NCBI GenBank assembly: GCA_018698975.1
Contig: JABIPQ010000032.1
Coordinates: 1 to 39,987, forward strand
Source: Gammaproteobacteria bacterium
GTDB lineage: Bacteria; Pseudomonadota; Gammaproteobacteria; Pseudomonadales; Pseudohongiellaceae
Direction: 5' to 3'
DNA: 39,987 nucleotides
Program-made: the position numbers and the translations under genes
In this document: in pieces, positions 1-39,987 of the stretch
How positions within the stretch are numbered: the first letter of the stretch is position 1
Layout of the letters: each line of letters opens with the position of its first letter
The notes under the pieces: generated by a model
The model's input: the letters and a program-made list of their open reading frames with translations, nothing else
Database searches by the model: none
Told to the model about the DNA's origin: nothing

Positions 1-81
1 ACAGTGTACCTGCCAAGGCCAGATAGGCCTTGAGTGGTGAAATAGTGGATAAATTGTGGAATTTAGGCAGGAATAAGCCTG

Positions 82-429
82 TTATAGCACTTGTGCTGCT
101 TTTTCACGCATCTGAGCCAGCAAGCCAGGGTCTTTACGCCAGATTCCCCATTGTTGGGCATTGTTCCCGCTGCTGGCTTCTGGTGAGGCCAAAGCCGCAA
201 TGTATTGAACTGGTATGCGCTGAAACCTTGGGCGTTGTTCAGCGGCAAAAACAGTGGGTATTAATGACCTGGGTGTTAGTGCTGCCAAAGAAGCGCCTGC
301 GCCAATGCCAAGCCCATAGTTAAGTATTGAACGACGTTTTAAAATTCTATCGCGAATTTTTATGGAGGATTGGCGAATTCCTTTAGTGGACTGCTTTTTC
401 CTGGTCATGATTTTCTTCCTGAACGACAT
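82..429 (-). CDS. Short Tat-signal protein, probably truncated
   Basis: The 115-residue product has a twin-arginine leader (basic N-terminus, RR followed by a Gly/Ala-rich hydrophobic stretch and a VFAAEQ cleavage-like site), so it is probably exported folded. The mature part is only about 50 residues. Its stretch FQRIPVQYIAALASPEASSG followed by NNAQQWGIWRKDPG resembles, from memory, the N-terminus of a larger family of about 200-residue Tat proteins of unknown function in which DPG is followed by many more residues. Here a stop follows soon after DPG, which suggests loss of the C-terminal part. An internal Met at residue 8 is an alternative start. It is the last gene of the minus-strand ankyrin/DUF1592/DUF1552 operon, 76 bases beyond the DUF1552 stop. 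Function unknown. Confidence 0.55.
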   Translation of the reverse strand: MSFRKKIMTRKKQSTKGIRQSSIKIRDRILKRRSILNYGLGIGAGASLAALTPRSLIPTVFAAEQRPRFQRIPVQYIAALASPEASSGNNAQQWGIWRKDPGLLAQMREKAAQVL

Positions 430-505
430 TAACTGTCAAAAAACCTATCCTGTTTAATCTTTTTATAAAGGTATAGCTGTCTTTAAAACCTGCAAACTTA
501 CAAAG

Positions 506-1831
506 CTATAAAGTCACATAACCGTCACTGTCGCCAAAGCTTTCCTGTTCAATATCCAGCAAGTGAAGCATGGATACCAGTAGATTGGACATGGTGGTTT
601 TGTCCGGATTCATGATGTGACGGTTGCCTTCCAGTCTGCCAGAGGCACCACCTGCCAGAATAACTGGCAGAGGGTCATGGTTATGGGAGTTGCCATCGCT
701 CATACCGCTGCCATAAAGGATCATTGAGTTATCCAGCAGGTTGCCATCGCCATCAGGAGTGGCTTTGAGTTTGTCCATGAAATAGGCGAGCAGGCCAACA
801 TGGTAGCGATTGAGTACGGCAAAACGGGCCTTTTGTTCTTCATTCTGGGAATGATGAGACAGGGTATGGAAACCGTCTCTGACGCCGCTGGCGGGATATA
901 CCGCACCACTGAGTTCCTTGGCCATCAGGAAGGTGGAAACACGTGAAATCTCGGTCTGCCAGGCCAGTACCTGTAAGTCATACATAAGCTTGATGTGCTC
1001 ATCAACGTTCGACGGGATGCCATTTGGCTTATCGGGAACAGCAATATCATCGCTCAACTTTTCACCCGCCTGAACAATACGGCGTTCAATTTCGCGGATA
1101 TCAGTCAGGAATTGTTCCAGCCTGATTTTATCGCCTGCAGGTAAGGAGCGGTTTAAAGAAGAGAGCTGATCTGATATGGCATCAAGCAGACTCAGTGATT
1201 GTTTGCGTCTGGCTTCGCGCAGTTCGGGAGTAGCGCCGTCACCAAATAAATGCTCAAACACTACCTGGGGATTATTCTGCATCGGCAAGGGGCTTACATC
1301 TGACTGCCAGGAAATGGTGTTGCGATAAGCGCAGCTCAGCCCTTCGCCGCAGCTGAGTGTGGCTTCTTCAATGGTTAACTCCAGAGACGGTAAAGGAGTG
1401 TCCTGGTGCAAGTGCTGGGCGATCATCTGGTCAATGGTGACACCAAGCATTGGTGAGGCGCCTGACTGGGGTTTTGCGCCACTTAAAAATGTTGCTGCTG
1501 AACGATTATGGTTCGCAGTGGCACCACCTGGACCATAGGCCAGAGGCAGTCCCAGTCCGGAGATAACGTTCACCCGTTCACGAAAAGCTTCAAGAGGTTT
1601 GAGGATTTCCGTAAATTCAAAATTTTTGCCGGTTGTGGCCGGAGTCCAGCGGGACATGGTAGCGCCATGGGGAGTATAAATAGCCCCGAAGCGTGTTTTT
1701 GGTAAAGCACCTTGTGCCAGGGCAGTGCCAGCCGGAAGCATCGATTCCAGAAAAGGCAGTGTCAGTGTCGTGCCGGTTCCACGCAGAAATGTTCTGCGTG
1801 AAAGATGCTTCTTGGTGATATAGGTTGCCAT
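506..1831 (-). CDS. Tat-exported DUF1552 protein
   Basis: The 441-residue protein starts with a Tat leader (SRRTFLRG, R12-R13, then a hydrophobic stretch ending ALAQG). The body matches the DUF1552 family: the GAIYTPHGATMSRWTP segment, the conserved CGEGLSC...NTISW segment whose cysteines could form a disulfide in the periplasm, an SGMSDGNSHNHDPLPVILAG segment and the C-terminal SMLHLLDIEQESFGDSDG. No function has been established for the family; it almost always sits beside DUF1592 cytochrome-like genes, as here. The start lies one base after the stop of the DUF1592 gene and its ribosome binding site (GGAGG) lies inside that gene's last codons, so the two are translationally coupled. A second copy is at 38386-39735. 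Confidence 0.92.
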   Translation of the reverse strand: MATYITKKHLSRRTFLRGTGTTLTLPFLESMLPAGTALAQGALPKTRFGAIYTPHGATMSRWTPATTGKNFEFTEILKPLEAFRERVNVISGLGLPLAYGPGGATANHNRSAATFLSGAKPQSGASPMLGVTIDQMIAQHLHQDTPLPSLELTIEEATLSCGEGLSCAYRNTISWQSDVSPLPMQNNPQVVFEHLFGDGATPELREARRKQSLSLLDAISDQLSSLNRSLPAGDKIRLEQFLTDIREIERRIVQAGEKLSDDIAVPDKPNGIPSNVDEHIKLMYDLQVLAWQTEISRVSTFLMAKELSGAVYPASGVRDGFHTLSHHSQNEEQKARFAVLNRYHVGLLAYFMDKLKATPDGDGNLLDNSMILYGSGMSDGNSHNHDPLPVILAGGASGRLEGNRHIMNPDKTTMSNLLVSMLHLLDIEQESFGDSDGYVTL

Positions 1832-1832
1832 A

Positions 1833-4151
1833 TCAGGCCTCCGGAGTGTTATTTGCCTGGCCGTTATTTCGATCAGCCACTTCTTCCAAACCTTCGCTAC
1901 CGCTTTTAACTCTCTTGTTAAACTGATCGCTGTTGATAATACCTTTTACCAGCGCTGAAAAACGATAATCATTTTCTTCAGCATGTCTAATAATAGAACG
2001 AACAGTCGGCATATCAAAGTATTCAAGTTCCCTGCCCAGGGCATAAGTCATTAGTTTTTCAGTCATCGTCTCAACAAATAATTCGGAGTACCCGATCAGC
2101 GCATTACGTAAATCTGCTGGCCCACTGAGTTTCGAGCCGTTCAGCAAAATACCACTGGGATCTACTTTTGAGTCACCATCGTATTCACGCCATTGCCCCA
2201 CTAAATCAAAATTCTCCAGAGCAAAGCCTACCGGGTCGATTACTGCATGACAGGATGCGCAAACAGGATCTGCACGGTGGGCTTCAAGCCTTTCTCGCAC
2301 TGAGGTAGTGATTACTGTACTGCCATCGCCATCAAGGTTGGTTTCCACACCGGGAGGCGGTGCCGGTACTGGCGCACTAAGCAGGTTTTCCAGAATCCAG
2401 CTGCCCCTGACAACAGGAGAAGTACGACTTGCTGTTGAGGTCACTGTCAGGATACTGCCATGTCCCAGCAAACCACGTCTTGGACTGTCATCAGCTAGTT
2501 GAACTTTTCTGAAATAGGAACCTTTGACCCCCTCAATATCATAATGCTTGGCCAGTTTTTCATTAAGGAAAGTGTAGTTAGCATCAAGCAGCTGTGTAAC
2601 CGGAATGTCTTCGCTAATCATATTGGCAATCGCCAGCTGGGTTTCCTGAATAAAAGCAGCTCTTAGATTGTCGTCAAAATTTCCTTCTTCCGGAGTCACT
2701 GTTTCTACATCACGAAGAAACAGCCATTGCCCGGCAAAGTTTTCCACCAATGCTCTGGCTTTGCCATCACGCAGCATTCGTGTGGCCTGTTGTTCAAGTA
2801 TTCCAGGTTGGCTGAGCTCATTATTTATTGCCAGCTCCAGCAATTCTGCATCGGGAATGCTGCTCCACAGGAAAAAGGACAGGCGTGATGCAAGCTCCAG
2901 ATCATTGATCGTGTAGATTTCACCTGGCGCTAAATTTTCCGGTTCTTCTTCAAAACGGACCAGAAAGCGGGGGTCGATAAGAATGCGGGACAGGGCTTGC
3001 TGCACACCGGCTTCAAAATTATCTTCCCGGTATCCTTGCTGGTAAAAGGTCATAATTGCTTCAACGTCACTGTTTGTTACGGGAGCCCGGAAGGCCCTTG
3101 TGGCCACATCTTCTACAATCTGTTCAGCACAGGCGGTTTCTTCATCATTACTGGTCGGGTAGCAGCTAAAAACCAACTCACGACTGGGGGTGTTGCCGGG
3201 GCCAGTTGCATCATAAGGACCGATTATTTCGATACGGTTGATTCCTCCGCCGACAGAATAATTATTATAAATATCATTCACTCCGGCGGGCTGAACATTG
3301 TCGATAATGGCTGCCGTAATTGTGTGAGGCCCGGCGCTCAGGGGAACACGGTTAATTCTTTGGCCTTCCAACATGACCGGGATGCCATCAATAGTTACAT
3401 CAATACTGATATCTGGCCTGGCAGAAAAACCAAAAGAGCGGCCACCAGTGATGGCGATATCATATTGGGCATCGAGGGGAAAATTATGAGTGATTTTCAT
3501 GCCGCCCCGAGTACCCAGTGGCAAGCCATCTATATGTTTATCCTGGGCCAGATCTGGTGGTGGTAAATAGGCGGTTGAGAATTCTGTAGTGGTGGCATCA
3601 CCCACTGCCCAGCGACTGATTTTCATCGCTGTTGAGGCATAGGCCTGAACCAGTGCCGGTGAAAAGCCGAGAGAGGAGGCAACATTGTCAAAACCGCCGC
3701 TGGAATTATCCCTGGGCAACATGGTGCTGACATCGATATCCAGTGCCAGCAAATCGCGAATGGCGTTCGCATATTCGGTCCTGTTCAGGCGATGCAGGGA
3801 TGGTGATGCCGGGATGGTTTCAATGTTATTGTCGAGCTGTTCAGCAATCTGCCTGGTAAAGTTTTTTATGGCATTGCTGTCCGGGCGCTCTTCTCCGACA
3901 GGAGGCATCATCCCTATACGGATTTTTTTGATCATCAATTCCCAGGCTTCAGGATCAGTATCGACATGATCGAAATCGAGGCCTTCCATATCGAGACTGC
4001 CAGCCCAGTCTTCAAAGTTATGACACTTCAGGCAATACTGATCAATAAATTCAGGGACATTCTGGGCCTGTACTGGCATGCAAAAAATGCCGAGCATTCC
4101 GGGAATGCCTATCAATTTATGTAATTTTCTCATTGAAAACAGTTCAGTCAT
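1833..4151 (-). CDS. DUF1592-type diheme cytochrome-like secreted protein
   Basis: The 772-residue protein has a Sec signal peptide (cleavage near VQAQ; the Met at residue 7 is an equally plausible start). It has the domain run typical of DUF1587/DUF1592/DUF1588/DUF1585/DUF1595 proteins, often annotated planctomycete-type cytochrome c. A first haem c motif CLKCH is at residues 40-44 with a downstream MMPP methionine candidate, followed by LHRLNRTEYANAIRDLL, a central carbohydrate-binding-like section with TRGGM, then LASRLSFFLWSSIPD, and a second haem motif CASCH at 631-635 inside DPVCASCHAVIDPVGFALEN. The protein is probably periplasmic or surface exposed and redox active. It lies between the ankyrin gene (39-base gap) and the coupled DUF1552 gene. 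The substrate and partner are unknown. Confidence 0.92.
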   Translation of the reverse strand: MTELFSMRKLHKLIGIPGMLGIFCMPVQAQNVPEFIDQYCLKCHNFEDWAGSLDMEGLDFDHVDTDPEAWELMIKKIRIGMMPPVGEERPDSNAIKNFTRQIAEQLDNNIETIPASPSLHRLNRTEYANAIRDLLALDIDVSTMLPRDNSSGGFDNVASSLGFSPALVQAYASTAMKISRWAVGDATTTEFSTAYLPPPDLAQDKHIDGLPLGTRGGMKITHNFPLDAQYDIAITGGRSFGFSARPDISIDVTIDGIPVMLEGQRINRVPLSAGPHTITAAIIDNVQPAGVNDIYNNYSVGGGINRIEIIGPYDATGPGNTPSRELVFSCYPTSNDEETACAEQIVEDVATRAFRAPVTNSDVEAIMTFYQQGYREDNFEAGVQQALSRILIDPRFLVRFEEEPENLAPGEIYTINDLELASRLSFFLWSSIPDAELLELAINNELSQPGILEQQATRMLRDGKARALVENFAGQWLFLRDVETVTPEEGNFDDNLRAAFIQETQLAIANMISEDIPVTQLLDANYTFLNEKLAKHYDIEGVKGSYFRKVQLADDSPRRGLLGHGSILTVTSTASRTSPVVRGSWILENLLSAPVPAPPPGVETNLDGDGSTVITTSVRERLEAHRADPVCASCHAVIDPVGFALENFDLVGQWREYDGDSKVDPSGILLNGSKLSGPADLRNALIGYSELFVETMTEKLMTYALGRELEYFDMPTVRSIIRHAEENDYRFSALVKGIINSDQFNKRVKSGSEGLEEVADRNNGQANNTPEA

Positions 4152-4190
4152 TATATTTTTTTAAAAACTCTCTTTTGCCCTTTGCAGAGT

Positions 4191-5753
4191 TTACCTGACA
4201 GGTAAGCCTTGCTCTTCCAACAGGCTTGAAATCAGTGCCATTGATTCCGGTTTTTCCTCTGATGGATGCGTTGCGAGGAAGACTCCTCTGGCCCATACAA
4301 GGGGCGAGCGATCTTCGTTGTCCACGACATCAAGCCGTGCACCATGATCTACAAGCAATTGAATGATATCGTTGGAGCCGCGATTTGCGGCGCCATGTAT
4401 GGCAGCAAGACCCATGGAATTGGCGTGATTAATATCCATACCCAGATCAATGCAAAACTGCACAGCAGCCAGTAATTGTTCTGCACTTTCAGTCCAGGTT
4501 TGCGCGACTACCCAGTTGATGCCTGCAGCAGCCATCAGGGCATTTGTGCCGGCAAATGTTTCTATATAAGGATCAGCGCCATTTTCGAGGAGCAGATTCA
4601 TCACATCCATATCTCCGGCGCGCGCTGCTCGAAGAAAAGCTGTTTGTCCGGTGAAATCTACCCATTCCAGAGTGCCTGTAATACTAAGCAGGTCATACCT
4701 GATTGGAGGTGATTCTTTGGTACGCGCATTCAGGTCAGCGCCTTCTTCAATCAGCGTTTCAATCAGATTAAAAATTTCATCACGGTTGGCAATGTAATTG
4801 CTGAATTTATCATTATGGATATAAAGGTTGCGGACATTAACGGCTTCCCAAAGGGGAGTGCGACCGTACCAGTCCACCGAATTAACATCAGCTCCCTGTG
4901 CAATCAGGTAATGCGCCGTTTCCATACTGTTGGTTTCAACAGCCATTAACAGCGGGCTTATATTATTGGCTTCGGCTTTATGGATGTCAGCGCCTGCTTC
5001 CAGCAAGAGTTTGGCGATATCGGTATGCCCCTGGCGTGCCGCATACAATAATGGCGTCATTCCGCCAGGTATAGGCTCTCGTCGCCCACGATCAGCAGGT
5101 GTGCCGCCGCGAATGATGCCAATACCGAAACCGAATCCACGCTGGGAATTAGGACCAACCCATGGTGGGGTTTTGCCAATGGTTGTGGCGACATTGGGAT
5201 CTGTGCCTTTCTCAAGCAGGTAGTCAACAATCAGCGGGTGGCCTGCTCTGGCAGCAAACATTAAGGGGGTCTGACCAAAAGACCTGTCACGAGCATTCAC
5301 ATCTGCGCCGTTCTCAACCAATAACTTAACAGTTTCAAAATTGCCCACATCTGCAGCGCTCATCAAGACCGACTGAGCATTATGTTCCAGTGTGTTTGGG
5401 TCGGCGCCGGCATCAAGAAGCAGGCGCACCATGTCAGGATCTCCATTGCTGACAGCCAGACTCATTGGCGTGACACCATAGCGGTTAGTCTGATTTACAT
5501 CGGCGCCAGCACTCAGTAAAAGCAGGGCATTTTCCTGATCATTTACCCTGATAAGCCAGTGCAAGGCTGGCGTATCGAACTGACCAGTAATATTTGGATC
5601 AGCGCCTTGTGCAAGGAGTTGTTTGAGCAGCCCGCTATCTTGGGCCATGGCAGCTTCAGGCAGTGATAACTGCGCATGGGCTGATATGGCCGTTAAGCCA
5701 GTGAGCAGACTGGATAGGACAAGGACAAGACCTTTCTGATGTATTGCTTTCAT
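4191..5753 (-). CDS. Secreted ankyrin-repeat protein
   Basis: The 520-residue product begins with a Sec signal peptide ending SAHAQ, so the ankyrin array is exported. About eleven repeats of the type TPLxxAxxxGxxxxxxLLxxGADxN run from about residue 35 to the C-terminus, with irregular insertions: a glycine-rich loop after the fifth repeat (GFGFGIGIIRGG) and longer linkers in the seventh to ninth. Ankyrin arrays bind proteins; no catalytic domain is visible. It is the first gene of the operon leading into DUF1592 and DUF1552, and a similar secreted ankyrin protein begins at 39818 next to the second DUF1592/DUF1552 pair, so its partner is probably one of those proteins. That role is inferred from context. 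Confidence 0.93.
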   Translation of the reverse strand: MKAIHQKGLVLVLSSLLTGLTAISAHAQLSLPEAAMAQDSGLLKQLLAQGADPNITGQFDTPALHWLIRVNDQENALLLLSAGADVNQTNRYGVTPMSLAVSNGDPDMVRLLLDAGADPNTLEHNAQSVLMSAADVGNFETVKLLVENGADVNARDRSFGQTPLMFAARAGHPLIVDYLLEKGTDPNVATTIGKTPPWVGPNSQRGFGFGIGIIRGGTPADRGRREPIPGGMTPLLYAARQGHTDIAKLLLEAGADIHKAEANNISPLLMAVETNSMETAHYLIAQGADVNSVDWYGRTPLWEAVNVRNLYIHNDKFSNYIANRDEIFNLIETLIEEGADLNARTKESPPIRYDLLSITGTLEWVDFTGQTAFLRAARAGDMDVMNLLLENGADPYIETFAGTNALMAAAGINWVVAQTWTESAEQLLAAVQFCIDLGMDINHANSMGLAAIHGAANRGSNDIIQLLVDHGARLDVVDNEDRSPLVWARGVFLATHPSEEKPESMALISSLLEEQGLPVR

Positions 5754-5908
5754 AGCCGCTTTGAAATGATCCCCATAGCTGACTAATAATAGTCAGCCTA
5801 CAAGTATGTCCTTCCCGCCAGATGAATTAAAGTTTTTAGTTTTAGTCCTTAAAGAGGACTTATAGCCTCCGGTATAGGTGAAGTCAATACAGGTATTGCT
5901 GACTTATA

Positions 5909-6421
5909 TCAGGCTGCTTTGCTTTTTGGATCTGATCGGGCAGGCTTTGTCTTGTATTTTTCCAGATAGCGTCGAGCATTTTCGGTTCTGCTGATGACAC
6001 GGATTTCATCTGGTTCAAGGATTCTACCATCCTGTGAGCTCACGCATCCTTTTGCCAATGGCTGATTCTTGTAGATGTCGACAAATTCTATTTCTGCGCC
6101 GCCCTCATCTTCTGACCATTTTTCAGCCCAAACATGAAGAGCAAGCATGACCGGGGAGAGTTCCCAGGCTTTTCTTCTTAACTTGTATTCCATACGCCGG
6201 CTATTTTCAAAGATGGGAGATTTCTTGATAAGCCCGAGTTCCAGAAAGTTTCGAAGACGTTTGGTTAGCACATTCCTTGAAATTCCCAGGGCGTTATAAA
6301 GTTGCTCAAAACGACGAGTACCACCAAAAATCATGAATTCCCTGAGGATAAGCATAGACCAGGGTTCGTTTAAAAAATCAGAAGAATGAGATACGGAGCA
6401 TTTAAGTTGTTGATCAGGCAT
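5909..6421 (-). CDS. HxlR-family winged-helix transcriptional regulator
   Basis: The 170-residue protein matches HxlR regulators: an N-terminal Cys (C8 in KCSVSHS) where many members have a redox- or ligand-sensing cysteine, then WSMLILREFMIFGGTRRFEQL, the recognition region LGISRNVLTKRLRNFLELGLI and the wing MEYKLRRKAWEL. At 170 residues it exceeds the usual 110-130; the extra 60 C-terminal residues have no recognised fold. It is transcribed away from the hydroxy-acid oxidase at 6610 across a 188-base gap containing direct repeats, so control of that oxidase and of itself is the likely role. The ligand is unknown. Confidence 0.9.
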   Translation of the reverse strand: MPDQQLKCSVSHSSDFLNEPWSMLILREFMIFGGTRRFEQLYNALGISRNVLTKRLRNFLELGLIKKSPIFENSRRMEYKLRRKAWELSPVMLALHVWAEKWSEDEGGAEIEFVDIYKNQPLAKGCVSSQDGRILEPDEIRVISRTENARRYLEKYKTKPARSDPKSKAA

Positions 6422-6482
6422 ATATAGTCTTTTTGGTTAAGAAACGAGACTTTACTTGTTCTGGCAATTCAAAGTTGATTCG

Positions 6483-6526
6483 ATTCTAATCTTTTTATGA
6501 GACTAATTCTAATAATCTGATGAGAT
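6483..6526. promoter_or_regulatory. Candidate operator: direct repeats in the HxlR/oxidase divergent gap
   Basis: The octamer ATTCTAAT occurs at 6483-6490 and 6506-6513, 23 bases apart, and AATCT followed closely by ATGAGA occurs just after each copy. About two helical turns of spacing suit a dimeric regulator on one DNA face. The position between the HxlR gene and its divergent neighbour makes this the best operator candidate; it is an inference from repetition and location only. Confidence 0.35.
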
Positions 6527-6609
6527 TTCCCTGTCAAATATTGCGGGCTTCTCATCCCTGTAATATTTGGTTACTCTCTCTTAATTATGTTCAGGCGAAG
6601 GAGCCTTAG

Positions 6610-7866
6610 ATGTCAAAGATAAAAGCACCCAATATTTCGATAAAGCACCAGGAGTATCGTCGTGAATTTCTAAAGTTTCTTGCGGGTAGTCCTTTGCTCA
6701 CCAGTTATTCCGCCTTCAGCCAGGAAGTTGAAGAGACCCTGGGTGAAAAGCTGACGAATCCTGACCAGGTGATTAATGTTTTCGAGATGGAAGCAATTGC
6801 CCGGGAGAAAGTGCCACCTGCTCATTTTGGTTATCTGATTTCCGGTGTTGACAGTGACACCACGCTCAGAGCCAACAGGGAAGGATATTCCCGGTTTCAG
6901 ATTCATCCGCGTCGGCTTGTTGATGTCAGCGGACGCACAGACATGTCTGTTAATGTTCTTGGTGCAGAAGCCAGTTCTCCAATATTTTTGAGCCCGATCG
7001 GAAGTACCGGTGGCTTTCATAGTGATGCTGATGTGGGTGTGGCTCGCGCGGCTGCTGCGAAAGGGCATCATATGATTCTTTCCACCCAGGCATCTTCTCC
7101 GATAGAAGAGGTTGTCCAGGCGCGCGGCGAAGGTTCCGTCTGGTTTCAGTTATATTCCACCAATCGCTGGGAATATACCGAAGCATTGTTGCGCAGGGCT
7201 GAAGCAGCGGGCTGCACAACAGTTTGCCTGACAGTGGATTTGCCTGGCGGCAGGAATACAGAAACCTCGGCAGTACTGGCACGTGAAGATGACCGTTTTT
7301 GTGAAGAGTGTCATTACGGGCAGGCTAAACCAATGTTTGATGGCCTGGATATGCAGGGCGTGGGCCTGGTGGATTCTGCGCTGACCTGGGACGTGATTGG
7401 TCGTATGAAAGAAGTGACCAACATGAATGTCATAATTAAAGGGATTGAAGTAGGGGCTGATGCGGTCCTTGCGGTGCAGCACGGAGCTGATGGCATTATT
7501 CTCTCCAATCATGGTGCTCGTGCAACGGATACTGGCCGGGGAACCATTGAATGTCTTCCGGAAGTGATAAGTGCAGTAAACGGCAGGATACCGGTCATTG
7601 TTGATGGTGGGATTCGTCGTGGTACCGATGTATTCAAGGCACTTGCGCTGGGTGCCTCTGCTGTAGGCATTGGTCGGCCATATTGCTGGGGCCTGGGTGC
7701 ATTTGGACAGGCCGGTGTTGAAAGAGTGCTGGATTTGCTGAACAGAGAACTTGGCATTACCATGCGTGGCAGTGGCACACCGTCTATTTCCGCGATTGGT
7801 CCCGACTATGTAAATGATGTTGGCTATAGAGTGCCGCGCGGGACTCTCGGGCGCGAAATAATTTAA
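6610..7866 (+). CDS. Tat-exported FMN-dependent alpha-hydroxy-acid oxidase with CxxCH motif
   Basis: The 418-residue protein belongs to the lactate/glycolate oxidase (FMN-dependent alpha-hydroxy-acid dehydrogenase) family, which oxidises 2-hydroxy acids to 2-keto acids. The catalytic histidine lies in SNHGAR (H301), and the phosphate-binding segment IPVIVDGGIRRGTDVFKALALG and GIGRP are present. The usual SNHGGR is changed to SNHGAR. An N-terminal Tat-like motif (YRREFLKFLAGS, R17-R18) suggests export, unlike most cytosolic members. An inserted CEECH at 231-235 is a potential c-type haem site. The start is supported by AAGGAG seven bases upstream. The gene is divergent from the HxlR regulator and followed by a strong hairpin. 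The substrate is not predictable. A paralogue is at 8950-10152. Confidence 0.9.
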   Translation: MSKIKAPNISIKHQEYRREFLKFLAGSPLLTSYSAFSQEVEETLGEKLTNPDQVINVFEMEAIAREKVPPAHFGYLISGVDSDTTLRANREGYSRFQIHPRRLVDVSGRTDMSVNVLGAEASSPIFLSPIGSTGGFHSDADVGVARAAAAKGHHMILSTQASSPIEEVVQARGEGSVWFQLYSTNRWEYTEALLRRAEAAGCTTVCLTVDLPGGRNTETSAVLAREDDRFCEECHYGQAKPMFDGLDMQGVGLVDSALTWDVIGRMKEVTNMNVIIKGIEVGADAVLAVQHGADGIILSNHGARATDTGRGTIECLPEVISAVNGRIPVIVDGGIRRGTDVFKALALGASAVGIGRPYCWGLGAFGQAGVERVLDLLNRELGITMRGSGTPSISAIGPDYVNDVGYRVPRGTLGREII

Positions 7867-7908
7867 TTCAGTTAATGTAATAGTTACAGAGTTATTAGGG
7901 GGATCAGC

Positions 7909-7948
7909 AGGGTCTGGGCAAATTATAAATTTTGTCCAGACCCTTTTG
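7909..7948 (+). terminator. Probable intrinsic terminator, or degenerate REP-type palindrome
   Basis: AGGGTCTGGGCAAA at 7909-7922 pairs with TTTGTCCAGACCCT at 7931-7944 (14 pairs including one G-T wobble) and is followed by TTT. It lies 42 bases after the oxidase stop. The arms also resemble the GGGGTCAGAGCAAAATTAT type palindromes found elsewhere in this window, so it may be a repeat element recruited as a terminator. Confidence 0.6.
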
Positions 7949-7968
7949 ATTATCTAAGGGATTAATAA

Positions 7969-8886
7969 ATGTCGGGAATTAACAGAAGGGAATTTATGGC
8001 CTTGTCTGCGAGTGTAAGTGCTTTGGCTGCAGTCTCCGGATCATCCACCAGCAGTGCTGCATCAAACTCAGGCATGTTTGTATGTATGCACGGGCTGACA
8101 TCCAGTGGCTTTGACTTTCGCACCGTGATGGAAGGCTGGTCGCGAGCAGGAATTACCGCCGCTGAACCAGATTTGCCAACGGCGAAAAAATTTGAAGACA
8201 GCAATGGCGCAGGTTCTGCGCGACTGCTGATGGATGACCTTGGCATCACAGCGGTGTCATCCACCAATCAATTATTCCTCGAGGAAAGTGGGCCACGGCG
8301 TGCCCAGGCTGTGGAAGATCTGAAATGGAAAGTGGCGCTGGCTGAATCATTGGGAGCAGACAGGCTGGTAATACCTTCGGCCGCCGGGCAGGCTCATACC
8401 ATGGATGATTACGATCAGGTGTTTGAAAACCTGCGTGAAGCCGCCGAAATAGCCAAACCCCATAATGTTGCATTGATGGTTGAGTTCACTCGTTCATCTA
8501 CCTTGATTAATAATGTGCGCACTTGTCTGGATGTTGTGCGAACTGTAGATCATCCCAATCTGAAATTTATGATTGATGTTTATCATTTCTGGTCAGGCAC
8601 GAGTAAGTTTGAAGATCTGGATTTGATAGAACAGGGAGAGATTCACCATATCCATTTTGAGGATACCCCAGCCTTGCCGCACCTTGAAGTAGTAGAACGC
8701 AAAGACAGAGCTTATCCGGGCGAAGGTGTCGCTCCATTGCAACGCATTGTGGATAAACTGGCAGAGAAGGGTTACAGCCGAGCGCTGTCTCTTGAGTTAT
8801 TTGACCCGGTGGTACAGAACACAGATCCGGAAATTGTTGCCAGAAAAGGGATTGAGACGATTACGCCTTATATCCGGGGACAGTGA
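7969..8886 (+). CDS. Tat-exported sugar isomerase/epimerase-like TIM-barrel protein
   Basis: The 305-residue product is of the xylose-isomerase-like TIM barrel / AP-endonuclease-2 superfamily, as seen from LAESLGADRLVIPSAAG, the metal-ligand region VALMVEFTRSS, KFMIDVYHFWSG (D and H ligands), IHHIHFEDTP and the late glutamate in SLELFDP. Such enzymes use a divalent metal to isomerise or epimerise keto sugars such as hydroxypyruvate or tagatose. A Tat leader (INRREFMALSAS, R6-R7) is unusual for this mostly cytosolic family. The final residues RGQ and the TGA stop are encoded by the left arm of the repeat at 8876, so the natural C-terminus may have been replaced. It lies downstream of the oxidase and may act on the same substrate. 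Confidence 0.85.
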   Translation: MSGINRREFMALSASVSALAAVSGSSTSSAASNSGMFVCMHGLTSSGFDFRTVMEGWSRAGITAAEPDLPTAKKFEDSNGAGSARLLMDDLGITAVSSTNQLFLEESGPRRAQAVEDLKWKVALAESLGADRLVIPSAAGQAHTMDDYDQVFENLREAAEIAKPHNVALMVEFTRSSTLINNVRTCLDVVRTVDHPNLKFMIDVYHFWSGTSKFEDLDLIEQGEIHHIHFEDTPALPHLEVVERKDRAYPGEGVAPLQRIVDKLAEKGYSRALSLELFDPVVQNTDPEIVARKGIETITPYIRGQ

Positions 8887-8948
8887 CTTTAATTATGGAT
8901 TTATAAGAGACTTTTAGCTTATATCTAATAATTAAAGTCACTGTCCCC
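8876..8948. repeat. REP-like perfect inverted repeat, copy A
   Basis: Arms of 21 bases at 8876-8896 and 8928-8948 are perfect inverted copies with a 31-base loop; the outer 15 bases are GGGGACAGTGACTTT. The left arm supplies the stop codon of the isomerase gene and the right arm ends one base before the stop of the convergent oxidase gene, so this also sits where a bidirectional terminator would be expected. The same 15-base terminus recurs in copy B. Confidence 0.9.
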
Positions 8949-8949
8949 T

Positions 8950-10152
8950 TTACCGCACTGCCGCTGCAGTAATATCCGCCAACGTCGGTGTCCCGGCCTG
9001 TGTCATAGCCACTTCCAGTTCGCTGTCCAGAATTTGCATAACCTTTGTCACACCTTCCTGTCCAAACGCCCCCAGTCCCCAGATATAAGGCCTGCCAACA
9101 CAAACCGCATCTGCGCCGAGAGCCAGAGCTTTTAAGACGTCTGTGCCGCGACGAATACCACCATCAACAATGACCGGGATACGACCGCGTACAACGTCCG
9201 CCACTTCCGGTAATGAATCAATGGTGGCGAAACCGCTTTCATCGCCTCTGCCACCATGATTGGAAACATAAATGCCGTCGACACCTGCCCGTAATGCCAG
9301 CCTGGCATCTTCAGGCTGGGTAAGACCCTTGATGACCAGTTTCATGTCGGTGGAATCACGCAGGCGTTTAACCCATTCCCAATCCATGGCGGGGTTGGAA
9401 GATCTAATATTGCCCGGCGCGTTCAAGCCCTGCAGCATGGCTTTATCGGCAAAGGTGGAACCCGGGATATGGCATTCTGAACAGTTATCAGAGCTTCGAT
9501 CAAAGCGTCGCATGCGGTCCTGATTGCGGGCAGGAATATCGGTAGTCAAAAACAACACATCAGATCCTGTGGCTTCGACGCGGCGTAATATGCCCTGGGT
9601 TATTTCCCACACATCAGTGGGGTAGAGTTGATACCAAACAGGTTCCCCTCTTGCCTCAGTAATATCTTCAATGCCAAAAGTGGCCGCTGTAGACATAATC
9701 ATTTTGTGGCCACTGGCTCGTGCCCCGTGTGCTGCTTCAATGTCGCCATCGGGGTGTGCCATGCCTAATCCGCCCACAGGGGCCATAATTATCGGGGAGG
9801 AAAGCGTATGTCCGAACAGTTCGGTTTGTCGGTTAATGGTGCTGACATCAATCAATCGTCTGGCGCGCAAATGAAGTCGCTCATAGCCTTCACGATTGGC
9901 ACGCAGAGTCAGTTCATCATCAACGCCCTGGGAAATATAAGTCCAGTGCGCCTGATTCCAGTTGCGTAGTGCAACGTTTTCCATATCAAAGACATTAACA
10001 GCCCACTGAGCAGATTCAGCAATGTAATCTTTATCATTCAGACGTTGGGCCGCGCCAGCAGGAATCGCTGGCAGGCCAAGAGAACCTGCCAGAAGTGGAC
10101 TGCCGGCAAGAAACTGTAATAATTTTCGTCGTGAATAGTCTGTTGGTGTCAT
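8950..10152 (-). CDS. Second Tat-exported FMN-dependent alpha-hydroxy-acid oxidase, CxxCH type
   Basis: From the ATG at 10152 the product has 400 residues and begins with a Tat leader (YSRRKLLQFLAGS, R8-R9). It is a paralogue of the oxidase at 6610: catalytic H299 in SNHGGRG, IPVIVDGGIRRGTDVLKALALG and CVGRP. It too has a CxxCH, CSECH at 224-228. The open frame extends to a TTG at 10188, but those 12 codons are encoded by the left arm of repeat copy B, so the ATG before the Tat motif is preferred. Neither start has a good ribosome binding site. The gene is bracketed by the 15-base repeat ends in inverted orientation, which suggests it was inserted as a unit or that its flanks were invaded by repeats. 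The substrate is unknown. Confidence 0.9.
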   Translation of the reverse strand: MTPTDYSRRKLLQFLAGSPLLAGSLGLPAIPAGAAQRLNDKDYIAESAQWAVNVFDMENVALRNWNQAHWTYISQGVDDELTLRANREGYERLHLRARRLIDVSTINRQTELFGHTLSSPIIMAPVGGLGMAHPDGDIEAAHGARASGHKMIMSTAATFGIEDITEARGEPVWYQLYPTDVWEITQGILRRVEATGSDVLFLTTDIPARNQDRMRRFDRSSDNCSECHIPGSTFADKAMLQGLNAPGNIRSSNPAMDWEWVKRLRDSTDMKLVIKGLTQPEDARLALRAGVDGIYVSNHGGRGDESGFATIDSLPEVADVVRGRIPVIVDGGIRRGTDVLKALALGADAVCVGRPYIWGLGAFGQEGVTKVMQILDSELEVAMTQAGTPTLADITAAAVR

Positions 10153-10163
10153 GGCGTGGGAAT

Positions 10164-10235
10164 GGGGACAGTGACTTTTTTTATTCAATAATAGGCTGCT
10201 TTGACTCTTACTGAATAAAAAAAGTCACTGTCCCC
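10164..10235. repeat. REP-like perfect inverted repeat, copy B
   Basis: Perfect 24-base arms at 10164-10187 and 10212-10235 enclose a 24-base loop. The outer 15 bases are identical to copy A, while the inner arm (TTTTATTCA) and loop differ. The element fills the whole gap between the oxidase start and the stop of the PQQ dehydrogenase gene, ending five bases before the latter. Confidence 0.9.
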
Positions 10236-10240
10236 GTTGT

Positions 10241-11338
10241 TTAGCCTCTTGGTGTCAGTTTCAAAAGTCTACCTTCGGGGCCGTCTTCGATGACCCAGAT
10301 ATTGCCTGCGGGACCTTGCTCAAGTCCACGAATTCTTCGTCCCATAACAAAACGCTGGGCTTCCACAGCGTTGTCGCCGTTCACCACAATGCGCATGATG
10401 GACATGGAAGACAGACCACTGATAAAGGCATTGCCTTTCCACTCGGGGAAAGCGTCACCGGTATAAAACATCAGACTGGATGGTGAGATCACTGGATTCC
10501 ACCAGACTTTTGGTTTTTCAAATTGACCGCTTGTGTCAGTGTCATGATCTGGAATAACTTCGCCAGTGTAATGGTTGCCATTGGAGACAATTGGGTAGCC
10601 ATAGTTTTCGCCAGCAATAACCAGGTTCAGTTCATCACCGCCGCGTGGCGCCATTTCAACATTCCAGAGACGCCCATCATTATCAAAGGCAATACCCAGA
10701 GGGTTGCGATGGCCATAAGACCAAACTTCTGCCGCGATGCCGCCCTGACTTGCGAAGGGGTTGCCTGCAGCTGGTGTCCCGTCATCATTTAGACGAACGA
10801 TTTTGCCAAGAGTCGCATTCAGGTCCTGAGCAGGATCATATTTATTACGCTCACCTGCGGAGACAAACATATGACCCTCAGCATCAAAGGCGATACGGTG
10901 GCTGAAATGCAGCCCGCCATCTACTTTAGGAAAAGCACGCCAGATAACTTCAAGGTTTTCGATTGCAGGAGCAGCAAGATTTAGTGTGCCACGTGCTACA
11001 ACAGCACCGCGGGTTTCATTAGCGCCGGCTTCAACATAGCTGATGTAGAGAGTATTGTTGGAGGCAAAATCAGGATGCAGAACGATGTCACCAAGTCCAC
11101 CCTGAAAGAAGTAATCGACTTCCGGGGCACCTGCAACTTCTGTTGTATTGCCATCCTGGGTAACCAGTTGGATAGTGCCGCCTTTCTCGGTAACCAGAAT
11201 GCGGCCATCAGGCAAAAATTCCATAGCCCAGGGTTCATTCAGGTCGGCGACAGGAGTAGAAACAAAGGGATAGGGAACCTGAGCCATTGCTGAGGTGCCC
11301 AGAAATAGTCCCAGGGCTAAAATGAAGAGTTTTTTCAT
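10241..11338 (-). CDS. PQQ-dependent sugar dehydrogenase
   Basis: The 365-residue protein has a Sec signal peptide (cleavage near AMAQ) and the six-bladed beta-propeller pattern of the glucose/sorbosone dehydrogenase family: LNEPWAMEFLPDGRILVTEKGG, a catalytic-region histidine in HFSHRIAFDAEGHMFVSAGE, a GKIVRLNDDGT blade, YGHRNPLGIAFDNDGRLW and ENYGYPIVSNG. Such enzymes oxidise aldoses or sorbosone in the periplasm and pass electrons to the respiratory chain via soluble carriers. It lies directly upstream, on the same strand, of the oxidase but separated by repeat copy B. It shares the family with the gene at 19873 but is clearly divergent. The exact sugar cannot be told from sequence. Confidence 0.9.
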   Translation of the reverse strand: MKKLFILALGLFLGTSAMAQVPYPFVSTPVADLNEPWAMEFLPDGRILVTEKGGTIQLVTQDGNTTEVAGAPEVDYFFQGGLGDIVLHPDFASNNTLYISYVEAGANETRGAVVARGTLNLAAPAIENLEVIWRAFPKVDGGLHFSHRIAFDAEGHMFVSAGERNKYDPAQDLNATLGKIVRLNDDGTPAAGNPFASQGGIAAEVWSYGHRNPLGIAFDNDGRLWNVEMAPRGGDELNLVIAGENYGYPIVSNGNHYTGEVIPDHDTDTSGQFEKPKVWWNPVISPSSLMFYTGDAFPEWKGNAFISGLSSMSIMRIVVNGDNAVEAQRFVMGRRIRGLEQGPAGNIWVIEDGPEGRLLKLTPRG

Positions 11339-11559
11339 ACTAATGACCTCGTTTGGTGAGTCGTTTGCGATCGGAAAATATTATTCAACTTTTTATAAGT
11401 TAGTTATTTATTTGTTCAGACCTGAATTTATGGATAATCTTCACTTATTGTTATTGGACTGTTGGTGAGGACATTTATCCAGGGATTGGGAGTATATAAG
11501 TCATTTTCAGTGAAATCCATTCTCTGGCCATGTGGTTCTTGCAAGGTGATTAAGAAATT

Positions 11560-12063
11560 ATGACAAAAGAGCTGATACTGATGCGCCATGGTAAGTCCGA
11601 CTGGAGTAAACCGGTCTCGGATTATCTGCGGCCAATCAAGAAAAGAGGCTTTCTGGAATCAAGTAAAATCGGGAATTAGTTGCAGGATCAGGGGCTGGTG
11701 CCGCAGCTTATTATCAGCTCTCCTGCTCAGCGCGCTCGGGAAACTGCTGAAACGCTTGCTCAGCAGATGAATTACAGTATTGAAAAGATAAGCTGGAATG
11801 AGTCTGTTTATATGGCTGATGTCAGTGAACTGCTTGATGCCATTGCCACGACACCCGAACAGTGCCAGCGCCTTATGGTCGTTGGCCACAATCCGGGCCT
11901 GGAAGATTTATTATTTTATTTGACGGAAGAAATAGATATTCCGGAGGACGGCAAGGTAATGCCCACTGCCATAGTTGCTGTGCTGGAAACTGACCTGGAT
12001 TGGTCTGCACTCGAACATTCTTCCTGCAAATTGGGCATCATTGCCAGAGGGCGATACCTCTAG
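11560..12063 (+). pseudogene. sixA: Phosphohistidine phosphatase SixA, interrupted by in-frame TAG
   Basis: Reading from ATG 11560 gives the SixA N-terminus with the catalytic RHG (H10) and SDYLRPIKKRG, then AAT TAG TTG at codons 39-41, then the rest of SixA in the same frame: PQLIISSPAQRARETAE and the second catalytic histidine in VVGHNPGLEDLL. Total length of 167 codons suits SixA (161 in E. coli). The TAG at 11677-11679 occupies a position where, from memory, SixA has Trp (TGG), one base away. SixA dephosphorylates phosphohistidine on ArcB and nitrogen-PTS proteins. The product is probably inactive unless the amber codon is read through; restart at the TTG 11680 would lack the RHG. A sequencing error is an alternative. 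Confidence 0.85.
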
Positions 12064-12090
12064 GCACTGGTAAATGCCTGATCCAGGCGT

Positions 12091-15000
12091 TTAACGATTA
12101 AACAGATTTTCCAGCGCTCTGTTTAACAGTTCCTGCCGAGGATCAATTTCTTCTTCGGGTTCAGTTTCTGCCGGACTTTCGGTTTCGGTTCCAGTTCCTT
12201 CTGTGACTTCATCGCCAATAGCCCGCTGGATAAGGTCGCTTAGTCCTCTTTGTACGGCGGAGCGAATAGCGCCGGCAAGGATGGATTGTATATCGGGCAG
12301 GCAGGTAGGGTTGTTTATTGAGCCGCTGCAGGCAATGGGAAGAGAGTAGCCGCCAATATCATAGGCCTGTTCATCACTGGCAGGTGTCTCATCGACATTG
12401 GCGATCATGTTGAAGGCGATGGAGTCATTGCTCAGATTCACCAGAGTGCCGCGTCCGCTAACATCGAAGCCAGATGATTCAATCAATAGATCATCAGTAG
12501 TAACAATACCATTGCTGACCGTAATGCTTGATGAAAACGAGTCAAAGGGTGTGCGTTCACCACGCACTATAGTGCGAGGACGCTGCTCTCTTATCATGGC
12601 TTCAACCTGATTCAATACACTGCCAACATCAAAGCCTTTCAGGACACCATCCTGCAATGCCAGGGAACCCTTGCCATTTAAGTTGCGTTTAATCGTGGCG
12701 GTATCGGCGCCGCGCCCGCTTAGTGAGAGCTGGATATCACCGGAGCCGGAAATATAACTGGCATCCATAAAATCCTGTAACAATGGCGCAAGGTTAATGC
12801 CGGTGAGTGTGGTATCCACGCTGGCGCTTGGTATGTCGTTATTCACATTCAGGCGAATATCACCTGTATAAGAACCTTGATAAAGGTTGGCGCTGATCGG
12901 AGCGAGTGCCAGTTGGCCATCACTGGCATTAATAGAAAGCGCCAGATCATTCAGATTAAGGTCAGAGTAGGTCAGCTGACCAATATTTAATTCCCCATTC
13001 AGATTAAGATCGCGCAGGCTATCAACAGGTAATTCAGTATTGCCTATCTCACTACTGTTTACAGAGGCGCCATTGTCCGGTGCCAGATAGCGATCAAGAT
13101 TAATGCTGTTTATAGACAGATCAAAATCAACGGCGAGGTTATCGAAATCAGTCAGGGCAAGCTCACCGTTAAAGCGAGAATCATCGAGAGTCAGGTCCAG
13201 ATTGCTGAGACTAAGATCGTTATTTGACCCCGAAAAAGCACTAGTCAGTGCGAATGTTTGAAACACCGAGTTGTCCACAGTGGCGGGTAACTGTTGATTT
13301 ATCTGCTGCATGAAGCGGCGCAAATTAATATTGGGCAGGGAGACCTGGCCGTTATAAATCGGATCGCTCATGATATTGCGTGCGTTCACACTGCCCTGCA
13401 AATTAAGACCCAGTCCTGCCAGGCTAAATGATTCTGTAGTGAGCGTTTCTCCTTCAAGGTCAAGAACCATATTGGAATCCAGAGCGAGAGTAACAGGCGA
13501 GTTCGGGATGCGCGGACCGGACAGAACGAGATCGAGATTAAAGGGGGTTAAATTGAGGCTGGTTTTCGTACCATTTACTGCTGCTGTGAGATTAAGTGAC
13601 TGTACTACTTCAGCCAGTCCAGGCTGCTCTATGGCAGTCAGAATTTCTGCCATGTTTCTACCGCTAAGATTCAGCTCGCCCACCATGGTGCCATTGGTAT
13701 TCTGAAAATTACTTGCCTGTAGTTCGCCGGTCAGGCGAAAGCCAAGAAAACTGGCTTGCACGCCACTGAGGTCAATATTGCCTGTGGCCATATTGACATC
13801 AAAAGGTGCGTTGATAGTGAAATTTTTATTGCTTGAGTTGCGCAGCTCTCTGCCGTACTCATTAAGGGTTGAGTCTCTGCCCTGGGTCAATTGCCCGACT
13901 ACCTGCATCAGCAATGGCAGGTCAGGACCGCTGGCATTCAGGCGCCCCTGGAATACTGGTGATTCAGTATTCATGTTACTGGCGGTGATATTGCCACTGA
14001 TGACTGCGCCCAAAGCTCTGGCTTCCAGTTCCGGCACATTGATATTGCCGGTTTCCAGATTGGCATCAAAGCGTGTGTTGAGCAGGAAGGCCTGATCCGG
14101 TGATTGCTGCAAGTCTCTGCCGTACCTTGCCAGGGGAGAATCACCACCACCCTGCAGTTGGCCTGCTACTTCCAGCAGGGTAGGAAGATCTGGCCCCGAG
14201 GCATTAATCGCGCCGTTGATTATTGGAGTACCAGCCTGAAGATTTGTTGCGCTGATATCCCCGGTAATGGTGGCATCAAGCAGGCTGGCATCAAGGCCGC
14301 TGACGGTAAGGCTGCCTTCAGCAGGACTACTTTCAAACAAACCGTTAATGCGGGATGTCCTGCTATTTAATCCTGTTATCTGGTTTACCAGGGCATCGTT
14401 TTCCAGAATGCGGAATAGCACAGCAAGATCATTGCCCGCTGCGGCAAGATTGACCTGATAAAGCGGTGTATCGCCAAGAAAATCCTGACCGTTGATATTG
14501 GCATTGATCTGCGTATCCAGTGCATTCAATGAAAAGTCACGCAGGGTAAGCAAATGTTGCGCAAAGTCCACACTGACTGAGCTTGTTATTGCAATATCAG
14601 CAGAACCGTTTGGCACATTCGGGCCAGACAGGGTGCTGGTCAAATTCAGAGGGTTCAGGTCATAACGCTCGTTGTCCAGGTCGTAAATTATTGTCCCGGT
14701 TAGATTGATTAAAGCAGACAGGGCCGGTTGAGAAGCGCTGGCATTCAGACTCAGACCAAGCTCTACCGGTTCGCCGTACACCAGTTCACCGGTACTGACA
14801 TCGATATCATTCAGGGTATAGAGGACATTGTTTAAGCGGTCATCAAAAGTCAGCGAGGCATTTTGAATATCTACCCCGCCAAGTACAAGATTATTGAGGC
14901 TTGGCTCTGCCGCTACAGAGTCTCCATTTTGAGCAGTTGCCGGAGAGCTAAAACTCCAGTTACTTTCACCTGCAGCATTGGTTTCCAGATGGATTTGTGT

Positions 15001-15339
15001 GCCCTGCAGGTGAATCGTGTCAATTTCATATTCCCGATCCAGCATGGGAAGAAGCTTGACCCTGAATTCTGCTCGCTGTGCTTCCAGTAGCGGGGTGTCA
15101 CTGAAGTCGGGGGGATTGGCAATGACAACATCTTGCAGGCTTAGTCCTAACCAGGGATAGAAGCTTAGGGCGATATCACCATTCAGGGTGAGTACCAGTC
15201 CGGTGTTTTGTTCAAACTGTTGAGTGATAAGATCTTTATGAGTATTGGGGTTAACATTAAGAACATAAAGAAAAGCAACCAGGACGATGGTGAGTACCAG
15301 GCTTATCAGGGAGGCGGTAATTTTTAATAATTTTTTCAT
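12091..15339 (-). CDS. AsmA-family inner-membrane-anchored periplasmic protein
   Basis: The 1082-residue protein has a single N-terminal membrane anchor (LLKITASLISLVLTIVLVAF) and the AsmA N-terminal pattern (LNGDIALSFYPWLGLSLQDV, LLDREYEIDTIHLQG), a long beta-rich middle, and a C-terminal AsmA_2-type region (LSGRGADTATIKRNLNGKGS, IESSGFDVSGRGTLVNL). AsmA-like proteins span the periplasm and are thought to move phospholipids to the outer membrane. It is much longer than E. coli AsmA (617). Part of the excess is an internal duplication: residues 379-467 and 468-556 are two 89-residue repeats starting NASGPDLP, with a degenerate third from 557. The C-terminal tail is acidic and Glu/Thr-rich. 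It converges with sixA, 27 bases away. Confidence 0.92.
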   Translation of the reverse strand: MKKLLKITASLISLVLTIVLVAFLYVLNVNPNTHKDLITQQFEQNTGLVLTLNGDIALSFYPWLGLSLQDVVIANPPDFSDTPLLEAQRAEFRVKLLPMLDREYEIDTIHLQGTQIHLETNAAGESNWSFSSPATAQNGDSVAAEPSLNNLVLGGVDIQNASLTFDDRLNNVLYTLNDIDVSTGELVYGEPVELGLSLNASASQPALSALINLTGTIIYDLDNERYDLNPLNLTSTLSGPNVPNGSADIAITSSVSVDFAQHLLTLRDFSLNALDTQINANINGQDFLGDTPLYQVNLAAAGNDLAVLFRILENDALVNQITGLNSRTSRINGLFESSPAEGSLTVSGLDASLLDATITGDISATNLQAGTPIINGAINASGPDLPTLLEVAGQLQGGGDSPLARYGRDLQQSPDQAFLLNTRFDANLETGNINVPELEARALGAVISGNITASNMNTESPVFQGRLNASGPDLPLLMQVVGQLTQGRDSTLNEYGRELRNSSNKNFTINAPFDVNMATGNIDLSGVQASFLGFRLTGELQASNFQNTNGTMVGELNLSGRNMAEILTAIEQPGLAEVVQSLNLTAAVNGTKTSLNLTPFNLDLVLSGPRIPNSPVTLALDSNMVLDLEGETLTTESFSLAGLGLNLQGSVNARNIMSDPIYNGQVSLPNINLRRFMQQINQQLPATVDNSVFQTFALTSAFSGSNNDLSLSNLDLTLDDSRFNGELALTDFDNLAVDFDLSINSINLDRYLAPDNGASVNSSEIGNTELPVDSLRDLNLNGELNIGQLTYSDLNLNDLALSINASDGQLALAPISANLYQGSYTGDIRLNVNNDIPSASVDTTLTGINLAPLLQDFMDASYISGSGDIQLSLSGRGADTATIKRNLNGKGSLALQDGVLKGFDVGSVLNQVEAMIREQRPRTIVRGERTPFDSFSSSITVSNGIVTTDDLLIESSGFDVSGRGTLVNLSNDSIAFNMIANVDETPASDEQAYDIGGYSLPIACSGSINNPTCLPDIQSILAGAIRSAVQRGLSDLIQRAIGDEVTEGTGTETESPAETEPEEEIDPRQELLNRALENLFNR

Positions 15340-15801
15340 TGATCAGTTTTTACTCTAATGAGAGCCCGGATGCATTGAGGGTATTCAGGCGTGATTATCT
15401 GCCCCTTTAATAGACAAAAGTATGGACAAGATAACAGGCCAGATATTAGACCAGTACTTTGGTCTCAATGTTTCCGAGAGTGTAAAACAATTATTACTTT
15501 TAGAGAGATAATTTTCCTGTCATGGTTCAGTTCTGCTTCATTTTGGTGTTTTGGGGATGTCATGAAAATACGGTGAGAAATTGGAGTTTACTTTCTGATT
15601 TTTCAATCTGGGAGGGTGCAATTGCACGGGATAGGTAAAACCAATCGCCGATTTATAAATTAACAATTAGACAGATGATAGTCTGATCATTATATTTGGC
15701 CTAAGTCGAGAGTTTCTGTTGATTCTCCAATACTGACTTCACGAAGTCCCGGACTTCAATTATACGTTTATAAAATAGCAGTAATAATTAAGGAGTGAAC
15801 T
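15340..15801. other. 462-base intergenic region upstream of rubrerythrin
   Basis: No convincing gene is seen. The region holds three short perfect palindromes: AGACCA-6-TGGTCT (15448-15465), GTGCAATTGCAC (15616-15627) and GACTTCACGAAGTC (15735-15748). The last is about 55 bases before the rubrerythrin start and followed by a TATAAAAT box near 15769, so it is placed like an operator. AAGGAG precedes the rubrerythrin ATG. Confidence 0.4.
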
Positions 15802-16221
15802 ATGTCTTTAGCAGGTTCAAAAACTGAACAAAACCTCAAAGATGCATTTGCAGGTGAATCACAGGCTAACCGCCGTTATTTGTATTTCGCCGCCAAAGCT
15901 GACGTTGAAGGCTATAATGATGTTGCAGCAGTATTTCGTTCTACCGCTGAAGGTGAAACTGGTCATGCCCATGGTCATCTGGAATACCTGGAAGAAACAG
16001 GTGATCCCGCAACAGGTTTACCTATTGGTGGAACTTCTGACAACCTGAAAGCGGCGATTGCTGGCGAAACCCATGAGTACACAGACATGTACCCTGGAAT
16101 GGCCAAATCTGCCCGTGATGAAGGCTTTGATGAAATTGCTGACTGGTTTGAAACTCTGGCGAAAGCTGAACGTAGCCATGCCAACCGTTTCCAGAAAGCG
16201 CTCGACAGTCTGGACGCTTAA
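15802..16221 (+). CDS. Rubrerythrin-family diiron protein lacking the rubredoxin domain
   Basis: The 139-residue protein is a single ferritin-like four-helix bundle. Diiron ligands are visible as E19, E52-xx-H55, E89 and E123-xx-H126. The C-terminal rubredoxin domain of classical rubrerythrin is missing, as in the shorter erythrin-type members. Rubrerythrins reduce hydrogen peroxide using electrons from small redox proteins. AAGGAGTGAACT precedes the ATG. The gene heads a three-gene unit with an Fe-S (heterodisulfide-reductase/GlpC-like) protein and a DUF3501 protein, an arrangement I recall from many proteobacteria; the Fe-S protein is therefore a plausible electron donor, although this is inferred. 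Confidence 0.93.
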
Positions 16222-16268
16222 AATTTATACCGTCCGGAGTGATTAAGCATTATCCCGGCCTGTGGCAG

Positions 16269-16291
16269 CCTGACTCTCAAAAAGAGTCGGG
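16269..16291 (+). other. Intercistronic hairpin after rubrerythrin
   Basis: CCTGACTCT (16269-16277) pairs with AGAGTCGGG (16283-16291) around a CAAAA loop, with one G-T wobble. No T-tract follows, so processing, mRNA stabilisation or partial attenuation between rubrerythrin and the Fe-S gene is more likely than full termination. Confidence 0.45.
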
Positions 16292-16345
16292 CGACCACAA
16301 CAAAAATTCTCAGAATTCAATTTGCCCTTATTTGATAGCAAGCTC

Positions 16346-17698
16346 ATGAGTGATACTCCTCAAAGTAAAGAAAGAACCAGAGAAGGAAGTCTGGAAGCCC
16401 CGACACGGCATCCGGTGGATTGGCAGTCTGAAGATTTCTGGAATATGGACTCCCTCAATACTGAACTCGAACGAGTCTATGATATCTGTCATGGGTGTCG
16501 TCGCTGTGTCAGTTTGTGTAATGCCTTCCCGACCCTTTTTGATCTGGTTGATGAATCAGATACCTTTGAAGTAGATGGTGTGGATAAGGCGGATTATCAG
16601 AAAGTAGTGGAACAGTGCTATCTCTGTGACATGTGTTACATGAGCAAATGTCCTTATGTGCCACCTCATGAATGGAATGTAGATTTTCCCCATTTGATGT
16701 TGCGCGCCAAAGCGGTGAATTTCAAAAACAACGGCGCATCATTTCGCGATCGCACCCTGACCAGTACAGACACGGTGGCAAAATTAGCCACCATTCCACT
16801 GGTAGATGTGACGGTCAATGCCCTGAACAAAAACGCTCCGTTCCGCAAAGTACTGGAAAGCACATTGGGTGTGCATCATGCCGCACCAGTGCCTACCTAC
16901 CATCGCAACACTCTGCGCAAACGGGTAAAAACACTGGATAAGGTTATAGCGCCACAACAACAGGGGCGCACTACTGGCAAGGTGGCTTTTTATGCGACCT
17001 GTTATGGTAATTACAACTCTCCTCATCTGGGTGAAGATTTTTATCAGGTCTTTCAGCACAATGGTATTCATATTGAGCTGGTACCGAAAGAAGCCTGTTG
17101 CGGTATGCCAAAGCTGGAGCTTGGTGATCTTGAATCTGTCAGGGAATTAAAAGAAGCCAATATTCCGGTATTGGCCAAACTGGTAGACGAAGGTTTTGAT
17201 CTGATTGCGCCCATTCCATCCTGTGTTCTGATGTATAAACAGGAACTGCCTCTGTTGTTTTCGGATGATGAGGATGTACAGAAAGTAAAGAAAGCATTTT
17301 TTGATCCTTTCGAGTACCTGTTTCTGCGGCATAAGGAAGGCGCATTTAATACGGAGTTTAAACAGGGGCTGGGAGACGTAAGTTACCAGGTCGCCTGTCA
17401 TCTGCGTGTTCAAAACATAGGGCTGAAAACCCGGGATATTCTGAATCTGGTTCCCGACACTGAAGTTGTGGCACAAGAGCGCTGCTCCGGTCATGACGGC
17501 ACCTATGCTGTAAAAAAGGAAACCCATGACTTTGCCGTCAAAATTGGACGGCCTATTGTCAAAAAAGTGGATCTGCAGGAACCGGATCATTTTATCTCGG
17601 ATTGCCCTATGGCCGCTGCGCACATTGCCGAGCTGAGTGAGAAAGTCGATAAGCCTGAACATCCAATGACTCTGCTACGTATGGCTTATGGGCTTTAG
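16346..17698 (+). CDS. Heterodisulfide-reductase/GlpC-like (Fe-S)-binding protein
   Basis: From the ATG at 16346 the product has 450 residues (a TTG 24 bases earlier is possible). Two [4Fe-4S] motifs are visible, CHGCRRCVSLC (C48, C51, C54, C58) and CYLCDMCYMSKCP (C91, C94, C97, C102). The C-terminal half has the cysteine-rich repeats of HdrB/GlpC-type proteins: ATCYGNYNSPHLG, KEACCGMP, then CHLRVQNIG and QERCSGHDG. There is no membrane segment. Such proteins relay electrons between a flavin or quinone partner and an acceptor. Its place between rubrerythrin and DUF3501 suggests it feeds electrons to the rubrerythrin. The weak ribosome binding site and upstream hairpin suggest lower expression than rubrerythrin. 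Confidence 0.88.
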   Translation: MSDTPQSKERTREGSLEAPTRHPVDWQSEDFWNMDSLNTELERVYDICHGCRRCVSLCNAFPTLFDLVDESDTFEVDGVDKADYQKVVEQCYLCDMCYMSKCPYVPPHEWNVDFPHLMLRAKAVNFKNNGASFRDRTLTSTDTVAKLATIPLVDVTVNALNKNAPFRKVLESTLGVHHAAPVPTYHRNTLRKRVKTLDKVIAPQQQGRTTGKVAFYATCYGNYNSPHLGEDFYQVFQHNGIHIELVPKEACCGMPKLELGDLESVRELKEANIPVLAKLVDEGFDLIAPIPSCVLMYKQELPLLFSDDEDVQKVKKAFFDPFEYLFLRHKEGAFNTEFKQGLGDVSYQVACHLRVQNIGLKTRDILNLVPDTEVVAQERCSGHDGTYAVKKETHDFAVKIGRPIVKKVDLQEPDHFISDCPMAAAHIAELSEKVDKPEHPMTLLRMAYGL

Positions 17699-17716
17699 CT
17701 ACGGGTAGCTAAAGCC
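17691..17716 (+). other. Perfect hairpin overlapping the Fe-S gene stop codon
   Basis: GGCTTTAGCT and AGCTAAAGCC form a perfect 10-base-pair stem with a 6-base loop. The TAG stop of the Fe-S gene lies inside the left arm. No T-tract follows. A related AGCTAAA hairpin sits at the end of the next gene. Confidence 0.6.
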
Positions 17717-17718
17717 GC

Positions 17719-17809
17719 GGGGCAGACCAAAATTATCAGTTGGATTATTCAATTTAGAAGAGTTTAATAATTTTGCTCTGACCCCGTTTTTAAATATTGT
17801 TCTGACCCC
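17719..17809. repeat. REP-like imperfect inverted repeat, copy C, with extra half-site
   Basis: GGGGCAGACCAAAATTAT (17719-17736) is inverted, imperfectly, as ATAATTTTGCTCTGACCCC (17767-17785), and a further TCTGACCCC lies at 17801-17809. The plan of GGGG ends, a variable 3' arm and an AT-rich loop is that of copies A and B, but the core sequence differs. It sits between the Fe-S and DUF3501 genes. Confidence 0.75.
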
Positions 17810-17830
17810 AATTTATTATCAGGAGTAGTG

Positions 17831-18415
17831 ATGACTAAATTAACCAGAGATGATCTTTGGTCACTGGAAGATTATGCAGAAAAACGTGCCGAATTCAGGA
17901 CTGGTGTGCTTGAGCATAAGAAGAATCGTCTTTTGCAGTTAAACGAACATGCGCGTCTGTTGTTTGAAGATGTCTTGACACTGAAATACCAGATACAGGA
18001 AATGCTGCGCATTGAAAAAGTCTTTGAAGCTGCGGGTATTCAGGATGAACTAGATGCCTATAATCCGCTGATTCCCGATGGCGATAATTGGAAAGCTACA
18101 TTCATGATCGAATACGTCGATGTGGATGAGCGTAAGTTGCGCTTGCAGGAATTAAAAAACGTTGAAGATCTGATCTGGATGCAAGTTGAGGGTCATGACA
18201 AGGTTTATGCCATTGCTGATGAAGACATGGAGAGAGCAAATGACATCAAGACTTCCAGTGTTCATTTTGTGCGCTTTCAGCTGAATACAGAAATGAAAAC
18301 CGCGGCAAAAGCAGGGGCCACTATTTTTGCAGGCTGTGATCTGGAAGGCTTTAAAATAGGTCCAATGCAAATACCTGACAATGTCGCTGAAGCGCTTCGA
18401 CAGGATTTATCCTGA
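17831..18415 (+). CDS. DUF3501 family protein
   Basis: The 194-residue soluble protein starts at ATG 17831 with AGGAG eight bases upstream (a GTG immediately before it is in frame but poorly spaced). Features typical of DUF3501 are LTRDDLWSLEDYAEKRAEFR near the start, LLFEDVLTLKYQIQEMLRIEKVFE, NPLIPDGDNWKATFMIEYVD, VYAIADED and SVHFVRFQLN. It lacks signal peptide and cysteine motifs. The function is unknown; the family is repeatedly encoded with rubrerythrin and GlpC-like Fe-S proteins, so a role in the same oxidative-stress or redox unit is inferred. It is separated from the Fe-S gene by repeat copy C. Confidence 0.88.
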   Translation: MTKLTRDDLWSLEDYAEKRAEFRTGVLEHKKNRLLQLNEHARLLFEDVLTLKYQIQEMLRIEKVFEAAGIQDELDAYNPLIPDGDNWKATFMIEYVDVDERKLRLQELKNVEDLIWMQVEGHDKVYAIADEDMERANDIKTSSVHFVRFQLNTEMKTAAKAGATIFAGCDLEGFKIGPMQIPDNVAEALRQDLS

Positions 18416-18440
18416 GCTAAAGTATCCTTTTTAGCTCGGG
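18411..18440 (+). other. Hairpin overlapping the DUF3501 stop codon
   Basis: CCTGAGCTAAA (18411-18421) pairs with TTTAGCTCGGG (18430-18440), 11 pairs with one G-T wobble, covering the TGA stop. No clear T-tract follows, but it is the last structure of the operon and may end or protect its transcript. Confidence 0.5.
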
Positions 18441-18558
18441 TAACCTTGGATTTACAATAGAGGTGTTTTTTCAGGGAATATGCTATTTTCATCTCCCTTA
18501 AAAATAGTAATTAATATACTCAATTCAAAATTATCAGTTTCCAAAGGAGACCCGGTTC

Positions 18559-19851
18559 ATGACTAAACTGAACGTTCTTATCGCTACTTTTGTACTGTTG
18601 CTGGCGGCATGTAGTGAGAGCCCTCAAGTTGTTACTTCCGAATCAGATTCTATTGAAGTTCCGATTGATGATACCGTTATCTTAATTACCAACGCCTATG
18701 TCATTGATGGCACGGGAAATGTCTTAGAGCAAGGTAGTGTCCTGATAGAAAACGGGCTTATTTCTGCAGTTGGCAATGATCTTGTAGCCCCTTTAAATGC
18801 CTACATAATAGACGCCGCTGGTAGAACGGTGATGCCAGGTTTTATTGAAGGCCATCGTCACATTATTCAGGGCAATCCTGATGAGTGGATGGCAAACCGG
18901 GCCGATGCAAATATGCAGGAATTCCTTGGTGCCGGTTTTACCACGGTATTGTCGGCCATTGATGCGCCACAGATTCTTGAATTGCGCCGCATGATTAATC
19001 AAGGTGAGATGGTAGGACCACGCATTTTGTCAGGTACTTTTATTCCGGTGAATGTCCTGCCACCAGGGGAGTCTACCAGTGATCCTGCGCGTACTGATGT
19101 CTCTCGTCCTCCGGGTCGTCCCACCGAACCTGCCGGAAAAATTCCGGATGAAACCATAATTGAGCTTGTCCAGAATGCCGCTGCCGCCGGATACGATATG
19201 GTTAAAACTGTTGTCACGGTTACGCCTAATGGTCCTGAAGTGGACACACTCACCTTGATGGTGAATACGGCACACGAATATGGCTTGAAAGCGATTGTTC
19301 ATGCTGTGTCTGTAACTGACACACTGGAGGCGATAAAAGCCAGGCCAGATCATCTTGTTCACACACCACATATTATGCAGTTAACTGAAGAACAGGCTCA
19401 GACAATCGTGGATGCTGATATCCCCATGATGTCTACTCTCAGTACTTTTGTGCCTTTCTATGATGAAAACAACCAGCCTATTTTTCGTGATGGTCTGCCA
19501 TATGGCTGGCATACTTTAAGCAGTGCCGGTCAGGGACCGGTCAATGCCCGTTTGCTTTGGAACGCAGGGATAACTTATGGTTTTGGAACTGACACTTCAT
19601 TTCATCCACGCCGTACTTTGAAGGCTGAGTTGAAAGCCCTGAACCTGACTTTTTCCGAACAGGACATCATCAAGATCATGACAACCGGTACTGCAAAAGC
19701 TGTTGGTCTTGAATCTGAAATAGGCACTCTGGAAGCAGGTAAAGTTGCTGATGTGGTTATTCTGGATGGTAATCCCCTGGAAGATCTTTATGACCTGCTT
19801 AATGTCGATCTGGTAATAAGGGGTGGAGAAATTGTCATCGATAAATTGTAG
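18559..19851 (+). CDS. Amidohydrolase-family lipoprotein
   Basis: The 430-residue protein has a lipobox (LLLAAC, Cys near residue 19), so it is probably anchored to a membrane facing the periplasm. The rest is an imidazolonepropionase/prolidase-like amidohydrolase: the beta-sandwich start NAYVIDGTGNVLEQGSVLIE, the metal-binding HxH at H99-R-H101 in GFIEGHRH, later histidines in AIVHAVS and LVHTPHI, an active-site aspartate in YGFGTDTS and the C-terminal IGTLEAGKVADVVILDGNPL. Such enzymes hydrolyse amide, lactam or ester bonds using one or two metals. GGAGA precedes the ATG. It heads a group with a PQQ sugar dehydrogenase and DUF6152 proteins. The substrate is unknown. Confidence 0.9.
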   Translation: MTKLNVLIATFVLLLAACSESPQVVTSESDSIEVPIDDTVILITNAYVIDGTGNVLEQGSVLIENGLISAVGNDLVAPLNAYIIDAAGRTVMPGFIEGHRHIIQGNPDEWMANRADANMQEFLGAGFTTVLSAIDAPQILELRRMINQGEMVGPRILSGTFIPVNVLPPGESTSDPARTDVSRPPGRPTEPAGKIPDETIIELVQNAAAAGYDMVKTVVTVTPNGPEVDTLTLMVNTAHEYGLKAIVHAVSVTDTLEAIKARPDHLVHTPHIMQLTEEQAQTIVDADIPMMSTLSTFVPFYDENNQPIFRDGLPYGWHTLSSAGQGPVNARLLWNAGITYGFGTDTSFHPRRTLKAELKALNLTFSEQDIIKIMTTGTAKAVGLESEIGTLEAGKVADVVILDGNPLEDLYDLLNVDLVIRGGEIVIDKL

Positions 19852-19872
19852 CAGGATCAGAATAATAAACTT

Positions 19873-21054
19873 ATGAAAAATATTTTACTGACTACTATTG
19901 CCGCCCTGGGCTGTTCACTTGTTCTTGCGCAGGATTTTTCTGCTGGTCCACCACTGCCTGATTTTCCGCAACATTATCAGACAACGGAATATAATATTCA
20001 GGTGGATCTGGTTGCAGATGGTCTGTCCAACCCCTGGTCCATAGCATTTCTTCCCGATGGCAACATGCTGGTCACAGAGCGTGCTGGTAATCTTCGTATT
20101 ATTCGCGATGGCGAACTTGACCCCCAGCCTGTTTCCGGAGTTCCTGAAGTAAAAATCACGGTACTTGGTGGTTTGCTGGATGTGCTTTTGCATCCGGATT
20201 TCGACAGTAACCAAACTTTGTATTTAAGCTATGCCAAAGGCCATGAAGATGACCGCAGAAGTACGACAGCTTTAGCCAGAGCACATTTTGATGGACAGTC
20301 ATTGCGCGAGCTGGAAGATATTTTTGTCGCAAATTCCTGGAGCGCATCACCCACGAACTTCGGTGGACGAATGGTATTTGGCAAAGACGCCAAGCTTTAT
20401 ATGACAATCGGAGAGCGTCAGGAAGAAGATCGGGCTCAGAATGGGCTGGATCATGGTGGCAAGGTAATTCGTCTGAATGATGACGGTTCGGTGCCTGGCG
20501 ATAATCCCTTTGTCGGTCGTGATGACATGCTGCCGGAAATTTTTGCACTGGGTGTGCGCAGTCCGCAAGGGCTGGCCTTGCATCCGCAAACAGGAGAGCT
20601 TTGGGAAAATGAGCATGGGCCTCTTGGCGGGGATGAAGTCAATATCATTCAGGCTGGAAAAAATTACGGCTGGCCTCTTGTCACCTTCGGCAGAGATTAC
20701 GATGGCGTGGCGATCAGTGAAGAAACCGAACGTGAAGGACTGGAATCTCCGTTTATATACTGGGTGCCTTCCATTGCTATTTCAGGGATCAGCTTTTATA
20801 GCGGTGATGCATTTCCTCTCTGGCAAGGCAACACCTTTGTTGGCTCCATGATCATGGGTCGCACTCCCATGACAGGTCATATCCAGCGTATTACCTTTAG
20901 TGATGAAGGTATCGCTCTGGCACGTGAACCAATCCTGCTGCCATTGCGACAGCGCATACGCGATGTACGCCCCGGACCTGATGGCTTCCTGTATGTTCTC
21001 ACCGATCAAAATCCTGGTGCAGTTCTGCGTATATCTCCAGCAAACCAGAATTAG
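19873..21054 (+). CDS. PQQ-dependent sugar dehydrogenase
   Basis: The 393-residue secreted protein (signal peptide ending near VLAQ) is of the glucose/sorbosone dehydrogenase beta-propeller family: LSNPWSIAFLPDGNMLVTERAG, HPDFDSNQTLYLSYAKG, FGGRMVFGKDAKLYMTIGERQEEDRAQ, GKVIRLNDDGSVPGDNPF, the ALGVRSPQGLALHPQTGELWENEHGPLGGDEVN segment and GKNYGWPLVTFGRDYDG. In this class the usual YGHRN is replaced by LGVRSPQ, which is common among aldose sugar dehydrogenases. It oxidises aldose sugars in the periplasm with PQQ. It starts 21 bases after the amidohydrolase stop and is probably co-transcribed. It is a divergent paralogue of 10241-11338. Confidence 0.92.
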   Translation: MKNILLTTIAALGCSLVLAQDFSAGPPLPDFPQHYQTTEYNIQVDLVADGLSNPWSIAFLPDGNMLVTERAGNLRIIRDGELDPQPVSGVPEVKITVLGGLLDVLLHPDFDSNQTLYLSYAKGHEDDRRSTTALARAHFDGQSLRELEDIFVANSWSASPTNFGGRMVFGKDAKLYMTIGERQEEDRAQNGLDHGGKVIRLNDDGSVPGDNPFVGRDDMLPEIFALGVRSPQGLALHPQTGELWENEHGPLGGDEVNIIQAGKNYGWPLVTFGRDYDGVAISEETEREGLESPFIYWVPSIAISGISFYSGDAFPLWQGNTFVGSMIMGRTPMTGHIQRITFSDEGIALAREPILLPLRQRIRDVRPGPDGFLYVLTDQNPGAVLRISPANQN

Positions 21055-21066
21055 ACCGATCTCATA

Positions 21067-21108
21067 AACCAGGCCTTTGACTAGGCTTGGTTGCTTGTTT
21101 ATTCTTTA
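21067..21108 (+). terminator. Possible terminator after the PQQ dehydrogenase gene
   Basis: AACCAGGCCT (21067-21076) pairs with AGGCTTGGTT (21083-21092) with one wobble and a six-base loop, followed by the T-rich GCTTGTTTATTCTTT. The T-tract is broken, so termination may be partial and the next gene may still be read through. Confidence 0.45.
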
Positions 21109-21129
21109 TGCACTCTTTTGGAGGCTGTC

Positions 21130-21525
21130 ATGAAGAAATTATTTGCGATTATCTTGACTTCTGCGCTGTGCCTGTTTGCAGTAAATGGCTCAGCACACCA
21201 TTCCCTTGCGGTAGAATTTGACTCTACAACCCTGGTTACAGTTGAAGGGCTTGTTACTGAGGTCTGGTTCAAAAACCCACATGTGCGCTATTACCTGACG
21301 GTTACTAATGAGTCCGGTGAAGAGGTAGAGTGGGATACTCATGCTCATAATATTACCGGCATGTCGCGTCAGGGCTATACCAAGGACACCCTGAAAGTGG
21401 GTGACCGTGTGATCCTGGAAGGTCATGGCACGCGGGATGGATCACCAAAATTATTTATACGTGCCTGGACCCTCCCTGACGGTATACGCCGTGCAGTTGG
21501 TAATGCCAATATTGACAGGTTCTAA
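21130..21525 (+). CDS. DUF6152 family secreted protein
   Basis: From ATG 21130 (preceded by TTGGAGG) the product has 131 residues. A Sec signal peptide ends near GSA, followed directly by the family hallmark HHSLAVEFD, then TVEGLVTEVWFKNPHVRYYLTVTNESG and RQGYTKDTLKVGDRVILEGHGTRDG. This matches DUF6152, small periplasmic OB-like beta proteins of unknown function with an exposed HH that could bind metal. It is two bases from the next start. A paralogue with the same HHS start is at 22873-23298, also followed by a large-family partner gene. Confidence 0.85.
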   Translation: MKKLFAIILTSALCLFAVNGSAHHSLAVEFDSTTLVTVEGLVTEVWFKNPHVRYYLTVTNESGEEVEWDTHAHNITGMSRQGYTKDTLKVGDRVILEGHGTRDGSPKLFIRAWTLPDGIRRAVGNANIDRF

Positions 21526-21527
21526 CT

Positions 21528-22640
21528 ATGATCAATCCCAGAAATGCCTCAACGCCCGGAAATTATTTTTCTCTTGTGGCGCCCCTGTTTTTATTAAGCT
21601 CTGTTTTTAGTTCCTCATTAAGTGCTCAGGAAAGTCCTTTTGTTGGTGAATGGCTTTTGGAAATCAGTCAAGGCAGTACGGTTCAAGGCACGACTAATCA
21701 GAGGGGTATTCTGGCCATTGAGATGGACGGTGATGAGTTGGTCGGCTTTTTGGAAAATGGACCAATCTTTCTGTCAGTTGAAGATAACAATATCGCCATG
21801 ACTATCGATTCAAGAAATGCCAGTGGCACTCCGCTAGAGCGATACTTTGATGGGGCAATTTCAGGGCGGCAAATGTCGGGGAAATTCGGACCACCTGATA
21901 ACGCAAGTGAAGAGGAACTTCTGGTTTGTGAGCGTTTTCCGGGTGGTTGCATTTATCCATCAGGAACCTGGACTGCTGTCCCATATGTCCCGGTACGTCC
22001 TCAATCGATAGAGCCAAACCCTGTTGATATATCGGGTGCGTGGAGAACTGCCTCAGGGTCAGGAATGCTCAAATGGACAGCGGCACTGACGGCAAAAGGA
22101 CAGCAGTGGCACGACACATTCAACGTTGACCTGGATTTGCCCTCCTTACGTTGCGCCAGCCCCGGCGTCTTTTGGCTACAAAGATCGGCACCTGAAATAT
22201 TTATACAGGATCACAAGATTACTTTTATCACCTCAAGTGGTGTAGTGCGTCAAATTTATATGGATGGTCGCCAGCCACCTGAATTTCTTCCGTATAGCGC
22301 CCCCGGGTTTTCCAGCGGGCATTGGGAAGGCGATCATTTGATTGTAGAAACCACGCTTCTTAATGCCGGTGTCAGAGGTTATATGGGGGAAATGTATTCT
22401 GAAAATTCAACTATGCTTGAGCGTTACTGGCTAAATAGTGACGGGACACTTTCTGGTGAAATGGCATTAAATGATCCGGAGAATTTCACACGCTCTCCAT
22501 TACAACGAACACTGTGGGCGAGGCAGGACATTGATAATGTCCCCGTTGTAGGTGCATGCGATGTTGACTCCTTCTTCCGACAAATTTACAAGGAAGAGCT
22601 TATGCAGGAGTACATTGAAAGGTCAGACCGACGCTTTTAA
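21528..22640 (+). CDS. Secreted protein of an unnamed WEGD-motif family
   Basis: The 370-residue product has a signal peptide ending near SLSAQ, a lipocalin-like or beta-rich N-terminal half (FVGEWLLEISQG, then EMDGDELVGFLENG), and a C-terminal half with QIYMDGRQPPEF followed by GHWEGDHLIVETTLL. The second half shares the pattern xxMDGRxxP...G(H/W)WEGDxLxVxT with the proteins at 23319-24050 and 34692-35507. I know of no assigned function. The gene starts two bases after the DUF6152 stop, so the two are probably translated together, and the same pairing recurs at 22873-24050. Possible roles are binding or modification of an extracellular ligand; this is not established. Confidence 0.75.
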   Translation: MINPRNASTPGNYFSLVAPLFLLSSVFSSSLSAQESPFVGEWLLEISQGSTVQGTTNQRGILAIEMDGDELVGFLENGPIFLSVEDNNIAMTIDSRNASGTPLERYFDGAISGRQMSGKFGPPDNASEEELLVCERFPGGCIYPSGTWTAVPYVPVRPQSIEPNPVDISGAWRTASGSGMLKWTAALTAKGQQWHDTFNVDLDLPSLRCASPGVFWLQRSAPEIFIQDHKITFITSSGVVRQIYMDGRQPPEFLPYSAPGFSSGHWEGDHLIVETTLLNAGVRGYMGEMYSENSTMLERYWLNSDGTLSGEMALNDPENFTRSPLQRTLWARQDIDNVPVVGACDVDSFFRQIYKEELMQEYIERSDRRF

Positions 22641-22784
22641 CTTTTTACATTGATTAAATCGATTAAAAGAATTGTTGAATAAAATTCTGTTTTTATAAAA
22701 TTATTCTCGCAACTAAAGATCTGGTTTTCTTGCACTAACAATTCCTGATGCTGAATAACCCGGATGGGGTGCTCGATTCCTTAC

Positions 22785-22813
22785 TTGTTCTCTGTGTATA
22801 CTCACCCTATAAA
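22785..22813 (+). promoter_or_regulatory. Candidate sigma-70 promoter
   Basis: TTGTTC (22785-22790) and TATAAA (22808-22813) are separated by 17 bases, about 60 bases before the DUF6152 start at 22873. The 232-base gap before this gene, much longer than others in the group, supports a separate transcription start. Confidence 0.45.
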
Positions 22814-22872
22814 ATTCTGCAGTTAAACTGGTCTTATTCACCTTTATTGAATGGCCCGTTCGGGGAAAGAGT

Positions 22873-23298
22873 ATGTATCAATCAATCAGAAAATTTTCGG
22901 CCTTGCTGATGTTGTCACTGCTGGTATTTGCTGCGCCGGTTCAGGCACATCATTCTTTTGCCGCTGAATATGATCCTGAGCAGCCAGTCACTGTAGAAGG
23001 CATTGTTGAACGAGTTGCCTGGGTGAACCCACATGCATATGTTTACATCAATGTTATGGATGATAGTGGTGAGACAGTTCTTTGGGCGTTTGAAGCGCTT
23101 AGTCCTAATTCACTTGCCAGACAAGGATGGACTGCAAACTCACTGCAGCCTGGGGAAGCAGTGATAATAAAAGGATTTATGGCGCGAGATGGGAAGCCAC
23201 TTGCAGATGGATCAGGAGCCGTGCATGCCAATTCACGATCGATCACCAGAGCAGATGGTAGCAGAGTATTTTCGGGATCCGCTTCGGCTGCACGCTAG
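22873..23298 (+). CDS. DUF6152 family secreted protein, second copy
   Basis: The 141-residue protein has a signal peptide ending VQA followed by HHSFAAEYD, then PVTVEGIVERVAWVNPHAYVYINV and RQGWTANSLQPGEAVIIKGFMARDG, all typical of DUF6152. The WVNPH segment, conserved in both copies, adds a third histidine near the HH pair in sequence pattern. GGGGAAAGAG precedes the ATG. It is followed after 20 bases by a WEGD-family gene, repeating the gene order at 21130-22640. Function unknown. Confidence 0.87.
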   Translation: MYQSIRKFSALLMLSLLVFAAPVQAHHSFAAEYDPEQPVTVEGIVERVAWVNPHAYVYINVMDDSGETVLWAFEALSPNSLARQGWTANSLQPGEAVIIKGFMARDGKPLADGSGAVHANSRSITRADGSRVFSGSASAAR

Positions 23299-23318
23299 GC
23301 CGCATAGAGTATAAAAAC

Positions 23319-24050
23319 ATGATACCAGCCATAAAATATTTCAGGCCATTGTTCTTCTCTTGTTCTGTTGTGCTGATTTTATTTCCTCTAATGGCTTTGA
23401 CCCAGAACGGAGACAGCATTACTGATGAGGAAGCTCCTGTGGGGCCAACACCGCGCACAGCAGAAGGGAAAGTAGATTTCTCGGGAGTATGGGATCCGGG
23501 TTTCAGTTTTGCCACTTTGGGGGATGTACCATTACAGCCCTGGGCAGAAGAACTTTATCAGGAGCGGCGAGCGAATCTCAGTAAAGATGATCCTGAGGCG
23601 CGTTGTCTGCCAGCAGGTGTGCCACGAATATCCCCCTTTCCACAGAAATTTGTGCAAACACCTGATTTGGTAGTGATACTTGATGAAGGCAATGTTCATA
23701 GTTATCGACAATTGTTTCTGGATGGTCGAGGTCACCTGGAAAATTCAGTCCCTTTATGGATGGGTGATTCTATTGCGCATTGGGATGGCGATACGCTTGT
23801 TGTGGATACCACTGGCTTCAACGATTTAACCTGGGTAAATGGGCGTGGTATTCCTCATACGGAACAGCTTCATGTTATTGAACGTTACACGCGCCCAGAT
23901 CTGGGACATATGGAAGTTGAAATAACGCTTGAAGATCCCGGTGCCTATACTGCAAGGCATACCTTTGTGCGGACTTTTACCTTGCGCCCTGATTGGGAAT
24001 TGCTTGAGTATGTATGCAATGAGTTTAATGTTGATATCGAACACCTTTGA
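23319..24050 (+). CDS. Secreted WEGD-motif family protein
   Basis: The 243-residue product has a signal-peptide-like N-terminus (FFSCSVVLILFPLMALTQ) and the core TAEGKVDFSGVWDPG, PLQPWAEELYQERR, a cysteine in EARCLPAGVPR, YRQLFLDGRGH, then IAHWDGDTLVVDTTGFND and GIPHTEQLHVIERYTR, ending LEYVCNEFN. It is the closest relative in the window of 34692-35507 and is widespread, as I recall, as an unnamed secreted family in proteobacteria and acidobacteria. Here the motif reads WDGD rather than WEGD. It follows a DUF6152 gene and ends at a strong terminator. Function unknown. Confidence 0.8.
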   Translation: MIPAIKYFRPLFFSCSVVLILFPLMALTQNGDSITDEEAPVGPTPRTAEGKVDFSGVWDPGFSFATLGDVPLQPWAEELYQERRANLSKDDPEARCLPAGVPRISPFPQKFVQTPDLVVILDEGNVHSYRQLFLDGRGHLENSVPLWMGDSIAHWDGDTLVVDTTGFNDLTWVNGRGIPHTEQLHVIERYTRPDLGHMEVEITLEDPGAYTARHTFVRTFTLRPDWELLEYVCNEFNVDIEHL

Positions 24051-24087
24051 GGGCCTTTGTAAGCTCAATCCGATTTATTCAGACCAA

Positions 24088-24115
24088 AAAAAGCCCCGCA
24101 ATTGCGGGGCTTTTT
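24088..24115. terminator. Bidirectional intrinsic terminator
   Basis: AAAAAGCCCCGCAA and TTGCGGGGCTTTTT form a perfect 14-base-pair palindrome with A- and T-tracts on both sides. It lies between the convergent WEGD-family gene and the ompA-type gene and can end transcription from either side. Confidence 0.95.
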
Positions 24116-24155
24116 CGTTCAGGGGAATAATATCTCCCCATGACTGATTGCCGTC

Positions 24156-25304
24156 TTAGCGGCGACGCTGCTCTTCCACTTCAACACTGATTACTGCTTC
24201 AATGCGGCGATTGTCTGCGCGGCCTGCATCGGTGTTGTTGGTAGATACGGGACGGGCTTCACCATAACCAACAGTGCTTACCCTGTTGGCTGAGATACCA
24301 TTCTCATTGACCAGTTCGTCGCGTACTGCATTTGCGCGGCGCTCAGAAAGAGCCTGGTTGTATTCGTCAGAGCCTCTGTTGTCAGTATGACCTTCAATGA
24401 CCACATTGGTGTTGCCGTAAACTTCCATGAATTCGGCAAAGTCAGTGATTTCACTGTCATATTGCGTTTTGACTTCTGAGCGATCGTAATCAAAATTCAC
24501 GCGTAATTCCTGACGACGCTGGGCAACTTCAAGAATAGGGCAGCCATCGCTGTCTACCGCCAGATTGGCAGTGGTATCAGGGCAATTGTCACGGGAATCC
24601 ACAACACCATCACGGTCAGTGTCAATCTCACAGCCGCGGCTGTCTACAGACTGGCCAGCTGGAGAATTTCTGCAGGCATCTCTACTATCTGGAACGCCAT
24701 CATTATCACTGTCAGCAACAGTGGCTGGAGCAGCGGTTCGAGCAGCAGGGCTCGGTGCAGCTGCACGTTTGCCAAATACATATGCAACACCCAGTGTCAG
24801 GGCTGAATCATGAGCTCCGCGTTCGTCACCGAAAATTAATTTGTAGTCACCACGTAAAAGCCAGTTGTGATTGATATAGCGTTTTACACCCAGTCCAACG
24901 TCTACAGCAGATTCTTCTATATCATTCGGACCAAATACGCTGGGTTCTATTTCAAGAATGCCCATACCAATACCTGCATAGGGCTGCCAGCCGTTAATCT
25001 GGTTCAAGTGGTAATTAAAGCCAATACGAAAGTAATCCACATCAGACTCATCGGCGCTGTTTTTCACATCAGAATCCAGAGAAAAGAAATCTGAGGCAAT
25101 AGACCAGCGGTCAGCCAAAGGGTATTCGACACCTAGAGCAAAACCGATGCTATCGTCCTGATTACGCTCGCTATCGAAAAAATAGTCGACAATCCCTACA
25201 GAGATATTAGCGCTATTATCGTACTCCTGTGCCAGCAGCAGTGATGAGGTGAACAGACTTAGGCTTAATAAGGCTGTATTAAGTAATATCGTACAGAGTT
25301 TCAT
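24156..25304 (-). CDS. OmpA-family outer membrane protein with thrombospondin type 3 repeats
   Basis: The 382-residue protein has a Sec signal peptide (ending LLAQ), an N-terminal eight-strand beta-barrel of about 170 residues (alternating strands such as YFRIGFNYHLNQ, WQPYAGIGMGI and LRGDYKLIFGDERGA, ending LTLGVAYVFG), an Ala/Pro linker, two calcium-binding TSP3-like repeats (DSDNDGVPDSRDAC, DTDRDGVVDSRDNCP) and a C-terminal OmpA domain binding peptidoglycan (VVIEGHTDNRGSDEYN, LSERRANAVRDEL, RVSTVGYGEARPV). This is the OprF/OmpA layout: a structural tether between outer membrane and cell wall. A promoter is visible upstream at 25347-25374. Confidence 0.95.
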   Translation of the reverse strand: MKLCTILLNTALLSLSLFTSSLLLAQEYDNSANISVGIVDYFFDSERNQDDSIGFALGVEYPLADRWSIASDFFSLDSDVKNSADESDVDYFRIGFNYHLNQINGWQPYAGIGMGILEIEPSVFGPNDIEESAVDVGLGVKRYINHNWLLRGDYKLIFGDERGAHDSALTLGVAYVFGKRAAAPSPAARTAAPATVADSDNDGVPDSRDACRNSPAGQSVDSRGCEIDTDRDGVVDSRDNCPDTTANLAVDSDGCPILEVAQRRQELRVNFDYDRSEVKTQYDSEITDFAEFMEVYGNTNVVIEGHTDNRGSDEYNQALSERRANAVRDELVNENGISANRVSTVGYGEARPVSTNNTDAGRADNRRIEAVISVEVEEQRRR

Positions 25305-25346
25305 GTTATTTCCTTTAAATTAAAAATGTGAGGCTTGGCGGCGCGC

Positions 25347-25374
25347 ATATTATGCTTAATTGGATAAAATACAA
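25347..25374 (-). promoter_or_regulatory. Promoter of the OmpA-family gene
   Basis: On the minus strand TTGTAT (25374-25369) and TAATAT (25352-25347) are 16 bases apart and followed by a GC-rich GCGCGCC discriminator, about 45 bases before the start codon. The discriminator is typical of strong, growth-rate-linked promoters. Confidence 0.5.
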
Positions 25375-25578
25375 TTGTTTCTGCAACAATTTAAGTGTTT
25401 AGTGAAATTCAAGAAAATTCGGGACATATTCACAAATAAAAGCGGGTTTTAATAAGCACAGGGTTAGAAATGTCACCAGCGCATGTAGATTTCTTCATCC
25501 CGGTTGACGACCCAGGGGCTTTCATTCGGACCTGCTAAAACCTGTCTTGCACTGCTTGAAATATTTTTCTTTGAAATT

Positions 25579-26313
25579 TTAAAGAAAATTATTCGGCCAG
25601 ATCATGGTGCGCCACATGTGAGAAGACGGTGAATCATCAAAGCCCAGGCCTTCCTCAGGCTGGCGAAAATTACGCGCAATCAGATCGTCGAACTCACCAA
25701 TTGTGACAGGCTCATCCAATTCATCAAAAAAGTAAATGTCGTAGAGGGTAATATAGCGTGAGGTCATATACCATTCGTGCTGTTTGGCATATTCAGCATC
25801 ACGCTTGATATAAGCCGGCGGCTCATAATCGTTACCAAATAACTTCAAGTAGAGCTCCGGGTATTCGTAATCAAGGGCCGGATCCGGTGTGTAGCGAAGG
25901 GCCTGGTGATATTTGACTGCCCAAGCCACTTCCTCATCTACATAAGGGGCAATGAGCTGGGCGCCCCAGTAGCCATGATCGACTCGAATTAAACTGGCAT
26001 TGGTAATGTCATGAAGCATGCATGCCAGCACCACTTTATCATCGCGCCCGTCATCCTTGGCGCGCTTGGCGGATTCCAGCAAATGACGCCGCGTGGATTC
26101 ATTCATACGCAACTTGAAAAAGTCCTGCAGAGTCGGTTTTTCAGGCATGCGGGGTAGGGCAGGGTTGTCGCCCATCATCAGCACATGATCATCATCCACC
26201 TTGCCCAGCATTTCAGCGCGCAGGTCAGGTAAGTCGGTACCATAAGTGCCGACAGGCTGAGGAACGATCAGGCGCTCACGGCCAGTCTGGGGAAAGGGTT
26301 TGTCATCACTCAT
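25579..26313 (-). CDS. HD-domain metal-dependent protein
   Basis: The 244-residue soluble protein contains an HD-type core: an upstream histidine in RRHLLESAKRAK, the HD pair at H101-D102 in ACMLHDITNAS, then VDHGYWGAQLIAPYVDEEVAWAVKYHQALRY with further histidines, and a late aspartate in ITLYDIYFFDELD. The HD superfamily includes phosphohydrolases and the diiron oxygenases PhnZ and MIOX; the sequence alone does not separate them. The C-terminus SSHMWRTMIWPNNFL looks complete. It stands alone between the OmpA and MFS genes; no partner is evident. The substrate is unknown. Confidence 0.78.
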   Translation of the reverse strand: MSDDKPFPQTGRERLIVPQPVGTYGTDLPDLRAEMLGKVDDDHVLMMGDNPALPRMPEKPTLQDFFKLRMNESTRRHLLESAKRAKDDGRDDKVVLACMLHDITNASLIRVDHGYWGAQLIAPYVDEEVAWAVKYHQALRYTPDPALDYEYPELYLKLFGNDYEPPAYIKRDAEYAKQHEWYMTSRYITLYDIYFFDELDEPVTIGEFDDLIARNFRQPEEGLGFDDSPSSHMWRTMIWPNNFL

Positions 26314-26393
26314 GGCTTATAAACTTCTCAGTTGCTAAAAGAAGAAAAGTATAACCTGAAAGAGAAAAGAGTATTTTGGGATTAACAAAGAGG

Positions 26394-26429
26394 CAAAAAA
26401 AAGCAGGCTCCTCTTGTGGAGGAGTCTGC
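26394..26429 (-). terminator. Intrinsic terminator of the minus-strand MFS gene
   Basis: On the minus strand GCAGACTCCTC and GAGGAGCCTGC form an 11-base-pair stem (one mismatch) with a CACAA loop, followed by eight T residues. It begins 22 bases after the MFS stop codon. Confidence 0.92.
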
Positions 26430-26451
26430 GACTCTGAAACCTGAGACCGAA

Positions 26452-27696
26452 TCAGACGGTGAGAGTTTCTTTTACGCCTTGAGCTTCAGTATTTGCTGCA
26501 GCCTGAGTTTCCTCTTTCCTGATTTCAAGGCTCAGGAAATACAGCACCAGCAGAACAATGGGCAGCAGGCTTGTTGCCAGAATCAGCAAAGTGCTATGCA
26601 CACCCTGATTATCCATCAGGTAACCCAGTAAAGGCCCGGTCACAATAAACAAACCTCGTGTGCCAAGACTTACTATCGAATTTACTGTTGCCCTGAACTC
26701 ACCTTCCACGCGCTGATTAAGCGCGTTATAAAACACCACGGTATTCAGACCGCGCGATATCACCAGGCCAAGAGTGAAAGCAATTCCAGGCCAGCCACCA
26801 AACAGACCCATACCGAACAAGCCAATAATGGGCAGGGCTGCACTGACAATAAAAACCTTCTCCCAACCCAGACCTGCTTCGATCTCATGAGCCCACTGTC
26901 CGACCAGTCCACGCAAAACGCAATGAAGTGCCCACAGATATCCAAACCAGCTTACTGGAATGCCATTAAACTCCCAGTATTTTTGATACACCCAGAAGGC
27001 ATATAGTCCCATCAGGCTAAATGCCATGATGGCCAAAGTGATCCAACGCACCATGGGCTGTCGAACCATGGTGTTAATCACCTTACGGGCATTCTGCTGA
27101 TGGCCTTCCAGTGAAATGTGACGCGGTGCTTCCACCAGGCAAAGAGCAAAAGACAGGGCAAAAAAGCCGCAGAAAAACTGTGCCCACAAGACCCAGTCAA
27201 AACCCAGCAGAGTCAAAAAGCTGGCCGCTAATCCTGAAACAGCACCGCCATAGCCCTCAATCGCCACAAGCCGGCTGATATGTTTGCCGTGGGCAGTACG
27301 CACTTCGCTATTTTGTTCATTCAAGGCTGTCTGTGTGTCATACAGCAGTGCCAGGTCTGCACCTGAGCTTAGACTTATGCCCAGTCCCATCAGCCCTTCA
27401 TAGATCAGGTAATCCAAAAAGCTGTCAGCCGGGAGCAGCCACAAGTAGGCCAGTGCAATCAGCCCCTGACCGATAACAATGGTATTTTTTCTGCCCCACA
27501 GATCAGCCAGGTAACCGCTGGGTACCTCACTAAATGCCACTACAAAAGCGAACAGGGCCTGTGTCTGCAGAACCTGTGACATGCTAAGCCCGTGGCGTTG
27601 CAGTAACGGAACAAATATGGCGATGATGATCATGAAGCTCTGAAAGAACATCATCCAGTAAATGTTTTTTATATTGTTGCGCAGGGTCAATTCCAT
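26452..27696 (-). CDS. Major facilitator superfamily transporter
   Basis: The 414-residue integral membrane protein has about twelve hydrophobic segments. The MFS signature between helices 2 and 3 is visible as SGYLADLWGRKNT, and a broad charged loop (EAPRHISLEGHQQNARK) separates the two halves. The start is set at 27696, because AAGGAGGG lies seven bases upstream; the open frame runs 21 codons further without initiation signals. Family-level assignment only: it could be an exporter or importer of a small solute. It ends at a strong terminator and is not in an operon with its neighbours. Confidence 0.9.
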   Translation of the reverse strand: MELTLRNNIKNIYWMMFFQSFMIIIAIFVPLLQRHGLSMSQVLQTQALFAFVVAFSEVPSGYLADLWGRKNTIVIGQGLIALAYLWLLPADSFLDYLIYEGLMGLGISLSSGADLALLYDTQTALNEQNSEVRTAHGKHISRLVAIEGYGGAVSGLAASFLTLLGFDWVLWAQFFCGFFALSFALCLVEAPRHISLEGHQQNARKVINTMVRQPMVRWITLAIMAFSLMGLYAFWVYQKYWEFNGIPVSWFGYLWALHCVLRGLVGQWAHEIEAGLGWEKVFIVSAALPIIGLFGMGLFGGWPGIAFTLGLVISRGLNTVVFYNALNQRVEGEFRATVNSIVSLGTRGLFIVTGPLLGYLMDNQGVHSTLLILATSLLPIVLLVLYFLSLEIRKEETQAAANTEAQGVKETLTV

Positions 27697-27796
27697 GACG
27701 CCCTCCTTCTTTTTATTGCTCTTTAAATTATCTGGCCTGGGCCTGAATAAAGATTTCAAAAAGAGGGCTCAATCCGGAACTTTTTTAGGGGGCTAA

Positions 27797-28094
27797 AACG
27801 AAAAAAGCCTCCGGGATTGAGTCCTCGGAGGCTTTTGAAATACTGGATCAGGAAAAATTAATTCAGTTAAAACACTCCAACAGGACTGGTAACGGCCACG
27901 CGATGCATGCACACAAGAATGGATAGGCCAATTGCACTTGAATAAGTGCATAGAGCTAGCGGCTTGAGCTTAGCTTGCGCATTCGTCCAAAGATTTGTGT
28001 TAATAATAGTGTTCACTTTTTTCACTTGAATTAATTTCAGAACTATTGGTTTTTAATAAAATATTTAACTTTAGGTGCCGGATGATTTCGGCAG
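27797..28094 (-). ncRNA. Putative ~300-nt non-coding transcript from an rrn-like promoter
   Basis: The unit is defined by an rrn-type promoter (28102-28130) and an intrinsic terminator (27803-27836), both on the minus strand, with no good reading frame between. The start near 28094 is inferred from the -10 position. A short hairpin GCACTT-gaat-AAGTGC lies at 27934-27949. I recognise no 6S, 4.5S, tmRNA, RNase P or tRNA sequence. It could be a regulatory RNA or the leader-plus-trailer remnant of a lost rRNA or tRNA operon; the leader contains AAAGTGAACAC, which recalls the rrn leader of E. coli. Confidence 0.45.
27803..27836 (-). terminator. Intrinsic terminator of the putative ncRNA
   Basis: AAAAGCCTCCG (27803-27813) and CGGAGGCTTTT (27826-27836) are perfect 11-base arms. 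On the minus strand the stem is followed by TTTTTTCGTTTT. It lies upstream of the MFS start at 27696, so it cannot serve that gene and implies a separate transcript entering from higher coordinates. Confidence 0.85.
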
Positions 28095-28101
28095 GGTGCG
28101 C

Positions 28102-28130
28102 ATATTGCTCCTGGACCCTTGTTAAGTCAA
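28102..28130 (-). promoter_or_regulatory. rrn P2-like sigma-70 promoter
   Basis: On the minus strand TTGACT (28130-28125), a 17-base spacer, CAATAT (28107-28102) and the GC-rich discriminator GCGCACC follow an A/T-rich stretch (AAAACTCAAATTTTTTTCAG) placed like an UP element. This closely resembles E. coli rrn P2 (TTGACT, TAATAT or TATTAT, GCACACC) as I remember it, and suggests strong stringent-controlled transcription. Confidence 0.65.
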
Positions 28131-28242
28131 CAGCGGCACTGAAAAAAATTTGAGTTTTCACCAAAATTTATTCGCGGCGCGGAAAAATTTATGTTTTATT
28201 ACTTGCTCAATTACAAAATAATAAAAAGACAACGAAAAGCCC

Positions 28243-29565
28243 ATGAATTTGATATTGACTGAAAGCCGCAAGCTCCGATTTTTTACCTTTACCATGCTTT
28301 ATCTGGCCCAGGGCTTTCCCTTCGGTCTTGTAAACACTGCCTTACCAGCTTATCTGGCGGAAAGAGGGGAATCGGCTGCTGCTATTGCTTCATTTATAGC
28401 TATTGCCAATTTGCCCTGGAGTTTTAAATTACTAGCGGGCCCGTTCATGGATCGCTGGACTTTTCTGGCCATGGGGCGGCGACGACCCTGGGTGATCTTC
28501 GCGCAATCCTGCATGGTGCTTACCGGCCTCTGCTTTGCTTTTTTCCCTGATGGCCTTGAGAGTATAGCCATTCTCAGTGCCTTATGTTTTAGCCTGAATG
28601 TATTTGGCGCCAGCCAGGATGTGGCAGTGGATGGCATGGCGATAGATGTACTGCCGGTGGAAGAGCATGGGCGTGCCAATGCCTTTATGGCTTTCGGACA
28701 AGTGGCGGGAATTTCCATCAGTACGGCAGTGTCCGCTGTTGTGGTGATCAATTTTGGTATGCCGGGGATTGCGGCCTTATTGTGTGTCGCCTTTGGCTTG
28801 ATTCTGAGCGTCGCTGTGATTGTGCGCGAGCGGCCCGGTGAGAAAATCATGCCCTGGACATCAGGCACTGCTTCTCAGCGCTCCATCGATATGAAGCCGG
28901 AGAGCTGGAAGATTATTGGCGTAGATTTAGCCCGTGTGGTCTTTCTGCCAGCCAGCCTGTTTATTTTTGGTGCTGCTTTTATTTTTCGCTTCGCCTATGG
29001 TGTCTGGATTTCTCTGGTTCCTATTGTAGTAGTGCAGGATCTTGGTTTTGAAAGTACTCAGTATTCAACTTTTATCTCCGGTATTGGCTTTCTTGCGGCT
29101 ATGGCCGGACTGGCTCTGGGCCTGATGATTGACAGCAAAGGGATAAGATTTTTCTATGCCCTGGTGCTTGGGCTTTATGGGCTGCTGTGTATCTTTATCG
29201 GGCTGACAGAGTCATTCTGGGTTTCACCCACTTTCCTGATTTGTATCGGCATCGTGCAGGCTTTTATTTACCAGGGTGGCTTCATCAGTTTTATCGCCAG
29301 TTGCATGAAACTGTGCTGGCAAAAAGTGTCCGCTACCCAGTTCGCCATCTATATGGCCGGTGCCAATATTGGTTTGTCCATGGGGGCGGGGGCCTATGCT
29401 GCCGTCCAAGATATGTTGTCTGCCAATCAGGTTTTTCTGGTGCTTGGTCTGGTATTTTTCATTGGTGCCCTGATGGCCTGGTTAACAGATTTTGAGGGAC
29501 ACTATGATAAAGTAAGCATGCTCGACAAGCCGGGCAGAGTTGGTGACTTTGCGCCTCACGGGTAA
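28243..29565 (+). CDS. AmpG/acetyl-CoA-transporter-like MFS transporter
   Basis: The 440-residue membrane protein has about twelve hydrophobic segments and the pattern of the AmpG/SLC33 branch of MFS: FFTFTMLYLAQGFPFGLVNTALPAYLAERG, then PWSFKLLAGPFMDRW, GRRRPWVIFAQ, and the helix-4 stretch GASQDVAVDGMAIDVLP, which corresponds to SxxQDIAxDAY in AmpG. AmpG imports muropeptides for cell-wall recycling; the match here is family level and the real substrate may differ. It precedes a Rieske oxygenase by 115 bases, so import of that enzyme's substrate is an alternative. No clear ribosome binding site is seen before the ATG. Confidence 0.85.
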   Translation: MNLILTESRKLRFFTFTMLYLAQGFPFGLVNTALPAYLAERGESAAAIASFIAIANLPWSFKLLAGPFMDRWTFLAMGRRRPWVIFAQSCMVLTGLCFAFFPDGLESIAILSALCFSLNVFGASQDVAVDGMAIDVLPVEEHGRANAFMAFGQVAGISISTAVSAVVVINFGMPGIAALLCVAFGLILSVAVIVRERPGEKIMPWTSGTASQRSIDMKPESWKIIGVDLARVVFLPASLFIFGAAFIFRFAYGVWISLVPIVVVQDLGFESTQYSTFISGIGFLAAMAGLALGLMIDSKGIRFFYALVLGLYGLLCIFIGLTESFWVSPTFLICIGIVQAFIYQGGFISFIASCMKLCWQKVSATQFAIYMAGANIGLSMGAGAYAAVQDMLSANQVFLVLGLVFFIGALMAWLTDFEGHYDKVSMLDKPGRVGDFAPHG

Positions 29566-29594
29566 AATAGTCACAAGCCACAAGTTAAAAGTAA

Positions 29595-29643
29595 GTAGGC
29601 CGGAAGAGTGTAGCGATGTCCGGCAAGGCGAACAAGCTTCGCC
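29595..29643. repeat. REP-like element with two adjacent hairpins
   Basis: GTAGGCCGGA (29595-29604) is partly inverted as TCCGGC (29619-29624), and GGCGAA (29627-29632) as TTCGCC (29638-29643). The GTAGGCCGGA...TCCGGC plan resembles the REP elements of enteric bacteria and pseudomonads. It lies in the gap between the AmpG-like and Rieske genes and could influence their relative expression. Confidence 0.5.
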
Positions 29644-29680
29644 AGAAAGCAGAACGTGTTAAAGGTTTTAGGGGGAAGTA

Positions 29681-30766
29681 ATGGATATCATCAAGGGGCT
29701 GGGTGAGCAAAGCCCGCTGTATGTAAAAAACTGCTGGTATGTAGCCGCCTGGTGCAATGAGATAGATATTCACCAGATGTATGCCATCACCATAATCAAT
29801 AAACCGGTGCTTATATATCGTAAGGAAAATGGTGAGCTCACTGCCATGGCTGACCAGTGCTGCCATCGCCACATGCCACTTTCAAACGGGCGACTGGAAG
29901 GCGATGATGTGCGCTGTATGTACCACGGTCTCAAGTTCAATGCACAAGGCCGCTGTGTAGAAGTACCCACCATGAAACTGAGCGGTGAGGATGTCCCTGA
30001 CAATTTTCTTGTGCCCACCTATCCGGTGGCAGAGAAACATGACTGGGTATGGGTGTGGCTCGGTGATCCTGACAAAGCAGATGAAGCCCTTATTCCCGCT
30101 ACCACCGGCCCTGATGATCCCGACTGGTTTATGCATAAAGGGCATCTTGATTATGATGCCAACTATTTACTGATCAACGATAATTTGTCGGATCTTGGCC
30201 ATATTGCCTATACCCACCAAAACTCTTTTGCTGGTGGTAAAAGTGATGCCTACTTTAATCAGCCGCGAGTACAGATGATCGATCGGGGAATTCGAATTAC
30301 GCGCTGGAACACTAATTCGCCAAGGCGTGCTTACCAGAAAAGCTCAGATGATTTTTTTGATCAGTATATGACTTATGATTTCATTGTCCCCGGCGTGTTA
30401 ATGATGTTCCAGGGCATGTATAAAGCCGGCGGTGCCGAGGCCTGTGACTTTGGTACGCCGACAACAGAGATGGAGCCGGATACGGCCAGCTTCACCTCGC
30501 AGTCAGTGACGCCAATGACTGATGGAACATCGCGCTACTTTTTCAGCTGGGGTCCGCGCATGGTGGAACATAAAGACAATCCGGATATAGTTGAAGGTAT
30601 GTGGGCGCTGGCGAACAAGGCCTTCATTGAAGATAAGGAAACCATTGAAACCCAGCAGCTCAATATCCAGTTACGTACTGGTGCCCCGATGGTGAGCATT
30701 CAGGATGATCGCGGGCCAAATATGTTCAGGAAAATGATTGATAAAATGATTGCTGAGGAAGCGTAA
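29681..30766 (+). CDS. Rieske non-haem iron oxygenase, alpha subunit (VanA-like)
   Basis: The 361-residue protein has an N-terminal Rieske [2Fe-2S] domain with ligands C60-C-H62 and C79-MY-H82 (in RCMYHGLKF), then a catalytic domain with the mononuclear iron motif DLGHIAYTH (H174 and H179). Size and the NCWYVAAWCNEI start resemble single-component-type alpha subunits such as vanillate O-demethylase and related demethylases, which hydroxylate or demethylate aromatic compounds with O2 and electrons from a separate ferredoxin reductase. No reductase gene is nearby. TTAGGGGGAAGTA precedes the ATG. The upstream MFS gene may supply its substrate. Confidence 0.92.
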   Translation: MDIIKGLGEQSPLYVKNCWYVAAWCNEIDIHQMYAITIINKPVLIYRKENGELTAMADQCCHRHMPLSNGRLEGDDVRCMYHGLKFNAQGRCVEVPTMKLSGEDVPDNFLVPTYPVAEKHDWVWVWLGDPDKADEALIPATTGPDDPDWFMHKGHLDYDANYLLINDNLSDLGHIAYTHQNSFAGGKSDAYFNQPRVQMIDRGIRITRWNTNSPRRAYQKSSDDFFDQYMTYDFIVPGVLMMFQGMYKAGGAEACDFGTPTTEMEPDTASFTSQSVTPMTDGTSRYFFSWGPRMVEHKDNPDIVEGMWALANKAFIEDKETIETQQLNIQLRTGAPMVSIQDDRGPNMFRKMIDKMIAEEA

Positions 30767-30829
30767 AGCGCTTTTAGAATAGTAGTATCAAATATCCGTT
30801 TACCGACAGGAGCGGACGTTAACAACATA

Positions 30830-31572
30830 TTAATCCACGGTAATCCGATATGTCTTGCCATTGAAATGAAGAGGCCCACCTTCGATGAGCATATAGCCCA
30901 TGAATATCTTGTAGGTGCCCGTTTCGAGTGTGACTGCAAAGATACCAATGCTTTCGCTACTTTTTAGAGAACTGGTTTCAACTGCTGGTTGCAAAGTCTT
31001 AAGACCGCCGTTCCAGGCAATTGATTTCCCATCCAGGTCACTGTAACTAAGCCGTGTGCTGCTGGTCTGTTCCTGGATGACTACGAATAAGTCTGCGGCT
31101 TTACCGATGTCTGCTATCTGTGGGCGGACAGTACCGAGGATGACCACATTGTCGCCGTCATTGAAAGATTCACTGCGCTGGTTACTGCTTTCAAGATAGG
31201 CAACTGCTGTGAAACTGGCATTGGTAGGTGAGCCATCGCTGGTCATGATGATGCTTAAACTTTCTTCTTCGCTGCCTGGAAGGTGTCTGTGACCGGTAGT
31301 GACACATTGCCCGCACTGTCCAGAGCATAAACTGCCACCTCATGAACGCCTGATTCAAACAAGGAAAAATTATCGAGATAGTAGCCTTGAGTATCTTTCA
31401 ATAGACTCAGTGTCTGGTCAGATCCTGATGGCGTCGTAAGGACTGCAGTAACTTCTATTATGGAAGCGGTGGTGATGATGTCAAAAACTTCGATTAGAGG
31501 GCTATCACTTCCGCCTGTTGATTGGGGTGGTGTGCATATCTTTACCGAAAAATGATTTCTAATATTATATAG
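30830..31572 (-). pseudogene. Remnant of a secreted multi-domain protein, frameshifted
   Basis: Two coding-like pieces lie in different minus-strand frames. The upstream piece (31572 to the TAA at 31255-31257) has no start codon after the previous stop and reads IEVFDIITTASIIEVTAV, later FESGVHEVAVYALDSAGNVS, an Ig-like domain style. The downstream piece (to 30830) reads ESLSIIMTSDGSPTNASFTA, then ADIGKAADLFVVIQ, ending GKTYRITVD, like C-terminal domains of large secreted proteins. The frames switch around the GAAGAAGAAAG run at about 31260-31272, suggesting a slippage frameshift. The N-terminal part is missing. An alternative is that the 138-codon piece from ATG 31246 is still expressed. Confidence 0.65.
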
Positions 31573-31872
31573 TTACTCTACGAAGAGCCTGTAATTCAAA
31601 TTCAAATCCCATTTTTATGATTTTCACTTCATACCTTGAGTATTCGAAACTATAAAATATGGGATTAGTCCCGTGGTATCTCAAAAGCTGACCTTTTCGA
31701 AATCATTAACGGGGATTGTGCCGAGTTTGTGCTTTTGGTCTTTGCTTAGAGATTAGCCAATTTTCTTGAGGCAAAACAAAAGTGACTTGATTAGAGCCCG
31801 GTATGCTCTAGAATTGCGCCCTTTCCAGAAAGTCCTAAAATTGTACTTTTCCCGATAGAAGTTTAAGTGTAT
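31573..31872. other. 300-base intergenic region upstream of yheS
   Basis: No gene, RNA or clear repeat is visible. It presumably holds the yheS promoter, but no pair of boxes stands out. Confidence 0.4.
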
Positions 31873-33786
31873 ATGATTTCACTTCAGGACATTTCCTTAC
31901 GTCTGGGTAGCCAGCTATTGCTCGATGAGACCGATCTGACGGTCTATTCCGGGCAAAAAGTTGGCATTATCGGGCGTAATGGCACCGGAAAAACCAGTCT
32001 GTTCAAGTTGCTGATGGGTGAGATCAGTCCAGATACTGGCGAGCTGGACATGCCGAAAGATCTGCGCAAATCGCAGATGCATCAGGAGACCCTGGGCTCC
32101 TCTCGCTCAGCTGTGGACTATGTCATTGATGGGGACAGCAAGTTTCGCTCGGTTGAAAAACAGTTGCTGCAAGCTGAACAGGATCACGATGACAATCGCA
32201 TGGCGCACTTGCATTCGGAATTGGAATTGCTTGATGCCTGGTCGATTCGCAACAGGGCTGAACAGCTATTATCCGGGCTTGGTTTTCCTCCTGAAGATTT
32301 CCCCCGCACAGTGAAAGAGTTCTCAGGCGGCTGGCGTATTCGCCTTAATCTGGCTCAGGCATTGATGACCCCGTCTGATTTATTGCTTTTGGATGAGCCC
32401 ACCAACCATCTGGATCTTGAGGCAACGCTTTGGTTGCAACAATGGCTGTTGCGTTACCAGGGTACTCTAATGCTGGTTAGTCATGATCGTAGTTTTCTGG
32501 ATGTGGTCGTCAGTCACATAGTAAGTTTTGAAAACAAAAAACTGTTTTTGTATCGCGGTAACTACAGTGATTATGAAAAACAGAAAGCCGAACGTCTGGC
32601 TTTGCAACAAGCCTCATATGAAAAGCAGCAGACCCGCAAGAAAGAAATTGAATCTTTTGTGCGGCGTTTTAAAGCCAAAGCGTCAAAGGCGCGTCAGGCT
32701 CAGAGTCGCATGAAAGAACTGGATCGCATGGTAGATATTGCGCCTGCTCATATTGATTCACCTTTTATATTTAAATTTCTGGAACCGCAAAAACTTCCGC
32801 CCAGCTTGCTGGCGTGTGAAGGAATCGCTTTTGGATATGATGAACCCCTGATTGAAAATTTTTCCATGAATGTGCGTGCCGATTCGCGCATTGGACTTCT
32901 CGGAGCCAACGGTCAGGGTAAATCAACCCTGTTAAAAGTGCTGGCTGACAAACTGCCATTGCTAGCCGGTGAAATACATCGTAATGATCATCTGAATATT
33001 GGTTATTGCGCGCAACATCAGGTTGATGAACTTGATACCAGTGCTACGCCCATGAAGCTGATGCAAAGACTCGATGTCAAGGCAAGGGAGCAGGAGATTC
33101 GCAATTTTCTTGGTGGCTTTGATTTTCAGAGTGACAGGGTTACCGAAACCATTGAGCATTTTTCCGGTGGTGAGAAATCCAGACTGGCGCTGGCATTGGT
33201 GGTTTGGCAAAAACCCAATTTGTTACTACTGGATGAGCCCACCAACCATCTGGATCTGGAAATGTGCCATAGTCTTACTGTGGGCTTGCAGGAATTTTCC
33301 GGAGCATTAATTCTGGTTTCCCATGACCGTCATTTATTGAGCAATACTGTTGATCAGTTCCTACTGGTAAAAGATGGCAAGCTGGATATTTTTGATGGCG
33401 ATTTGAATGACTATGAAAAACTTTTGCTTGAGCAAAATAAAACCGATAACAAAGGCGGAAAAAATAGTGAAGAAGAAAGCGCAGATGCTCAAAATACAAA
33501 GCTGAATAAAAAAGAACTGCGACAGCAGGCGGCAGAACAGCGTAATCAATTGAAGGCGCTGCGCGATAAAGCGAATAAGTTGGAAAAGCATATCCAGAAA
33601 AATCAAAATTCACTCGCCAGTTTGGATGAGAAGCTGGCAGAAACATCCCTTTATGATGATAGCCAGAAAGACAAGCTAAACAAATTATTATTGGAAAGGG
33701 CGCAGCTGCTATCTTTAACAGAAACTCTCGAGGAGCAGTGGCTGGAGGTCAGCGAGATAATGGAATCTTCTTCTGAACTGGAATAG
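31873..33786 (+). CDS. yheS: ABC-F family ATPase YheS
   Basis: From ATG 31873 the product has 637 residues, the same as E. coli YheS, and the start MISLQDISLRLG aligns with its start (a GTG two codons earlier is in frame). Two ABC domains without membrane segments are visible: Walker A GRNGTGKTS and GANGQGKST, signatures FSGGW and FSGGEKSRL, and Walker B LLLLDEPTNHLDLE twice. A linker rich in Lys/Arg (YEKQQTRKKEIESFVRRFKAK) lies between them, and a charged coiled-coil-like tail follows residue 530. ABC-F proteins bind the ribosomal E site and help resolve stalled translation. It appears to be a single-gene unit. Confidence 0.95.
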   Translation: MISLQDISLRLGSQLLLDETDLTVYSGQKVGIIGRNGTGKTSLFKLLMGEISPDTGELDMPKDLRKSQMHQETLGSSRSAVDYVIDGDSKFRSVEKQLLQAEQDHDDNRMAHLHSELELLDAWSIRNRAEQLLSGLGFPPEDFPRTVKEFSGGWRIRLNLAQALMTPSDLLLLDEPTNHLDLEATLWLQQWLLRYQGTLMLVSHDRSFLDVVVSHIVSFENKKLFLYRGNYSDYEKQKAERLALQQASYEKQQTRKKEIESFVRRFKAKASKARQAQSRMKELDRMVDIAPAHIDSPFIFKFLEPQKLPPSLLACEGIAFGYDEPLIENFSMNVRADSRIGLLGANGQGKSTLLKVLADKLPLLAGEIHRNDHLNIGYCAQHQVDELDTSATPMKLMQRLDVKAREQEIRNFLGGFDFQSDRVTETIEHFSGGEKSRLALALVVWQKPNLLLLDEPTNHLDLEMCHSLTVGLQEFSGALILVSHDRHLLSNTVDQFLLVKDGKLDIFDGDLNDYEKLLLEQNKTDNKGGKNSEEESADAQNTKLNKKELRQQAAEQRNQLKALRDKANKLEKHIQKNQNSLASLDEKLAETSLYDDSQKDKLNKLLLERAQLLSLTETLEEQWLEVSEIMESSSELE

Positions 33787-34006
33787 TCGTTATAAATTTT
33801 ACTTGTTAATTCCTGAATCATTTTCAAGGTGCAAACTGCAAAGAAGATGAAGGAAAATTAAGTTCTTTTTTTGATCATCATGCTTTATCTCAAGGTAAGT
33901 CCCAAAACAGATCCCTAAAGCAATCCTCAAAGTAAAAACAGAGTTATGGTATTGGATGCCCTATACTAGGATGCTCCTTCACCTTCCTTCAGGATTACTT
34001 TTCTTT

Positions 34007-34483
34007 GTGAATAAAATCGCTGTTTTTGTGGATGTACAAAACATCTACTACACCACACGGCAGGCCTACCAGCGGCAATTTAACTATCGCAAGTTCTGGC
34101 GGGACCTGAGTCAGCAAGGCGAAATCGTCAAAGCCGTAGCCTATGCAACTTATCGTAGTGGGGATGAGGGGCAGCTGAAATTTCAAAATGCACTAAAACA
34201 CATCGGTTTTACCATGAAGCTTAAACCATTTATTCAACGTAGTGATGGCTCGGCGAAAGGTGACTGGGATGTGGGGATCACTATTGATGTGCTTGATACG
34301 GCCTCTGAAGTTGATACCGTGGTGTTACTTTCCGGAGATGGCGATTTTGATCAATTGCTGGATAAAATTATCAGGGATCATCAGGTCAGTGCCGAGATTT
34401 ATGGCGTGCCGGCCCTGACAGCCAATTCTTTGCTGCAATCCGCAAGTCAGTTTCATCCCATCACAGAGGCCTTGTTGCTGTAG
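34007..34483 (+). CDS. NYN-domain (PIN-like) LabA/DUF88 family protein
   Basis: The PIN-like fold of NYN proteins is visible: IAVFVDVQNIYY with the first acidic residue, GDWDVGITIDVL, and LLSGDGDFDQLLD with the remaining aspartates, then SAEIYGVPALTANSLLQSA. These residues would bind metal for RNA cleavage, the proposed role of the family. The start is uncertain: a GTG at 34007 gives 158 residues beginning at the conserved core (MNKIAVFVDVQN), while an ATG at 33956 adds 17 residues. A TATACT box at 33962-33967 lies after that ATG, which favours the GTG. It stands alone between yheS and a WEGD-family gene. Confidence 0.85.
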   Translation: MNKIAVFVDVQNIYYTTRQAYQRQFNYRKFWRDLSQQGEIVKAVAYATYRSGDEGQLKFQNALKHIGFTMKLKPFIQRSDGSAKGDWDVGITIDVLDTASEVDTVVLLSGDGDFDQLLDKIIRDHQVSAEIYGVPALTANSLLQSASQFHPITEALLL

Positions 34484-34515
34484 TAGGCTTAAGTAGCTGT
34501 TCAAAGCAGTTATTA

Positions 34516-34595
34516 ACAGTGACCTTTTTCTAATTGCTTTATATATAAAAGCAATAATGAAAATAACAAGGAATTTAAGAGACACTGCCCAGGGG
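34516..34595. repeat. Degenerate REP-like element
   Basis: An inner hairpin ATTGCTTT / AAAGCAAT (34533-34540 and 34548-34555) is flanked by CAGTGACC on the left and GACACTGCCC on the right, which recall the CAGTGACTTT / AAAGTCACTG ends of copies A and B. The arms no longer match well. It sits in the gap after the NYN gene. Confidence 0.35.
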
Positions 34596-34691
34596 ATTCT
34601 TTACATTTAGCGATCATATTCGGATCATTGGTTTTCAATGTCAGCATCGACATCAATAAAGAATCCAGACAAAGAATTCGGGCGTAAAAGT

Positions 34692-35507
34692 ATGAATAAA
34701 CTTAACACCTCCAGCCTTCCGCGGACTGTAGCTGGCGCTTTTCTGGGCAGTGTTCTGATAGCACTTGGCGCTGGGTCGGCAATGGCTGCAGAGTCGGTGG
34801 CAGATGAATCATTGCCAGCGCCCCGTGATGCTGAAGGCCATATTCTGATTAGTCGGGCCGAGGGCGAGCGATCGGGACTCTGGGTGCCTGATTATCGTTC
34901 AAGTCCTCCCACGTTTAATTTTGATGAGGTTGAGTTCAAACCTTGGGCAAAGGGGCTATATGATGACCGCCAGCGGCATGATCTTGAGCCTCATGCCCGC
35001 TGCAAAGCTTCAGGTGCCGTGCGTCAGTTACTCACCCCTTATGGCGTCGAAATTCTGGATTTACCTGATTTGCAGCGTATTTACATTTTTGACATCGGCG
35101 GGCCGCATACTTTTCGGGAAATTTACATGGATGGTCGCTCCCATCCGACTGAATTTGAGAACAACAACTATGGCCATTCAATAGGTTGGTGGGAAGGCGA
35201 TACCTTAGTTATTGATTCTATTGGATATAACACAGAATTCTGGTTTGAGCGCAGAGGCCTGCCGCACACTGAGGCAGCACATGTTATTGAATATTATACG
35301 CGCACCGATCATGACTCGATGGAGTATCGCTTTGTTATGGAAGATGCCCAGACTTATAACAGTGCGGTAGAAGGGCGGGTAAGCCTCAATTGGCGTGGTG
35401 ATCAAGAGCTGTTTGAATACCTGTGTCAGCAGGCCAATTATGCCTATGATTTGATGGTGAATGAGAAAGGTGAGGCGATAGGCAGGACCAGCCGGATTGT
35501 CCCATAA
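34692..35507 (+). CDS. Secreted WEGD-motif family protein
   Basis: From ATG 34692 the product has 271 residues with a Sec signal peptide ending SAMAAE; an upstream ATG at 34638 would put 18 polar residues before it and is less likely. The core matches 23319-24050: AEGHILISRAEGERSGLWVPD, FKPWAKGLYDDRQ, a cysteine in ARCKASGAVR, FREIYMDGRSHP, then IGWWEGDTLVIDSIGYN, GLPHTEAAHVIEYYTR and ELFEYLCQQAN. Both cysteines are kept and may form a disulfide. Unlike the other copies it has no DUF6152 neighbour; it lies upstream of the second DUF1592 set. Function unknown. Confidence 0.8.
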   Translation: MNKLNTSSLPRTVAGAFLGSVLIALGAGSAMAAESVADESLPAPRDAEGHILISRAEGERSGLWVPDYRSSPPTFNFDEVEFKPWAKGLYDDRQRHDLEPHARCKASGAVRQLLTPYGVEILDLPDLQRIYIFDIGGPHTFREIYMDGRSHPTEFENNNYGHSIGWWEGDTLVIDSIGYNTEFWFERRGLPHTEAAHVIEYYTRTDHDSMEYRFVMEDAQTYNSAVEGRVSLNWRGDQELFEYLCQQANYAYDLMVNEKGEAIGRTSRIVP

Positions 35508-35995
35508 ATTGAATAAAAGTCATAATTAACAAGGTGTTATATATTTTTTGCAATCGAATTTTGCAGTTTATGTGCGCAAAAAGGAATAAAAGCATTGTCA
35601 AATAATATGTAAGTCACATCCAAAGCCAAGGGATTGATCAATACGGCATTTAATTTATTCTCTATATCGAATGTGTCCGTGTCCGAATTTGATCTCGAGA
35701 TTTTTAACTGATAATTGAAGCTTCAGGCTGCGCCAGCTAAATTATTCCCTGAACATGGCGTATACTCGGATAAAGTTGCGTTATTGCAAGAGCTTTAATG
35801 GGTTGTATTTTCACATTTTTTTGCACAATAGAGTAAACTTTTGGATAAAAAAACACGTAAAATAGTAAGTCGATCATAATTGATTGCTTGTATTAAAATT
35901 GAGTAAAATTCGATAGTAAAAGTTCAAGACTATATTAATCAAAAAGTGAGTAATCGCCTTTCTTACTGAGCGATAAGCGAACTTTGGAGGGATAT
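35508..35995. other. 488-base AT-rich region upstream of the second DUF1592 gene
   Basis: No gene is seen. The last 150 bases are very AT-rich and repeat the motif GTAAA(A) at least five times (near 35833, 35858, 35866, 35906 and 35917), twice beside TCGAT. This may be a regulatory region or simply low complexity. Its length and the change of expression unit suggest the DUF1592 set has its own promoter here. Confidence 0.35.
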
Positions 35996-38368
35996 GTGAA
36001 TACCAGATTAACCCAGGCAGCCATGTTGGCATTAATTTTCTCGCTTGTACCGGTTTTACCAGTGCTGGCTCAGTCTGTTGCAGAGGATTTTAATGCCGAT
36101 CAAAGTCGTGCGCTTGTCAATCAATACTGCGTTCTCTGCCATAATCCAAATGGCCCTGCTCAGGCAACAGGACTGTTCTTTGATCAGGTTGATATTGGCA
36201 GTTTGTCGGATCATGCCGAGTCCGCAGAAACAGTTATTCGAAAATTGCGCGCCGGATTAATGCCTCCATATCCATTTCCCCGCCCGGAACAAGATAAGCT
36301 CGATGCCATGATTTCCTGGCTTGAAGGAGAAGTTGATCGCAAAGCTGAAACCTTTCTCCCTCCTCCTGGCTTGCATCGTCTCAATCGAACTGAATATACA
36401 AATGCGATCCGGGATATGCTGTCTCTGAATATAGATGCCAATACATTCCTTCCCCCTGATGATTCCAGCCATGGCTTTGATAATATGGCCGGAACTTTAA
36501 CTTCATCACCTGCGTTGATGGAAGCCTATTTATCGGCAGCCGGCAAGATCAGTCGCCTGGCGATAGGCACCGAGACAGCTCCAACGCTTGCTGTGTTCGA
36601 TGTGCCGGTTGATACATCTCAAAACAATCATATTGAAGGTTTGCCTTTTGGTACTCGTGGCGGCATGTTAATTGAGCACGAATTTCCTGCCGACGGTGAA
36701 TATGTGTTCACTGTTAAAGGAATGACAGGTTACTTCACGCGCGTTCTTGGTAACGTGGCTGGTGAAAAGCTGGAAGTCACTATCGATGGCGAGCGCATGT
36801 ATCTCTACGACTGGGATGAAGAGATCGGCAATCAGGAAGGCAATGGTGGTCGTACGCCAGCCATTCCTATCAAGGCAGGCTTCCATAAGGTCGGAGTCAC
36901 TTTTATTGCTACTAGCGATTTGCCTGATGTTGGATTGAACAAATCCTTTGTTCGTACCATGAATTCTCCAGGCTCAATTTCTGGTTATACTTTTTATCCC
37001 CATGTTGGGCAGGTTTTTATAGAAGGTCCGTATAACGGTTCACCGGCTACTATTACCCAGAGCCGAGACAAGATCTTTGAATGCATTCCGCAGAATATTA
37101 GCCAGGAAGCCAATTGCGCCACCCAGATTATTAAAACCTTGGCAGGCAAAGCATTTAGACGTCCCACAACTGATGCTGATGTTGATGTAATGATGGAATT
37201 TTTCCGCATTGGGCGTGAAGAGGGCGGTAGCTTTGATTACGGTATTGAAGGCGCCTTGCAGCGTATTCTGGTGGACCCGGAGTTTATCTATCGTGCTGAG
37301 ATCGCACCGGTTGGAGCCCCTGAGGATTCCCCATATCTGATTAGTGATCTTGAGCTGGCTTCACGTCTGTCATTCTTTCTTTGGAGCTCCATTCCAGATG
37401 AAGAACTGATCGAGATTGCTTCACAAGGCCGCCTTCATGAAAGTGAGGTGCTACGTGAACAGGTTCAGAGAATGATGGCTGATCCTCGTTCCAGTGCCTT
37501 CGTGGAAAACTTCACTGGGCAGTGGTTGAATGTACGCGGCATGGCCGCCAGCGAGCCAGTGGTAGATCTATTCCCTGACTTTGACTCAACCCTTCGAGAT
37601 GCCTTCCGTCAAGAAATTGAAATGTTCTTTGGTAGTGTGATAAATGAAGACCGCAGTATTCTCGATTTGCTGACGGCTGATTACACCTTCGTTAATGAAC
37701 GACTCGCCAGACATTATGGTATACCTGATGTATATGGTTCTCAGTTCCGACGTGTGGAACTGGAAGATGATTTAGACATGAGGCGAGGTCTGCTTGGGAA
37801 AGGTGCTTTGTTAACTATTACCTCTGATGCCGCACGTACTTCACCCGTTAAACGGGGTAAGTGGTACCTTGAGACATTCATGGGCGTCAGTCCTCCTGAT
37901 CCTCCCCCAGGCGTTGAGACAGATTTGACACCTAAAGAAGGGGCTGCTCCAACTACTCTGAGAGCCCGACTTGAGGCGCATCGCGCTAACCCTGTTTGTG
38001 CTTCATGCCATACTATTTTCGAACCGATGGGTATCGCACTGGAAAACTTCAATGCTGTTGGAGAGTGGCGCACAATTGACAATGGTAATCCTGTTGACCC
38101 AACAGGTTTTGCTCCTGATGGATCACGTCTGGAGGGTGTAAAAACCTTACGTGAACTCACGGTGCGTCATGGTGATCAGTTCGCCGAGGTGGTGACAGAA
38201 AAATTATTGACCTATGCATTGGGTCGCGGTGTTGAGTTCCAGGATATGCCGATGTTGAGATCGATTACGCGAAGCGCTGAAGATGATGATTTTAGATTTT
38301 CATCTCTGGTTATGGGTGTTATTAGAAGCCCTGCTTTCACCATGAATTTAAAAACCTCTAGTCTTTGA
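35996..38368 (+). CDS. DUF1592-type diheme cytochrome-like secreted protein, second copy
   Basis: The start is set at GTG 35996, which has GGAGG six bases upstream; this gives 790 residues (the frame is open to a TTG 12 bases earlier). The signal peptide ends LPVLAQ. Haem c motifs are CVLCH at residues 45-49, with LMPPYPFP downstream, and CASCH at 668-672 in NPVCASCHTIFEPMGIALENFN. Between them are LHRLNRTEYTNAIRDMLSL, GLPFGTRGGM and LASRLSFFLWSSIPDEELIE, the DUF1587/1595/1592/1588/1585 run. It is a clear paralogue of 1833-4151 and probably a periplasmic redox protein. It is followed after 17 bases by its DUF1552 partner. Confidence 0.92.
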   Translation: MNTRLTQAAMLALIFSLVPVLPVLAQSVAEDFNADQSRALVNQYCVLCHNPNGPAQATGLFFDQVDIGSLSDHAESAETVIRKLRAGLMPPYPFPRPEQDKLDAMISWLEGEVDRKAETFLPPPGLHRLNRTEYTNAIRDMLSLNIDANTFLPPDDSSHGFDNMAGTLTSSPALMEAYLSAAGKISRLAIGTETAPTLAVFDVPVDTSQNNHIEGLPFGTRGGMLIEHEFPADGEYVFTVKGMTGYFTRVLGNVAGEKLEVTIDGERMYLYDWDEEIGNQEGNGGRTPAIPIKAGFHKVGVTFIATSDLPDVGLNKSFVRTMNSPGSISGYTFYPHVGQVFIEGPYNGSPATITQSRDKIFECIPQNISQEANCATQIIKTLAGKAFRRPTTDADVDVMMEFFRIGREEGGSFDYGIEGALQRILVDPEFIYRAEIAPVGAPEDSPYLISDLELASRLSFFLWSSIPDEELIEIASQGRLHESEVLREQVQRMMADPRSSAFVENFTGQWLNVRGMAASEPVVDLFPDFDSTLRDAFRQEIEMFFGSVINEDRSILDLLTADYTFVNERLARHYGIPDVYGSQFRRVELEDDLDMRRGLLGKGALLTITSDAARTSPVKRGKWYLETFMGVSPPDPPPGVETDLTPKEGAAPTTLRARLEAHRANPVCASCHTIFEPMGIALENFNAVGEWRTIDNGNPVDPTGFAPDGSRLEGVKTLRELTVRHGDQFAEVVTEKLLTYALGRGVEFQDMPMLRSITRSAEDDDFRFSSLVMGVIRSPAFTMNLKTSSL

Positions 38369-38385
38369 TAGCGAGGAGTTAAGAA

Positions 38386-39735
38386 ATGATAATTACTAAA
38401 AAGCATATTACAAGGCGTGCAATGCTCAGAGGAACTGGCACCACACTTGCGCTGCCGTTGCTTGATGCAATGATACCTGCAGCAACTGCATTGGCGCAGA
38501 CAGCTGCGGTTCCCCCTCAGCGATTCTTTGGCGGCTTTGTTCCTCATGGTGCTGCGCCGGGTTATTGGGTTCCGGAGAAAGAAGGCGCATTGCCGGAAGA
38601 ACTTCCATTTATCTGGAAAGCTTTGGAGCCTTATCGGGACAGCCTGAATATCTTATCTGGCCTGCATTCAACATCCGCAGAGCCGCCTCCTGGCGAAACT
38701 GGTGCCGACCATTGGGTCGCGGCCGCGTTTCTTTGTGCTGATAAGCCAAGGAAAACTGCTGGTGCCGATGTTTATGCCGGACAAACTATCGATCAGATCA
38801 TTGCTGAAAAAATTGGCCAGGAATCACTTTTACCGTCAATGGAAATATCGGTTGAGGATCCAGGTTCAGGCTCAAGCAACTGTGGAGAGGGTTATAGTTG
38901 TGTGTATACCAACACCATTTCCTGGGCTTCACCTACGACACCACTGCCGATGGAGCTAAATCCACAAGTTGTATTCGAACGCATGTTTGGTAGCGGAAGC
39001 TCGCCTGAACAGCGTGCAGAACGTCGCGAACGTAACCAAAGTATTCTGGATTCGATCACTGGAAAAATATCTGATCTTCGCAAAGAGATCAGCGTACCTG
39101 ATCGTTCACGTCTTGATAGTTTTACCGAGAATGTACGTGAGATTGAGCGACGTCTGGAAATCGCATCCAGTGCAACCACCGCTGCGCCTGAAGATTTTGA
39201 TGTGCCCCCAGGTATTCCGCAGTCTTTTGATGAACATATCAAACTGATGTTCGATCTGCAGACTTTGGCTTATCAGGCAGATATCACGCGTGTAGGCACA
39301 ATGCTGTTTGCACGTGATCTTACCGGTCGTGTTTATCCGGAAAGTGATGCGCCTACACTAGGCTTCCATGGCGGATCGCATCATGGTGAGGATCCAGGTC
39401 GTATAGATGAGTTCTCCAAGATCAACCAGTATCACGTCAAAATGCTGGCATATTTTGTCGACAAGTTGGCAAATACTGAAGACGGCAATGGCTCGCTGCT
39501 TGATCATTCATTACTCCTTTACGGCAGCAACATGGGTAATCCAAACCAGCATCTGCATTACGATGTGCCACACGTTATTCTTGGTGGTAACAACGGCAGG
39601 ATGCAGGGCGGACGCCATATTGCCTATCCGACAAAGACGGTTCCAACAGGGAATTTATTGTTAAGCCTGCTGGATCAATTCGATATCCATCGCGAAAGCT
39701 TTGGTGATAGTACGGGTCGTTTGGAGAACCTGTAG
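38386..39735 (+). CDS. Tat-exported DUF1552 protein, second copy
   Basis: The 449-residue protein begins ITRRAMLRGTGTTLALPLLD (R10-R11), a Tat leader almost identical in style to the copy at 506-1831, with cleavage near ALAQ. It keeps the family marks FVPHGAAPGYWVP, NCGEGYSCVYTNTISW, SFDEHIKLMFDLQTLAYQADITR, LYGSNMGNPNQHLHYDVPHVILGG and the C-terminal FDIHRESFGDSTGRLENL. GAGGAG lies upstream of the ATG. It is presumably exported folded, beside its DUF1592 partner. Biochemical role unknown. A partial ankyrin gene follows after 82 bases. Confidence 0.92.
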   Translation: MIITKKHITRRAMLRGTGTTLALPLLDAMIPAATALAQTAAVPPQRFFGGFVPHGAAPGYWVPEKEGALPEELPFIWKALEPYRDSLNILSGLHSTSAEPPPGETGADHWVAAAFLCADKPRKTAGADVYAGQTIDQIIAEKIGQESLLPSMEISVEDPGSGSSNCGEGYSCVYTNTISWASPTTPLPMELNPQVVFERMFGSGSSPEQRAERRERNQSILDSITGKISDLRKEISVPDRSRLDSFTENVREIERRLEIASSATTAAPEDFDVPPGIPQSFDEHIKLMFDLQTLAYQADITRVGTMLFARDLTGRVYPESDAPTLGFHGGSHHGEDPGRIDEFSKINQYHVKMLAYFVDKLANTEDGNGSLLDHSLLLYGSNMGNPNQHLHYDVPHVILGGNNGRMQGGRHIAYPTKTVPTGNLLLSLLDQFDIHRESFGDSTGRLENL

Positions 39736-39817
39736 CGTCATTGATAAATACCCAGCCAGCAATAGCAGTAAGTGGGGTTTGAGCGGGTTGTTTGAAATGT
39801 TAGAAGGAATGCTACCT

Positions 39818-39987
39818 ATGTTCAGAATTAGAGAATTAAAAATAGTCGCGGGAATTTTGATACTCGCGTTCTCAAATTTTGCGCTTGCACAGTCTGACAT
39901 AGCGGATGCCGCTATGGAGCGCAATGAGGATCTGGTACGTATTCTTCTAGAGGATGGCGCTGATGTAAATGCAGTGCAATCTGACGG
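39818..39987 (+). CDS. Secreted ankyrin-repeat protein, N-terminal part
   Basis: The gene runs off the window; 56 codons are visible. The start ATG at 39818 has AAGGA upstream (an in-frame ATG at 39797 is also possible). A signal peptide (IVAGILILAFSNFALAQ) is followed by DAAMERNEDLVRILLEDGAD and VNAVQSDG, the first ankyrin repeat. The beginning parallels the secreted ankyrin protein at 4191-5753, which also reads AAM... shortly after the cleavage site. It completes the second DUF1592/DUF1552/ankyrin set, here in a different order. Confidence 0.85.
   Translation, partial: MFRIRELKIVAGILILAFSNFALAQSDIADAAMERNEDLVRILLEDGADVNAVQSD

Follow-up and report, generated by a model that had tools for sequence, protein, structure and literature searches.

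A repeated, exported gene module of DUF1592, DUF1552 and ankyrin-repeat proteins in a gammaproteobacterium, with the ankyrin protein as a probable working part

The window, a stretch of 39,987 nucleotides, carries at each end a set of three genes that encode a DUF1592 protein, a DUF1552 protein and an ankyrin-repeat protein. On the minus strand at the left end, the ankyrin gene is transcribed first (5753-4191; 520 aa, with a Sec-like start), followed by the DUF1592 gene (4151-1833; 772 aa) and the DUF1552 gene (1831-506; 441 aa, with a twin-arginine start); the ankyrin gene is flanked by the DUF1592 gene and a gene for an HxlR-type regulator. On the plus strand at the right end, the order is DUF1592 (35996-38368 from an ATG, or from 35984 if a TTG is used; 790 aa), DUF1552 (38386-39735; 449 aa, with a twin-arginine start) and ankyrin (about 39818-39987), the last broken off where window and contig end, after 56 codons that cover a Sec-like signal and the first repeat. 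Since the window is the whole of contig C135, the remainder of this gene is absent from the assembly. These coordinates agree with an earlier note on this DNA, which had placed the two sets on opposite strands and in different order. Its description of the products holds as well: each window DUF1592 protein has two CxxCH motifs, and in both sets the export routes are split, Sec-like for the DUF1592 and ankyrin proteins and twin-arginine for DUF1552, with the signals called from hydrophobicity and motifs by a simple rule and not by a trained predictor.

Both window DUF1592 proteins have the Pfam architecture PSD3-PSD5-PSD4-PSCyt3-PSD2, with PF07626, PF07637, PF07631, PF07627 and PF07624 above the curated cut-offs. 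Both DUF1552 proteins match PF07586 above cut-off (E 2.2e-84 and 4.4e-78) and carry an HxxSHH motif, and the left ankyrin protein exceeds the cut-offs of Ank, Ank_2, Ank_3, Ank_4 and Ank_5. None of the five proteins in the window's sets matched DUF1549, DUF1553 or DUF1501 in Pfam at E 0.001; NCBIfam had no match for DUF1592 or DUF1552 and matched the ankyrin protein only below cut-off. Among solved structures, no sequence relative of DUF1592 or DUF1552 was found.

The 772-aa DUF1592 protein begins with a Sec-like signal and a cytochrome c-like N-terminal part, which holds CxxCH at 40-44 and an invariant Met82; it continues through DUF1587, a sandwich domain (188-316), DUF1595 and DUF1592, and ends with DUF1588, which holds the second CxxCH (631-635), and DUF1585. 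Both haem motifs are invariant in 50/50 aligned DUF1592 rows. In structural comparison, the sandwich domain appears weakly similar to carbohydrate-binding modules: CBM36/35 lead the VIA rows (Z 8.0-7.4), and unrelated sandwiches, namely a collagen-binding domain and the TNF and C1q heads, also reach Z of about 7. By sequence, no CBM family was matched in 50 and in 10 ankyrin-type DUF1592 proteins; a CBM60 match over cut-off falls in the sandwich region of one relative that has no ankyrin. Among 14 paralogs from the source genome, this domain has the lowest identity of all (31% vs 41-56%), and the substrate may therefore differ from set to set. For the helical part at about 320-745, which was not modelled alone, no clear PDB match was seen among the matches listed.

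In the DUF1552 protein, R12 and R13 are invariant in 50/50 aligned sequences (motif only), and there is no CxxCH motif. The AlphaFold2 model (pLDDT 84, pTM 0.87) matches the alkaline phosphatase/sulfatase superfamily in Foldseek (E down to 1.1e-5) and phosphodiesterases and sulfatases in VIA (Z of about 17, with about 240-270 residues aligned); as modelled, the fold would be phosphatase/sulfatase-like. Members of that superfamily bind two metals with Asp ligands and use a Ser/Thr/Cys nucleophile. DUF1552, by contrast, reads P-N/H-G in its sequence at what we take to be the usual position of the first-strand Asp, and four conserved histidines stand out (His108, His322, His326 and His383), which suggests, as far as sequence shows, that the two-metal site of the superfamily may not be conserved. 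In a count that omits giants and short pieces, the four histidines are invariant in 124 ankyrin-linked and 29 other DUF1552 proteins, with His322 and His326 in 153/153; in the giant type, one of the four is out of line in two of three proteins (L118 and L103).

The source genome (2.8 Mb) has 16 DUF1552 genes, and a co-directional ankyrin gene adjoins or lies one gene off in 15/15 of them, with those cut by contig ends excluded. Its ankyrin genes number 18: 14 lie in sets of the DUF1592/DUF1552 type (places grouped by hand), one (C106) adjoins a DUF1552 fragment at a contig end, two in tandem (C86) have their 5' ends at a contig end, and one (C104) stands alone. As read from the genes, the window sets are two copies of a putatively exported three-gene module that is repeated many times in the source bacterium. 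Exported metallo-beta-lactamase-fold hydrolases and quinoproteins also neighbour the sets, which we counted in favour of the explanation preferred below; they are frequent in the bacterium's own family only, lying near 16 and 4 of 80 broad loci.

Beyond the source genome, 9 of the 12 genomes searched have 10 to 39 DUF1592 matches each, and Novosphingobium sediminis NBRC 106119 has a single match, followed by DUF1552 and ankyrin genes. The three-gene module is present in several phyla with mixed gene order and orientation. In 40 selected regions of relatives (G303 nearly entire, 5 of 14 sites of G310, and none from G315 and G299-G302), 30/30 scorable canonical DUF1592 loci are ankyrin-linked; lone DUF1552 genes without ankyrin also occur in relatives (L107 and L109) and were counted against the preferred explanation. 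In a broad set (the best 80 of 582 confirmed stretches), 73/75 scorable canonical DUF1592 loci are ankyrin-linked, a figure that overstates the rate for the families because the query (A1) was built solely from ankyrin-linked DUF1592 proteins. This bias was corrected with whole genomes and with 60 regions that cover 12/12 DUF1552 sites of G326 and 8/17 of G327, 16/17, 14/20 and 6/10 DUF1592 sites of G329, G330 and G332, and three sites of G331 and one of G335 that were picked for the absence of ankyrin.

At chromosome level, a long ankyrin gene lies within 6 kb of 32/40 DUF1552 genes in an acidobacterium and of 9/13 in Pseudohongiella; where DUF1552 is paired with a DUF1592 gene among the matches listed (36/39 in G331 and 10/13 in G335), the figures are 32/35 and 9/10. 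Conversely, 31/36 and 9/9 long ankyrin genes lie near a set, in a count that omits one second piece of an ankyrin ORF (41/42 kept), where random placement averages 3.5 and 0.25. Shorter ankyrin matches lie elsewhere in both chromosomes. Exported ankyrin genes are enriched beside DUF1592/DUF1552 pairs, and the first outcome that the earlier note had named as refuting, a lack of such enrichment, did not arise. Two planctomycete genomes mostly lack ankyrin beside DUF1592/DUF1552, and each has one long-type ankyrin, which adjoins a DUF1592-DUF1552 pair. Pairs that lack ankyrin are common, which we counted against the preferred explanation: among scorable loci in the selected regions, DUF1592-DUF1552 pairs with and without ankyrin number 6 and 2 in G329, 3 and 8 in G330, 1 and 1 in G332, 1 and 11 in G326, and 1 and 5 in G327. 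Apparent DUF1552 fusions at the high-GC loci L142, L185 and L186 (ORFs of 967-1261 aa) were rejected: six-frame profile matches gave separate DUF1592 and DUF1552 frames, so these are long open frames and not natural gene fusions.

A DUF1592 tree was built with FastTree, with long branches flagged; 25 of 197 loci were unscorable, and eight rows were dropped beforehand, namely five repeats and the giant-type L102, L103 and L118, all three without ankyrin. The ankyrin-linked DUF1592 proteins fall in one clade (122/122; local support 100), and outside it ankyrin lies beside 0/30 scorable DUF1592 proteins. By this tree, an older DUF1592-DUF1552 pair would have gained the ankyrin gene once, and the three would have been inherited together since. 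Within the clade, ankyrin is present in 119/125 cases with DUF1552 and 1/7 without (Fisher 9.5e-7, omitting rows below 800 bits and two rows outside the clade, with L180 set by hand to DUF1552 present); the six members that have DUF1552 and no ankyrin within the limit were counted against the preferred explanation. Among independent pairs, ankyrin and DUF1552 change in the same direction in six, in opposite directions in none and show no difference in six (median p 0.031). Two loci, L074 and L095, retain DUF1552 and ankyrin without DUF1592. By these counts, the ankyrin gene appears to track DUF1552 more than DUF1592.

The three proteins have also diverged together. Pairwise distances correlate at r = 0.75-0.84 in 11 sets of paralogs from the source genome and at r = 0.64-0.80 in 79 broad sets, with 0/5000 and 0/2000 shuffles as high, though the shuffles leave shared ancestry in place. 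The families are congruent in their protein distances, as compared by distance matrices and not by a formal test of tree congruence, so the second refuting outcome of the earlier note, incongruence, did not arise at this level either. Taken together, linkage, changed order, co-divergence and correlated absence strongly support the ankyrin gene as a third component within one clade, and to that extent the proposal of the earlier note stands; it does not extend to the DUF1592 and DUF1552 families at large, as the two planctomycetes illustrate.

What might the module do? The module is repeated in the source bacterium and kept together in several phyla, so the ankyrin protein probably has a working role in the system. 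Most likely, the module is an exported oxidative one, perhaps linked to carbohydrate, in which the ankyrin protein serves DUF1552. In such a scheme, DUF1552 would be a metalloprotein exported in folded form by the Tat route, its histidine site set in a fold like that of alkaline phosphatase, and the ankyrin solenoid would bind it, thereby stabilising, loading or positioning it. The sandwich domain of the DUF1592 cytochrome could target the set to a glycan or something similar as substrate, and the cytochrome itself would link the reaction to the respiratory chain as an electron carrier. We give even chances to this proposal as a whole, with the ankyrin protein as partner to DUF1552 and the DUF1592 cytochrome as a substrate-binding electron carrier.

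Three other readings have to be weighed. First, rather than staying on as a structural component, the ankyrin protein could load a cofactor or activate its partner, as AnkB does for the catalase KatB of Pseudomonas aeruginosa. We consider this unlikely, though a serious candidate: the ankyrin gene tracks DUF1552, the protein without CxxCH, and is missing at six of the seven DUF1592 proteins that lack DUF1552, while the attachment of c-type haem is the job of a general system. Still, an exported ankyrin lies beside exported redox proteins here too, and there is a precedent in periplasmic ankyrins that are encoded beside a haem enzyme and needed for its activity, probably because they let it bind haem (Howell 2000 and Flint 2015, as cited in PMC2830190 and PMC7567364). 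A role in loading metal into DUF1552 may fall to the ankyrin protein.

Second, linkage could exist without joint function, if duplication and horizontal transfer carried the three genes along as an operon while the ankyrin protein did something separate in the cell envelope. The mixed order and orientation across phyla would fit such spread, as would the scatter of the DUF1592 proteins from the bacterium's own family, which are not monophyletic (the smallest clade with all 39 has 137 rows) and are distributed as transfer or old duplications would leave them. Yet the association persists through changes of order and strand, ankyrin and DUF1552 are jointly missing in separate lineages, and no long-type ankyrin (>340 bits, a limit too high for the more diverged ankyrins of sets like L124-L131, at 155-224 bits against the own-genome profile) was found in 248 other genomes of a phylum sample, with at most six candidates scored per genome; we therefore regard this reading as improbable. 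Third, the ankyrin protein could be a substrate receptor or surface adhesin that holds what DUF1592 and DUF1552 act on. In favour of this, it looks exported and diverges fastest of the three (among paralogs of the source genome, median corrected distance 1.43 vs 1.05 and 1.02). We rate it very improbable: a candidate binding domain is already present in DUF1592, the usual ligands of ankyrin repeats are proteins, and the absence of ankyrin goes with that of DUF1552.

The preferred reading, an exported oxidative module whose ankyrin protein serves DUF1552, matters for several reasons. DUF1592/DUF1552 pairs have multiplied in several environmental phyla, and for a genome as small as 2.8 Mb, 16 DUF1552 genes represent a heavy investment. 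With a third partner that is nearly constant and tracks DUF1552, function could be approached through binding, maturation and the genetics of hosts with a single copy. It is conceivable, if doubtful, that these sets form a new class of exported oxidative glycan-processing machine, in which a two-haem substrate-binding cytochrome works with a hitherto unrecognised four-His metalloenzyme of alkaline phosphatase fold and a dedicated ankyrin, recruited once, that matures or holds it; multiplied into arrays of some 12 to 40 copies per genome, each for its own substrate, this would be a redox counterpart of SusCD-type polysaccharide systems.

Among known systems, PSCyt1/PSCyt2-PSD1 (DUF1549/DUF1553) genes pair with DUF1501 and form a parallel exported, multi-copy cytochrome set, but their families differ from those of the module; DUF1553 matches number 66 and 98 in the two planctomycetes. 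In open-licence PMC text, no paper was found that treats DUF1592 and DUF1552 together, or ankyrin with planctomycete-specific families; a description may exist elsewhere. Verrucomicrobia PSCyt3/PSD proteins have domains of the same kind, with gene neighbours of unknown function (He et al. 2017, PMC5615132). The main text of that paper, which states that nothing was known of the function of such genes, contains neither the word ankyrin nor the name DUF1552; as the search index has that name for the paper, we infer that one of its two neighbour families is DUF1552. Compared with those genes, the ankyrin gene here is a near-constant member within one clade.

Cbp2D of Cellvibrio japonicus is a multidomain protein with c-type cytochrome domains and a DUF1587 annotation, whose X183 domain is able to supply lytic polysaccharide monooxygenases with electrons (PMC8981238); the words ankyrin, DUF1592 and DUF1588 are not in the main text of that paper. 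Giant DUF1592 proteins (1590-2154 aa), which we take by size only to be of the Cbp2D type, have DUF1552 and lack ankyrin. The closest ankyrin parallel is AnkB-KatB of Pseudomonas aeruginosa (Howell 2000, as cited in PMC2830190 and PMC7567364). There the partner of the ankyrin protein is a catalase, and a Pfam scan of 14 window proteins showed no catalase; what the two systems have in common, as far as those citing papers describe AnkB, is an exported ankyrin protein encoded beside an exported redox enzyme.

Both ends of the window carry a three-gene set, every family of which was confirmed with Pfam. On the minus strand, the left set runs ankyrin (5753-4191), DUF1592 (4151-1833) and DUF1552 (1831-506), and on the plus strand, the right set runs DUF1592 (35996-38368), DUF1552 (38386-39735) and ankyrin, the last starting at about 39818 and interrupted by the window end. 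The two sets are present with the strands and gene orders that the earlier note described. Because the window is a complete contig of a draft genome (2.79 Mb), the right ankyrin gene is unreadable past this end. By simple motif and hydrophobicity rules, the DUF1592 and ankyrin proteins look Sec-exported and DUF1552 looks Tat-exported. Downstream of the left set, a 115 aa ORF (82-429, minus strand) starts in a Tat-like manner and matched no Pfam family.

The same genome holds 16 DUF1552 matches, 17 DUF1592 matches and 18 ankyrin genes, the last grouped by hand from 86 matches and excluding the cut gene of the right set. Gene maps and six-frame profiles place an ankyrin gene next to DUF1552, or one gene off, for all 15 DUF1552 genes not cut by a contig end, on the same strand every time (15/15), with ankyrin downstream in 12 and upstream in 3 (the left set, contigs C86 and C129). 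Sets account for 14 of the 18 ankyrin genes. One more (contig C106) adjoins a partial DUF1552 gene where its contig ends, C86 has two in tandem with their 5' ends at the contig end, and that of C104 is solitary. DUF1592 is solitary on C12, lies in two frames on C130 without an adjoining DUF1552 or ankyrin gene, and is missing from the set on C111, which consists of DUF1552 and ankyrin.

DUF1552 is rare across the phylum sample (6/299 genomes, this one included), with 12-17 matches in six genomes of the genus, 14 and 19 in one sister genus, and 0-4 in the remaining family members searched. Among 40 fetched regions of relatives, ankyrin was present at 30/30 scorable canonical DUF1592 loci and at none of the short (~550 aa) or giant (1590-2154 aa) DUF1592 types; two lone DUF1552 genes of relatives were also without it. 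In a broader set, the best 80 of 582 confirmed stretches from a search with a DUF1592 profile (mostly labelled acidobacterial), ankyrin lay within 3.5 kb at 73/75 DUF1592 loci with enough flank (a further 14 were unscorable), which is not a fair rate because the profile was built from ankyrin-linked proteins. At these 73 loci, ankyrin was downstream on the same strand in 52, upstream and divergent in 15, upstream on the same strand in 5, and downstream on the opposite strand in 1.

Whole genomes offer a fairer basis for the rate. The chromosome-level acidobacterial genome OY282382.1 (Vicinamibacterales) has 39 DUF1592 matches, 40 DUF1552 matches and 36 long-type ankyrins (>340 bits). Ankyrin lies within 6 kb of 32/40 of its DUF1552 genes, and of 32/35 of those paired with DUF1592 among the matches listed; the corresponding counts in OX638378.1, an uncultured Pseudohongiella, are 9/13 and 9/10. 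The enrichment of ankyrin genes beside DUF1592/DUF1552 pairs that the earlier note led us to check is borne out against random placement: 31/36 long-type ankyrins lie near a set in OY282382.1, where 3.5 were expected (maximum 11 in 2000 placements), and 9/9 in OX638378.1, where 0.25 were expected (maximum 3). Every one of the 14 shorter ankyrin matches counted in OY282382.1 and OX638378.1 is over 30 kb from a set. In two planctomycetes, 12 and 17 DUF1552 matches contrast with a single long-type ankyrin per genome. Among scorable DUF1592-DUF1552 loci of the fetched regions, those having and those lacking ankyrin numbered 6 and 2 (G329, Bryobacterales), 3 and 8 (G330), 1 and 1 (G332), 1 and 11 (G326), and 1 and 5 (G327). 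G329, which has complete sets, also has five DUF1592 genes with neither partner nearby (L204, L208, L209, L210, L211) and a sixth that is a partial match (L219). A genome labelled Acidimicrobiia/actinobacterial, perhaps wrongly (G337; loci L135, L182), has 33 DUF1592 matches.

Altogether, 197 DUF1592 loci were collected, 126 with ankyrin, 46 without and 25 unscorable. A FastTree of 189 rows groups the 122 ankyrin-linked ones, without exception, in one clade (local support 100) that also contains 12 ankyrin-free rows, and the ankyrin label requires 13 changes on the tree versus 37.3 in shuffles (0/500 as low). The simplest reading is a single recruitment of an ankyrin gene to a DUF1592-DUF1552 pair that already existed, followed by losses in places. 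The proposal that ankyrin is a third component is strongly supported inside this clade but does not extend beyond it, where 30/30 scorable rows are ankyrin-free.

Pairwise distances among the three families, examined for co-divergence, correlate: r is 0.84, 0.83 and 0.75 in 11 paralog sets of this genome (0/5000 shuffles as high), 0.81-0.83 in 38 sets of the family, and 0.77, 0.80 and 0.64 in 79 broad sets (0/2000 shuffles). Among the rows scored for this comparison, ankyrin is present at 119/125 loci with DUF1552 versus 1/7 without (Fisher 9.5e-7). Since that single locus (L140) sits where a contig ends, it may have an unseen DUF1552 gene, and the ankyrin gene may be part of the neighbouring set. 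Across 12 independent tree pairs differing in ankyrin, DUF1552 differs the same way in 6, the opposite way in 0 and not at all in 6 (median p 0.031, range to 0.125). Because ankyrin presence tracks DUF1552, and because two similar loci of two species (L074, L095) keep both genes without DUF1592, gene content makes it more likely that the ankyrin protein works on DUF1552 than on DUF1592.

The DUF1552 model (pLDDT 84, pTM 0.87) has the alkaline-phosphatase/sulfatase fold. His108, His322, His326 and His383 are present in 124/124 ankyrin-linked and 29/29 other DUF1552 proteins counted; of three giant-type proteins placed in a small alignment, L118 is gapped at the His108 column and L103 shows its late His one column off. 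With HxxxH followed by a late His, the order and spacing of the four residues suggest a putative counterpart, built from histidines, of one of the metal sites of the superfamily. One DUF1552 gene (L180:8722-10018) is broken into two frames.

In the DUF1592 model (pLDDT 87, pTM 0.89), the best rows for a sandwich domain at 188-316 were CBM36 and CBM35 proteins (VIA Z up to 8.0, 99 residues, rmsd 3.3); unrelated sandwiches reached about 7. Among 14 paralogs of this genome, identity in this stretch is 31% versus 41-56% in the other domains, the lowest of any domain; lower values occur solely in the signal and the short C-terminal tail. Scans of 50 and of 10 ankyrin-type members gave no CBM family match, and an ankyrin-free DUF1592 of an uncultured Pseudohongiella (L223:7974-9971) has a CBM60 match at the same place. 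The two haem motifs do not vary across 50 rows, nor does Met82, which may serve as an axial ligand to the first haem.

Of 61 loci from this genome and its relatives, 20 have a gene of an exported-looking metallo-beta-lactamase-fold cluster no more than three genes from a set (for example the ~310 aa genes L065:11986-12963, L068:6133-7050, L073:4634-5686, L074:6064-7005 and L078:8600-9535), and 2 have one at a greater distance. For a quinoprotein cluster, mostly with a CxxCH motif, the near and far counts are 11 and 5; those near sets include the CxxCH-bearing beta-propeller dehydrogenases L066:13857-15698, L075:6535-8640, L076:8585-10672 and L078:697-2886. Four metallo-beta-lactamase-fold genes and one quinoprotein were checked with Pfam or NCBIfam; three of the ~310 aa genes score far under every NCBIfam cut-off. 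In the broad set, the two profiles match within 3 kb, one in 4/80 loci and the other in 16/80. Three alphaproteobacterial sets have a different metallo-beta-lactamase-fold gene directly 3' of ankyrin, unmatched by the family's own profile (L128:15049-15900, L129:14632-15492, L131:13004-13855). Because metallo-beta-lactamase-fold hydrolases include lactonases, and sugar oxidation gives lactones, a route of dehydrogenation plus lactone opening is a fair guess, no more.

Genes of the PSCyt3 type usually adjoin a family of unknown genes, some PSCyt genes contain carbohydrate-binding modules, and nothing is known of their function, according to He et al. (2017; PMC5615132). Cbp2D of Cellvibrio combines DUF1587 with a cytochrome domain able to feed lytic polysaccharide monooxygenases (PMC8981238). 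Neither paper includes ankyrin in its main text, and our searches of open-licence PMC text found no description of the ankyrin partner. The ankyrin-containing set is a variant of an already known, functionally uncharacterised gene group. A precedent for an exported ankyrin protein serving a redox enzyme is periplasmic AnkB, without which the catalase KatB does not reach full activity (cited in PMC2830190, PMC7567364).
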